Shown here in pieces: positions 1 to 50,221 of a stretch of 50,221 bases of DNA (the first letter of the stretch is position 1; the number at the start of each line of letters is the position of its first letter). Source of the DNA: Chloroflexi bacterium OHK40 (GTDB lineage: Bacteria; Chloroflexota; Chloroflexia; Chloroflexales; Chloroflexaceae); NCBI GenBank assembly GCA_004367505.1, contig SFCB01000267.1, positions 1 to 50,221 on the forward strand, given 5' to 3'. Made by a program: the position numbers and the translations under genes. The notes below the pieces were generated by a model. The model did no database searches and was not told the origin of the DNA. It saw nothing but the letters and a program-made list of their open reading frames with translations.

Positions 1-617
1 CTCGTCACGCTGTGCACCGCCCCGGTGATCGCCGCGCTGCTCGGCGGCCTGCTCCTTGGCGAGCGCCTGACCGGCGTGGTGGCGCTGGCCCTTGCGGGCG
101 CCCTGCTGGGTACTGGTCTGCTGGTGGGCGTGCGTCCGGAGGGTGCGGAAGGCGGTCGACTTGTTGTCGGCGTGCTGTTCGCCCTGGCCTCAGCTCTGGG
201 CTACGCCGCGATCACCGTCTGCGGGCGGCTGCTGAGCCCACAGGCGCGACCGCTGGAGGCGAATGCGGTGGCCTTCAGTGCCGGCGCGGTGTTGCTACTG
301 GCAGGGACGCTGCCGGCTGGCCTGGTAACGAGCTACACGCCGCTGAGCTGGGGGCTGCTGCTCTACATGGGCCTGGTGCCCACGGCACTCGCCTACCTGC
401 TCTTTCTGAGCGGCATGCGTCGCACGACGGCGACGGTCGCAACCCTGATCACGCTGCTTGAGCCGCTGACTGGCGCGCTGCTCGCCTGGGCGTTCCTCGG
501 CGAGCGGCTCGCCCCGCTAGCCTCGTCGGCGCGGCCCTCCTTCTGCTCTCACTCGGCCTGCTGGCCTGGAGGCCGATCGGTGAGCCACGGGGGAAATCCA
601 CCGAGGGAACAGCGTAG
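1..617 (+). pseudogene. EamA/DMT-family transporter, 5'-partial and frameshifted
   Basis: This is the C-terminal part of a drug/metabolite (EamA) transporter; the start lies before the window. The first frame encodes several hydrophobic helices and the usual second EamA repeat, ending in the family-typical ALLAWAFLGERLAPL. At about position 520 the frame breaks: continuing in the original frame gives non-membrane sequence, whereas the frame one base over reads LVGAALLLLSLGLLAW, the expected last helix, and stops with TAG at 615-617. The simplest explanation is loss of one base near 519-521. It is either a real inactivating mutation or a sequencing error. The substrate is unknown. The family exports or imports small metabolites across the cytoplasmic membrane. 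Confidence 0.8.
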
Positions 618-640
618 CGCTTCAGCTCACCTTGAGTGCC

Positions 641-799
641 AGCAACTGTGCCGCAGGCAAGGAGCGGCACACCGTTGACAAGTGCGGAGCAGGCGCCGCA
701 GTGGCCCGCACCACAAGCTTCTTTCGCACCCGTCAGGCCCAGGTCGTCGCGTAGCCAGTTGAGCAGCCGCCGCGCGGCGGTGGGAGGGCGCGCGGGCAT
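641..799 (-). pseudogene. Remnant of a xanthine dehydrogenase/CO dehydrogenase-type [2Fe-2S] subunit
   Basis: The minus strand encodes a short stretch matching the plant-type ferredoxin domain of molybdenum hydroxylase small subunits: LLNWLRDDLGLTGAKEACG followed by HCGAC and a fourth cysteine, giving the canonical C-x4-C-x2-C-x11-C cluster ligands. The normal N-terminal beta-grasp strand, the rest of the domain after the fourth cysteine and the second helical [2Fe-2S] domain are absent. The reading frame then runs into sequence antisense to the transporter. The fragment has the same orientation as the sugar dehydrogenase and begins just after that gene's stop. I read it as a truncated gene relic rather than a functional small protein. 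Confidence 0.6.
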
Positions 800-823
800 C
801 CAGTGCCGAAACCGCTTGCTGAC

Positions 824-2986
824 TCAGTCCCCCAGCGGCACAAACACCCGCACGTCCCCCACCTGGGCCGGACAGGTCGATCCCGCCGGGGCAAAGCGTG
901 CTCGGTAGGTTGTGTCGGCGATCGGGGCGCCCCAGTTGTGGGTGGGCTCCCCGCCGTGACGCCAGCCACAGAGTTGCTGCGCTGTTCCTCCCGCGCTCTG
1001 CCCGGCCGGCGCACTGAAGGTGAGCAGGTGCCCGGGCCAGGTCTCCACCGTCATGGGGGTGGTGGCGGTGAGGGTTCCCACGCCGTCGTTGACCGAGACC
1101 TGCAGCCCCGGCGGCTCAGTCTCGAAGCGCAGGCTCACGATCTGCGGTTGCAGCTCGCGGGTAACCGTGGTGCTGCGGCCCAGCGAGTCCGTGGCCGTCA
1201 GGCGTATCTCCAGCCAGCTCGTTCGCACGGCTGCCAGGTCTTCCGGCGCGGGTCCGGAAAGGGTAACCTCGGCACCCGTCGCGTCCAGGTACGGGTGATA
1301 ATGGGTGTCATGGTGGCGGCGTACCTCCCAGCGCAGCTGCGTGCCGCTGAGGCTGCCATCCTCCGGGTCGCTCGCGCTGCCCCGCAGGGTGATCTGCTCG
1401 CCGACGGTGAAGGTGGCGCCGTTCGCCGGGGCGAGGATCTCCGGGGTCGGAGGATCGTTGCCGACGTCGATGCGCATGGTGGCGGGGTTGGCTGAGAAGG
1501 CGCCACGGCTATCGCGGACCCGCAGGGTGACATCGTAGATGCCGTTGGCGCGGTACTCGTGGGTGGCAAAGGGCGTGGTCGTGTCCAGGATTGTACCGTC
1601 GCCGAAGTCCCAGCGGTAGGTGTCGATGCTATCGCCGCTATCGGGGTCGCTGCTCGCGCTGGCGTCGAAGGCGACGGTGAGCGGAGCTTCGCCGAAGTCG
1701 GGCGTGGCGCTCAGGCGGGCGGTGGGAGAGCGGTTAGCGCTGCCAGTGTAGCGCACCTGTACGATGTCGCCGGCGCCGATATTGGCGTAGTAGAGCGCGC
1801 CGTCGGGCCCGAAGGCCATGTGGGTGGCCGCGCCCGCAGCGCCGTCGAAGAGGGCGCTGGTGTAGCCGCCGCCATCCGGCAGCAGGACGAACATACGCCC
1901 GCAGACGTAGTCGGCGAAGAGGTAGGCGCCGTCGTAGGTGCTCGGCCAGAGCCCCGCCGGCACGAAGGCGCCACCAGTGATCGAAGCGCAGTCGTTGAAG
2001 TAATCTGGCTGGCCGTTTGGGGTCGGGTTGCGCTTGTACTCGAACGTGGGGGCAATGGTGTTCTGGGGCAGCGGGTTGCACACCCCATCGGTTTTGCGCA
2101 GGTTGGTGCCTTCGTAGCAGTTCCAGCCGTAGTCGGCCCCTGCCTGTCCAGCACTGATCTCCTCAACGTTGCCCTGGCCCACATCGTTGATGAAGAAGCG
2201 CGTGCCGGCCGCGTTCGGGTCGAAGGCGATCCGGAAGGGGTTGCGCAGACCGTAGGCGTAGATCTCCTGGCAGCGCATGCCGGGCGTCACAAAGCCATCC
2301 TTGTTACCGCCCGGGGATGGGTCGTAGCAGCGGGCGCTATCGCTGCCGGTGTAGGGATTGCCAGGGGGGATGGCGCCGTCCCGGGTGATGCGCAGGATGG
2401 CGCCGTCGAGGTTGTGGAGCTGCCGGGCCGTGTCATTGCGTCCGCCGTCGCCGGTGCTCACATAGAGGTAGCCATCCTTGCCGAAATGCAGGTCGCCCGC
2501 ATTGTGGTTGCCGTTCGGCGAGGGAACGTTGTCGATCAGCACGGTCTCGGCGGCGGTGGTGAGTTGCTCGCTGAGGGTGAGCCGGCTCACGCGGTTCACC
2601 GGGTCCGTGCTCGCCACGTTGGTAGAGCAACTGCCGTGCTTGTTGAAGGTGTAGTAGACGTAGACGTAGCGGTTGATCTCGAACAGGGGGTCAACGGCCA
2701 CGCCCAGCAGGCCGCGCTCGCTGTTGGCGCAGATCGAGGCCACCCGGTCGAAGACGGGGGTGCCGCGCAGGCTGCCGCCGCTGTAGAGCAGGAGCTGGCC
2801 TGGCTTGGTGGCGATCAGCATGGCGCCGCCCGGAAGAAAGGTGAAGGCGGTGGGGCCGTTCAGGTTGTTCAGGCCGGGCACGATAGCCGACTCGAACCCG
2901 GCTGGCGGGGCGGCCGTCAGCCTGGTGGGGCCGAGCGTGGCGAGCAAGGTGGTGGCACAGAGCAGGGCGAGGAGGGGACGGATCAT
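824..2986 (-). CDS. Secreted PQQ-type glucose/sorbosone dehydrogenase with PKD domain
   Basis: This 720-residue exported protein begins with a signal peptide (about residues 1-25). Residues ~30-410 form the six-bladed beta-propeller of the GSDH/soluble aldose dehydrogenase family, shown by ERGLLGVAVDP, NHNAGDLHFGKDGYLYVS, YAYGLRNPFRIAFDP and GADYGWNCYEG. A PKD domain follows (~420-510, with YRWDFGDGT), then an Ig-like domain with a histidine-rich segment HHDTHYHPY and a cysteine-containing tail. Family members oxidise sugars or related alcohols with PQQ; whether this one binds PQQ is not visible. The PKD and Ig modules suggest extracellular carbohydrate or surface contact. The start has GGAG just upstream. 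No PQQ biosynthesis gene is in the window. Confidence 0.88.
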   Translation of the reverse strand: MIRPLLALLCATTLLATLGPTRLTAAPPAGFESAIVPGLNNLNGPTAFTFLPGGAMLIATKPGQLLLYSGGSLRGTPVFDRVASICANSERGLLGVAVDPLFEINRYVYVYYTFNKHGSCSTNVASTDPVNRVSRLTLSEQLTTAAETVLIDNVPSPNGNHNAGDLHFGKDGYLYVSTGDGGRNDTARQLHNLDGAILRITRDGAIPPGNPYTGSDSARCYDPSPGGNKDGFVTPGMRCQEIYAYGLRNPFRIAFDPNAAGTRFFINDVGQGNVEEISAGQAGADYGWNCYEGTNLRKTDGVCNPLPQNTIAPTFEYKRNPTPNGQPDYFNDCASITGGAFVPAGLWPSTYDGAYLFADYVCGRMFVLLPDGGGYTSALFDGAAGAATHMAFGPDGALYYANIGAGDIVQVRYTGSANRSPTARLSATPDFGEAPLTVAFDASASSDPDSGDSIDTYRWDFGDGTILDTTTPFATHEYRANGIYDVTLRVRDSRGAFSANPATMRIDVGNDPPTPEILAPANGATFTVGEQITLRGSASDPEDGSLSGTQLRWEVRRHHDTHYHPYLDATGAEVTLSGPAPEDLAAVRTSWLEIRLTATDSLGRSTTVTRELQPQIVSLRFETEPPGLQVSVNDGVGTLTATTPMTVETWPGHLLTFSAPAGQSAGGTAQQLCGWRHGGEPTHNWGAPIADTTYRARFAPAGSTCPAQVGDVRVFVPLGD

Positions 2987-2996
2987 GCGGAGCTCC

Positions 2997-3014
2997 CGCG
3001 TTAACGCGATTTTA
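2997..3014 (-). promoter_or_regulatory. Putative promoter -10 with adjoining 12-bp palindrome (sugar dehydrogenase)
   Basis: On the minus strand TAAAAT (3014-3009) lies about 22 bases before the ATG. It is followed directly by the perfect palindrome CGCGTTAACGCG (3008-2997), which would cover the transcription start. This fits a promoter with an operator at +1. There is no convincing -35, and the assignment is by eye only. Confidence 0.3.
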
Positions 3015-3238
3015 ACTACTTGAACGCGCTCCGTACCCCTTTTCGTGGTTCACCCTGCCCGCCGTGAGCGAGGAGGTGCGCCGGGCAACGTGGGGCGACT
3101 GGCAGGCATGGGGGCACGGCCACCCTGCGGCCAGCGTGGTGAGCACCAGGACCCTGTGGGGGTGTCGGTCACCGCCGGAGCATCGCACGGATTGCCGGGC
3201 CTGTTCAGGCCAGCCCCAGCCTGCCGTCTCCGGCTCGC

Positions 3239-4213
3239 TCAGCGACCCAGCCGGCTCTTCAGTTCATGGGTGAGCAGGGGCACGATCTCCTGCACATCGC
3301 CGACGATACCGTAGGTGGCCACCCGGAAGATCGGCGCCTCGGGATCTTTGTTGATCGCCACAATCGTGCGGCTGGTGCGCATGCCGGCCAGGTGCTGAAT
3401 GGCTCCCGAGACACCGCAGGCGATGTAGAGTTTGGGGCTCACGGTCTTGCCTGTCTGGCCCACCTGGTGCTCATAGGGCACCCAGCCGGCGTCCACGATC
3501 GCCCGCGAGGCACCGTAGGCCCCGCCCACCGCCTCGGCCAGGGGCGGGATGAGCCGGTAGTAGCTCTCTTTGTCGCCGAGGCCGCGCCCGCCGGTGACGA
3601 TGATCGCGGCGTCGGTGAGGTTCACGGCACCCGTCTTCGGCGCAACGCTGGTGACTTCAGTGCGGATCGTTACCTCGGGCAGGGAGAGGGACTGCACGCT
3701 GCCCGCGCTCCCCTCCTGGGCCGGGGCGAAACTCTGCTTGCGCACCAGGGCCACTACCGGGCGCCCGGCGGCGAAGCGGTAGTGGTTCAGCACATTCCCG
3801 CCGTGCGAGGGTCGCACCGCGCTTACGGCCCCGTCCTCGACTTGCAGCGCCGTCGCATCCACCACCAGGCCGGCGTCGAGATCGGCCGCGAGGGCCGCTC
3901 CCAGATCGCGCAGCTGGAAGCCGCTGCCGCCGAGGATCAGCGCCGGCTGGGCCGCGTCTACCGCCGCGCGCACCGCCGCGACATAGCCGTCGGTGGTGTA
4001 GCGTGCCAGCCGTGGGTCGTCCACACTGTAAACCGTTTCGGCGCCAAGGGCTGCTGCCTGCCGGGCCACCTCGGCCACCCCCTGGCCGACCACAACGGCG
4101 CTGAGTGGCCCGTCGAGGGCTGCCGCAAGCTCTTTGCCCTTGCCAAGCAACTCCCGCGAGATGCCCGCCACCGCTCCGTCGATCTGCTCGATATAAACCA
4201 GTACGCCTGGCAT
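3239..4213 (-). CDS. etfA: Electron transfer flavoprotein subunit alpha
   Basis: EtfA (324 residues) forms a heterodimer with EtfB. It carries FAD that accepts electrons from acyl-CoA dehydrogenases and passes them to ETF:quinone oxidoreductase. The C-terminal FAD domain is clear: VTGGRGLG, the helix after VPYEHQVGQTGKTVSPKLYI, and the signature SGAIQHLAGM with AINKDPEAPIF. The length is normal for the non-bifurcating type. It follows etfB with a 153-base spacer containing an inverted repeat, and has a good AGGAG ribosome binding site. The neighbouring acyl-CoA dehydrogenase is its likely electron donor. Confidence 0.95.
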   Translation of the reverse strand: MPGVLVYIEQIDGAVAGISRELLGKGKELAAALDGPLSAVVVGQGVAEVARQAAALGAETVYSVDDPRLARYTTDGYVAAVRAAVDAAQPALILGGSGFQLRDLGAALAADLDAGLVVDATALQVEDGAVSAVRPSHGGNVLNHYRFAAGRPVVALVRKQSFAPAQEGSAGSVQSLSLPEVTIRTEVTSVAPKTGAVNLTDAAIIVTGGRGLGDKESYYRLIPPLAEAVGGAYGASRAIVDAGWVPYEHQVGQTGKTVSPKLYIACGVSGAIQHLAGMRTSRTIVAINKDPEAPIFRVATYGIVGDVQEIVPLLTHELKSRLGR

Positions 4214-4243
4214 TGGTTTCTCCTGAAGCTCCTAGTGGAGACT

Positions 4244-4274
4244 GGCGACAACATAGAACCTGCCGTTTGTCGCC
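4244..4274 (-). repeat. Inverted repeat in the etfB-etfA spacer
   Basis: GGCGACAA (4244-4251) and TTGTCGCC (4267-4274) are exact reverse complements separated by 15 bases, giving a stable hairpin in the etfB-etfA transcript about 30 bases before the etfA start. There is no T-run, so a classical terminator is unlikely. It may stabilise or separate the two messages. Confidence 0.4.
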
Positions 4275-4366
4275 GTCACGGATTGCCTCCGTCTCGATCG
4301 AGGTCGGCTCCCCGTTCGAAGCAGGCGCGCGCCCGGCGGTGCCTGCATGTCCAGGACCGATACAAC

Positions 4367-5143
4367 CTACAGCACCTGGCTCTCCAGCAGCTTGTCTACC
4401 AGTGTCTTCACCTTGCTCGCCGCGTCGGGCCCGCTGATCAGCTCGCCTTTGGGGCGCGCCGGCGGCGGCACCCGGTTGGTGAGGGTGGCGGCGGGCGCCA
4501 GATCGCTCAGGCCGAGATCGGCGGCGCTCCACACCGGCGGCTCAACCCGGGCGACCTTGCGAATCTTCAGCAGGGCCGGGTAGCGCGGCTCATTGATATC
4601 CTTGATCACGCTCACCACGGCGGGCAACGGGGCGCTCACCGTCTCAACCTCGGCCTCCAGGTGGCGCTCGACACGGATCTGCTTCGTGGCCGGGTCGAGT
4701 TCAAGCACCTTGCCAACGTAGGTGAGCTGGGGCCAGCCGAGGCTGCGGGCCAGGGCTGGCGCGAAGGCGCCGCTCTCGTCATCGGTGCTATTGCGGCCAC
4801 AGAAGATCAGGTCCACATCGCCGAGCTTGCGGATGGCGGCGGCCACCACCTTCGCGGCAGCGAGCGGGTCGAGCGTTGCAAAGGCCGGGTCGCTCAGGAG
4901 CAGCGCGTCGGTGGCGCCCATCGCCAGGGCCCGGCGCATCTGCTCGACCCACTCCTCGGTGCCCAGCGAGAGCACGGTGAGCTTGCCACCGTGGCGCTCG
5001 TTCCAGGCGATCCCCTCCTCGACGGCGTACTCGTCGAAGAGGTTCATGATCTTCTCGATCCCGTCGGCGTTGATGCTCAGGTCGGGGTTGATCTTGACCG
5101 AGTTATCACGTGGGACCTGCTTCATACACACGACGATGTGCAT
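4367..5143 (-). CDS. etfB: Electron transfer flavoprotein subunit beta
   Basis: EtfB (258 residues) is the AMP-binding partner of EtfA. The N-terminus MHIVVCMKQVPRD is typical of the family. Other conserved parts are NLFDEYAVEEGIAW, the ALAMGATDALLL segment, and CGRNSTDDESGAFAPALA, which lines the nucleotide site. The last ~50 residues (PPPARPKGELISG onward) form the usual extended arm that wraps around EtfA. A strong AAGGAG site precedes the ATG. It is the first gene of the pair, and a TACAAT box lies about 50 bases upstream. Confidence 0.95.
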   Translation of the reverse strand: MHIVVCMKQVPRDNSVKINPDLSINADGIEKIMNLFDEYAVEEGIAWNERHGGKLTVLSLGTEEWVEQMRRALAMGATDALLLSDPAFATLDPLAAAKVVAAAIRKLGDVDLIFCGRNSTDDESGAFAPALARSLGWPQLTYVGKVLELDPATKQIRVERHLEAEVETVSAPLPAVVSVIKDINEPRYPALLKIRKVARVEPPVWSAADLGLSDLAPAATLTNRVPPPARPKGELISGPDAASKVKTLVDKLLESQVL

Positions 5144-5514
5144 ACCAGCTCCTTGTTTGAATACGGATGGGGCTCCGGGGCAGCGATGTTACGGATTGTA
5201 CCACGGTTCCGCTGCTCCATGACGCGGTGTGACATCACGCCGCTCACTAGCGTTCAGAAGAAGCAGCCGGGTGCGACCGATGGTTCGACAGGATCGGCGG
5301 CCGTGGCGCATCCCGGGCTACGGGGTCGGGCTTCCTGGAGGTGCACGCCCTCTTCCCGCACGCGCAGGCGAGGGCAGGCAGAGACGGGCGGATCGGGGGC
5401 GGAGGCACAGGCATGCAGCACATGCCGTCACATCCGAGGCCGCCTGCCGGGTGGTGCTCGCCGGACGCAGCACGCTGCATCCGTACATATGGTGCCAGTG
5501 CAGGCAGGATGGCC
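5144..5514. other. Gene-free spacer between acyl-CoA dehydrogenase and etfB
   Basis: This 371-base stretch holds the etfB -10 candidate and an exact small hairpin, GGCATG/CATGCC (5410-5426), about 90 bases past the acyl-CoA dehydrogenase stop. I see no conserved short ORF, RNA gene or long repeat in the rest. Confidence 0.5.
5195..5200 (-). promoter_or_regulatory. Putative -10 element for etfBA
   Basis: TACAAT on the minus strand, 51 bases before the etfB start. The same hexamer occurs at a plausible distance before the M16C protease gene and purL. No clear -35 is present. Confidence 0.3.
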
Positions 5515-6762
5515 TTAGCCCCAGAGCTCCGGGTCGTAGGGGGGCAACTCCTTGCGCAGGGGCCGGTTCGTGCGCGTGCCGAGGGCGAACTCGGCCTGCA
5601 ACAGCTCCTGAAGCTCACGGGTGCCCTCGTAGATAATCGCGCCGCGAGCGTTGCGCAGGTAGCGCTCCACGGGGTATTCGTCGGCATAGCCGTAGGCGCC
5701 GTGGATCTGAATGGCATCGTCGGCGGCCTCGAAGCTACTCACGGTTGCATGCCACTTGGCGAGGGTCGTCTCGCGGGTGTTGCGCTCGCCACGGTTCTTC
5801 ATCCAGCCAGCGCGGTAGACAAGCAAGCGGCTGGTATCGAGCTTGCGCACCATGTGGCTGATCATGCGCTTGACGAGCTGGTGCTCGGCGATCGGCTTGC
5901 CGAAGGTGCTGCGCTCCTTCGCGTAGCGCAGGCTGGCTTCCAGGCTGGCCTGAATGAGCCCGGTGGCGCCGGCAGCCACCGTGTAGCGGCCATTGTCGAG
6001 GGCAGCCATGGCGATCTTGAAACCCTCGCCCTCCTCCCCGAGCAGGTTAGCGGCGGGCACGCGCACGTCCTGAAAGACCACGGCCCCGGTATTGCCGGCG
6101 CGTACGCCGAGCTTGCCGTGGATGGGATGGCTGCTCACGCCGGGCCAGGCGCGCTCCACGAGAAAGGCCGAGATCCCACGGGCGCCTTTGTCGGGGTCGG
6201 TCTTGGCGATCACCAGGAAGTTGTCGGCCACATCGGCCAGACTGATCCAGATCTTCTCGCCGTTGAGGATGTAGCTGTCGCCGTCGCGGCGGGCGGTCGC
6301 GAGCATCGCGACGGCGTCGGTGCCGGAGTTGGGCTCGGTAAGGCAGTACCCGGCAATCTGGGCACCGCTGGCCTGGGGCACGAGGTAGCGCTGCTTCTGC
6401 TCTTCGGTGCCCCACTGGAGCAGGGAGAGTGAGTTCAGGCCGGTGTGGACGCTCATCACAACGCGCAGGAAGCTGTCCACGCGCTCAAGCTCCTCGCAGA
6501 CCACCGCGAGGGCCAGGTAGTCCATCCCGGCGCCGCCGTAGCGCTGGGGAATGCAGATGCCGAGCAGGCCGAGCTCACCCATCCGCTTGAGCACGGGGAC
6601 GATATGGGTGCGCCGCTCGGGCCCTTCGCCGACCTCGGCGCCCGAGCGATCCCATGCGCGGATGTGGGGTGCAACCTCGCGCTCGGCGAATTCGCGAACG
6701 GTACGGCGGAGCAGTTCGTGCTCCTCCGAGAGAAACATCCCGTAGCCGGCCGTAAAGTCCAT
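5515..6762 (-). CDS. Acyl-CoA dehydrogenase
   Basis: This 415-residue flavoenzyme introduces the alpha-beta double bond in an acyl-CoA and passes electrons to ETF. It shows the three-domain order of the family: an N-terminal helical domain with ELGLLGICIPQRYGGAGMD, a middle beta domain with YCLTEPNSGTDA and NGEKIWIS, and a C-terminal helical domain with QIHGAYGYADEYPVERYLR. The catalytic base is the glutamate in IYEGT. It resembles short-chain/glutaryl-CoA-like dehydrogenases, but the substrate cannot be fixed from sequence alone. An AGGGAG site precedes the ATG. Its position just upstream of etfBA on the same strand fits a beta-oxidation or amino-acid degradation role. Confidence 0.93.
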   Translation of the reverse strand: MDFTAGYGMFLSEEHELLRRTVREFAEREVAPHIRAWDRSGAEVGEGPERRTHIVPVLKRMGELGLLGICIPQRYGGAGMDYLALAVVCEELERVDSFLRVVMSVHTGLNSLSLLQWGTEEQKQRYLVPQASGAQIAGYCLTEPNSGTDAVAMLATARRDGDSYILNGEKIWISLADVADNFLVIAKTDPDKGARGISAFLVERAWPGVSSHPIHGKLGVRAGNTGAVVFQDVRVPAANLLGEEGEGFKIAMAALDNGRYTVAAGATGLIQASLEASLRYAKERSTFGKPIAEHQLVKRMISHMVRKLDTSRLLVYRAGWMKNRGERNTRETTLAKWHATVSSFEAADDAIQIHGAYGYADEYPVERYLRNARGAIIYEGTRELQELLQAEFALGTRTNRPLRKELPPYDPELWG

Positions 6763-6803
6763 GGTGATACTCCCTTGTATCCGGTTGGTGGGCCATGGCG
6801 CCC

Positions 6804-6809
6804 ATTATA
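6804..6809 (-). promoter_or_regulatory. Putative -10 element for acyl-CoA dehydrogenase
   Basis: A perfect TATAAT on the minus strand 41 bases before the ATG. A short inverted repeat TGGGC/GCCCA (6789-6804) abuts it on the downstream side. No clear -35. Confidence 0.45.
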
Positions 6810-6898
6810 GCGGATGGTACCCGAGCGCGTGCCCGCCGGCGGGGGAGGCTCTCCAGCCGGCGCGGGGGTGGGCTGGCCTGCACGATGGGACGCCCCAC

Positions 6899-6946
6899 CC
6901 ACTCGCGGGGAAGCATTCCCCCATCGAGTGGCCGGAGGTGTATACT
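6899..6946 (+). promoter_or_regulatory. Putative promoter with large inverted repeat over the -35 region (kinase operon)
   Basis: TATACT (6941-6946) is a good -10 about 130 bases before the kinase start. Just upstream is a nested inverted repeat: CCACTCG (6899-6905) pairs with CGAGTGG (6925-6931), and inside it GGGGAA (6907-6912) pairs with TTCCCC (6916-6921). It covers the -35 position, as an operator for a dimeric regulator would. Which protein binds is unknown; the response regulator encoded downstream is one candidate. Confidence 0.4.
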
Positions 6947-7074
6947 ATGGTTGTTGGCCCTTCGTGCCGCGCCGCGAATGGCGCCCCTCTCCACCAGCGA
7001 CGTGCCAGCCGCCTTCGCTGGCCTGCGCGCACCAGGTGTCCGCCGCATCTCCTCTCTCGAAAGGTGATCGGGCC

Positions 7075-7758
7075 ATGAGCAGCGGTCAACCGATCAGCGA
7101 CAGTGTTGAGCCGGCGGGGCGCTTCCTGGAGATCGCCGAGCGCGAGGTAGGCCGGATCATCCTCGACATTCACGATGGGCCGGTACAGAACATCTTCGCC
7201 GCGCTCTCGCAGCTCTATGTGGTGCAGCGCCGGCTCGGGCCGGGCCCGGAGCATGCCGAGGAACTGGAGCGCCTGAGCCGGAGCATCTCGCTCCTCGAAC
7301 ACGCCCTCAACGAGATCCGCACCTTCATGGGCGCCTTCAGGCCGCCCGAATTCGAGCGCCGCGACCTGGTGGCGATCCTCGAAGGTCTGCTGATCCAGCA
7401 CGAGGAGTTGACCGGTAACCTCGTGCGGCTAGAGATCGATGGGGGGTTGCCGCCCGTGGCGCTCCCGGTTAAAATTAGCCTGTACCGGATCGTGCAAGAG
7501 GCGCTCTCCAACGCGGTACGCCACGGCCAGGCCGATCAGCACACGGTTGCCCTCAGCAGCGACGGGCGCTCGGTAACGCTGGAGGTCTCCGACAATGGCC
7601 GAGGCTTTGATGTACCGCTGGTGATGCAGCGCCCTCTCGCCGGGCATTTCGGTCTGGAGGGGATGCGCGAGCGCGTGCGGCTCCTTGGCGGTCGCTTCAG
7701 CCTGGAGAGCGCGCCGGGCCAGGGAACGCGCGTACGGGTCGAGGTACCGTGCCAGTGA
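7075..7758 (+). CDS. Soluble NarL-type sensor histidine kinase
   Basis: This 227-residue kinase has no membrane segment or recognised sensor domain. Residues ~15-80 form a HisKA_3 dimerisation helix pair with the phosphoacceptor His33 in DIHDGPVQN. Residues ~130-225 form the HATPase domain with EALSNAVRH (N box, Asn146), DNGRGFD and GLEGMRERV. It presumably autophosphorylates and passes phosphate to the regulator in the next gene, whose start overlaps its end by 10 bases. I chose the ATG at 7075 because AAAGGTGAT precedes it; upstream in-frame sequence is not protein-like. The input signal is unknown and may come from a partner protein. Confidence 0.9.
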   Translation: MSSGQPISDSVEPAGRFLEIAEREVGRIILDIHDGPVQNIFAALSQLYVVQRRLGPGPEHAEELERLSRSISLLEHALNEIRTFMGAFRPPEFERRDLVAILEGLLIQHEELTGNLVRLEIDGGLPPVALPVKISLYRIVQEALSNAVRHGQADQHTVALSSDGRSVTLEVSDNGRGFDVPLVMQRPLAGHFGLEGMRERVRLLGGRFSLESAPGQGTRVRVEVPCQ

Positions 7759-8384
7759 TCAGGGTCTTTCTCGCCGACGATCACGCCCTCGTGCTCGAAG
7801 GGCTGCGCTCGCTCCTTGAAGGCGAGGACGATATCGAGGTCGTGGGCACCGCCTCCGACGGCGACGCGGTGCTCGATGCGGTGCGGGCGCTGCAGCCCGA
7901 TGTGGTGGTGCTGGATCTGCAGATGCCCTCCATGGGCGGGATCGCCTGCCTGCAGCAACTCCGCGCTGAGGGCCTGCCAGCCAAAGTGCTGGTGCTCTCC
8001 GCCTTCTACGACGGCGATACGATCCAGTCGGCCCTGGAGGCCGAGGCCGATGGATTCGCCCTCAAGACCGAAGCTCCCCAGCAGACAGTGGCCTGCATCC
8101 GCCAGGTCTACCAGGGCCAGCTTGTTTTTCCGCAGGCCGCCAAGCGCTGGCTGCGGCAACAGCGCCAGCGCCCTGGCCCCGCAGCGGATCTGTCGGAGCG
8201 CGAGGCCGAGGTGCTCGCGCTGGTGGCCCAGGGTCTCACCAATACCCAGATCGCCCAGCGCCTCACCGTGAGCGACAATACCGTCAAGTTCCACCTGCAG
8301 AACATCTACCAGAAGCTCGGCGCCGGCAATCGCACCGAGGCGGCGGGGATCTACTTCAAGCTGCGCCAGGAGGGCCGCCGGTGA
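7749..8384 (+). CDS. LuxR/NarL-family response regulator
   Basis: This 211-residue DNA-binding regulator has an N-terminal receiver domain with the acidic pair in ADDH, phosphoacceptor Asp56 in VVVLDLQMP, a conserved Ser in LVLSAF and Lys in FALKTEAP. A C-terminal LuxR HTH (about 145-205) shows SEREAEVLALVAQGLTN and VSDNTVKFHLQNIYQKL. It starts with GTG inside the end of the kinase gene, so the two are translationally coupled and are almost certainly cognate partners. The large inverted repeat upstream of the operon is a possible autoregulatory site (inference). Confidence 0.95.
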   Translation: MPVIRVFLADDHALVLEGLRSLLEGEDDIEVVGTASDGDAVLDAVRALQPDVVVLDLQMPSMGGIACLQQLRAEGLPAKVLVLSAFYDGDTIQSALEAEADGFALKTEAPQQTVACIRQVYQGQLVFPQAAKRWLRQQRQRPGPAADLSEREAEVLALVAQGLTNTQIAQRLTVSDNTVKFHLQNIYQKLGAGNRTEAAGIYFKLRQEGRR

Positions 8385-8647
8385 CGGTCTACATCCTCTT
8401 CGGCATCGCCGCCCTGCTGCTCGTCGGGCTCCTGGCGCTGATCTGGCGTCTCTGGAGCGACTATGCCCGGCTGACGCCTGAGGAGGAGGAGCGCGAGCGC
8501 GAGATCGCCTCGCTCAACGACGCCCAGGCCAACCGCGTGAGCGACCAGCAACTCACCCGCCCCGTGGATGTGGATAGCGCCTGGCAGACGATGGTCCAGC
8601 GTGGCCGGGCTGGCACGCGCCACGCGCCCCGGCGCCCGCGCAAGTAG
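8381..8647 (+). CDS. Small single-span membrane protein
   Basis: This 88-residue protein starts with GTG in a GTGA overlap with the stop of the response regulator gene, so it is the third gene of that operon. Residues ~3-24 form one hydrophobic helix (YILFGIAALLLVGLLALIW). The rest is charged: an acidic run EEEEREREI and a basic C-terminus RHAPRRPRK. I do not recognise a family. Its position suggests that it could link the soluble kinase to the membrane or modulate it, but nothing in the sequence proves this. Confidence 0.7.
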   Translation: MTVYILFGIAALLLVGLLALIWRLWSDYARLTPEEEEREREIASLNDAQANRVSDQQLTRPVDVDSAWQTMVQRGRAGTRHAPRRPRK

Positions 8648-8733
8648 GGGGCTCGTCGCCTCTCCGTGGTGGGTTGAGGGCTGTGTCGCACTCCGATGGT
8701 AGCTCAGTGCCGGGCCTCCCCCCTGAAGTGCGC

Positions 8734-8739
8734 TATACT
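8734..8739 (+). promoter_or_regulatory. Putative -10 giving a leaderless transcript (STAND regulator)
   Basis: TATACT ends 7 bases before the ATG at 8747, so the expected transcription start coincides with the first base of the start codon. No ribosome binding site could lie in such an mRNA. No -35 is evident. Confidence 0.45.
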
Positions 8740-8746
8740 TCCCGGT

Positions 8747-11458
8747 ATGGACACCCGGCCCAGCGAGACGTTCTCCTTCGGCGCGTGGCTCAAGGCCCGC
8801 CGGCGCGCGCTTGGGATCACCCAGGGCGATCTGGCGCGGCGCGTGGGCGTGGCCGAGGTGACGGTGCGCAAGATCGAGGCCGATGAGCGCCGCCCCTCCC
8901 CCCAGGTGGCGGCAATGCTGGCCGACCAGCTTGCCCTCGAGCCCGGCGTGCGGGCTCGCTTCCTCCTCGCCGCCCGCGCAGCCCTCAGCCCCGATCAACT
9001 GCCCGCATCCTCCGGCGCCGCTGCGCTGCCCCTGCCGCCCACGCCGTTGATCGGCCGTGACGCCGAGCTTGCCCTGCTGCTTGAGTCACTGGAGCGGTCC
9101 GAGTTGCGCCTGCTCACCCTTACGGGTCCACCGGGTATTGGGAAGACGCGCCTCGCCCTTGAGCTCGCTCACCGCGTCGCCGGGCTGGGTCAGGATCGGG
9201 TCTCGTTCGTCTCCCTTGCGCCCCTCGGTGATCCCGAGCTTGTGACGACGGTACTGGCTCAGGCGCTCGATGTCACTCCGGTGCCAGGTGAGCCGCTGCT
9301 CCGCCGGCTCGTTGGGCGGCTCCAGGGCCGCCAGTTTCTCGTGCTCGACAATTTCGAGCAGGTGCTGCCCGCTGCCCCGCTGGTGGCCGAGTTGCTCACC
9401 GCCTCAGCCGACCTCCGCGTGGTCGTTACCAGTCGTGCGGCCCTGCGCCTGCGCGCCGAGCACGAATTCCCTGTGCCTCCGCTGGGCTTTACGGTGGCTC
9501 GCGGGTCTGTCGGTGCGACCCCAGCCCCCGCCGTGCAGCTCTTCGTGGAGCGCGCCCGCGCCGTGTGGGGCGGGTTCCGGCTCACGCCGGCCAACCTCGC
9601 GGTGGTGACAGCGATCTGCGAGCGCCTCGATGGACTGCCGCTCGCGATCGAGTTAGCCGCGGCCCGCACCCGAACCCTCTCCCCCCAGGCGCTGCTCGAT
9701 CGCCTCGATCGACAGCTCGATCTGCTCACCACCGGGCCGCCGGACCTGCCGGACCGCCAGCGGACGCTCCGCAGCGCGATTGGCTGGAGCTACGAACTGC
9801 TCGGGCCGACCGAGCGGCTGCTGCTCGACTGGCTGGGTGTCTTCGCAGGTGGCTGTACGCTTGATGACCTGGAGTCGGTGCTCGCGTGGGCCGCTCGGGC
9901 CGCGCCTGCCGCCGCCCTGCCCGCGCCTGCCTCAGCCGCTGATCTGCTCGGTACGCTGATCGACCACAGCCTGGTGCGCGTCGAGGCTGCGGAGGGCGGT
10001 GAGTTGCGATTCGGCATGCTTGAGACGGTGCGGGCCTTCGCGCGCGAGCGCCTGGCCACTGGCGACGGCGCCCTCGCCCACCGCTGCCACGCCGAGCACT
10101 TCTGTGCCCTCGCTGAGGCCGGCGAGGCGGCCCTCACCACCACTGCCCGTGGGGCGATCATTGCCCGGCTGGGGCGCGAAAGTGACAACCTTCGGGCCGC
10201 GCTGGACTGGGCTCTGGAGGCTGGCGAAGAGGCCCTGGCCCTCCGCCTCGGCGTCGCCTGCAGATGGTTCTGGCACGAACGAGCCATGCTAGCCGAGGGC
10301 CGTGCCTGGCTGGAACGCCTGCTCACCCTCCCGGCTGCCCACGGCGTGATGCGTGCCCGTGCCCTCCACGCCGTGGCCGACCTCGCTCTGCGCCAGGGCG
10401 ACTATGCTATCGGTGTGGCCCAGGCTCGCGAGAGCGTGGCCCTTTTCGCCGCTCTCGGCGATGGGCGTGGTCAGGCGCGGGCCCAGCGTACCCTCGCCTG
10501 GGGCCTGGCTCAGCAGGCCGACCCGTTGGCCGCCCTGGAGCTCAGCTATGCGAGCCTGGCCTACTGGCGCTCCACGGACGATCGCGCGGAACTGGTCCAG
10601 GCCCTCGCAGACATCGGCTGGGTCTATCAGCGCCTCGGCCGGCTCGCCGAGGGCACGGTTCAACTCGAGGAGGCGCTGGCCCTGGTGCAGGGCGAACCCC
10701 ACGCCTGGCTTGAAGCCGAGGTGCGCTGGTCACTGGGTGAGCTCGTGCGTCTCCAGGGCGATCTGCCGCGTGCCCGTGCCTTGTTTAACGAGAGCCTGGC
10801 CCTGATGCGCGGCGCGGCGGCCGATGCAGAGCTCCACGACCTGTTGCACGCGCGGGCCTGGGACGCCTACCACAGCGGTGATTACGCCCAGGCCGTGGAG
10901 CTCTTCGGTGCGAACGCCGATCTGCTCCTTCGCACGGGCAACCCGGTCGATCTGGCGTGGGCCACCGGTCACGCCGGGGATGCTCGCCGTTGTCAGGGCG
11001 ATCTTGCCGGAGCGGCAGCCTGCTACGAGAGGGCCCTGGCGCTCTTCCACGAACACGGCCATCGGCAGGGCGAAGCAGCCATGCGGCACAACCTCGGCTA
11101 TATTGCCTGCGCCCGGGGCGAGCTTGAGGTGGCCGAGGAGGCCTTTCGGGCTAGCCTGCAAACCTTTCGCGCGATCGGCTACACCTGGAGCGTGGCCGAC
11201 GCCGTAGGAGGTTTGGCCGCTGTGGCCGCCGAGCGGGGTAAGCCGGAACTTGCCGCCCGTCTGATCGGCGCCATGGAGGCGACCCATCACGCGATGGATG
11301 CCAGCGGTAGCCTGCTCGAGCCCGCCAATCTCCGCGAATGGGAGCGTACCCTCGCCCGTATCGCTACGCTCTTGAGCCCTTCGGCGCTCGCGGCCGCCCG
11401 CGCCGAGGGGCAGCGGCTGAGCCTGGACGCGGCGGCAGAGCTTGCCCTGACGTTCTGA
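8747..11458 (+). CDS. XRE-HTH STAND ATPase with TPR repeats (AfsR/MalT-like regulator)
   Basis: This 903-residue protein has an N-terminal XRE-type helix-turn-helix (~10-65; LGITQGDLARRVGVAEVTV). An NB-ARC/STAND ATPase follows, with Walker A GPPGIGKT (~126-133), Walker B FLVLDNFEQ (~198) and GLPLAIELAAARTRTLS. The C-terminal half consists of tetratricopeptide-like helices (~480-870). Such proteins act as signal-gated transcription regulators: ligand or partner binding to the TPR part allows nucleotide-dependent oligomerisation. The ATG at 8747 begins directly before the HTH; upstream in-frame residues have no homology. It stands alone with no cotranscribed target, so its regulon is unknown. 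A TATACT box 7 bases upstream suggests a leaderless mRNA. Confidence 0.9.
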   Translation: MDTRPSETFSFGAWLKARRRALGITQGDLARRVGVAEVTVRKIEADERRPSPQVAAMLADQLALEPGVRARFLLAARAALSPDQLPASSGAAALPLPPTPLIGRDAELALLLESLERSELRLLTLTGPPGIGKTRLALELAHRVAGLGQDRVSFVSLAPLGDPELVTTVLAQALDVTPVPGEPLLRRLVGRLQGRQFLVLDNFEQVLPAAPLVAELLTASADLRVVVTSRAALRLRAEHEFPVPPLGFTVARGSVGATPAPAVQLFVERARAVWGGFRLTPANLAVVTAICERLDGLPLAIELAAARTRTLSPQALLDRLDRQLDLLTTGPPDLPDRQRTLRSAIGWSYELLGPTERLLLDWLGVFAGGCTLDDLESVLAWAARAAPAAALPAPASAADLLGTLIDHSLVRVEAAEGGELRFGMLETVRAFARERLATGDGALAHRCHAEHFCALAEAGEAALTTTARGAIIARLGRESDNLRAALDWALEAGEEALALRLGVACRWFWHERAMLAEGRAWLERLLTLPAAHGVMRARALHAVADLALRQGDYAIGVAQARESVALFAALGDGRGQARAQRTLAWGLAQQADPLAALELSYASLAYWRSTDDRAELVQALADIGWVYQRLGRLAEGTVQLEEALALVQGEPHAWLEAEVRWSLGELVRLQGDLPRARALFNESLALMRGAAADAELHDLLHARAWDAYHSGDYAQAVELFGANADLLLRTGNPVDLAWATGHAGDARRCQGDLAGAAACYERALALFHEHGHRQGEAAMRHNLGYIACARGELEVAEEAFRASLQTFRAIGYTWSVADAVGGLAAVAAERGKPELAARLIGAMEATHHAMDASGSLLEPANLREWERTLARIATLLSPSALAAARAEGQRLSLDAAAELALTF

Positions 11459-11529
11459 GCCCGGGCCTGCTCTGCCGTACCGGAGCGTCGGGAGCGAATG
11501 TGTTTGGCGCCCGGTTGCCGCTGGTCAGA

Positions 11530-12003
11530 TCACACCTCCAGGATCGTCACCACGGCGTCGATCGCGTCCTGGCCAAGGGCGCTGGCAGCCGAAATACGGT
11601 GGTGGCCGTCGCGCACAGCGTAGCTGCCGCGCACCTCGATCAGCTCCACGGGCGGTAGCACCTCGCCACGCCACAGCGCCTGCGCGATGGCGCGCCACCG
11701 GTCCCAGGTGTGGGTCTGGCGTGGGCGGAAGCGGTGGTCGAAGTCGGCGCTTCGCCCCTCGCTGGCAACGATTCGGGCCAGGGGCACACTGCGGAGGCCG
11801 CCGGTGCGGGCGCCGCGCACGGTTTTCCCGGCGAGGAGCTCGGCCAGCGAAGGCAGCGCCGTGTGCCGACCGAGGACGCGGGCGTACAGTGCGGCGAGCG
11901 CGGCGCGGGTGCGGGCGCGCTGATAGCGTCTCTGGATTATCGCGTCAGGCCGGGCCTCGGTGGTCAGCCAGCGCAGTTGCTGCTCAGGCAGTGTGTGGCT
12001 CAT
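11530..12003 (-). CDS. ParB/Srx-fold domain protein
   Basis: This 157-residue protein has a C-terminal ParB-like nuclease/CTPase-fold domain: a strand-helix start RSVPLARIVASEGR, the loop PPVELIEVRGSYAVRDGHHR and ISAASALG. The VRDGHHR segment corresponds to the basic box of the fold. It lacks the HTH and dimerisation domains of true chromosome-partitioning ParB, so a role in segregation is not supported. Small proteins of this type are common and uncharacterised. The first ~60 residues are helical and arginine-rich. The ATG at 12003 is supported by a strong GGAGGGG site. It lies downstream of the MFS gene on the same strand and may be cotranscribed. Confidence 0.75.
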   Translation of the reverse strand: MSHTLPEQQLRWLTTEARPDAIIQRRYQRARTRAALAALYARVLGRHTALPSLAELLAGKTVRGARTGGLRSVPLARIVASEGRSADFDHRFRPRQTHTWDRWRAIAQALWRGEVLPPVELIEVRGSYAVRDGHHRISAASALGQDAIDAVVTILEV

Positions 12004-12070
12004 TGCCCATCCCCTCCGTCTCAATGGCACATTGGTCCTGCGCCTATTGAAGCGGAAGGGGGCCGAGCCG

Positions 12071-12104
12071 TGGTATCGGTGGGGCGGTACCCGTGGCGAT
12101 ACCA
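12071..12104 (-). repeat. Inverted repeat between MFS permease and ParB-like gene
   Basis: TGGTATCG (12071-12078) and CGATACCA (12097-12104) are exact reverse complements with an 18-base GC-rich loop. It lies just past the permease stop and could act as a weak terminator or processing site. No T-run follows. Confidence 0.3.
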
Positions 12105-12115
12105 GCGAGTATCGG

Positions 12116-13465
12116 TTACAGGGCCGCGCCTGTTGGCACCGGGTTGCCCACATCGGCGGCGGCCTTGCGGATGTTCACAAAGCAGAGCAGGATAAAGCCA
12201 GCAACGAAGAAGATGATCAGCGAGACGATCGCGATCCGGTAGCTCCCGGTGTTCTGGTAGGCCAGCCCGAAGAGCAGCGGTGCCAGCCAGCTCGTGCCCC
12301 GCTCGCTCACCTCGTAGATACTGAAGTATTCGGCCTCCTGCCCCCGTGGGATCATCTGCGAGAAGACCGAGCGGCTCAGGGCCTGGCTGCCCCCCAGCAC
12401 CAGCGCGATCACCCCCGCGAGCAGGAAGAACTGGGCCGGCACTCCGGCCGGCATGACGTAGGCGTAGCTCACTACGGCGGTCCAGAGTAGCAGGCTCAGC
12501 AGGATGGCCGCTTTGGCGCCGATACGTCGCGCCAGCCAGCCGAAGCCCAGGGCGCCGCCGAAGGCGACGAACTGCACCATCAGGATGGCCGGGATCAGCA
12601 CGCCCTGGTCCAGCCCCAGTTCTTCGGCGCCGAACTGTGAGGACAGCGCGATCACTGCCTGAATGCCGTCGTTATAGAGCAGGTAGGCCGCCAGGAACAG
12701 GAGCGTCTGGGGGTAACCCCGCATCTGCCGAAAGGTGTGCCCGAGCTGCCGGAAACCCACCGTCAGGTAGCGCTCGCCCGGCGGCAGCGGCCGTACTGCT
12801 CCCCTGCTCCGCAGCCGCAGCAGCGGGATGAGGGTGAAGCCGCCCCACCACAGGCCCGCCGAAACGAGGCTGATGCGTACCGCCACGTCGGTGGGGAGCC
12901 CCAGAGCTTCGCGGCTGTTGAAGAGCACCAGGTTCAACAGGAGCAGCAATCCGCCGCCCAGGTAGCCCATCGCCCATCCTCGCGAACTCACCGTGTCGCG
13001 CCGCTCCGGGCTGGCGATCTCCGGTAGGAAGGCGTTGTAGAAGACCACCGAGGCGCCAAAGGCCAGGTTTGCCACCAGAAAGAGCGCCCCCCCCAGCAGG
13101 TAACGCTCGCCCTGCACGAAGTACAGCCCCATGGTGGCCAGCGCGCCGATGTAGGCGAAGATCGCCAGCAGGGGCTTTTTGGCGTTCGAGTAGTCCGCGA
13201 TTGCCCCCATGATCGGCAGAAAGAAGACCTGCAGCAGCACCGAGAGCGAGACCATGTAGGCGAAGAAGGCGCCTGCCGCCACCGGGATGCCCAGTGGGTA
13301 GACCAGGCCGCGCGCGTCTGCCGCCGCCTCGGCCACGCTCGTCAGGTAGGGGCCGAGAAAGACCGTCACCACAGTGGTCGAAAAGGCCGAGTTCGCCCAG
13401 TCGTAGAAGTACCAGCCGATCTGCTCGCGCCGGTCGTCGGTGGCGGCCGCGTTCGTGGCGGTCAT
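12116..13465 (-). CDS. UMF1/Atg22-like MFS permease
   Basis: This 449-residue protein has about 12 hydrophobic segments. The N-terminal signature IGWYFYDWANSAFSTTVVTVF is typical of the UMF1 (vacuole effluxer Atg22-like) branch of the major facilitator superfamily. Further matches are PIMGAIADYSNAKK after helix 2 and GGSQALSRSVFSQMIPRGQE near the end of the second half. Yeast Atg22 exports amino acids from the vacuole; bacterial substrates are mostly unknown. It is the third gene of a minus-strand run, 10 bases after the CPBP gene. Confidence 0.88.
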   Translation of the reverse strand: MTATNAAATDDRREQIGWYFYDWANSAFSTTVVTVFLGPYLTSVAEAAADARGLVYPLGIPVAAGAFFAYMVSLSVLLQVFFLPIMGAIADYSNAKKPLLAIFAYIGALATMGLYFVQGERYLLGGALFLVANLAFGASVVFYNAFLPEIASPERRDTVSSRGWAMGYLGGGLLLLLNLVLFNSREALGLPTDVAVRISLVSAGLWWGGFTLIPLLRLRSRGAVRPLPPGERYLTVGFRQLGHTFRQMRGYPQTLLFLAAYLLYNDGIQAVIALSSQFGAEELGLDQGVLIPAILMVQFVAFGGALGFGWLARRIGAKAAILLSLLLWTAVVSYAYVMPAGVPAQFFLLAGVIALVLGGSQALSRSVFSQMIPRGQEAEYFSIYEVSERGTSWLAPLLFGLAYQNTGSYRIAIVSLIIFFVAGFILLCFVNIRKAAADVGNPVPTGAAL

Positions 13466-13475
13466 CAGAGTGCTC

Positions 13476-14504
13476 CTACACGCCTCCAGCGAGAATGGAT
13501 ACCGACCAGACGATCAACATGTGGGTGACGGCACTGGCCGTGAGCTTGCCGGTCCGCCGGTAGGCCCAGCCGGCAGCCAGGCCGATCAGGCCGCCCTGCA
13601 GCGTGCTGTAGGGGTTTCCGGCGCCCAACGCGAGCCCAACGAGCGCCGAGAGCGCCGCCGTGGCGCCGAGGGCGACCCACGCGGCGAGCGGTGCGCCCAT
13701 GGTGTCGGCCAGTGCGCGCTCTAGCCCCCGCTGCACGCCGCCGCGCAGCAGCAACTCGGCGGGCAGAGCTCCGAAGAAGTAGGCGCCGAGCGCGCCAACG
13801 AGCAGGACCCCGGCGCCGGGCCTGCCGATCGCCACCTCGTTACCCAGGAGGCCCGCCAGCGCCATCACCAGGATCGCCGGGATCGCAGCGAGCAGCGCAG
13901 CACGCAGTTCGGGGCCACTGAGGTGCCAGGTGAAGCCGAGCCCCGGCCAGCCGCGCCCGGCGTAGAGCAAGAGTAGCAGAGGCACCGTGGAAAACTGAAA
14001 GAAGGGCACCAGTCCGCCCTGCTGCGGCAGCATGAGCCGGGGGAGCAAGCCGAGGGCAAGGGATGCGATCAGGTAACCGAGGGCCACGGCGTCGAAGGGG
14101 GTCGGGCGGCGACTCCCACGGGCCAGCCCGAAGGCCAGTGTGGGCACGGCGGCGAAGAGCAGCGCCGAGCCCAGGCCGCCCGGTGTGAGCTCGCGTACCG
14201 CCAGGGCGTAGGCGGCGTAGAGCACTGGCACCAGCGCGGCCAGCACGGCCAGGGCGCGCCAATCCCGGCGCACCACCGCGCCCAGCGCATCGTAGAGCGC
14301 CGCGCATCCGGGGAGGGTGGCGCCCACGGCGAGCAGGGTGAAGGTCGTCAGGGCTGCCCAGCGCTCTGCCGGCGGCATGGGCGTTGTCGCCGTCTCAACC
14401 GCGAAGACCACGACGAGCAACAGCGCGCCGCTGATCGCGGCGAGGAGCCCCTCGGGCAGCCCGAACGCATCGGTCGGGTGGGCGCGGTCGCGCTCGTGGG
14501 ACAC
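13476..14504 (-). CDS. CPBP-family (Abi/CAAX protease-like) membrane protein with degenerate active site
   Basis: This 342-residue protein has about nine membrane segments, and its C-terminal third matches the CPBP intramembrane protease family. Motif 1, normally E-E-x3-R, reads PAELLLRGGVQRGL, so the first glutamate is replaced by alanine. Motif 2 (F-x3-H) has no histidine in the matching helix (SALVGLALGAGN). The motif 3 histidine is kept in SAVTHMLIVW. It may therefore be a non-catalytic relative. GTG at 14504 directly follows the protease stop codon with no spacer, so the two are coupled. The shared operon with an M16C protease suggests a membrane or peptide processing context, which is inference. 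Confidence 0.75.
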   Translation of the reverse strand: MSHERDRAHPTDAFGLPEGLLAAISGALLLVVVFAVETATTPMPPAERWAALTTFTLLAVGATLPGCAALYDALGAVVRRDWRALAVLAALVPVLYAAYALAVRELTPGGLGSALLFAAVPTLAFGLARGSRRPTPFDAVALGYLIASLALGLLPRLMLPQQGGLVPFFQFSTVPLLLLLYAGRGWPGLGFTWHLSGPELRAALLAAIPAILVMALAGLLGNEVAIGRPGAGVLLVGALGAYFFGALPAELLLRGGVQRGLERALADTMGAPLAAWVALGATAALSALVGLALGAGNPYSTLQGGLIGLAAGWAYRRTGKLTASAVTHMLIVWSVSILAGGV

Positions 14505-17417
14505 TTAGAGCACCTTCACCGGTGTCAGCAGGCCGGGACGCTCCTTGTTCGCGGCTTCGATCGCCTCGGGGGAGCCCACCACCGCGATCACGCCCTTGTC
14601 GCGCATCGCGTCGGCGGCCTCGGCGAAGGCGCGGAAGTCGGCGGCGCTGGCGTCGAGGATCTGCTCGCGGATCTGCTGGCGCCAGGCGTCGGTCACGCCG
14701 GAGAGCGCCCGCACCATGGCCGTGTAGCCTCTGGCGTCGGGAAGCTGGTAGCCGTCGATGTCGCCGATCGTGCCGATGATGCTCCGCTCCACCGTGGTCG
14801 GGTCGAGCTCGGCGGCCCGGAGGAAGGCCCCCGTGCCATCGAAGACGTCCAGGGTGCGCAGCAGGTTCGGATCACGGTAGGAGCTACAGACGAAGATTCC
14901 GGTGGAGCGGTCGTAGCTGCTGCCGGCGCCGTAGGCCCCGCCCTGCACGCGGATCTTCTCCAGGTAGTAGCTGATATTCAGGAAGCGCGTAATGGCGCTG
15001 GCGGCGCCGCCAACCTCAACGCCCAGCTGGCGCAGGTTGGCGCCCTTGGCCACGTAGTTCACTTTCGCCGGAATCGTCAGCCCCTCGTTGGGTCCGGTTG
15101 GCGCCACGGGCCAGGCGGCCGGCGTGTAGGGAGCATCGGGCAACTCGGCGATGAACTCGTCGAGGGCAGGGGCGAGCGCGCGGAAGCTCTCGGCGTCAAG
15201 GGTGACGTTTGCGAGCAGGCCGGCGCGGTTCACCAGATGGCGGCGCACCTGCTCAAGCTCGGCGAGCACGCCCGGCCAGTCCTCGGCCACCCGGCGCTCC
15301 AGCTCGCGCACGAAGAAGAGGCCGCTGATCCCGCCCATCGCCTCGTCGGCCCACTCGGCGGCATCGAGGCGGGCGGCCAGGCGCTTGCGGGCGAAGGCGT
15401 TGCCGCTCGGCACCAGTGCCGACTCGCGGCTCGCCTTGGAGCGGGTGACGATCTGGCGGAAGCGCTCCTGGTCATCGAGGCGCCCGTGCAGCAGGATGTC
15501 GCGGATGATCGCGAGCAACTGCCCGGCCTGGGGCAGGGTGGCCTTGCCACGCACCACCAGGCGGCCAAGCGGTTCGCCGCTCTGCACGTGGGTGGCCGTG
15601 AGCGAGCTAGCGTACACACCGCCCGTCTCGCGGCCGATGCGCTGCAGCAAGCGCACGAAGTCCTCACGCTCGGTGCCCATCTCGGTGAGCGCCCGGCTGA
15701 AGAGCGGCACATAGGGCAGCAGCTCGGCGGGCAGAGCGCGCAGGTCGAAGGCGAGGTCGAGGTAGACGATCCCGTTGGTGAAGAGGTCGTGGAAGAGGAG
15801 CGGGGCGCCGCCGCTGCTGCGCTCCTCGGTCGGGATACGCTTCCCCTGGCGCTCCAGGTCGCCGAGCTTGAGCGTGGGGATCTTCGCCAGGTCCTCGGGG
15901 CGGTCGGGCTCCTCTTGAAGGCGGCGGAGCTCGTTCGTCTCCTGGATGATCCGCTCCAGGTCGGCGTCGCTCATGGCGGCCTGGGCCGCGTCGAGACGGG
16001 CGCGCTCCTCGGCGGCGTCGCGCTCGGCCTGGCTGGCGTCGGGGCGGAGCAGCACGCGGGCGCGATGGGTGTTCTCCAGCAGCGTCTCGCGGATGAGGCG
16101 TTCGAAGAGGGGCTCGCCGGCAGCCAGGCGGGCCTTGATCGCGGCGAGGGGCGCCTCGAAGCGCAGGGGGGCGAGGGGATCGCCGCCATAGAGCCAGGTG
16201 CCGAGCGTGCGGAACATCAGGCTGAGGCCGCGCGGGAAGGAACCGGTGTTATTCTCGCGGAGCGAGAACTCGATCGTGTTCATGGCGGCCGCGACCTGAT
16301 CGGGGTCGATCCCCTCGTCGGCGAGCTGGCGGAGCGTGTCGAGGATGAGTTGCTCCACCCGCTCGGCGTCGGCCGGGTCGATCCCTTTCAGCCCCACGGC
16401 GAAGGTGTGCTGGAGCTGGCCGTCGTTGTAGCCGCTGCCGGTCAGGTCCTCGCCCAGACGCGAGTCGATCAGCGCTTTGCGCAGGGGGGCGGCGGGAGTG
16501 CCAACCAGGATGTAGCTGAGGATGTCGAGGGCCAGAATGCGCTCGATCTCGGTCTCGGCGCCGATCATCCAGTGGACGGTCACCAGGCCTTTCTTGCCGC
16601 CATCGGCGGGGGCGCTGTAGGGCTGCTCAAAGACGCGGGGCGTGTCGAAGCGGGGCTGGAGCGCAATCTCGGCTGCCACGGGCGCCGCCTCGAACTGGCC
16701 CAGGTAGGCCTCGAGGATCAGCAGCCGGCGCTCGGGGTCGTCGTCGCCGTAAAAGAAGATCCGCGCATTGGAGGGGTGGTACAGCGTGGCGTGAAAACGC
16801 TTGAAGGCCTCGTAGGTCAGATCCGGGATGTACTTCGGGTCGCCGCCGGAGTTGAAGCCGTAGGTCGTGTCGGGGAAGATGGCCGACTGGGCCGCGCGGT
16901 AGAGCAGATAGTCGGGGGAGGAGTGCTGACCCTTCATCTCGTTGAAGACCACGCCGCGGTAGCCCAGGGGCTCGCCCTTCCGCTCGAGCTCGTAGTGCCA
17001 GCCCTCCTGCTTGAGCACCTCGGGGGTGATCCGTGGGAAGAAGACCGAGTCGAGGTAAACATCAACGAGGTTGTAGAAGTCGGCCAGATTGGTCGATGCC
17101 ACCGGATAGACCGTCTTGTCCGGGTAGGTCAGCGCATTGAGGAAGGTCTTCACCGAGCTCTTTACGAGCTCGAAGAAGGGCTTCTTCACCGGGAATTTGC
17201 GCGAGCCGCACAGCACGCTATGCTCGAGGATGTGAGCGATGCCGGTGTGGTCGGCGGGGGGGGTGCGAAAGGTGACACCGAAGCACTTGTTCTCATCATC
17301 ATTTTCGAGCGAGAGCAGCTCAGCACCGGTGCGGGCATGGCGATAGAGCCGGGCGCGGGTGTTGAGCTCGTCGATCCGCTCGTCGCGTAGCAGCTCAAAG
17401 CCGTGGGTGAGTGTCAT
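14505..17417 (-). CDS. M16C metalloprotease (presequence protease/PreP-like)
   Basis: This 970-residue zinc peptidase of the insulysin superfamily has the inverted zinc motif HILEH, followed by VLCGSRKFPVKKPFFEL, which is typical of the PreP/M16C branch. The protein has the two-halved architecture of single-chain M16 enzymes: an N-terminal catalytic half, an M16C-associated linker region (around 480-720, rich in acidic helices) and an inactive C-terminal half with GGAYGAGS. Family members degrade unstructured peptides up to about 65 residues inside a closed chamber. No signal peptide is visible, so it is probably cytoplasmic. ATG 17417 is chosen for GGAGG seven bases upstream. It leads a run with the CPBP and MFS genes. 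Confidence 0.92.
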   Translation of the reverse strand: MTLTHGFELLRDERIDELNTRARLYRHARTGAELLSLENDDENKCFGVTFRTPPADHTGIAHILEHSVLCGSRKFPVKKPFFELVKSSVKTFLNALTYPDKTVYPVASTNLADFYNLVDVYLDSVFFPRITPEVLKQEGWHYELERKGEPLGYRGVVFNEMKGQHSSPDYLLYRAAQSAIFPDTTYGFNSGGDPKYIPDLTYEAFKRFHATLYHPSNARIFFYGDDDPERRLLILEAYLGQFEAAPVAAEIALQPRFDTPRVFEQPYSAPADGGKKGLVTVHWMIGAETEIERILALDILSYILVGTPAAPLRKALIDSRLGEDLTGSGYNDGQLQHTFAVGLKGIDPADAERVEQLILDTLRQLADEGIDPDQVAAAMNTIEFSLRENNTGSFPRGLSLMFRTLGTWLYGGDPLAPLRFEAPLAAIKARLAAGEPLFERLIRETLLENTHRARVLLRPDASQAERDAAEERARLDAAQAAMSDADLERIIQETNELRRLQEEPDRPEDLAKIPTLKLGDLERQGKRIPTEERSSGGAPLLFHDLFTNGIVYLDLAFDLRALPAELLPYVPLFSRALTEMGTEREDFVRLLQRIGRETGGVYASSLTATHVQSGEPLGRLVVRGKATLPQAGQLLAIIRDILLHGRLDDQERFRQIVTRSKASRESALVPSGNAFARKRLAARLDAAEWADEAMGGISGLFFVRELERRVAEDWPGVLAELEQVRRHLVNRAGLLANVTLDAESFRALAPALDEFIAELPDAPYTPAAWPVAPTGPNEGLTIPAKVNYVAKGANLRQLGVEVGGAASAITRFLNISYYLEKIRVQGGAYGAGSSYDRSTGIFVCSSYRDPNLLRTLDVFDGTGAFLRAAELDPTTVERSIIGTIGDIDGYQLPDARGYTAMVRALSGVTDAWRQQIREQILDASAADFRAFAEAADAMRDKGVIAVVGSPEAIEAANKERPGLLTPVKVL

Positions 17418-17454
17418 GAAAGGGCCTCCGCTCGTCGATCGGTGGGGCGATCCC

Positions 17455-17460
17455 ATTGTA
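17455..17460 (-). promoter_or_regulatory. Putative -10 element for the M16C protease operon
   Basis: TACAAT on the minus strand 37 bases before the ATG. The adjacent upstream side carries a GC-rich inverted repeat CGGCCCC/GGGGCCG (about 17470-17487) over the -35 position. Confidence 0.35.
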
Positions 17461-17550
17461 CCAGAGAGCGGCCCCGTCGGGGGCCGTTCGTGGCGGTCAC
17501 ATCCTGGCAGCCCCGCCAAAAGTCTGATGGCCCGTGACCATGCCCCGTGC

Positions 17551-17556
17551 TACTAT
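17551..17556 (+). promoter_or_regulatory. Putative -10 element for the ABC-F leader
   Basis: TACTAT (or the overlapping TATAGC at 17554-17559) is the best -10 in the spacer before the ABC-F gene. It would start a transcript near 17563-17566 and give a leader of about 240 bases. No good -35. Confidence 0.3.
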
Positions 17557-17591
17557 AGCTCCGGTATTCATGGTTCAGGAGCCACACAGGG

Positions 17592-17693
17592 ATGCGCTGG
17601 AACCTCACCACCACTACCTGGAGAAGCACCCGTGGGTCCACGCTGGGCGCAGGACATCGGATCACTGTGCCCTGCGCCTGGCTGCCTGTGTAA
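17592..17693 (+). CDS. Possible 33-residue leader peptide of the ABC-F gene
   Basis: A short ORF starts at an ATG preceded by AGGAG (17577-17581) and ends with TAA at 17693, 23 bases before the terminator-like hairpin. The peptide begins MRWNLTTTTWRS and ends CAWLPV. An overlapping alternative in another frame runs from ATG 17570 to TAG 17710 (46 residues, containing EPHHHYLEKHPW) and stops only 6 bases before the hairpin. Short ORFs in such positions control several ABC-F resistance genes by ribosome stalling. Whether either is translated cannot be told from one sequence. Confidence 0.25.
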   Translation: MRWNLTTTTWRSTRGSTLGAGHRITVPCAWLPV

Positions 17694-17754
17694 GGACTTT
17701 TTTGAAGTAGCAGATGAGCGCCGCGGGCCGGTGAGGCCGTCAGCGGCGCTTTTT
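17646..17754 (+). terminator. Two-hairpin attenuator-like structure in the ABC-F leader
   Basis: Hairpin 1 pairs GGCGCAGG (17646-17653) with CCTGCGCC (17671-17678). Hairpin 2 pairs AGCGCCGC (17717-17724) with GCGGCGCT (17743-17750), has an inner GGCC/GGCC helix, and runs straight into five Ts (17750-17754), the form of an intrinsic terminator. The arms share complementary GGCGC/GCGCC cores, so the 5' arm of hairpin 1 can pair with the 5' arm of hairpin 2, and the 3' arm of hairpin 1 with the 3' arm of hairpin 2. Either alternative would prevent the terminator from forming. The structure sits 53 bases before the coding start. Confidence 0.5.
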
Positions 17755-17787
17755 GGTATACAGGCGCCCTGGTAGGCGCGCCGGGCT

Positions 17788-17803
17788 GTGGCAACGGAGC
17801 CAC
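17788..17803 (+). promoter_or_regulatory. Hairpin over the ABC-F ribosome binding site
   Basis: GTGGC (17788-17792) pairs with GCCAC (17799-17803), placing the GGAG ribosome binding site of the ABC-F gene in the loop and 3' stem, three bases before the ATG. This could limit initiation until opened. Confidence 0.35.
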
Positions 17804-17806
17804 CTC

Positions 17807-19444
17807 ATGATCATCGCAGACCTCAGCGAGATAAGCCGCGTCTACGGCGGTCGGACGATCTTCCACGGCCTCAACTGGACGATCCAGGCTGGCGAGAAGA
17901 TCGGCCTTGTCGGCCCCAACGGTGTGGGCAAGTCCTCGCTGCTCACCCTGATCGCCGGGCTAGAGCTGCCCGAACGCGGCACGATCACCTTCCGTCGCCA
18001 CGCCAGGGTGGCGTACCTGCCCCAGGAGTACACCGGCGACCCCGAACGCCCCGTGCTCGCCGAGTTGCTCGCTGGTCACGCCGATATCGCCGCCATCGAA
18101 GCGCGTCTTGCCGCCCTTGAGGCCCGCCTGGCCGACCCGGCTCTCGCCGCCGATCTGGCCGCCCTCACCGCTGTGCTCGACGAGCACGCCCGCCTGAGCG
18201 ACCAGCACGCCCACCTGGGCGGGCCCGCCCTGCGCGGCCGGGCCGAGGGCCTGCTGCGGGATCTCCGGCTCGACGAGCAGCACTGGGAGCGCCCCATGGG
18301 CCAGCTCAGCGGTGGCCAGCGCAAGCTGGTGGGCCTGGCTCGTTGCCTGCTTGCTGAGCCCGACCTGCTGCTGCTCGACGAGCCCGACAACCACCTCGAC
18401 ATGGCGCGCAAGGCCATGCTCGAGGCGCTGATCGGGGAGTTTCGCGGCGCGGTGGTGCTGATCTCCCACGACCGCTACCTGCTTGACGAGACCGTGAACG
18501 TGATCGTCGAGCTGGAACCGGCGGCCACCGGCGCGCGCCTGCGCCGCTGGGAGGGCAACTATTCGTCCTATGTGGCCGAAAAGCAGCTGGCCCTGCTCAA
18601 GCAGCAAGCCGACTATGTGGCCCAGCAGAAGGAGATCGCCCGCCTCGAGGCCGCGATCGATCGGTTTAAGCTCTGGGCAAGCATCGTCGTCAATGAGCGC
18701 CATATCAAGCAGGCGCGCAACAAACAGCGCCAGATCGACCGAATGGAGAAAATCGAGCGCCCCGTCCTCGAGCGGCACAAGATGGCCCTGGAGTTCCGCC
18801 CCCAGGCTCGTGGTGGCGCCAGGGCCGTCGAACTCAGGCGCGTCGATAAACGCTTTGGTGCACGGATCGTGCTCCGCGATGCCCGGGCGCTCATCCAGAA
18901 CGGCGAGCGGGTGGGCGTGCTCGGCCCGAACGGCGCCGGCAAGTCGGTGCTGCTTCGCCTGATCGCCGGGCACCTCGCCCCCGACGGTGGCGAGGTGCTC
19001 GTGGGCCCCAGTATCACGCCCGGCTACTACGCTCAGCATCACGAGACGCTCGACCCGGCGCAGACGCCGATCGCCGCCCTCCGGGCGCTGCGGCCGATGA
19101 CGGAGAGCGAGGCGGTGGCCAAGCTCGGGCGCTTCCTCATTCCCTACGAAGCGGCGATCCAGCCGATCGCGCGGCTCAGCGGCGGCGAGAAGAGCCGCGT
19201 GCAGCTCGCCCGCCTGATGCTCAGTGGCGCGAACCTGCTCCTGCTCGATGAGCCTACCAACAACCTCGATATCCCCTCCGCCGAGGTGCTCGAGGCCGCC
19301 ATCGAGGAGTTCCCCGGCACGGTGGTGGTCGTCTCCCACGACCGCTACTTCCTCGACCGGGTCGCCGACCGGATCTTCGCCGTGGAAGACGGGACGCTGC
19401 GGCTCTACGAGGGTGGCTACAGCGCCTATGCCGAACGCCATTGA
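17807..19444 (+). CDS. ABC-F family ATPase
   Basis: This 545-residue protein has two ABC domains and no membrane part, the ABC-F arrangement. Domain 1 has Walker A GPNGVGKSS (~36), signature QLSGGQRK (~165) and LLLLDEPDNHLD. Domain 2 has GPNGAGKS (~373), signature RLSGGEKSR (~457) and LLLLDEPTNNLD. Between them lies the basic helical P-site tRNA interaction linker (~250-325) with many Lys and Arg. ABC-F proteins bind the ribosomal E site and either regulate elongation or dislodge antibiotics. The exact subfamily is not clear. ATG 17807 has GGAG upstream. The long structured leader resembles those of inducible ABC-F resistance genes. Confidence 0.92.
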   Translation: MIIADLSEISRVYGGRTIFHGLNWTIQAGEKIGLVGPNGVGKSSLLTLIAGLELPERGTITFRRHARVAYLPQEYTGDPERPVLAELLAGHADIAAIEARLAALEARLADPALAADLAALTAVLDEHARLSDQHAHLGGPALRGRAEGLLRDLRLDEQHWERPMGQLSGGQRKLVGLARCLLAEPDLLLLDEPDNHLDMARKAMLEALIGEFRGAVVLISHDRYLLDETVNVIVELEPAATGARLRRWEGNYSSYVAEKQLALLKQQADYVAQQKEIARLEAAIDRFKLWASIVVNERHIKQARNKQRQIDRMEKIERPVLERHKMALEFRPQARGGARAVELRRVDKRFGARIVLRDARALIQNGERVGVLGPNGAGKSVLLRLIAGHLAPDGGEVLVGPSITPGYYAQHHETLDPAQTPIAALRALRPMTESEAVAKLGRFLIPYEAAIQPIARLSGGEKSRVQLARLMLSGANLLLLDEPTNNLDIPSAEVLEAAIEEFPGTVVVVSHDRYFLDRVADRIFAVEDGTLRLYEGGYSAYAERH

Positions 19445-19504
19445 CGCCGTGAGCGGTTGGTAGTACCATCCGCCCCATCACCGCAGCGCAGAACGGAGAA
19501 AGCC

Positions 19505-20854
19505 ATGACCGCAACCGATGCGCGCAGCATCCGCCTGCGCACCGCGATTCCCGGCCCTCGCTCCCGTGAGCTCCTCGCCCGCCGTGAGGCCGCCGTCGTC
19601 GCCGGGCTCGGCCGCGCTACCCCCGTGGCCGTCGCCGAAGCGAGCGGCGCCCTCGTCACCGATGTGGACGGCAACACCCTGCTCGACTTCGTGAGCGGGA
19701 TCGGTACCCTCGCCGTCGGCCACTGCCCGCCCGAGGTCGTCGCGGCGGTGCAGGCGCAGGCGGCCAGGCTCATCCACTTCTCGGCCCTGGTGGGCACCTA
19801 TGAGCCCTACGTGGCCCTCTGTGAGCGCCTCAATGCCCTGGCGCCGCTGGGCGGCCCCGCGAAGACGCTCCTGGCAAACTCGGGCGCCGAGGCCGTGGAG
19901 AATGCGGTAAAGATCGCGCGCGCCGCCACCGGACGCCAGGCGATCGTCGTCTTCGACGGCGCCTATCACGGTCGCACCCTGCTCACCCTCACGCTCACCA
20001 GCCGCACCTTCTTCAAGAAGAAGTTCGGCCCCTTCGCCCCGGAGGTCTACCGGGCGCCGTTCCCCTACGCCTACCGCATGGGCCTCAGCGAAGCGGCGGC
20101 GGTGGAGCAGGCCTGGGCCGCCTTCGAGCGCCTGCTGGTGGCCGGGGTGGACGCGGAGGCGATCGCTGCGGTGCTGATCGAGCCCGTCCAGGGTGAGGGC
20201 GGCTTTATCCCGGTGCCCGCCGAGTTTATGCGCCGGCTGCGCGCTTTCTGCGACCGTAACGGCTCCCTGCTGATCGCCGACGAGGTGCAGTGTGGGTTCG
20301 GCCGGACCGGCACGCTCTTCGCGATCGAGCAGCTCGGTGTCCAGCCTGATGTGATTGTGAGCGCTAAAAGCCTGGCCGCCGGTATGCCTCTGGCCGCCAC
20401 AACCGGCCGTGCCTCCGCCATGGACGCCGCCCACTACGGCGGGGTCGGCGGTACCTACGGCGGGAACCCGCTCGCCTGTGTGGCCGCCCTGGAGGTGCTC
20501 ACGCTGATCGAGCGTGATGGCCTCCTCGCCCGCGCCACCGCGATCGGCGCCCGCATCCGTGAGCGGCTCGCTCCCCTGCTCCACGAGGAGACCGGCGCGG
20601 CCCTCGTGGGCGACATTCGCGGTCTCGGCGCGATGCTCGCCCTCGAGTTCGTGCAGGACCGCGAGAGCCGCGCCCCCGTTCCGGCCCAGGCCGTTCTCGA
20701 TATTCTCGAGCGCGCGCTGCAGCGGGGCCTGATCGCCATGCGCGCCGGCCTCTACGCCAACTGTATTCGCCTCCTTGTCCCCCTGATTATTACCGACGAG
20801 CAGCTCGATGAGGGCCTGGATGTCCTGATCGAGGCGATTCGCGCGCACGCGTAG
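19505..20854 (+). CDS. Class III PLP-dependent aminotransferase (GabT-like)
   Basis: This 449-residue enzyme of the omega-aminotransferase class transfers an amino group from a terminal-amino donor such as 4-aminobutyrate to a keto acid. Visible family features are the domain with GNTLLDFVSGIGTLAVGH, the PLP-phosphate loop NSGAEAVENAVKIAR, FDGAYHGRT, the Asp of IADEVQCGFGRTG, and the Schiff-base lysine in SAKSLAAGMPL (about residue 287). It most resembles GABA/acetylornithine-type transaminases, and the substrate is not certain. The ATG at 19505 is preceded by GGAG. The GNAT gene follows after 24 bases and is probably cotranscribed. Confidence 0.9.
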   Translation: MTATDARSIRLRTAIPGPRSRELLARREAAVVAGLGRATPVAVAEASGALVTDVDGNTLLDFVSGIGTLAVGHCPPEVVAAVQAQAARLIHFSALVGTYEPYVALCERLNALAPLGGPAKTLLANSGAEAVENAVKIARAATGRQAIVVFDGAYHGRTLLTLTLTSRTFFKKKFGPFAPEVYRAPFPYAYRMGLSEAAAVEQAWAAFERLLVAGVDAEAIAAVLIEPVQGEGGFIPVPAEFMRRLRAFCDRNGSLLIADEVQCGFGRTGTLFAIEQLGVQPDVIVSAKSLAAGMPLAATTGRASAMDAAHYGGVGGTYGGNPLACVAALEVLTLIERDGLLARATAIGARIRERLAPLLHEETGAALVGDIRGLGAMLALEFVQDRESRAPVPAQAVLDILERALQRGLIAMRAGLYANCIRLLVPLIITDEQLDEGLDVLIEAIRAHA

Positions 20855-20878
20855 GGTCCGACGTGCGCTGCCCGGTGC

Positions 20879-21511
20879 ATGCCTATGTCGATCACGATCA
20901 CTAACACCCGTCCCGAGCATATCCCCCAGCTCGTCGCGCACCAGCGGCTCTGCTTCCCCACCATGAACCCCGATGACTGGATGGATGCGGAGATGTTCGC
21001 CGCCCAGATCGCCGTCTTCCCCGAGGGCCAGCACGTGGCCCTGGATGGCGAGCGGGTGGTGGGCCAGAGCAGCACCTTCCGCGTTAGCGGCGCGTTGGCC
21101 CTGGCCCCCCACACCTACCGTGGGATCACTGGCCATAATCGCTTCACCAACCACGACCCGGCGGGCGAGTGGCTCTATGGCGCCGATATGAGCGTTCACC
21201 CCGATTATCGCGGTCGCCATATCGCGACCATGCTCTACAGCACCCGCAAGGAGCTTGTGCGCCGCCTCGGCATGCGCGGGATCGTCGCCGGCGGCGCCCT
21301 TCCCGGCTATCACCACCACAGCGACCGCCTCAGCGTCGAGCAGTATATCGCCGAGGTCGTCGCTGGCCGCCTGGTTGACCCGACCCTCACCGTCCAGCTC
21401 AAGAATGGCTTCACCGTCCGCGCCGTGCTGCGCAACTACGTCGATGGCGGCGAGCTCGTCAATGATGATGCCACCCTGCTCGTCTGGGAGCCCGACAATA
21501 CGGAACCATAA
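20879..21511 (+). CDS. GNAT N-acetyltransferase (nitrilase-associated type)
   Basis: This 210-residue acetyl-CoA-dependent acetyltransferase has the GNAT core: beta strands with LYGADMSVHPDYRGRHIATM, where RGRHIA is the pyrophosphate-binding loop, then ELVRRLGMRGIVAGGALPGY. The C-terminal part (ADPTL-like VDPTLTVQLKNGF, then LRNYVDGG) resembles the GNAT half of proteins in which it is fused to a carbon-nitrogen hydrolase, but the hydrolase half is absent here. The substrate is unknown. Cotranscription with an aminotransferase suggests amino acid or polyamine-like metabolism, which is inference. Confidence 0.85.
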   Translation: MPMSITITNTRPEHIPQLVAHQRLCFPTMNPDDWMDAEMFAAQIAVFPEGQHVALDGERVVGQSSTFRVSGALALAPHTYRGITGHNRFTNHDPAGEWLYGADMSVHPDYRGRHIATMLYSTRKELVRRLGMRGIVAGGALPGYHHHSDRLSVEQYIAEVVAGRLVDPTLTVQLKNGFTVRAVLRNYVDGGELVNDDATLLVWEPDNTEP

Positions 21512-21722
21512 TCATAAGGTGGCTCAACCGTTTCGAGCAACGCAGCCGGAACCGCAAGTCCGGATCCTGGCCTCCCGCTGGTGAGGCCAGCCGCCTGAAC
21601 TCCTGCCACGTAGCGGCGTGGTGGGTAGGATTCCTTCGCTCGTCCGGATGTGATCCCGGAGGCTTCGCAGAAGAAAGGCCAGTTGCCATTTGCACCGCAT
21701 GCAATGTGCACATGGCATTGCT
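21512..21722 (+). promoter_or_regulatory. Highly structured leader before the CorA-like gene
   Basis: Five stems follow each other without overlap: A GCTC/GAGC (21522-21525, 21535-21538), B CCGGA/TCCGG (21546-21563), C CTGGCCTC/GAGGCCAG (21567-21590), D CCACG/CGTGG with outer TCCT/AGGA (21601-21630), and E TCCGG/CCGGA (21643-21660). The order GGTGAGGC, GCCGCC, hairpin, TGGGT loosely recalls the Mg2+-sensing M-box, but its conserved AACAG is missing, so I do not assign it. A structured 5' element in front of a magnesium-type transporter is the supported part. Confidence 0.4.
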
Positions 21723-22709
21723 ATGCACACGCTCCATATCTGCCAGGCTGGCGTCTTCTGCGCCGTCGAGGATCTTGCCGCCATCAGCGATTATCTCAAG
21801 CAGCCGGAGACCCTCGTCTGGCTCGATCTTGAGGCCCCGGACGGGGCGGAGGTCGCGCTGCTGCACGAGGAGTTCGGCTTTCACCCCCTGGCGATCGAGG
21901 ACGCCGTGCGCGACCATGAGCGCCCCAAGGTGGATGCCTACGCGGGCTACTACCTGATCGTCTTCTACTCAGCCGCTTATCGCCCCCCCGACGAGGCCTC
22001 CACCGAGCGCGAGCCCCAGATCGATCTCCGCCAGCTCAGCATCTTCGCCGGCAAGAACTTCATCGTCACGATCCGCCGCCGGCCGATCAGCCAGGTGGCC
22101 GAGACCCTCGCGCGCTGGCACGCGCCCGATTCGCCTCTGGGCTATAGCGTGAGCGGTGTGCTCCACGCCTTGCTCGACGCGATCGTTGACGACTATTTCA
22201 GCCTGATGGACCAGGTGGTTGATTGGATCGAGGAGCTCGAGGATACGATCTTCAGCCGCTTCCGTACCGGCGCGATCGAGGAGATCTTCGGCCTCAAGAA
22301 GGATCTGCTGCTCTTGCGGCGCGTCGTGGCCCCCGAGCGCGATGTGCTCAACGTATTGCTGCGCCAGGAGGCCCCGATCTTCAGGCCGACCGAGCTGATC
22401 TACTTGCAGGACGTGTACGACCATATCGTCCGGGTCACCGACTCGATCGACTCGTACCGCGAGTTGCTCTCCAGCGCCCTCGACAGCTACCTCTCGCTCC
22501 AGTCGAACCAGCTCAACCAACTGGTCAAGACCCTCACGCTCTCATCGATCATTCTCATGGCCTGCTCGCTGATCGCTGGCATCTACGGCATGAACTTTGC
22601 CTACATGCCCGAGCTCAGCTGGCGCTGGGGTTACCCCTTCGCCCTGGGGCTTATGCTTGTCACCGGCATTGCCCTTGGAGCCTTCTTCCGAAGCCGCAAG
22701 TGGTGGTAG
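21723..22709 (+). CDS. CorA-family divalent metal transporter
   Basis: This 328-residue protein belongs to the pentameric CorA/Mrs2/ZntB group, which moves Mg2+ or similar ions. The N-terminal ~250 residues form the cytoplasmic funnel with long charged helices (FGFHPLAIEDAV, DQVVDWIEELEDTIF, SIDSYRELLSSALDSYLS). Two C-terminal membrane helices follow, the first ending with the diagnostic YGMNF (about residues 288-292), then a second helix and a basic tail RSRKWW. The extracellular loop YMPELSWRWGYP differs from the classical MPEL by extra aromatic residues but keeps MPEL. The start is uncertain: ATG 21723 fits homology, but ATG 21699 or TTG 21690 are in frame, and none has a strong ribosome binding site. 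Confidence 0.88.
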   Translation: MHTLHICQAGVFCAVEDLAAISDYLKQPETLVWLDLEAPDGAEVALLHEEFGFHPLAIEDAVRDHERPKVDAYAGYYLIVFYSAAYRPPDEASTEREPQIDLRQLSIFAGKNFIVTIRRRPISQVAETLARWHAPDSPLGYSVSGVLHALLDAIVDDYFSLMDQVVDWIEELEDTIFSRFRTGAIEEIFGLKKDLLLLRRVVAPERDVLNVLLRQEAPIFRPTELIYLQDVYDHIVRVTDSIDSYRELLSSALDSYLSLQSNQLNQLVKTLTLSSIILMACSLIAGIYGMNFAYMPELSWRWGYPFALGLMLVTGIALGAFFRSRKWW

Positions 22710-22765
22710 ACTAAAGCGACCCTCGCCCGCTCGCGCCGGGCCGGAACCGCTGAGGCAACGATGAT

Positions 22766-22800
22766 CTCGAAGGCGCGGTGCGCGTCGCGTGTCCTTCGAG
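22766..22800 (+). repeat. Hairpin upstream of the deoxyhypusine synthase-like gene
   Basis: CTCGAAGG (22766-22773) and CCTTCGAG (22793-22800) are exact reverse complements, with CGCG/CGCG inside. The hairpin lies between the CorA-like stop and the next start, without a T-run. Confidence 0.35.
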
Positions 22801-22827
22801 CCGTCCATGCGCAACTGGAGTAGCTCC

Positions 22828-23910
22828 ATGTCTTATGGCGTCAAACTCGACCCCACGCCAATCACCGGTGATCTGAGCGTGCGGGAGCTGGTCGATCGGC
22901 ATCTCTACGCCTACAACGGCGCGCGACTACGCGAGGCCTGCCAGCTCTTCGCGCGCAAGATCGCCCGGCCCGGGGTGACGGTTGGCCTCACGCTCTCGGG
23001 CGCGCTCACTCCCACTGGCCTCGGAACGGCCGCGATTGTCCCGCTCATCCGTGCCGGGATGGTGGACTGGATCGTCAGCACCGGCGCCAACCTCTACCAC
23101 GACATGCACCGCTCGCTTGGCTTCGAGCTCTTCGGCTCCACGCCCTTCACGAACGATATCGAGCTCCGCGAGCACAAGATTATCCGCATCTACGACATCC
23201 TCTTCCATCAGGATGTGCTGCTGGAGAGCGACGCCTTTGTGCGCGAGTGCCTGCGCGCCGAGGAGTTCCAGGCCACCATGGGCACGGCCGAGCTGCACTA
23301 CAAGCTCGGGCGCTACACCCAGGCCCGCGAGCAGGCACTCGGCAGCGGCTATGTGAGCATCCTCACCGCCGCCTACGAGGCCGGCGTGCCGATCTACACC
23401 TCTAGCCCCGGCGACAGTACCCTCGGCATGAATGTGGCCGCTCTGGCCCTTGAGGGCAACCGCTGCCGCTTCGATGTGGAGCGCGATGTGAATGAGAGCA
23501 CCGCGATCGTCTACGATACCAAGCGGAGTGGCGGCGAGAGCGCGGTGGTGATCGCCGGCGGCGGCTCCCCGAAGAACTACATCCTCCAGACCGAGCCTCA
23601 GATCCAGGAGGTGCTCGGACTCGATGAAAAGGGCCACGACTATTTCATCCAGTTCACCGATGCTCGCCCCGATACCGGGGGTCTCTCCGGCGCTACCCCC
23701 TCCGAGGCGATGACGTGGGGCAAGGTTGACCCTGAGCAGCTCCCCGATACCGTTGTCTGCTACGCCGATAGCACCATCGCGCTGCCCATCCTGGCGGCCT
23801 ACGCCCTGGCCACTGCCGCGCCGCGTCCCCACAAGCGCCTGTACGACCGCCGCGATCAGCTGCTCGCCCAGCTCAGCGACGATTACCTTGCCCGGCTCCA
23901 GGGCTCATGA
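22828..23910 (+). CDS. Deoxyhypusine synthase-like protein
   Basis: This 360-residue NAD-dependent enzyme belongs to the deoxyhypusine synthase family. Conserved parts include GVTVGLTLSGALTPTGLG, VSTGANLYHDMH, a central helical region with DILFHQDVL, and VIAGGGSPKNYILQTEP, whose lysine (about residue 248) corresponds to the aminobutyl-carrying lysine. Bacteria have no eIF5A, so the protein cannot be a true deoxyhypusine synthase. Bacterial homologues are linked to polyamine conjugation such as homospermidine-type synthesis. The ATG at 22828 is chosen for GGAG seven bases upstream. The McrC-like gene follows after 37 bases. Confidence 0.88.
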   Translation: MSYGVKLDPTPITGDLSVRELVDRHLYAYNGARLREACQLFARKIARPGVTVGLTLSGALTPTGLGTAAIVPLIRAGMVDWIVSTGANLYHDMHRSLGFELFGSTPFTNDIELREHKIIRIYDILFHQDVLLESDAFVRECLRAEEFQATMGTAELHYKLGRYTQAREQALGSGYVSILTAAYEAGVPIYTSSPGDSTLGMNVAALALEGNRCRFDVERDVNESTAIVYDTKRSGGESAVVIAGGGSPKNYILQTEPQIQEVLGLDEKGHDYFIQFTDARPDTGGLSGATPSEAMTWGKVDPEQLPDTVVCYADSTIALPILAAYALATAAPRPHKRLYDRRDQLLAQLSDDYLARLQGS

Positions 23911-23947
23911 GCGGTTGCCGAACGCGAGGCGCCGGCACCGGCCTGCA

Positions 23948-25429
23948 ATGGAACTCTTTTGTGACGGTCGCCCGCTCGACGCTGCGTTGGAGCTTCCCGA
24001 GGGCCAGTTGGCCGATCTCAGTGCAACGCCGCCGGCGGGCGCTACCCTCACGCTCGAGATAGCCGGCACCGCCCTGGAGCCCTTCCTGCGCCCGAGCGGC
24101 CCGGAATGGCACTGGCGCTGGATGGCGCCGGGTGCGGCGGGTAACTATCCGCTGCGCCTCCGCGCCACCTGGCCCGACGGAAGCGTCGAGGATCTGCGCG
24201 CCAGCCTGCGCGTGGCCCCGCGCAAGCTCGACGCCGAACGCTACGCGGCCCTGCTCGCCGACCTGCAGCGCCTCGGGCGGGCCCTGGTCCTGGCACTTGG
24301 CGGCGGGCTCGAGCCCGCCGCCCTGCCCCCGGAGGCCGACCATCTGCCCGCTACGCCCGCCGAGGAGCTGCACACCCTCTTCGGCACCGAGCTTGAGCGC
24401 CTGGCCGCCGCCGTGGAGCGCCTGGCCCGCCGCCCCCCCGACCGGATGCGACCTGGCACGGAAGAGATTGCGCTGGGCCGCCTGCGCGACGCGGCTCGTC
24501 TGCGCGAGGTACGCCCCGAACGCGAGACCGCCGCGCTGGATGCTCCGGCGCCCACCTACGACAGCTACGAGGCCCGCCTGCTCCGCCGCCTGCTCGACAC
24601 CCTCTGGCACCGCCTGGAGCGCCTGACGTCCGGTGGCGGCCTGCCCATCGCCCGGGCCGGCGTGGCAATAGCCGCCCGTGAGCGGCTGCGGAGCCTCCGG
24701 GCGCTCCCCTTCCTCGCCGGTGTGCCGCCTCTGGCCGACTACAACGGCCCCACACCTCGGCTCCAGCGGGACCCGGACTACCGGACGGTTTACCGCTACT
24801 GGCGCATGCTGCGGCGGCGCCCGCTGCTCGTCTGGGATGCCGCCACACTCAGCCTGCCCGTAGCCGAGCTCCCCCGGCTCTACGAGCGCTGGTGCGCCGC
24901 CCGAGTCGCATTGGCGCTCGCCGAACTTGCCGGCACCACCCTGGTGGCCCAGGCGATCGTGCGCCTGGAGGCTGGCGAAGCGCTCCTCGCCGTGCCCGAA
25001 GGCGAGCCCCTCGTGGTGCTCCAGGGCCCCGGTGACCGGCGGCTTGCCCTCCGCTACCAGCCGCGCTACACGCCCCGGGGCGCACCCCTTCGCTCCCTCG
25101 ACCGCCACACCCGCGTGCCGGACCTGGCCCTGGAGATCCACCGGCCTGGTGTATCCCCGAGCCTGCTGGTGCTCGAAGCCAAATACCGTCTCGACGCAAG
25201 CGGCGGCGTACCCGAGGATGCCCTCGCCGACGCCTACAGCTATCTGGGCAGCATCGGCACCCCAACAGGCGCCCGCGCCGCCCTTGCCTGCGCCCTGCTC
25301 TACCCTGGCCGTGGCCGCCCCGAGCGCTACGCCAGCGGCACAGCGGCCATCCCGCTTCTCCCGGATGACGATGCAGCGCTCAGATCCTGGCTCATCGAAT
25401 CACTGGAGAGCACACCGGGCGCACCCTGA
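23948..25429 (+). CDS. DUF2357/McrC-like PD-(D/E)XK nuclease-like protein
   Basis: This 493-residue protein starts with a beta-rich domain (~1-90), then a helical region with LRRLLDTLWHRLERL and YNGPTPRLQRDPDYRTVYRYW, characteristic of DUF2357. It ends in a restriction-like fold with Asp in RVPDLALEI (about 391) and the ExK motif LVLEAKYRLD (about 409-411), followed by a helix with DAYSYLGSI. This is the architecture of McrC-like subunits, which are the nuclease arm of AAA+-GTPase restriction systems. No McrB-type ATPase or methylase is nearby, so it is an orphan in this window. The ATG at 23948 has only a weak ribosome binding site. Confidence 0.75.
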   Translation: MELFCDGRPLDAALELPEGQLADLSATPPAGATLTLEIAGTALEPFLRPSGPEWHWRWMAPGAAGNYPLRLRATWPDGSVEDLRASLRVAPRKLDAERYAALLADLQRLGRALVLALGGGLEPAALPPEADHLPATPAEELHTLFGTELERLAAAVERLARRPPDRMRPGTEEIALGRLRDAARLREVRPERETAALDAPAPTYDSYEARLLRRLLDTLWHRLERLTSGGGLPIARAGVAIAARERLRSLRALPFLAGVPPLADYNGPTPRLQRDPDYRTVYRYWRMLRRRPLLVWDAATLSLPVAELPRLYERWCAARVALALAELAGTTLVAQAIVRLEAGEALLAVPEGEPLVVLQGPGDRRLALRYQPRYTPRGAPLRSLDRHTRVPDLALEIHRPGVSPSLLVLEAKYRLDASGGVPEDALADAYSYLGSIGTPTGARAALACALLYPGRGRPERYASGTAAIPLLPDDDAALRSWLIESLESTPGAP

Positions 25430-25470
25430 TAGCACCCCCTGCTTGATCGGTGCGCGATGCTGGCTTGCGC

Positions 25471-25487
25471 AGGGGCCTGCGGCCCCT
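25471..25487. terminator. Hairpin between convergent genes
   Basis: AGGGGCC (25471-25477) pairs with GGCCCCT (25481-25487) around a three-base loop, between the convergent McrC-like and lipA genes. It may act in both directions, but no T-run follows on either strand. Confidence 0.3.
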
Positions 25488-25566
25488 CCCCGCCGGTGCA
25501 TGGTCTCAAGCCAGGCGTGATAGAACACAGCGCCAACTCACCCGCGCCCGTTCGCGCGCATCGTGT

Positions 25567-26484
25567 TCAGTGCTGGCTCGCGCCCACGTGAGTATGGGCA
25601 TTATAGCTCGAGCGCACCAGAGGACCGCTCTCGACGTGGCGGAAACCACGGCGCAGCGCCTCATCCTTAAACATCGCGAACTCGGCGGGCGTCACATAGC
25701 GATCGACGGGCCAGTAGCTACTATCCGGGGCCAGGTATTGCCCGATCGTCAGCACATTCACATCGACCGAGCGCAGCGCGTCCATAACCTCCAGCACTTC
25801 GGCGTTCGTCTCGCCGGCGCCCACCATCATGCCGCTCTTCGTCACAAGCGCGGGGTCAAAGGCGCGTGCCCGTGCCAGAAGCTCAACACTCTGGGGGAAG
25901 GTCGCGCGGGGGCGGAAGCGGCGAAAGATCCGTGGCACCGTCTCAATATTATGGTTGAGCACATCGGGGCGAGCGGCCAGCACCGTCGCTAGCGCATCCC
26001 AGTTGCCATCGAAGTCGGGGATGAGCACCTCGACCTTACACTCGGGCACGCGGGCGCGGATCAACTCGATCGTGCGGGCGAAGATATGGGCCCCGCCGTC
26101 CGGCACATCGTCGCGATTCACCGACGTCAGCACTGCGAACTTCAGCCGCAGGTGCGCCACCGAGTCGGCAACGCGCTCGGGCTCAGCCTCATCGATCGGC
26201 TGAGGCTTCCCCTTGCCGATCGCACAGTAGCGGCAGCCACGGGTGCACGTGTCGCCGAGGAGCAGAAACGTCGCGGTGCGATGGTTCCAGCACTCACCGA
26301 TATTCGGGCAGCGGGCCTCCTCGCAGACCGTGTGCAGGCCCTTCTCACGCATCAGCCGGTGCACATCGGCGTAGTTCTCGCCGGAGGGGGCGCGGGCCTT
26401 CAGCCACTCAGGGCGCCGGGGCCGCGCGGGCGCCGCAGGCGGCGTAGGCGCGGAGGCCGGCGTAAGGGGAATGAGCTCAGCCAT
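25567..26484 (-). CDS. lipA: Lipoyl synthase
   Basis: LipA (305 residues) is a radical SAM enzyme that inserts two sulfurs into protein-bound octanoyl groups of 2-oxoacid dehydrogenases and GcvH. Both clusters are evident: the auxiliary [4Fe-4S] ligands Cys54, Cys59 and Cys65 in CEEARCPNIGEC, and the radical SAM ligands Cys80, Cys84 and Cys87 in CTRGCRYC. The C-terminal RSSYNAHT with the conserved serine ligand is present. A proline-rich N-terminal segment (~8-24) is likely disordered. The ATG at 26484 is preferred over an upstream start because homology begins there. It follows lipB on the same strand, 84 bases away. Confidence 0.96.
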   Translation of the reverse strand: MAELIPLTPASAPTPPAAPARPRRPEWLKARAPSGENYADVHRLMREKGLHTVCEEARCPNIGECWNHRTATFLLLGDTCTRGCRYCAIGKGKPQPIDEAEPERVADSVAHLRLKFAVLTSVNRDDVPDGGAHIFARTIELIRARVPECKVEVLIPDFDGNWDALATVLAARPDVLNHNIETVPRIFRRFRPRATFPQSVELLARARAFDPALVTKSGMMVGAGETNAEVLEVMDALRSVDVNVLTIGQYLAPDSSYWPVDRYVTPAEFAMFKDEALRRGFRHVESGPLVRSSYNAHTHVGASQH

Positions 26485-26568
26485 GACTGTCAACTTTCTA
26501 GCAGAAAGGCCGGCCGTGGCCGCCACCAGCCGCTCCAGGGCGGATGGCGGGCGTCGAACCAGGGCGCT

Positions 26569-27267
26569 TTATTCTACCGCAACTTCCGTGGGCGAGCGCA
26601 CTATCAGCCCTACGTCAAGCACGGCGCCAAACGCAGCAAGGAGCCGTTCGGTCACCTCTTCAGCGGGAGGGGCGATCCCGAGGAGCCGCTCCAGCGACGT
26701 CACGGACCGGTCGCCGATGCCACAGGGAACGATCTGAGCGAAGCCAGCCAGGTCAGTACTCACATTGAGCGCGAAGCCGTGCGACGTAATCCCGGCCGCG
26801 CTGAGCCGCACCCCGATCGCGCAGATCTTGGCGCGCCCACCCTCGACCCAGACGCCCGTGAGCCCCGGCACCCGCTCACCCGTGACCCGGTAGCTCGCCA
26901 GCGTGCGGATAATCGTCTCCTCGATTGCGCGCACATAGCGGCCCAGGTCGGCCCCATGCTGTGAGAGTTTCAGGATGGGGTAGCCGACAATCTGGCCGGG
27001 CCCGTGAAAGGTGACATCGCCGCCCCGGTCGCTCTGCACCAGTGCCACACCCCGGCGGCCAAGCTCCTCTGGTGAGAGCAGGACGTGTGCCGGGTTGGCG
27101 CGCACACCGAGGGTGATTGTCGGCGGGTGCTCAAGCAGCAAGAGCGTATCGGGGATCTGCCCGGCTGAGCGAGCCGCCACCAGGCACCGCTGCCAGGCGA
27201 GCGCCTCGTCGTAGGGCACACAGCCCGCCTGGAGCACCTGCACTTGCCGGAGAGTTCTTGTGGCCAT
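26569..27267 (-). CDS. lipB: Octanoyl-[acyl-carrier protein]:protein N-octanoyltransferase
   Basis: LipB (232 residues) moves octanoate from acyl carrier protein to lipoyl domains, supplying the LipA substrate. Diagnostic motifs are RGGDVTFHGPGQIVGYPI, the catalytic Lys147 in RAKICAIG and Cys182 in PCGIGDRSVTSL. The length matches the family. It is the first gene of a lipB-lipA unit. A TATACT box ends only six bases before the ATG, suggesting a leaderless transcript. Confidence 0.96.
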   Translation of the reverse strand: MATRTLRQVQVLQAGCVPYDEALAWQRCLVAARSAGQIPDTLLLLEHPPTITLGVRANPAHVLLSPEELGRRGVALVQSDRGGDVTFHGPGQIVGYPILKLSQHGADLGRYVRAIEETIIRTLASYRVTGERVPGLTGVWVEGGRAKICAIGVRLSAAGITSHGFALNVSTDLAGFAQIVPCGIGDRSVTSLERLLGIAPPAEEVTERLLAAFGAVLDVGLIVRSPTEVAVE

Positions 27268-27273
27268 AACACT

Positions 27274-27279
27274 AGTATA
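27274..27279 (-). promoter_or_regulatory. Putative -10 giving a leaderless lipB transcript
   Basis: TATACT on the minus strand lies six bases before the lipB ATG, so transcription should start at or next to the A of the start codon. No -35 is clear. Confidence 0.45.
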
Positions 27280-27719
27280 CCATCGCGCCCTGGCACGCGC
27301 CCGAGCGGCCCGTGCGCGGGGTGTGTCGGAGATTTCTGCGCCAGGCAGGAGCCCACGGCCGCCGGGCGCGCGACACGCCTACGTGCCGCAGCGGTGTCAA
27401 CCACCGCGTGCTGGTATGCAGGACGTTCCGCCGCCCACCGCGCGGGAACCTGGCGTCCCGTGCGGGCAGGGGCCGGTATCGCGCGCGAGATAAGGCAAAG
27501 ATTCCGGCCGCTTGACCGTTTGGGCGCATCCAGGGCTTGCTGCTGCTGCGGCCCTCTCCCCTCTACCCAGTTCCCTGTCCCCTTTCTAAGAGGTAAAGCA
27601 CAGACGCGGGGCCGGGCCAGAGGGCCTGGCCACGGAAGGCGCAGCCCGCCCGTGCAGCCCGCGATCAGCTCTCAGCTCTGCCCGCGTTGCACTACCTCGA
27701 AACGGGACCCATGGTAGAA

Positions 27720-27763
27720 TTGCTGTGCAACCGTCCGTGGTAGTATAACGTCTAAAGGACGGT
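27720..27763 (+). promoter_or_regulatory. Promoter of the HD-domain gene with flanking inverted repeat
   Basis: TTGCTG (27720-27725), an 18-base spacer and TATAAC (27744-27749) form a good sigma-70-type promoter with a start near 27756. The inverted repeat ACCGTCC (27730-27736) / GGACGGT (27757-27763) brackets the -10, as an operator would. Confidence 0.45.
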
Positions 27764-27866
27764 GGCGCTCAGGGAGACGTGGGCGATCGACGACGATAGC
27801 GCTCCACGTGGTGAGCACTGTGCGTCGAGAAAGGACACCTGGAGGCTTCAGGAGGCTCTGAGGGAC

Positions 27867-28400
27867 ATGGACCACGCTTCGATCGCCGATCTACTCGAAC
27901 ATCCTCGCGTGCTCGAGACGCGGCAACACCTGCACCACTCCATCCCCAAGCACGACCACATCATGCGCGTCGCTCGCTACTCCTACCACCTCGCCCCGCT
28001 CCTCGGCGCGGACCGCCGAACCGTTGTGCGTGCCGCTTTGTTGCACGATCTGGATTCGCGCCTGGGCACGCTCACGACGCACGGCGCGATTGCCGCCAGG
28101 GTCGCGGCCGAAATGGGCGAGCCGGAGTGCGTCTCCCAGGCGATCGTGAGCCATATGTACCCCCTCGGCCCACGGCCCACGAGCCGTGAGGGCTGGGTGC
28201 TGGCCCTGGCCGACAAGGTGGCTTCCGTCAGCGATCTGACTGTCTTCATCGGCGGGCTCTTCACGGGCTACAGCCTGCGCGTTCGCCGCCAGCTCTGCTG
28301 CACTGACCCATTCTACGCCCAGCGCCAGGCCCGCCGCCGCCGTCGGCGCCTCCTCGGCCGCCTGTGGCGCAGGGTTGGCCGTCGCGGCCTTACCGAGTAA
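27867..28400 (+). CDS. HD-domain phosphohydrolase-like protein
   Basis: This 177-residue protein has an HD domain: an early histidine in SIPKHDHIMRVARYSYHLA, the HD pair in ALLHDLDSRLGTL, a later His in IVSHMYPLGPR and Asp in ALADKVASVSD. This gives the H...HD...H...D metal-binding pattern. The C-terminus is very basic (RRRRRRLLGRLWRRVGRR), which might bind nucleic acid or membrane phospholipid. HD proteins of this size hydrolyse nucleotides or phosphate esters; the substrate is unknown. ATG 27867 follows GGAGG and GAGGG. It is transcribed alone from its own promoter. Confidence 0.8.
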   Translation: MDHASIADLLEHPRVLETRQHLHHSIPKHDHIMRVARYSYHLAPLLGADRRTVVRAALLHDLDSRLGTLTTHGAIAARVAAEMGEPECVSQAIVSHMYPLGPRPTSREGWVLALADKVASVSDLTVFIGGLFTGYSLRVRRQLCCTDPFYAQRQARRRRRRLLGRLWRRVGRRGLTE

Positions 28401-28406
28401 TGTAAT

Positions 28407-28431
28407 TCGCAGAACGGCTGAGCCGTTTGCG
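28407..28431 (+). terminator. Hairpin just after the HD gene
   Basis: A stem CGCA plus AACGGC pairs with GCCGTT plus TGCG around TGA with one bulged base, beginning about seven bases past the HD-gene stop. No T-run follows, so it is a terminator-like hairpin only. Confidence 0.35.
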
Positions 28432-28501
28432 GAGGGCTGGGGCGCGTGAGAACGACGTCCGCTTCCGATTCTCCGGTTGCTGGCGCTCTGTTCGTGCGCG
28501 A

Positions 28502-28578
28502 AATGGAACCACGTTGCTCGTTCGGCGCCTCATAGCCGCCGAGTTTTTGCGCATGCGACCGAACGACGTGATTCCATT
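28502..28578. repeat. Long imperfect inverted repeat between the HD gene and aat
   Basis: AATGGAA, CACGT and CGTTCGG (28502-28525) pair in order with CCGAACG, ACGTG and TTCCATT (28559-28578), 19 base pairs in three blocks, with a further CGGC/GCCG inside and a five-T run (28544-28548). It separates convergent genes and reaches the last base of the aat stop region. It may be a bidirectional terminator or the relic of a small inverted-repeat element. Confidence 0.4.
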
Positions 28579-29159
28579 TAGAAAACTGCGCGCACCTGTA
28601 GGGCCGCCCGCAGCCGGCGGTGGTACTCAGCCCGCGTGATCTCGATCAGGCCGAACTGCAACAGGTGCTCGCTGCCAAGATACTGCGAGTCGAGCAGTAC
28701 AAAGCCGCTGCGGCGCAGCCGCTCGACCAGATGCACCAGCGCTACTTTGCTCGCGTCGCGCTCGCGGTGGAACATACTCTCGCCGGCGAAGAGCCCGCCA
28801 ATTGCCACGCCGTAGAGCCCACCGACCAGCTGGTCATCGCGCCAGCACTCGACGCTGTGGGCGTAGCCCCGGCGGTAGAGCTCGGTATAGGTGGCCACCA
28901 TCTCCTCAGAGATCCAGGTGCTCTCCCGGCCAGGGGCGGGCATTGCGCATGCTCGCATCACCGCCTCGAAGCAGGTGTCGTAGCGCACGGTGAAGCGGCC
29001 TGATCGTACGGTGCGCATCAGGCGGCGGGGCGCGTGGAACGTCTCCAGGGGGATGATCGCGCGCACCGTCGGCTCATACCAGCCGATCCTGCCCTCGTCG
29101 TCGGCCATCGGGAAGATCCCCTGGCTGTACGCGGCGATCAGCAGATCTGCAGTGAGCAT
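28578..29159 (-). CDS. aat: Leucyl/phenylalanyl-tRNA--protein transferase
   Basis: Aat (193 residues) adds Leu or Phe from aminoacyl-tRNA to N-terminal Lys or Arg of proteins, marking them for ClpS/ClpAP in the N-degron pathway. The family is clear from AYSQGIFPM, GRIGWYEPTVRAIIPL, STWISEEMVATYTELYRRGY, AHSVECW, GLYGVAIGGLFAGESMF and LLDSQYLGSEHLLQFGL. It is shorter at the ends than E. coli Aat but complete in the GNAT-like core. I use ATG 29159; an in-frame TTG at 29198 adds residues without homology. It lies 72 bases after the membrane protein gene and may end the purL transcript. Confidence 0.95.
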   Translation of the reverse strand: MLTADLLIAAYSQGIFPMADDEGRIGWYEPTVRAIIPLETFHAPRRLMRTVRSGRFTVRYDTCFEAVMRACAMPAPGRESTWISEEMVATYTELYRRGYAHSVECWRDDQLVGGLYGVAIGGLFAGESMFHRERDASKVALVHLVERLRRSGFVLLDSQYLGSEHLLQFGLIEITRAEYHRRLRAALQVRAVF

Positions 29160-29231
29160 GGCTGCGTCCGTATAGGCGCCGAAGGCGCGCCGGGCCAACT
29201 CCGTGCGTGGCGCTCCCTACCGGGTATTGTT

Positions 29232-29936
29232 TTAGCGAGCGTGCAGCCGCCTGATCCCCCCGGTGATGATCTGGGCGGCCCACCCCAGCAGCACCAGGCA
29301 ACTGATCAGGCCAGCGGCCACCGCCCAGGGCTCGCCCTGTAACAGCCGCGCGATCCAGAGCGGCGCTCCGAGCAGGCCGTGGACCAGCAGGCTGAGCACG
29401 AGCGGGGCTGGCACCACTGCAAGCAACATGCTCGGCCAGGTGCTCCGCTGCGTGGCGAGCAGCATGTACAGGAGCCCGTACGAGATCAGGCCGGACATCA
29501 TCGCGGAGAGGAGCGGCGCGCTGAAGCCAAAGGGGAGCGTCACCCCACTGTAGGCCCACGTCTGGGTGCGCAGGCCGAGGGCCTCGAGCAGCAGATGGTA
29601 GAGCAAAAATACCAGGTAGGTGAGCACGCCGGTCAAGCCACCGGGGAACCACCAGCGGGTGGTGTAGAGGTACAGCACCACCAGCGCGGGCAGCGGATAG
29701 TACCACCCCGCGCCGATCAATACCGGCAGCGGCACTGGCTGGCCCGGCAGGGTCTGGACGGTGGCCAGGTCGAGGCTGTAGCGCACGCCGTAGAGTCCGC
29801 GCCATAGCGGCGAGGCCAGCGCGCTCAGGTGGCCGCCGACAATGGCGAAGAGGTAGATGGGCGTGCGCTGGGTCCAGCCCAGGTAGCAGGCGAGGCCGTA
29901 GCTGATCAGCAGGAGCAGGGTTGCTGCGAATTCCAT
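29232..29936 (-). CDS. Multi-pass membrane protein of unknown function
   Basis: This 234-residue protein has about seven hydrophobic segments, with short charged loops and aromatic-rich parts (GWYYPLPALVVLYLYTTRWWF). I recognise no family signature or catalytic motif. Its ATG directly follows the stop of the YtpQ-like gene without spacing, so it belongs to the purL-ytpQ-like operon. A transport or membrane-housekeeping role is possible, but nothing in the sequence shows it. Confidence 0.75.
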   Translation of the reverse strand: MEFAATLLLLISYGLACYLGWTQRTPIYLFAIVGGHLSALASPLWRGLYGVRYSLDLATVQTLPGQPVPLPVLIGAGWYYPLPALVVLYLYTTRWWFPGGLTGVLTYLVFLLYHLLLEALGLRTQTWAYSGVTLPFGFSAPLLSAMMSGLISYGLLYMLLATQRSTWPSMLLAVVPAPLVLSLLVHGLLGAPLWIARLLQGEPWAVAAGLISCLVLLGWAAQIITGGIRRLHAR

Positions 29937-30746
29937 CTAGTCCCACTCATACTCACGCACCTGCCCCTCCTCCAGCGTGAAGAGCTGATCGGTGAGTCCA
30001 TGCTCGCGGTTGGCGGAGTCGAGCTGAATCTGGCGGGCTACGTTGCCCAGAATCGTGCGGTCGGCATCGGAGAAGATGATCAGGAAATCGCGGTTGGGGA
30101 CGCCGATCACCATCGTGCCGGGAATCTCGGTGCGCCAGCGCTCAAGCAGGGTCGGGAGCAGCAGCCGGGTGGCGTCGTAGCCGTCCTGCGTGTTGAAGAT
30201 AACCAGCCGCTGGGCTCCGTCACCGGTCGCAGTGTAGCTGCCGCGCTCGTCGGTGCGGCGCCGGAGGTTCGTCAGGGCCTGTTCGTGCAGCTCGTGTTCG
30301 CTCAACTGCCAGCGCTCCAGGTGCTGTTCGGTGATGTAGGCCACACTGCTCGGTTCCTCGATCACATAGCAGATGATCAGATCGGCGAGGAAGGGCCGGT
30401 AGATCAGCATCGGCAACTTGCGTTCGCGCACCGTGAGCAGCAGGTTCACCGGCTTGAGCATCGGGAAGACCCGCTCGCGTAGTGCCTCGAAGCTGCTGAT
30501 CGACCGGGCCGCGTCATAGGTGCGCAGCGAGCGCAGGAGTTGGTCGGCCACCTGATCGAGGTCGGCAGGCTGCTGCGTGTAGCTCCGGTAGAAGTTGTCG
30601 AGGGTCAGGGTGATGTCGCTCTCGCCCATATGCAGGCGCAGCGTGAGGCCATCGCGCTCGCGCACCGTGATCGCTGGCTGCGCGCGCAGGCGCTGCTCCA
30701 TCGCCTCCGCGAAGGTCTCCACATCGAGAACGGGCTCGTCGCTCAT
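29937..30746 (-). CDS. YtpQ/DUF1444-family protein
   Basis: This 269-residue soluble protein has the DUF1444 (YtpQ) pattern: a mid-protein segment LLTVRERKLPMLIYRPFLAD, then ICYVIEEPSSVAYIT, LERWQLSEHELHEQALTNL and a C-terminal part with GTMVIGVPNRDFLIIFSD. The function of the family is unknown. Its ATG overlaps the purL stop in an ATGA arrangement, so it is translationally coupled to purL, which is unusual company for this family. Confidence 0.8.
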   Translation of the reverse strand: MSDEPVLDVETFAEAMEQRLRAQPAITVRERDGLTLRLHMGESDITLTLDNFYRSYTQQPADLDQVADQLLRSLRTYDAARSISSFEALRERVFPMLKPVNLLLTVRERKLPMLIYRPFLADLIICYVIEEPSSVAYITEQHLERWQLSEHELHEQALTNLRRRTDERGSYTATGDGAQRLVIFNTQDGYDATRLLLPTLLERWRTEIPGTMVIGVPNRDFLIIFSDADRTILGNVARQIQLDSANREHGLTDQLFTLEEGQVREYEWD

Positions 30747-33733
30747 AGCTCGATCCCATCAAGTCCGGATTGCCACGCCACCCGCAGGGCCGCGACGTCG
30801 AGTGCCAGCAGATCCGTCTCCCCTGTGTGGATGCGCAGCAGCGGCTCCGCCGTAACCGTCCCCAGTCTGGTCATTGTCACCCCGGCCATGATCGTCTCGA
30901 AGGCGGGGGCGGCAGCCGGGTCGATCTCCACAAGGAAACGGCTCGGCGTCTCGCTGAACAGGGCAACCAGCGGGTGTGCCGATGCATCACGGGCGGTCAC
31001 ATCCAGGGCCAGCCCCAGATCGCCGGCGATGCACATCTCGGCGGCGGCCACGGCCAGGCCACCCTCGCTCAGGTCGTGGCAGGCCAGCACCAGCCCGGCG
31101 CTGATCGCGCGGTGCAGCGCTGCAAAGCTCGCTCTGGCCGTTGCCAGGTTCACCCGTGGGAGCGCCAGCGGGCCGGAATAGGCGCCCGGGTTGGCACCCG
31201 CATCCCAGACGTGCGCGCCCGCCAGATCTGGCCCCGTGGCGCCGATCAGGTAGATCAGGCTTCCGGCACGCTTGAGATCCATCGTCACACAGCGGCGCAC
31301 ATCGGGCACGTAGGCCAGCGCCGAGATCAGCAGGGTAGGGGGGATGGCCACGCGGGCGCCGCTTGAGTCGCGGTACTCGTTGTTCAGGCTGTCCTTGCCG
31401 GAGATAAAGGGCGTGCCGAAGGCGACGGCGGCGTCGTAGCAGCCCGCAGCGGCGCGCACCAGGCCGGCCATGCGGTCGGGCTGTCGCGGATCACCCCAGC
31501 AAAAGTTGTCCAGGATCGCCGTGCGCCCCGGGTCCCCGCCGACGGCCACCACATTGCGCAGGGCCTCATCCACGGCGGCGAGCGCCATCCAGTACGGGTC
31601 GATCTTGCCATAGCGCGGGTTGATGCCGCAGCCCAGGGCCAGGCCCTCGGGCCGCGCTGCCAGGGGCTGCAGCACGGCCCCGTCGCCGGGGCCATCCATC
31701 CGCGCGCCTACCAGCGGCTTGATCACCGTTGCGCCCCGGACCTCGTGGTCGTAGGTGCGCACGATGCGCTCTTTGGAGGCGATATTCGGGTGCGCGAGCA
31801 GGCGCAGCAGCAGTTCGGACAGGGGAGGGATGGCATCAGGCGCTCCTTGCCCCTCTGTCCGTGTGTACTCCTGTGCCTCCCACACCGCCTCCAGCATCCG
31901 TTGGGGCCGGCCATCGTGGAGGAAGGCCATCGCGAGATCAACCACGGGCTCACCGTGGTGGCTCACCCGCAGGCGCCCATCATCGGTGAACTGCCCGATC
32001 GCGGTAGCTTCTACATCCTCCTCGGTGCAGAGGGCGAGGAAGGCTTCAAGCTGCTGCGGGGGCACGGCGAGGACCATGCGCTCCTGCGCCTCGGAGAGCC
32101 AGACCTCCCACGGCTGAAGGCCAGCGTACTTGCGGGGCACCCGCTCGAGCGCCACACTGGCGCCGCACTCGGCACCCATCTCCCCCACGGCCGATGAGAG
32201 GCCGCCAGCCCCGCAGTCGGTGATCGCTGAGTAGAGCCGCCTGTCGCGGGCCTGCAACAACACGTCGAGTAACTTCTTCTCAGTGATCGGGTCGCCGATC
32301 TGTACCGCGCTGCCCACAGTGGCGGCGGAAGTATGGGTGAGTTCCTCGGAGCTGAAGGTCGCGCCGTGGATCCCGTCGCGCCCGGTTCGCCCGCCCAGCA
32401 CCACAATGGCATCGCCTGGTTGCACATGGCGCGGGTGGGCGCCGCGCGGAGCGATCCCGACGGTGCCACAGTAGACGAGCGGGTTCGCGGTATAGCCGGG
32501 GTCGAAGAGCACCGCGCCGGCGACCGTCGGGATCCCGAGCTTGTTGCCGTAGTCGCGCACGCCGGCCACCACGCCTGCCGCCACCCGCGCCGGGTGCAGC
32601 ACGCCCGGTTGCAGATCTTCGGCGGGCGTATCGGGCATCCCGAAGCAGAGCACATCCAGGTTGGCGATCGGCTCGGCCGAGACGCCGAGCACATCGCGGA
32701 TCACGCCACCCACGCCCGTGTTGGCTCCGCCGAAGGGCTCCAGGGCGCTCGGGTGATTATGGGTCTCCACCTTGATCGAGACCTCGTGGTCGGGGCCAAA
32801 GGCGATGATCCCGGCGTTATCAACGAAAGCAGAGAGGACCCACGGTGCGTCCGGGTCGTCGCCGGCCACCGGCTGGCGAGCGCGAGCCTCCAGCACCTGA
32901 GTGGTGGCTGCCATCAGAAAGGTTCTGATCAGGCTATCAAGCTCCACATCGCCCTGCGCAAGCCGGTTGAGCATGGGGTGCAGGGCCGCGTCGGGGCTGT
33001 CCCCTGTGAGCGGGGATTGGGCCGTGCCACGGTAGCGCACGCGCGCCTTGAAGCTCTTATGGCTACAGTGCTCGCTCCAGGTCTGGGCGATCGTCTCGAT
33101 CTCACCGTCGGTCGGATCGCGGCCAAGGGCAACGAAGTGCGCGCGCACCGCGCGCATCTCGGCGAGGTCGAGGGCCAGCACCCCCTCGCGGCTGATGCGC
33201 AGCAACTCATCGTCGTCGGCATGGCGCAGCGGCACCCGTGCCACGCGCGGGCGAGCTTCGGCAGGGGGGGCCACCAGGGCCTGATAAAAGGCCAGGCGAT
33301 CAGCGATGGCTTCGCCGGGGCGGTAACTGAGCCGCGTCTGCACGAGTTCGATCATCAACTGGGCGGCCAGAGCCTCCGGGTCGGCGTCGGGGGGGAGCAG
33401 ATAGCGACGCAGCGCGCGGGCCTGGCCCAGGCCAGCCACGCCAAGGCGGCGGGCGCCCTCGAGCACCATCTCCCCGGTATTGTCCGTGACGCCCGGTCGG
33501 TAGGCGATCTCGATCACGCTGCTGGCGATCGGGCGCGGTTCAGCGGCAAGGGCCTCGGCGGTGAGCGGGAGCCACGTGGCCGTCTGCACCACCGGGTCGT
33601 GCAGGAGGGTGTCTGTAAGCAACGCTACCGCCTCGCCCTCCAGGGCGGAGCCGCCGAGCAGGTAGAGAGTCTGGGCGGAAACGCCGGAGGGGGGGGGCTC
33701 ACGGGGGGCGACGGTCACGAGGAAGAGCGGCAT
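30743..33733 (-). CDS. purL: Phosphoribosylformylglycinamidine synthase, long PurL with PurS-like N-terminus
   Basis: This ~996-residue protein catalyses the fourth step of purine synthesis, FGAR to FGAM with ATP and ammonia from a PurQ partner. The synthetase core is unmistakable (WSEHCSHKSFKARVRYRG, KVETHNHPSALEPFGGANTG, GGRTGRDGIHGATFSSEEL, SGKDSLNNEY). Residues ~30-140 form a PurS-like part: IEIAYRPGVTDNTGEMVLEG and a preceding half ending LLHDPVVQTATW, recalling the PurS-dimer-like domain of large PurL. It lacks the C-terminal glutaminase of ~1300-residue PurL and is longer than the ~740-residue PurL that needs separate PurS. PurQ must be elsewhere. ATG 33733 has GGAG upstream; GTG 33736 is an alternative. 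Confidence 0.93.
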   Translation of the reverse strand: MPLFLVTVAPREPPPSGVSAQTLYLLGGSALEGEAVALLTDTLLHDPVVQTATWLPLTAEALAAEPRPIASSVIEIAYRPGVTDNTGEMVLEGARRLGVAGLGQARALRRYLLPPDADPEALAAQLMIELVQTRLSYRPGEAIADRLAFYQALVAPPAEARPRVARVPLRHADDDELLRISREGVLALDLAEMRAVRAHFVALGRDPTDGEIETIAQTWSEHCSHKSFKARVRYRGTAQSPLTGDSPDAALHPMLNRLAQGDVELDSLIRTFLMAATTQVLEARARQPVAGDDPDAPWVLSAFVDNAGIIAFGPDHEVSIKVETHNHPSALEPFGGANTGVGGVIRDVLGVSAEPIANLDVLCFGMPDTPAEDLQPGVLHPARVAAGVVAGVRDYGNKLGIPTVAGAVLFDPGYTANPLVYCGTVGIAPRGAHPRHVQPGDAIVVLGGRTGRDGIHGATFSSEELTHTSAATVGSAVQIGDPITEKKLLDVLLQARDRRLYSAITDCGAGGLSSAVGEMGAECGASVALERVPRKYAGLQPWEVWLSEAQERMVLAVPPQQLEAFLALCTEEDVEATAIGQFTDDGRLRVSHHGEPVVDLAMAFLHDGRPQRMLEAVWEAQEYTRTEGQGAPDAIPPLSELLLRLLAHPNIASKERIVRTYDHEVRGATVIKPLVGARMDGPGDGAVLQPLAARPEGLALGCGINPRYGKIDPYWMALAAVDEALRNVVAVGGDPGRTAILDNFCWGDPRQPDRMAGLVRAAAGCYDAAVAFGTPFISGKDSLNNEYRDSSGARVAIPPTLLISALAYVPDVRRCVTMDLKRAGSLIYLIGATGPDLAGAHVWDAGANPGAYSGPLALPRVNLATARASFAALHRAISAGLVLACHDLSEGGLAVAAAEMCIAGDLGLALDVTARDASAHPLVALFSETPSRFLVEIDPAAAPAFETIMAGVTMTRLGTVTAEPLLRIHTGETDLLALDVAALRVAWQSGLDGIEL

Positions 33734-33752
33734 CACGGCTCCGTTCGCTGCG

Positions 33753-33770
33753 ATCTGGCGCCAGATTGTA
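33753..33770 (-). promoter_or_regulatory. Putative purL promoter with 14-bp palindrome
   Basis: TACAAT on the minus strand (33770-33765) lies 31 bases before the purL ATG. The perfect palindrome ATCTGGCGCCAGAT (33753-33766) overlaps its downstream end and would cover the transcription start, a position suited to a repressor. Confidence 0.35.
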
Positions 33771-34063
33771 CGCGATCGGTGGGCGGGGCGTCAAGGCGAG
33801 CGGCGATCGGGAGGCAGACCATGGTCGTATACGGATCGGCCGCGCGCCCGCGCCAGATCTTCTCTTCGGGTGCGCAGGGCGAGAAGCGGCGCGAGCGGAT
33901 CACGCGCCCGCGTATTCGCCAGCTCCCCGCGTGCGTGGGGTGAGACTGAGGGTGGTCGGTCACGCCCGCGTCGGCGGGCGTCCAGGCCAGGCGGGCACCC
34001 GCGCCGGCTCGAACAGTACGTCACACCCGATCTGTGCATCACACGAAACCCGCCCCCTCGCTA

Positions 34064-34072
34064 TGCTATAAT
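34064..34072 (+). promoter_or_regulatory. Extended -10 promoter of the aldolase-kinase pair
   Basis: TGCTATAAT is a perfect extended -10 (TG, one base, TATAAT at 34067-34072). The start would be near 34079, giving a 35-base leader with GAGGAGG before the ATG. The -35 is weak, as extended -10 promoters permit. Confidence 0.6.
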
Positions 34073-34113
34073 GCGGCTGGCCCCGTTCCCCAACACCTGT
34101 GAGGAGGCGCAGG

Positions 34114-34761
34114 ATGCAGCTATTCCTGGATACGGCGAACCTCGACGAGATCCGCGAGGCCGCTAGCTGGGGCGTGCTCAGCGGTGTCACGACAAACCCC
34201 ACCCTGATCGCCCGTGAGAAGGGCGCTGATTTCAAAGCGACGATCAGCGAGATCGCCGAGCTGGTGGATGGCCCGATCAGTGCTGAGACGATCTCGCTCG
34301 ATGCCGACGGGATGATCAGGGAGGGCGTGGAGTTCGCCAGCTGGCATCCCAATGTCATCGTCAAGGTGCCCAGCACCACCGAGGGTCTCAAGGCCGTCTA
34401 TCAGCTGGCGAAGCGCGGCATCCGGACCAACGTCACGCTCTGCTTCAACGCCGCCCAGGCGCTCATGGCTGCCCGCGCCGGGGCCTTCATTATCAGCCCC
34501 TTCGTCGGTCGGGTGGACGATACGGGCATCGATGGGATGCAGCTCATCCGCGAGATCAGCGCGATCTACCGCCAGGACGCGCAGATCACCACCAGGATTC
34601 TGTCGGCCTCCATCCGCCACCCCCGCCATATCATCGACTCGGCCCTCGCCGGCGCCGACATTGCTACCTGCCCCTTCAAGGTGCTTCAGCAGGCGATGCG
34701 GCATCCCCTCACCGACCGGGGCATCGAGCAATTCCTCGCCGACTGGAAGAGCCGCGCCTGA
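34114..34761 (+). CDS. fsa: Fructose-6-phosphate aldolase / transaldolase-like protein
   Basis: This 215-residue protein is a small class I aldolase of the FSA/TalC subgroup. It begins [16 protein letters not shown] and has [11 protein letters not shown], the Schiff-base lysine Lys84 in [24 protein letters not shown] and [12 protein letters not shown]. Members act either as transaldolases (sedoheptulose-7-P plus glyceraldehyde-3-P) or as fructose-6-P aldolases; in most bacteria outside enterics they are transaldolases, which I favour. ATG 34114 has a strong GAGGAGG site. It is followed after seven bases by a phosphoribulokinase-like gene, tying it to pentose phosphate metabolism. Confidence 0.9.
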
Positions 34762-34768
34762 CGGGCCG

Positions 34769-35701
34769 ATGGGGATGGACGCGAGCCGGCCACTGATGCT
34801 TGGCCTCGTCGGCGACAGCGGCGCCGGCAAGACAACCCTCGTGCGCGGGGTGGTGCGCGTGCTGGGCCGCGATGGCGTGACGCCCCTCTGTTTGGACGAT
34901 TACCATCGCTTTTCGCGAGCCGAGTTGCTCGCCCGTGGCCTTACCGCCGCCGATCCTGCCGCCAATAACCTGGCCCTGGTCGTCCAGCATCTGGATGTGC
35001 TGCGTGCTGGTGGCCAGATCAGCAAGCCCGTTTATGACCACCGCACCGGTACGCTGCGGGGGCCCGAGGTGGTGGCCGCCACCAGCCTGGTGGTGGCCTA
35101 TGGCATGCTCACCCTCTCCACGCCTGAGCTCGCCGCCCGTTTCGACCTGACGGTATACCTCGACCCGGACGAAGCGTTGCGGCGCGCCTGGCGTCTGGCC
35201 CGCGATGTGAGCGAGCGCGGCTACACTGCCGACGAAGTGGCGGCCCGCGCCCCGGCCCGCGAGCGTGACGCGGCGCGTTTCGTTCGCGTGCAGCGCCCCC
35301 GGGCGGATGTGGTCGTGCGCTTCCGTCCCGCGCCAGATGCCCGTGGCACCGAGCTCGATGCGGAGTTGCTCCTGCGCCACGGTTCTGTGCCCCACCCACT
35401 CGGGGCGCTCTGCGATCGGCTGGAGGGGGCTGGCCTGGCGGGGCTCCGTGTGGTGCGTGGCTGTGTCGATGAGGATCAGCGTCCGGGCGATCGGGTCCAG
35501 ATCGCTGGTGCGCTCGACCCGGACGCGGCTGCCGCTGCGGCGGCGATGATCTGGGAGCAGTTGCCGGCGATCGAACCGCTGCCCTTCGATCAACTCGGCC
35601 AGGTGCGCGGCGATGGGGTGGTGCGCCACGTGCCGGCGCTCGGCCTCGTGCAACTTCTGCTCGTGGCCCTCCTGGTGCACGCGCGCGCCGTCAAGGCTTA
35701 G
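34769..35701 (+). CDS. Phosphoribulokinase/uridine kinase-family protein, class II PRK-like
   Basis: This 310-residue P-loop kinase-like protein resembles cyanobacterial-type (class II) phosphoribulokinase: P-loop GLVGDSGAGKTT (13-23), LCLDDYHRF (40-48), TAADPAANNLALV, the ISKPVYDHRTGT segment, TVYLDPDEALRRAW and RDVSERGYT. However, the conserved EGLHPL loop that carries a catalytic-site glutamate is replaced by AYGMLTL (110-116). The C-terminal ~110 residues are leucine- and alanine-rich and differ from plant PRK. It may phosphorylate a different substrate or be inactive. Paired with a transaldolase-like gene, it could act in the pentose phosphate or Calvin cycle; no RuBisCO is in view. Confidence 0.75.
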   Translation: MGMDASRPLMLGLVGDSGAGKTTLVRGVVRVLGRDGVTPLCLDDYHRFSRAELLARGLTAADPAANNLALVVQHLDVLRAGGQISKPVYDHRTGTLRGPEVVAATSLVVAYGMLTLSTPELAARFDLTVYLDPDEALRRAWRLARDVSERGYTADEVAARAPARERDAARFVRVQRPRADVVVRFRPAPDARGTELDAELLLRHGSVPHPLGALCDRLEGAGLAGLRVVRGCVDEDQRPGDRVQIAGALDPDAAAAAAAMIWEQLPAIEPLPFDQLGQVRGDGVVRHVPALGLVQLLLVALLVHARAVKA

Positions 35702-35733
35702 CACCTCCGGGCCGACCATGCCAGTGGGCCGGA

Positions 35734-36459
35734 TCAGGGGGTGGGCGCCGGTGGCGCGAACAGGAGGCGCAGGCCATGGCCTCGCTCGCCCAGGTGGCAG
35801 AGCAGAGCGTGGATCAGTGCGGCGAGCCCCAGCATCTCGGCGAGCTCCTCCAGCGTAAAGATCACCGCGTGGCCGAAGGTATTGAGGCCCCCGGCGGCAG
35901 CGTGAAGCGCCGCCACGGCCTCCAGGCCCAGCGCGCCGCCCAGATAGAGCCCGCCGGCCAGTGCGAAGCGGCGCCGGTCGGCATGGGAGAGCTGGAAGAA
36001 GAAGCGCAGGAGCGAGATGGCGATCAACACGGCGAGCAGTGCGAAGGGCAGCAGCCAGAGGTAAAAGCGGCGCTCGTCGCTGATCCCCGCCGTGTAGGCT
36101 AGCGCGGCGCTGATCCCCTCGTGGACCTGGGCAAACTCATCGATGGCCAGGTAGCCACAGAGTATGGCCAGCGCCGTCCAGTGGCGGGCGTACGGTTGTT
36201 GGGCCCGGCGGCTCGCCGCGCCGATCACGGCAAAGAGCAGCGCCGCAAGCACGAGCATCAGTACGGCGAAGAGGGTCGGAAAGTTCGCCTCGCCATTCAG
36301 GTCAAAGCGGTCAATCACCAGGTAGGCCGTCTCCCAGCCCAGCACATAGCGGAAGATCTGCGCCACGACATTCGCAATCGTGAAGAGGAGTGCTGCGACG
36401 ACCAGCATCCCGGTAACCCAGCCGGGGCGCAGCGTGAGCGCGTGATCCTGCTCTGGCAT
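35734..36459 (-). CDS. Multi-pass membrane protein of unknown function
   Basis: This 241-residue protein has about six or seven hydrophobic helices. Distinctive polar residues within or near helices include YLAIDEFAQVHEGI and the C-terminal FTLEELAEMLGLAALIHALL, where acidic residues recur at helix edges. I know no characterised family. ATG 36459 is supported by AGGAG six bases upstream; upstream in-frame sequence crosses a large hairpin. It is convergent with the PRK-like gene and lies downstream of metK. Confidence 0.75.
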   Translation of the reverse strand: MPEQDHALTLRPGWVTGMLVVAALLFTIANVVAQIFRYVLGWETAYLVIDRFDLNGEANFPTLFAVLMLVLAALLFAVIGAASRRAQQPYARHWTALAILCGYLAIDEFAQVHEGISAALAYTAGISDERRFYLWLLPFALLAVLIAISLLRFFFQLSHADRRRFALAGGLYLGGALGLEAVAALHAAAGGLNTFGHAVIFTLEELAEMLGLAALIHALLCHLGERGHGLRLLFAPPAPTP

Positions 36460-36514
36460 GACGGCTCCTGGTGAATGTTCCGACGGGGAGACGGCAGGGT
36501 ACGATTGCGGCAAC

Positions 36515-36550
36515 CGACGACGGCCGGCGTTCGTGCGCCGGCCGTCGTTG
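36515..36550 (-). terminator. Strong hairpin downstream of metK
   Basis: ACGACGGCCGGCG (36517-36529) and CGCCGGCCGTCGT (36536-36548) form a perfect 13-bp stem with a six-base loop, extended by two more pairs. It starts 48 bases past the metK stop and probably ends or protects the metK transcript, although the following sequence is not T-rich. Confidence 0.55.
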
Positions 36551-36598
36551 ATAAGTGCCCGGGAATCGTCCCACGGCGCCTGGCCCTGAATGGCGTTG

Positions 36599-37813
36599 CT
36601 ACAGGCCGGCGGCCCTCCGCAGCGCCTCAACGCGGTCCGTCCGCTCCCAGGGCAGATCGATGTCGGTGCGCCCGAAGTGGCCGCCGGTCGCCGTCTGGCG
36701 GTAGATCGGGCGGCGCAAGCCCAGGTCGCGGATAATCGCGCCGGGGCGCAGGTCGAAGACCTCGCTCACGGCCTTGATGATCGTCTCGTCCGCCACCGTG
36801 CCGGTACCGAACGTCTCCACACTCAGCGAGAGCGGGCGGGCCACCCCGATCGCGTAGCTCACCTGGAGCTCGCAGCGCTCGGCAAGGCCAGCGGCGACCA
36901 CGTTCTTCGCGGCCCAGCGAGCCGCATAGGCGGCGCTGCGATCGACCTTGCTCGGGTCCTTGCCGGAGAAGGCGCCACCGCCGTGGCGAGCCACCCCGCC
37001 GTAGGTGTCGACGATGATCTTGCGCCCGGTCAGACCGCTGTCGCCCATGGGGCCGCCCACGACGAAGCGGCCCGTCGGATTGACATAATACTTCGTCTGG
37101 GCATCAAGCCAGTTGCCGGGAATCTCGGCACGCACCACGTGCTCGATCACATCGGTGCGGATCTGCTCCTGGCTCACATCGGGGGCGTGCTGGGTTGAGA
37201 TCAGCACGGTGTCCACACGCACAGGCTTCCCGTAGCTGTACTCGACCGTCACCTGGCTCTTGGCGTCGGGGCGCAGGTAGGGCAAGGTCCCGTCGCGGCG
37301 CACCTTCTCGAGGCGGCGGATCAGGCGATGGGCGAGGGCGCTGGAGGCGGGCATGAGCTCGGGCGTCTCGTTGCAGGCGAAGCCGAACATCATGCCCTGG
37401 TCGCCGGCACCCACCGCCTCGACCTCAGCATCGCTCATCTCGCCCGTCCGGGCCTCAAGGGCCTTATCCACGCCCATGGCGATATCGGGGGACTGGCCGT
37501 GAATCGCCACCATCACGCCACAGGTATCGGCATCAAAGCCGAACTCGGCGCTGGTGTACCCAATCTCCTTGACCGTCTTGCGAACGATCTCCTCGACCGG
37601 GATGTAGCCCTGCTCGTAGGTCACCTCACCGAGCACCACAATCAGGCCGGTGGTGGTGGCCGTCTCCACTGCTACGCGGGCGCGGGGATCGTGGGCCAGA
37701 AAAGCGTCGAGGATGGCGTCGCTGATCTGGTCGCACATCTTGTCGGGGTGCCCGCTGCTCACACTTTCGCTGGTGAAGTAGAAGCGGGGGGCGGTGCTGA
37801 AGGTTGTGGGCAT
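36599..37813 (-). CDS. metK: S-adenosylmethionine synthase
   Basis: MetK (404 residues) makes SAM from methionine and ATP. Signatures: [22 protein letters not shown] with the catalytic His near the N-terminus, [15 protein letters not shown] (ATP-binding) and [22 protein letters not shown] (phosphate-binding P-loop region). The C-terminal domain and total length are slightly longer than the ~385 of E. coli. It starts three bases after the ahcY stop, so the two are cotranscribed and coupled, linking SAM formation to removal of S-adenosylhomocysteine. Confidence 0.97.
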
Positions 37814-37816
37814 AGC

Positions 37817-40173
<2,357 letters not shown>

Positions 40174-40305
40174 TCCTCTTCCTGACAGGACACGGTGAGC
40201 GCCGGTCCAGCTAGTGCGTCTGCCTGACAGGGCAGATCCAGACGTGTGGTGTCGTTCTCCGCAGCGCGCCAGTCGTCTCCGGGAGCGGCGGCGCGAGCCA
40301 GTCCC

Positions 40306-40325
40306 GCACGGGCAGTTGCCCGTGC
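40306..40325 (-). terminator. Hairpin after the PfkB kinase gene
   Basis: GCACGGGC (40306-40313) pairs with GCCCGTGC (40318-40325) around four bases, three bases past the kinase stop. It may end the mtnA transcript. No T-run is present. Confidence 0.4.
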
Positions 40326-40328
40326 ATG

Positions 40329-41306
40329 TTAGCGCACTGCCCCCGATGTGGTCAGGAGCTCCAACGGCAACTCGGCGCCGAAGGCGGCGTGGTAGCGCGC
40401 AGCGAACTCCTGGCGTGTGTAACGGTGCTCCTGGCAGCCGCGCTGCTCGATGGCGTAGGCCGCCGCGAGGGCAGCCACCCGCCCTGTCACCTCCACGGGC
40501 AGATCGCGGGCGATGCCGAAGGCCAGCCCCGCCAGGTAAGCATCCCCGGCGCCCGTCGGGTCCTTCACCTCGCTCACGGGGGCGATAGGGATCTCGGCCG
40601 CGAGGCGGCCCTCGGTGTAGATCAGCGAGCCCTCGGCGCCGCGCGTGACGACGGTCAGCGGGACGGCGGCGATCAACTCGGCCTCGGGGATGCCAAGCTT
40701 GCGGGCCATCATGCCGAACTCATAGTCGTTGCCCACCAGCACCCTGGCCCCGCGCAGGCCGGTGCGAATGTGCTCAGCCTCCAGCCGGGGCGTCTGCTTG
40801 CCTGGATCGAAGATATATGGCACCCCGTGCTGCTGGCACTCCACGGCGAAGCGCTCGATCGCCTCGGGGCTCGTGGGCGAGATCAGCACCAGATCGTCGT
40901 CGCCGAGCCCGCGCTCGGCAAGCGAGCGGGTATGGTCGTGGCCCATGGCACCCGCGTAGAAGGCCACAATCTGGTTGTTGGCCATATCGGTGTTGATGAA
41001 GCACGACGACGTGAACTCGTGCGGGATCACCACGACGCCGCTCGTGTCAACCCCCTGGGCTTCCAGCCAGGCTCGATACTCGCCGAAGTCGTGGCCTGCG
41101 GCCCCAACCAGGAGCGGCCGCTCACCGAGCAGCGCGAGGTTGTAGGCAATATTGCCAGCGACGCCACCGCGCATCTTGCGCATCGAGTCGACCAGGAAGC
41201 TGACGGAGAGCATATGGGCCTTTTCCATCAGCATATGGTCTTTGAAGTAGCCGGGGAAGTCCATGATGTAGTCGAAGGCCAGGGAGCCGGTCACGACGAT
41301 CCGCAC
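40329..41306 (-). CDS. PfkB-family kinase, probably adenosine kinase
   Basis: This 325-residue kinase of the ribokinase/PfkB family has the N-terminal GSLAFDYIMDFPG, glycine motif RGGVAGNIAYNLALLG, the mid-protein LVLISPTSPEAIERF and the anion-hole/catalytic DPTGAGDAYLAGL. Sequences starting like this are usually annotated as adenosine or carbohydrate kinases. Its position between mtnA and ahcY and behind a SAM riboswitch supports adenosine as substrate, since AhcY releases adenosine. GTG at 41306 is used because homology starts there and GGAG lies upstream; a nearby ATG is out of frame. Confidence 0.85.
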   Translation of the reverse strand: MRIVVTGSLAFDYIMDFPGYFKDHMLMEKAHMLSVSFLVDSMRKMRGGVAGNIAYNLALLGERPLLVGAAGHDFGEYRAWLEAQGVDTSGVVVIPHEFTSSCFINTDMANNQIVAFYAGAMGHDHTRSLAERGLGDDDLVLISPTSPEAIERFAVECQQHGVPYIFDPGKQTPRLEAEHIRTGLRGARVLVGNDYEFGMMARKLGIPEAELIAAVPLTVVTRGAEGSLIYTEGRLAAEIPIAPVSEVKDPTGAGDAYLAGLAFGIARDLPVEVTGRVAALAAAYAIEQRGCQEHRYTRQEFAARYHAAFGAELPLELLTTSGAVR

Positions 41307-41372
41307 GATACATTCTCCTCTTCGCTACGCGATACGATTCCCGACGTCGCGCCGTATGGCGCTCTGGCCGGG

Positions 41373-42428
41373 CTAGCGTTGCTCTTTCTCGGGCCGTGGT
41401 TCGCCATCGATCTTGAACATAACCCGTGCCACGGCGGAGACCTCGCGGCACAGGGCGGCAATTTGCCCGGCCTGCTCAGGCGGCAGGTGGCCAAGGTCGC
41501 CGCTGGTGCTAATCAAGGCCAGGGCGCCGATGCGCTCCATGGCCACGCCGCTGGCCGCCGCGAGGTACTCGGCGGTACTCACGAAGCGTCGTGCCAGCGT
41601 CTCGGCTCGCTCTGGCGCCAGCGCGGCCGGATCGTTGGGCACAACCCCCCAGCCGAGCGCCCCACCGCGCCCGAGGTGGTCGGCGACGGCGGCGGCGCTC
41701 TGCACCACGCTGGCGCCGTATTCATAGGCATCGAAGAACACCACCTCGACCGGGAGCGCCAGCAGAGCCGGCCAGTCAGGCGGGCCGGCGATGCACAGCC
41801 CCTTGCTCCCTGGCATCGCGGCCAGCGTGCGCGCCAGCAGGTCGCCGCCGCTCTCCCAGTCCAGCGGGCAGAACGGTGAGCTCAACGCATCGAGGGCTGG
41901 CTCGTCCAGGCAGAGGAGCGGGCTGGCGCCAGCGGCGGCGATCTGGTCGTGGAGCCACTGGGCGCGCAACGCGACAAACTGGCCGATGGCCTCGCGCAGG
42001 GCCGGGTCGTAGGCCAGGGGGCGCTCCTGCTCATCGGTGATCCGCAGGGCCAGACTGATCGGGCCAAGCAGTTCAACCTTGATGGCCCGGGGGCGGCCAG
42101 GCTCAACCTGGCGCAGCTGGTCGGCCAGGGCGGCGTGATGATCGGGCGGCGGTGTGCCAGCGCTACGATCGGCCCGCAGGAAGGCGAGCCCGATCCGGTC
42201 GATCGCCCGCTCCGCAACCAGGCGCTCCACGATGGCCCGCCTGTGCGCAGCGTCGATCACCAGGCCCGGAAAGCCCGCCGCACTCGTCGCGAGGGCCGTA
42301 TCGCGCGGGCCCCGCTGGGCGAGCGCCACGATCGGGCGCGGCGCGGCGGCCCGCGCAGCCTGGGGGCTGAGCTGGGGCGCGCCACCACGGGGTAGCGGGA
42401 GGCAGGCGGGGGTGAACGAAAGCGCCAT
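41373..42428 (-). CDS. MetE/UROD-like barrel protein lacking the zinc site
   Basis: This 351-residue protein resembles the C-terminal (catalytic) barrel of cobalamin-independent methionine synthase and related UROD/MetE-superfamily proteins: IKVELLGPISLALRI, FVALRAQWLHDQIAAAGASP, LCLDEPALDAL and GWGVVPNDPAAL. The methionine synthase zinc ligands are not conserved: the His-x-Cys strand reads LCIAGPPDW (211-219), and the late Cys of the PDCGL-type motif is replaced in ISTSGDLG (306-313). It therefore probably does not transfer methyl groups in the normal way. It lies 33 bases after mtnA under the SAM riboswitch, so a SAM-cycle role is likely but undefined. Confidence 0.72.
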   Translation of the reverse strand: MALSFTPACLPLPRGGAPQLSPQAARAAAPRPIVALAQRGPRDTALATSAAGFPGLVIDAAHRRAIVERLVAERAIDRIGLAFLRADRSAGTPPPDHHAALADQLRQVEPGRPRAIKVELLGPISLALRITDEQERPLAYDPALREAIGQFVALRAQWLHDQIAAAGASPLLCLDEPALDALSSPFCPLDWESGGDLLARTLAAMPGSKGLCIAGPPDWPALLALPVEVVFFDAYEYGASVVQSAAAVADHLGRGGALGWGVVPNDPAALAPERAETLARRFVSTAEYLAAASGVAMERIGALALISTSGDLGHLPPEQAGQIAALCREVSAVARVMFKIDGEPRPEKEQR

Positions 42429-42461
42429 AAGCTGCGGGCGGATGCTCAGAGGAGGGCTGCC

Positions 42462-43556
42462 TCAGCCTTGCCGGGGCTGGCCCTCGGTGATCACTGCGTT
42501 GCGAAGCCCTTCCGCGAAGGGCGGGTAGATGACTCCGCGCTCGGTGATGATCGCGCTCACCAGTTCATGCGGAGTTACGTCGAAGGCAGGGTGGGCCGCA
42601 GCGACGCCGGCGGGGGCGATCGGCTGGCCGTTCAGGTGCGTCACCTCCTCAGGGGCGCGCTCCTCGATCGGGATCTGCTCACCGCTGGCGAGGCCAAGAT
42701 CGATGGTGGAGGAGGGGGCGGCTACATAGAAGGGGATGCCGTGGGCCCTGGCTAGCACCGCCAGGCTGTAGGTGCCGATCTTGTTGGCAACGTCGCCGTT
42801 GGCGACGATCCGGTCCGCCCCAACGATCACGCAATCCACCTCGCCACGACGCATCATGTAGCCGGCCATGTTATCGGTGATCAGGGTCTGTGGAATCCCG
42901 GCCTCGCGCAGTTCCCAGGCCGTGAGCCGGGCGCCCTGGAGGAAGGGGCGCGTCTCATCAACCAGCACGTGCACGGCGCGGCCCTGGCGATGGGCGGTAC
43001 GGATGGGGGCGAGCGCGGTGCCGTAGCCGGCCGTGGCGAGGCCCCCGGCATTGCAGTGGGTGAGCACCCGCCCGCGCGCCGGGATGAGCGCCGCGCCGTG
43101 CTCGCCAATCGCGTGGCACATCGCGAGATCTTCCGCGATGATGGCGTGGGCCTCCTCCAGCACGCGCGCCGCGATTGCTGCGGTGGTGGGGCTCGTGCCG
43201 GCCTCCACGAAGCGCTCTGTGGCTCGCAGCACTCGTGCCGTGGCCCAGGCCAGGTTCACCGCCGTAGGGCGCTGGGCGTCGAGCAGGGCTTTGGCCTGCG
43301 CCAGCCGCTCCAGCAGGGCGCGTGCCTCTCCGTCGCCACTATCGTTTGCTGCCCCGGCGCGGGCGGCGAGGGCCATACCGTAGGCGGCGGCACAGCCTAT
43401 CGCCGGCGCCCCGCGCACGACCATCGCCTTGATCGCGTGGGCGACGGCCTCAACGTCGGTGCACCGGACGGTGATCTGCTCGTGGGGCAGGCGACGCTGG
43501 TCGATCAGGCCGAGGGCCTCGCCATCCCACCAGACTGTGCGGAGTTCCTCGCTCAT
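42462..43556 (-). CDS. mtnA: S-methyl-5-thioribose-1-phosphate isomerase
   Basis: MtnA (364 residues) converts methylthioribose-1-phosphate to methylthioribulose-1-phosphate in methionine salvage from methylthioadenosine. Family motifs: VRGAPAIGCAAAYGMAL, THCNAGGLATAGYGTALAP with the catalytic cysteine, VDETRPFLQGARLTAWEL and IVGADRIVANGDVANKIGTY with the catalytic aspartate. The rest of the salvage pathway is not in the window. The ATG at 43556 is eight bases from the T-run of the riboswitch terminator, and no strong ribosome binding site is visible. Expression should fall when SAM is plentiful. Confidence 0.95.
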   Translation of the reverse strand: MSEELRTVWWDGEALGLIDQRRLPHEQITVRCTDVEAVAHAIKAMVVRGAPAIGCAAAYGMALAARAGAANDSGDGEARALLERLAQAKALLDAQRPTAVNLAWATARVLRATERFVEAGTSPTTAAIAARVLEEAHAIIAEDLAMCHAIGEHGAALIPARGRVLTHCNAGGLATAGYGTALAPIRTAHRQGRAVHVLVDETRPFLQGARLTAWELREAGIPQTLITDNMAGYMMRRGEVDCVIVGADRIVANGDVANKIGTYSLAVLARAHGIPFYVAAPSSTIDLGLASGEQIPIEERAPEEVTHLNGQPIAPAGVAAAHPAFDVTPHELVSAIITERGVIYPPFAEGLRNAVITEGQPRQG

Positions 43557-43563
43557 CTCACAC

Positions 43564-43590
43564 AAAAGGCCACTCGCATGGCGAGAGGCC
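43564..43590 (-). terminator. SAM-riboswitch expression platform terminator before mtnA
   Basis: On the minus strand GGCC-T-CTCGC pairs with GCGAG-T-GGCC and is followed by TTTT. The 5' arm includes CCTCTC (43588-43583), which is exactly complementary to GAGAGG (43607-43602) that overlaps the 3' strand of riboswitch helix P1. Without SAM this pairing forms an antiterminator; with SAM, P1 holds that strand and the terminator forms. Confidence 0.85.
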
Positions 43591-43604
43591 CCGTCGTCGT
43601 TCCT

Positions 43605-43788
43605 CTCATCTCTCGGCGGGCATGCGCGCCACCGCTGGAATTGGCACCTTTCCGAAGCGAATCACCATCAGCTCAGAGGAAGCAAAATGCCCGTGAGCGG
43701 GCCATTTTGCAGCTCAGGTGGTGGATAGTGCGTTCCTTCAGCGGTTGCCGGGCTTCGTCGGGCCAGTCCCTCAGCCCCTCTTGATGAG
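43605..43788 (-). ncRNA. SAM-I (S-box) riboswitch with expanded P3
   Basis: Read on the minus strand, the element has the S-box order: P1 CTCATC, then AAGAG, GAGGGACTGGCCCGACGAAG, CCCGGCAACC, a P3 arm, GGTGCCAATTCC (43648-43637), a P4 hairpin and GAGAGATGAG closing P1 (43614-43605). All core sequences that contact SAM in this family are present. P3 is about 94 bases (43742-43649) rather than the usual 15-25 and includes a 12-bp hairpin GCAAAATG/CATTTTGC with CCCG/CGGG (43682-43710). With its promoter, antiterminator and terminator it forms a complete OFF switch for mtnA and probably the two genes after it. Confidence 0.92.
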
Positions 43789-43840
43789 TGCTATGGTGCG
43801 TGGTGCAGGCGTTCGTGGCCCGCACTGCGCAATGCGGGCG

Positions 43841-43869
43841 ATTATAGCACGCCTGTCCCCCCGTCGCAA
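43841..43869 (-). promoter_or_regulatory. Promoter of the SAM-riboswitch/mtnA operon
   Basis: On the minus strand TTGCGA (43869-43864), a 17-base spacer and TGCTATAAT (-10 at 43846-43841, with the extended TG) form the best sigma-70-type promoter in the window. Transcription would start near 43834, about 46 bases before riboswitch helix P1. Confidence 0.7.
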
Positions 43870-43901
43870 CCAGCCGTGCCAGCAACGGGATAAGATTCTT
43901 G

Positions 43902-45155
43902 TCATTTGGTGAGTGCTGGCGAGCCTGGGTCCTGGCGTGCCACCATCGCCATGGCGGCAAGCGCGGCGTCGAGCCGATCGCCTCGTGGCCCGCCGCCCTG
44001 TGCCAGGGTCGCGCTGCCGCCCCCGCGCCCCTCCAGCACCGTTAGTCCTGCCGCCACGATCGTTTGCGCCTCGCGGCCACTCTCAGGCGCGCAGGCGACC
44101 ACGATCTGGGCTCGTTCACCGCCCAGCCCAAGGATGGCCACGCCCCCCGGCTGCGCGGCGATGGCCTGGGCGAGGCGCCGGAGCCGCTCCAGGCCCACGC
44201 TATCGAGCCGCGCGCAGACGATCCGCGCCGCGCCGGCAGGCTCGCCGGCATCGTAGCACCGCTGCGCCTCACCCTGATCCATAGCCTCGGTCAGTTCGGC
44301 TAGCTCCTTCGCCAGGCTGCGCTGAGCTTCGAGCGCTCGCTCAACCGCGGTGGGGAGCTCATCAATCCCGACGCTCAACATCGCCGCCGCATTGCCTGCT
44401 GCCGCGCTGATACGCCGGAGCTCACGGAGCACCCGCCCGCCGCAGGCGAACTCCACCCGCGTGCCTCCCCGCTGCCTGGCGCTGCGCAGGACGGCGATCA
44501 GTCCGACACTGCCCGTACTGCGCGGGTGGGTGCCCCCACAGGCTGAGTGGTCGAACTCCGCGATGCTGACCACCCGCACCGGTCCGTCCACCGCTGGCGC
44601 TTTGCGCAGCGTGATCTGGCCAAGCTCCTCCGCGCTCACGAAGCGGGCGCTGATCGGGCGATCCTCCCAGATGACCTGGTTCGCCAGGGTCTCGGCGGCG
44701 TGGATCTGGGCGCTCGTCAGCGCTGCGCTGTCCAGGTCGATCGTTACGCTCGTGTCGCTCAGGTGAAATGAGCGGGTTGCCGGCCCGCCCGTGGCGATGA
44801 AGGCCGCCGTGAGCAGGTGCTGGCCACAGTGCTGCTGCATATGGTTCAGCCGGCGCGCCCAGTCGATCACGCCGTGGACAGCGGTGCCCGGCGCGAGCGC
44901 GGCCGCGTCGCCGTGGCGCTCCAGGATGTGCCACACGATCGGGCCCTGTGCCTGAACGTCGACCACCGGCAGCCCGTTGAGCGTGCCACGGTCGGCGGGC
45001 TGGCCGCCTCCCTCCGGGTAGAAGGCGCTGCGGTCCAGGGCGATCGCCGGTCTACCCCCGACCGTGCCGAGGCCCACCACCGTGGCCTCGAACGCGACGA
45101 GGTACGTATCGTCGTAGTAGAGCCGCCGGGTCGCGGCGAGGTGAGCGGTATCCAT
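43902..45155 (-). CDS. Alanyl-tRNA editing protein (AlaX-L type) with DHHA1 domain
   Basis: This 417-residue relative of alanyl-tRNA synthetase lacks the aminoacylation domain. It has the small beta domain (YPEGGGQPADRGTL), the editing site with zinc ligands in HMQQHCGQHLLTAAF and HSACGGTHPRSTGSVG, a coiled middle (around 265-300) and a C-terminal DHHA1 domain ending with LEGRGGGSATLAQGGGP. It hydrolyses Ser (or Gly) misattached to tRNA-Ala. The ATG at 45155 is preferred to 45161 because AGAGG then has normal spacing. It follows truB by 32 bases and probably ends the infB transcript. Confidence 0.9.
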   Translation of the reverse strand: MDTAHLAATRRLYYDDTYLVAFEATVVGLGTVGGRPAIALDRSAFYPEGGGQPADRGTLNGLPVVDVQAQGPIVWHILERHGDAAALAPGTAVHGVIDWARRLNHMQQHCGQHLLTAAFIATGGPATRSFHLSDTSVTIDLDSAALTSAQIHAAETLANQVIWEDRPISARFVSAEELGQITLRKAPAVDGPVRVVSIAEFDHSACGGTHPRSTGSVGLIAVLRSARQRGGTRVEFACGGRVLRELRRISAAAGNAAAMLSVGIDELPTAVERALEAQRSLAKELAELTEAMDQGEAQRCYDAGEPAGAARIVCARLDSVGLERLRRLAQAIAAQPGGVAILGLGGERAQIVVACAPESGREAQTIVAAGLTVLEGRGGGSATLAQGGGPRGDRLDAALAAMAMVARQDPGSPALTK

Positions 45156-45187
45156 GGGCATGCCTCTGCTAAACCCCCGGCATCGTG

Positions 45188-46057
45188 TCAGCTACCAAAG
45201 ACCTTTTCGGGATGCCAGGTGTCGCCCTCGCGGCGCAGCACGGCGAGCAGGTCGCCATCGGGGCCGTGGGCGCGGGCGCGCTCACCCGCCAGGTCGGGGA
45301 GCCGCAGGGCGAGCCCGTGGGCTACCCGCCCGGCTGCAGCGGCGTCGAGGCGCACGGCGGGCCAGCCGGCCAGGGCCAGTTCGGGGGGGGCCAGGTGCGT
45401 AGCGAGGGTGGCGGGGTCGGCGGGCAGATCTTCGAGCGCCAGCGCTTCGGCGAGACGGAATGGCCCCACGAAGGTGCGACGCAGCGAGGCCAGGTGGCCG
45501 CCACAGCCCAGGGCCGCGCCGATATCGCGGGCGAGGCTGCGGATGTAGGTGCCCTTGCCGCAGACAACTTCCAGTTGCAGGTGCTCAGGATCGGTCCGGG
45601 ACCACACCAGGTGTTCGATCATCACCGGGCGCGCCGGCAGCGTGGGGGCCTGGCCGGCGCGGGCCAGATCGTAGAGGCGGCGACCCGCGTGGTGCAGGGC
45701 CGAGTAGATCGGTGGCACCTGCAGGATGGCACCGCGCAGGGGTGCCACAGCCGCCTCGATCGTCGCGTCATCGAGGGATGGCACGGGCCTCGTTTCCAGC
45801 ACGTCGCCCTCGGCATCGTCGGTGGTGGTCGTTACGCCAAGGCGAACCGTGCCGATGTAGCCCTTGCGAGCGTCGGCCAGGTACTCAATCAGGCGGGTAG
45901 CGTAACCGAGGGCCACGGGCAGCACACCAGTAGCCGCCGGGTCGAGCGTCCCGGCGTGGCCGACTTTCACGCCGCGCCTGGCCACCCGTCGCACTCGTGC
46001 CACCACGTCGTGGGAGGTCGGGCCGGCGGGCTTATCGATCGTCAGGAAGCCGTGCAT
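45188..46057 (-). CDS. truB: tRNA pseudouridine(55) synthase
   Basis: TruB (289 residues) makes pseudouridine 55 in the T loop of tRNAs. It begins MHGFLTIDKPAGPTSHDVV and has catalytic Asp39 in KVGHAGTLDPAATGVL, then GYIGTVRLGVTTTTDDAEG, QVPPIYSALH and CGKGTYIRSLARDIG. The C-terminal part is a PUA-like extension. It starts six bases after nrnA in the infB operon, as in many bacteria. Confidence 0.97.
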   Translation of the reverse strand: MHGFLTIDKPAGPTSHDVVARVRRVARRGVKVGHAGTLDPAATGVLPVALGYATRLIEYLADARKGYIGTVRLGVTTTTDDAEGDVLETRPVPSLDDATIEAAVAPLRGAILQVPPIYSALHHAGRRLYDLARAGQAPTLPARPVMIEHLVWSRTDPEHLQLEVVCGKGTYIRSLARDIGAALGCGGHLASLRRTFVGPFRLAEALALEDLPADPATLATHLAPPELALAGWPAVRLDAAAAGRVAHGLALRLPDLAGERARAHGPDGDLLAVLRREGDTWHPEKVFGS

Positions 46058-46063
46058 ACCGGG

Positions 46064-47062
46064 TTACCCGTGTACGGCCAGGGCGGCTCGCAGCCGGGGT
46101 AGTACCTCGGCCTGGGCGGCGGCGAGCCCCATGGGCAGGGTCGCTCCGGCGGCCTGGGTATGGCCCCCACCGCCCCAGGTGCGAGCGATCGTCGCCACAT
46201 CGATCCCGGGCACCGAGCGCAGGCTGATCTTGACGGTGCCATCGGCACGCTCCTTGAAGAGCGCGCAGATCCGCATCCCTGCCACGCGCTGCATGCGCAT
46301 CACCAGATCGTCGCCGGCCTCATCGCCCGCGCCGGTAGCGGCCTGCTGCTCCAGGGTGATGCTGGTCCACAGGAGTCCGTCCTCACGCTGGAGCGCGCTG
46401 AGGGCCAGTGAGGTGAGGCGCAGCGTGCTCTCGGGAAGGCTGAAGTAAACTGCGTTCACCACCGCGCGCAGGTTGGCGCCGGCCTCCAGCAGGGCGGCCG
46501 CCGTGCGTAATGTTGTGGGCGTGGTGCTACTAAGCTGGAAGCTCTGGGTGTCGGTGAGCACGCCCAGATAGAGGCAGGTGGCGGCATCGGCGCTCACCGG
46601 CAGCGCCATCGCGTCCAGCAGGCGATAGAGCAGGTCGGCGGTGGAGGCCGAGCCGGGGTCGATCAGGTTGACCAGCCCTCCGCCCTCGTTGGTCACGTGA
46701 TGGTCGGTGACCATCAGCGGGCGGGACTGGAGCGTCGCGCCGTGTTCATCGGCGATCGCGCCCACACGGCTCGGGGCAGCCGTATCGAGCATCCAGGTCA
46801 GGTCGGCCTCGGGCAGGGCATCGCCGCGCCGATAGACGTCGAGCCAGGCGGCGCCGGGGAGGCCGAGGGTGTAGCTGGGGGCGGGCGAGGCCAGGAGGCA
46901 GATCGGCTCTTTGCCGCTATCGCGGAGGGCATGGGCTGCCCCGAGCAGCGAGCCGATCGCATCGCCATCGGGGTTCACGTGAGTGAGCAGCAGGATGCGC
47001 TGCGCTCGTTCGATCTGGGCGCGGAAAGGGCCCGCAGCGGCCGCCGGGTCGGTGACGATCAT
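46064..47062 (-). CDS. nrnA: DHH-DHHA1 phosphoesterase (NrnA-like nanoRNase/pAp phosphatase)
   Basis: This 332-residue enzyme degrades oligoribonucleotides of 2-5 residues and dephosphorylates 3'-phosphoadenosine 5'-phosphate. The metal-binding motifs are LLLTHVNPDGDAIGS (His28, Asp32, Asp34), Asp93 in WMLDTA and the DHH triad at 120-122 in VTDHH. The DHHA1 domain ends with WGGGGHTQAAGA. The gene overlaps the methyltransferase stop by ATGA and precedes truB, matching the rbfA-nrnA-truB order found in many Gram-positive-like genomes. pAp hydrolysis links it to sulfate assimilation. Confidence 0.93.
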   Translation of the reverse strand: MIVTDPAAAAGPFRAQIERAQRILLLTHVNPDGDAIGSLLGAAHALRDSGKEPICLLASPAPSYTLGLPGAAWLDVYRRGDALPEADLTWMLDTAAPSRVGAIADEHGATLQSRPLMVTDHHVTNEGGGLVNLIDPGSASTADLLYRLLDAMALPVSADAATCLYLGVLTDTQSFQLSSTTPTTLRTAAALLEAGANLRAVVNAVYFSLPESTLRLTSLALSALQREDGLLWTSITLEQQAATGAGDEAGDDLVMRMQRVAGMRICALFKERADGTVKISLRSVPGIDVATIARTWGGGGHTQAAGATLPMGLAAAQAEVLPRLRAALAVHG

Positions 47063-47679
47063 GGTTTGCTGATCCGGTACACAGTGTGGCCCGAGCGTTT
47101 CTTGATCGCGGTGAGCCGGAGGTTGTGGCGCGGGCCGAGGCGGGGGATAAGGTGGTTGAGGCCAGAGACGACGACGAACCAGTATTCGCCACCGGGGCGC
47201 AGGCGCTCCAGCGGGCCGAGCACAAACTCCTGCTCGATCGCCAGGTCGCCGATTTTGGCCGGGATATTGGAGAGGATCAGATCGTAGGGCCCTGGAGGCA
47301 CCAGCTCAAGGCCGACGCTCCCCAGCACCGTGATGTTGTCGGCGCCGTTCAGCGCAGCGTTATGGCGGGCGTAGCGCACCGCGAGCAGATTCACGTCGGC
47401 GAGCACCACCTCGGCCTCCGGGTACTGGCGGGCTAGCGCAATGCCGATCACCCCGCAGCCGCACCCCAGGTCGAGCACGCGCTCCGGTGGTCTGGCGGGC
47501 GCCACACTGCGCAGCAGCAGGTCGGTCCCATCGTCGACCTCGAACGACGAGAAGATCGTGTGGCCGATATCGAACTGGAACTGCTGGCCGCGCAGGGTAT
47601 AGGAGATGCGCTTCTTGTAGTAGGGGTCGAGTGCGTCCATCGGTTCGAGGGCCGCATACCAGTGGAGAGGGGGTGCCAT
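47059..47679 (-). CDS. Class I SAM-dependent methyltransferase (RsmC/RlmG-like)
   Basis: This 206-residue methyltransferase has motif I VLDLGCGCGVIGIALA, motif II VVLADVN and motif IV YDLILSNIPAKIG, an NPP-like variant. The C-terminal LKRSGHTVYRI-type ending (AIKKRSGHTVYRISKP) is typical of RsmC-like small proteins. These methylate guanine N2 of rRNA, so the target may be rRNA or a ribosome-related substrate, but this is unproven. It is inserted between rbfA and nrnA and overlaps the latter. ATG 47679 is used; ATG 47640 (MDALDPYYKKR) is an alternative. Confidence 0.85.
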   Translation of the reverse strand: MAPPLHWYAALEPMDALDPYYKKRISYTLRGQQFQFDIGHTIFSSFEVDDGTDLLLRSVAPARPPERVLDLGCGCGVIGIALARQYPEAEVVLADVNLLAVRYARHNAALNGADNITVLGSVGLELVPPGPYDLILSNIPAKIGDLAIEQEFVLGPLERLRPGGEYWFVVVSGLNHLIPRLGPRHNLRLTAIKKRSGHTVYRISKP

Positions 47680-47734
47680 CCGGCGGCGCCCCCAGGGTCA
47701 CTCCGGCTCCCCGGCGCTCCGCAGAGCGGGTTGC

Positions 47735-48118
47735 TCAGGATTCGTCATCGAGCTTCGGCGGATTGGCGCGGCGCTGCTCCTCCACCTCCCGCAGCACCTC
47801 GGCGATACGGAGACTGTAGTCGAGGGAGGTGTCGTGTACGAGGCGCAGTTCGGGGATGAAGCGCATATGGCGCATCTCCTCGGCCAGCCGCTTACGGATG
47901 AAGCCACGGGCGCGCTGCAGGCCCTCCAGGGTAGCGGCCTGCTCTTCCGGCGTCCCCATGATCGACACCCGCACAGTGGCGTGTTGCAGATCGGCGCTTA
48001 CCTCGGCGCCTGTCACGGTGGCGAAGCCCACCCGCGGGTCCTTCAGTTCGTACTGGATCACCTCGCCAACGATCCGCTGGATCTCATCGGCGACTTGCTG
48101 GAGGCGTTGTTTTGCCAT
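47735..48118 (-). CDS. rbfA: Ribosome-binding factor A
   Basis: RbfA (127 residues) is a KH-fold factor that binds immature 30S subunits and helps 16S rRNA 5'-end processing and cold adaptation. It begins [20 protein letters not shown] and has [30 protein letters not shown] and a C-terminal [19 protein letters not shown]. The ATG at 48118 is chosen because homology starts there. It follows infB after 89 bases, the usual nusA-infB-rbfA order. Confidence 0.95.
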
Positions 48119-48207
48119 GGCGAGTGTACAGGGTACCATGCCACAGGCGTTGGTCGCACGGAAGCTCAGGTGCGAGCCTGGCGATCGCCTGTGGCATGGC
48201 GCGCTGG

Positions 48208-50221
48208 TTAAAAGGTGCCTTCCACCCGCTCCTGCCGGTAGAACTCCATATTGTCGCCCACCTGAATGTCGGCGAAGCCCTCCACGACCAGACCACACTC
48301 ATAACCGGCGGTCACCTCGCGCACATCGTCCTTGAAACGCTTGAGGCTGCTAATCTTCCCATCGTGGAGCACGGCGCCATTGCGCAGCACGCGCACGCTC
48401 TGGCCGGTGCGGGTAATCTTCCCGTCGGTCACATAGAGGCCGGCCACAACCTCGCGGCTAGGCAGGCGGAAGACGTTGCGCACCTCGGCGAAGCCCTCGA
48501 CCACTTCCTTAAAGGTGGGCGCGAGCATGCCGACCATCGCCTTCTTGATGTCGTCGGTGAGCTGGTAGATGATGTTATAGAAGCGGATATCGACCCCTTG
48601 CTGCTCGGCCGCGCGGCGGGCAGCCGGGTCGGGCCGGGCGTTGAAGCCGATGATAATCGCCTGCGAGGCCACGGCCAGGTTCACGTCGCCCTCAGTGATC
48701 GCGCCGGTGCCCTTGTGGATCACGCGGATCTGCACCTCGTTCTGCGAGGAACTGAGCTGCCCGAACTGGTGCTCGATCGCACCGAGTGAACCCTGCACAT
48801 CGGCCTTGAGGATGACGTTCAGCTCCTTCACCTTGCCCTGCTGCACCTGGCTGAAGAGATCCTCCAGGCTGGTGCCGCGCACGGTGCTGATCGCCTCCAT
48901 ACGCGTCTGGCGGGTGCGCTGCAGGGCCACCTCGCGGGCCACCGCCAGATCGTCCATCACCTGGAGGATGTCGCCGGCCTGAGGGACACCCTCAAGGCCA
49001 AGGATCTCCACAGGGGTCGAGGGCTCAGCGAAACGCAGGCGCTTGCCGCTATCGCTGAACATGGACTTGATCTTCCCCGCCACACCGCCTACGAGCACGT
49101 TGTCCTCGGGGCGCAGGGTACCATTCTGAATGAGCACAGTGGCGACCGGTCCCCGGTTTTTATCGAGCTCAGCCTCGATAATCGTGCCCACTGCCGGCGC
49201 ATTCGGGTTGGCCTTGAGGTCCTGCAGATCGGCCACGAGCAGGATCATCTCTAGCAGGCCATCGATATTGATCTTCGATCGTGCCGAGACCTCCACCGAG
49301 GGCACATCGCCACCGAAATCCTCGACGATCACGTCCTCAGCGGCCAGCTGTTCCTTGATCCGGCCCGGGTTGGCAGTGGGCAGGTCGATCTTGTTGATCG
49401 CGACGATCATCGGAACGCCGGCTGCCTTGACGTGGGCGATCGCCTCTTTCGTCTGGGGCATCACACCATCGTCGGCAGCCACCACCAGCACCACGATATC
49501 GGTCGCCTGAGCGCCTCGGGCGCGCATAGCCGTAAAGGCCTCATGGCCAGGCGTGTCGAGAAAGGTGATCTTGCGATGGTTGATCTCGATCTGGTAGGCG
49601 CCGATGTGCTGGGTGATCCCACCGGCCTCGCCCTCAGCCACGCGAGACGAGCGGATGGCGTCGAGCAGCTTGGTTTTGCCATGGTCCACGTGGCCCATAA
49701 TCGTCACCACGGGCGGGCGTGGGCGTAGCTCCTCCGGGGCCTGGGCAACCAGGACATCCCGGACATTCTCGACAATTCCGGCAAGCTGCTCTGGCACCTT
49801 TTCAACCGTCTCGATCGAGAAGTCAGCGGCGATCAGCGCGGCTGTCTCGTAGTCGATCTGCTGGTTAATGTTGGCGAGCACACCGCCCTTCAGTAGCGCC
49901 TTGAGGATCTCAGACGCGCCAATCCCCGTGGCCTCGGAGAACTCACGCACCGTCATGATGCTGGGCAACTCCACCGGGCCTCTGGGCCGCACGGGCCCCG
50001 GGGCGGGCCTACCGCCCGGCCGGGCCCCGGTCGTTGGCCTCCCGCTGCGCCCGCGCCCGTTGAGAATACCCTCACGCTCTTCCGGGCCACCAGGGCCGCG
50101 CCGGCCGCTGCCGCCACCACGGCTGCTGCCGCCACGGCTACCGCCGGTCCGACTGCCACCACCGCCGCCACCACCGGTCCGGCCGCCGCCGCCCCCGCCG
50201 CCGGGCCGGCCGCCGCCGCCC
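48208..50221 (-). CDS. infB: Translation initiation factor IF-2, 5'-partial
   Basis: IF-2 delivers initiator tRNA to the 30S subunit and drives subunit joining with GTP. The start is outside the window. The visible part has an IF2N-like domain ([20 protein letters not shown]), then the GTPase with [33 protein letters not shown] and NKIDLP, then domains II-IV ending [16 protein letters not shown]. The frame stays open to the window edge through a glycine/arginine/serine-rich stretch (50221 to about 49965) with repeats like [15 protein letters not shown] and GRPTTG, without a stop. That low-complexity N-terminal region is unlike the usual Lys/Glu/Ala-rich one. Confidence 0.96.

Follow-up and report, generated by a model that had tools for sequence, protein, structure and literature searches.

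A SAM-I riboswitch with a long, structured P3 arm upstream of mtnA in Chloroflexi bacterium OHK40

The mtnA gene cluster and its leader

The window, that is, the whole stretch of 50,221 nucleotides analysed here, carries on its minus strand a SAM-I (S-box) riboswitch followed by three genes. The first gene (42462–43556, minus strand, with its ATG start codon at 43556) encodes MtnA, S-methyl-5-thioribose-1-phosphate isomerase, which scored 442 bits against TIGR00512 (cut-off, 279) and also matched PF01008. The second (41373–42428, minus strand) encodes a protein of 351 residues that gave no match in Pfam, NCBIfam or the PDB sequences at the thresholds used; it may be a candidate Chloroflexales MesB homolog, a protein described in passages of PMC7857596 as devoid of catalytic residues. 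The third (40329–41306, minus strand) encodes a PfkB-family sugar or nucleoside kinase (PF00294, 139 bits), for which no NCBIfam equivalog cut-off was reached. We infer the extent of the operon from the sequence: the riboswitch would control mtnA and, probably, both genes behind it.

The aptamer was identified by a cmscan search against Rfam 15, in which RF00162 matched positions 43790–43603 of the minus strand (75.4 bits, E = 5.5e-16) over the full model (positions 1–108) and above the gathering score of 44.4 bits. No second Rfam 15 match was obtained at gathering scores in the window, and the search of the own genome recovered the same locus. The first-pass annotation, which had placed a SAM-I riboswitch at 43605–43788 without naming the strand and had reported all S-box core sequences as present, agrees with this result on both points, given that the cmscan alignment contains the conserved core (AAGAGGGGC, GAGGGA, GGCCC, GGCAACC, GGUGCCAAUUCC and GAUGAG). 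The predicted fold recovers P1, P2, P3 and P4 as a four-way junction, the P2a pseudoknot lying outside the fold model, and the minimum free energy (MFE) of the aptamer is −77 kcal/mol (z = −2.72; equally stable shuffles, 2 of 200).

A putative promoter, TTGCGA-17-TATAAT, lies upstream (43841–43869, minus strand); it agrees with the consensus at 10 of 12 positions and carries a TG ahead of the second hexamer, 0.1 such sites being expected in shuffles, and is defined by its consensus match alone. Between the aptamer and mtnA we observed an intrinsic terminator stem-loop (43568–43590, minus strand; terminator-like score at 43582–43569, stem read from the letters) with UUUU directly after the stem (43567–43564). 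The predicted antiterminator (43583–43607, minus strand) pairs GAGAGG (43607–43602), which is the P1 3′ strand plus the next base, with the complementary CCUCUC (43588–43583) of the terminator 5′ arm. When 14 leaders out of the 32 mtnA-cluster loci were aligned, the core and the terminator hairpin were conserved and the P3 arm was unalignable. The terminator hairpin was found in all 14 leaders, one of them (L119) without a clear U-run, and the antiterminator strand, GATGAGAGG, was kept in 13, the differing leader being L101. Both the complementarity and its retention in these leaders are consistent with a competition between P1 and the antiterminator.

With a gene of methionine/SAM metabolism downstream, this element is a genuine SAM-I member. 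SAM binding by it, and the switching itself, are predicted from its sequence; passages of PMC10853860 report that some SAM-I variants bind spermidine. The window riboswitch scores lower (75.4 bits) than members with short arms, which reach up to 99.8 bits, because of the insertion in P3 and of mismatches in P1 and P4, and this is what could be said for a chance match or a decayed riboswitch; with such an E value, an intact core, mtnA downstream and an expression platform common to orthologs, either is vanishingly improbable.

The closest mtnA relative that we found (L192, JACAEO010000253.1; 79% identity) gave no RF00162 match at the gathering score within 2.6 kb upstream of mtnA. Its riboswitch may have been lost or moved, or the gene may be located elsewhere.

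The P3 arm in the window and in the family

The P3 arm of the window comprises 93 nt (43650–43742, minus strand) between GGCAACC (43749–43743) and AGGTGC (from 43649), as compared with 16 nt in the printed Rfam consensus; the length of about 94 bases given in the first-pass annotation was correct to within one base. The MFE of the arm is −35.3 kcal/mol (z = −4.09), and none of 100 dinucleotide shuffles was as stable. The arm is predicted to form one continuous, long, imperfect hairpin. The 12-bp hairpin with an A/T-rich lower stem that had been described as an independent element is indeed present (43682–43710, minus strand, with one bulged G); however, it is the tip of this continuous hairpin. 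Although the GC content of the arm (0.55) is below that of the window (0.68), the same tendency, an arm poorer in GC than its locus, was observed in 43 of 53 long arms, so that the low value of the window arm is usual.

The inner 5-bp stem of the tip followed by ATTTTGC gave a terminator-like score at 43702–43689. Such tips were found in 2 of the 53 long arms, as compared with 1.15 (sd 1.06) in shuffles, and we rejected the tip as a terminator-like signal since this frequency is at chance level. A mobile origin was also rejected: the own genome holds no second copy of the arm, the next best match being of 29 nt (E = 0.10). No second known RNA family was detected inside the arm at Rfam gathering scores by cmscan.

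Four RF00162 matches (L001, L002, L003 and L004) were obtained in the own genome, with arms of 93, 91, 93 and 90 nt. For arms whose sequences largely differ, this uniformity has a P of about 0.016 among arms of at least 60 nt, in a post hoc test. In the family (41 genomes), 107 matches to RF00162 were listed and 106 were above the cut-off; by hand count, the span was at least 150 nt in 35 of the 106. We fetched 94 of these, the 12 omitted being short (106–108 nt) and from one genus (g3), and the arm could be parsed in 92: it measured from 8 to 116 nt, with a median of 44, and reached at least 60 nt in 35. Outside Chloroflexota, we searched 49 genomes that had been reached through mtnA loci with no mention of Chloroflexota in their titles; 18 of them yielded 20 SAM-I matches with spans of 100–149 nt (188 for the window riboswitch). 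In 11 genomes, that of the window included, TPP riboswitches (18 matches) spanned 100–123 nt and cobalamin riboswitches (24 matches) 140–190 nt; because these spans are ordinary, the elongation appears peculiar to SAM-I among the three classes, with the proviso that the stricter search filters used may miss RF00162, TPP and cobalamin elements with very long insertions.

These arm lengths come from a parse that covered 148 of 151 loci; the three unparsed ones (L033, L083 and L085) are all RF00162 nonetheless. It replaced two earlier motif searches, a strict one that recovered 52 rows in 51 of 152 sources and a loose one that misplaced many. A second parse, of contig loci, gave 24 rows from 80 loci, of which 15, with scores up to 5, were credible and nine, with scores of 8–9, were false and excluded.

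To assess whether the arms are structured, we compared those of at least 40 nt with shuffles. In this set of 78 arms, which is not random, length having guided the choice of loci from the order's other families, z was below −2 in 67, with a mean of −3.9. A further view of pairing came from seven metY-type leaders, all belonging to one sister family: 92.6% of the arm cells were paired, against 33–50% when the structure was slid. In the same leaders, covariation was 0.339, as compared with 0.265 in shuffles (none of 500 as high), and two-sided changes affected 7 of 27 pairs (2 of 500 shuffles as high); the count of further pair types, one of five measures, was no better than in shuffles (200 of 500). 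Five leaders of another genus showed two two-sided pairs, both within the arm. The cluster names metY, metH and metK are putative, being our reading of the sequences, and the family scan was made for mtnA alone. For the arm of the window, no close ortholog suitable for covariation was found; its genus (g1) was represented by this single genome. We conclude that the arms of this lineage are structured hairpins.

The first description, of a SAM-I riboswitch whose P3 is greatly elongated and structured, therefore stands, but within its own lineage the arm is not exceptional. The annotation had named as its own refutation that long arms be common and unstructured in relatives: with long arms in all four own copies and in 35 of 92 family copies they are common, but they are not unstructured, so half of that statement holds.

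The sequence of the arm, by contrast with the core, is hardly conserved. A search of the family with the leader gave matches in 30 of 41 genomes as pieces flanking the arm; a single alignment, with one leader (G024:C70), crossed it at 70% identity. In comparisons of the window leader with eight mtnA orthologs, identity was 0.89–0.94 in the 5′ core and 0.68–0.80 in the 3′ part, whereas the arm lay at most 1.5 sd over shuffled sequences in six of the eight and 2–2.5 sd above them in the other two (L109 and L113). When compared with the three remaining own-genome arms, the window arm scored 0.63–0.65, against 0.57–0.58 for shuffled sequences (sd 0.03), that is, 2.3–2.7 sd above. One of the six own-genome pairs (L001–L003) fell in the top 2% of the cross-genome scores and two fell below the cross-genome median; a common paralogous origin of the four arms was rejected on this weak and inconsistent similarity. 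The weak resemblances within the own genome and to L109, L113 and G024 could reflect weak shared ancestry or constraint.

Arm length also changes at the orthologous site. The mtnA-linked arms range from 11 to 116 nt: 11 nt in Chloroflexus, 29 in Candidatus Chloroploca, 44 in Candidatus Oscillochloris fontis, 72 in Chloroflexales ZM16-3, 90 in an uncultured Kouleothrix, and 88 and 116 in uncultured Oscillochloris. Among the mtnA leaders, L119 has an arm of 11 nt, and those of L049 and L073 measure 40–43 nt. On a tree of 31 of the 32 mtnA proteins (one was dropped as short), the class of arms of at least 60 nt needs at least eight changes, four of which are forced by well-supported branches, and one sister pair (L113 and L103) has arms of 116 and 50 nt. 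The arm thus undergoes turnover at the orthologous mtnA site.

Heptamer repeats in the arms of relatives

Autocorrelation of the 53 arms of at least 60 nt, scored against mononucleotide shuffles, revealed a period of seven bases: z exceeded 3 at lag 7 in 19 arms and at lag 14 in 18, and at each of the other lags from 3 to 15 in one arm at most. Because some of these arms belong to near relatives (G246 and G061), they do not represent 19 independent events. Many of them are self-complementary, as illustrated by L090, in which GATTGCA is repeated and then followed by its complement; among the 19, GATT recurs with a 7-base spacing in nine and AATG in five. Among the arms with z below 2, the mean z was likewise greatest at lag 7 (0.42, followed by 0.03). 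The arm of the window is not a heptamer repeat, as its lag-7 z is 0.0; values of 0.8–1.4 were obtained for the three further arms in its genome. Thus, heptamers explain arms of relatives, and perhaps that of the window by descent.

In the one Oscillochloris-like genome sampled for this purpose (G246; 400 kb, L152–L171), heptamer arrays occur genome-wide, often as self-complementary intergenic hairpins. We counted 70 arrays at lag 7, as compared with 0–5 at lags 4–6 and 8–12; without the low-complexity filter there were 73, of which 40 had an inverted 12-mer within 80 nt. The commonest units, up to rotation and strand, were GCAGATT, GGGGACA and GAATGTT. In the 342 kb scanned of the own genome there were two lag-7 arrays, both C/T-rich and inside long open frames.

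Heptamers are also found in cyanobacterial RNase P RNA. In G412, G405, G000 and G295 (L333, L334, L336 and L337), the RNase P RNA model RF00010 matched no more than its positions 111–207, and its cut-off was reached in none of the 11 genomes, which suggests that the RNase P RNA of these genomes is divergent or interrupted.

Interpretation and relation to known RNAs

We consider it very likely that methionine salvage is controlled here by a SAM-I OFF switch whose peripheral P3 hairpin remains able to fold but is otherwise unconstrained. When SAM is scarce, GAGAGG of the P1 3′ strand would pair with the terminator 5′ arm and the operon would be read; when SAM is bound, P1 would close, the terminator at 43590–43568 would form, and transcription would stop just ahead of the mtnA start codon. 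The 93-nt arm would be a peripheral insertion, placed at an end of the aptamer that accepts extra sequence and pointing off the junction, whose sequence and length would drift while the stable hairpin form is retained; we propose that this stable fold prevents the arm from disturbing the folding of the core. Neutrality of the window arm is an interpretation of ours, and the uniform 90–93 nt of the own-genome arms is the one thing that it does not explain.

For the suggestion made in the first-pass annotation that the arm is an extra ligand or protein site, one could cite its stability and a length greater than in any of the 20 SAM-I elements outside Chloroflexota. The suggestion found no support, and we regard it as highly improbable: in the ortholog comparisons, no sequence or sub-structure common to the arms marks such a site, the arm of the same gene differs in length between sister species and is reduced to 11 nt in the Chloroflexus mtnA leaders parsed, and cmscan detected no second family within it. 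A role as a transcriptional timer, in which the length of the arm or its ATTTTGC tip would slow or pause RNA polymerase and give the core time for SAM, is conceivable because P3 is transcribed earlier than the last parts of the SAM site, and the four own-genome copies of 90–93 nt as well as the terminator-like score of the tip fit it. Yet terminator-like tips are at chance level among long arms and arm lengths vary widely elsewhere, so that the pausing element that had been suggested earlier also went unsupported, and a timer is, in our opinion, very unlikely. Both an additional binding site and a timing role lack positive evidence, and we prefer to see the arm as a structural extension that is tolerated, a "variable insertion", rather than as a second sensor.

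The origin of the arm is a separate matter. It may descend from a self-complementary heptamer-repeat hairpin like those of relatives, with the periodicity lost by mutation, an idea that we hold only tentatively. It is favoured by the frequency of lag-7 and lag-14 periodicity in long arms, by the residual lag-7 excess among the non-periodic ones, and by the mtnA ortholog of G402 (L095), whose arm is a heptamer array of the same length as that of the window, 93 nt; against it speak the flat lag-7 value of the window arm, the low values of the other own arms and the scarcity and position of lag-7 arrays in the own genome. A broader conjecture, which we judge unlikely as a whole, is that the P3 of Chloroflexales is a niche for slipping heptamer hairpins, comparable to P6b in Nostoc, that the window arm is an old and mutated one, and that its length is a slow setting of co-transcriptional SAM sensing. 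Its starting point, the presence of repeats in relatives' arms, is observed; slippage, the descent of the window arm and an effect on sensing are its conjectural parts.

What the window itself yields is an annotation, methionine salvage under SAM-I control, in which the insertion lowers the covariance score and not the membership. The single element is ordinary, and it is the wider pattern of the lineage that is worth following: within one riboswitch class and one family, P3 lengths span 8–116 nt, whereas in 11 of the genomes the TPP and cobalamin riboswitches are of ordinary length. The arms of 11 to 116 nt at a fixed gene, mtnA, offer a natural length series in which the influence of a peripheral helix on folding and switching could be tested. 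At the level of titles, the open-access literature yielded nothing on long SAM-I P3 arms in Chloroflexota, nor on riboswitches that contain heptamer repeats.

The element resembles SAM-I members of RF00162 in its full-length covariance match, four-way junction, core, downstream methionine-metabolism gene and antiterminator/terminator platform, and differs from them in the length of its P3 insert. According to passages of PMC2258182, long stem-loops without sequence conservation can be accommodated at particular sites in many riboswitches; these are termed "variable insertions". The window arm corresponds to this description, being a nonconserved insertion at a single, fixed aptamer site that forms a stable stem-loop outside the core, although it is still weakly similar to a few other arms. 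In contrast, those passages of the survey do not mention the SAM-I P3 of Chloroflexota, and here the insertion is a habit of the whole family, often built of heptamers in relatives.

The relatives' arms may also represent a further case, in addition to the Nostoc trnL intron, in which heptamers build a peripheral stem of a structured RNA. In passages of PMC4476775, the trnL group I intron of Nostoc is described as having a P6b stem-loop made of 7-nt repeats, TDNGATT or NNTGAGT, over 50–126 nt, and passages of PMC4692102 report heptamers as over-represented in many bacteria. As far as the former passages go, the likeness is that of a peripheral stem of a structured RNA varying in length by heptamer units, here in the riboswitches of relatives, and it extends to the motifs, since L095 and L109 have arms that match TDNGATT, and L140 one that matches NNTGAGT, in each case in tandem. 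The two cases differ in that the RNA and the phylum are not the same, and the window arm, unlike P6b, carries no heptamers.
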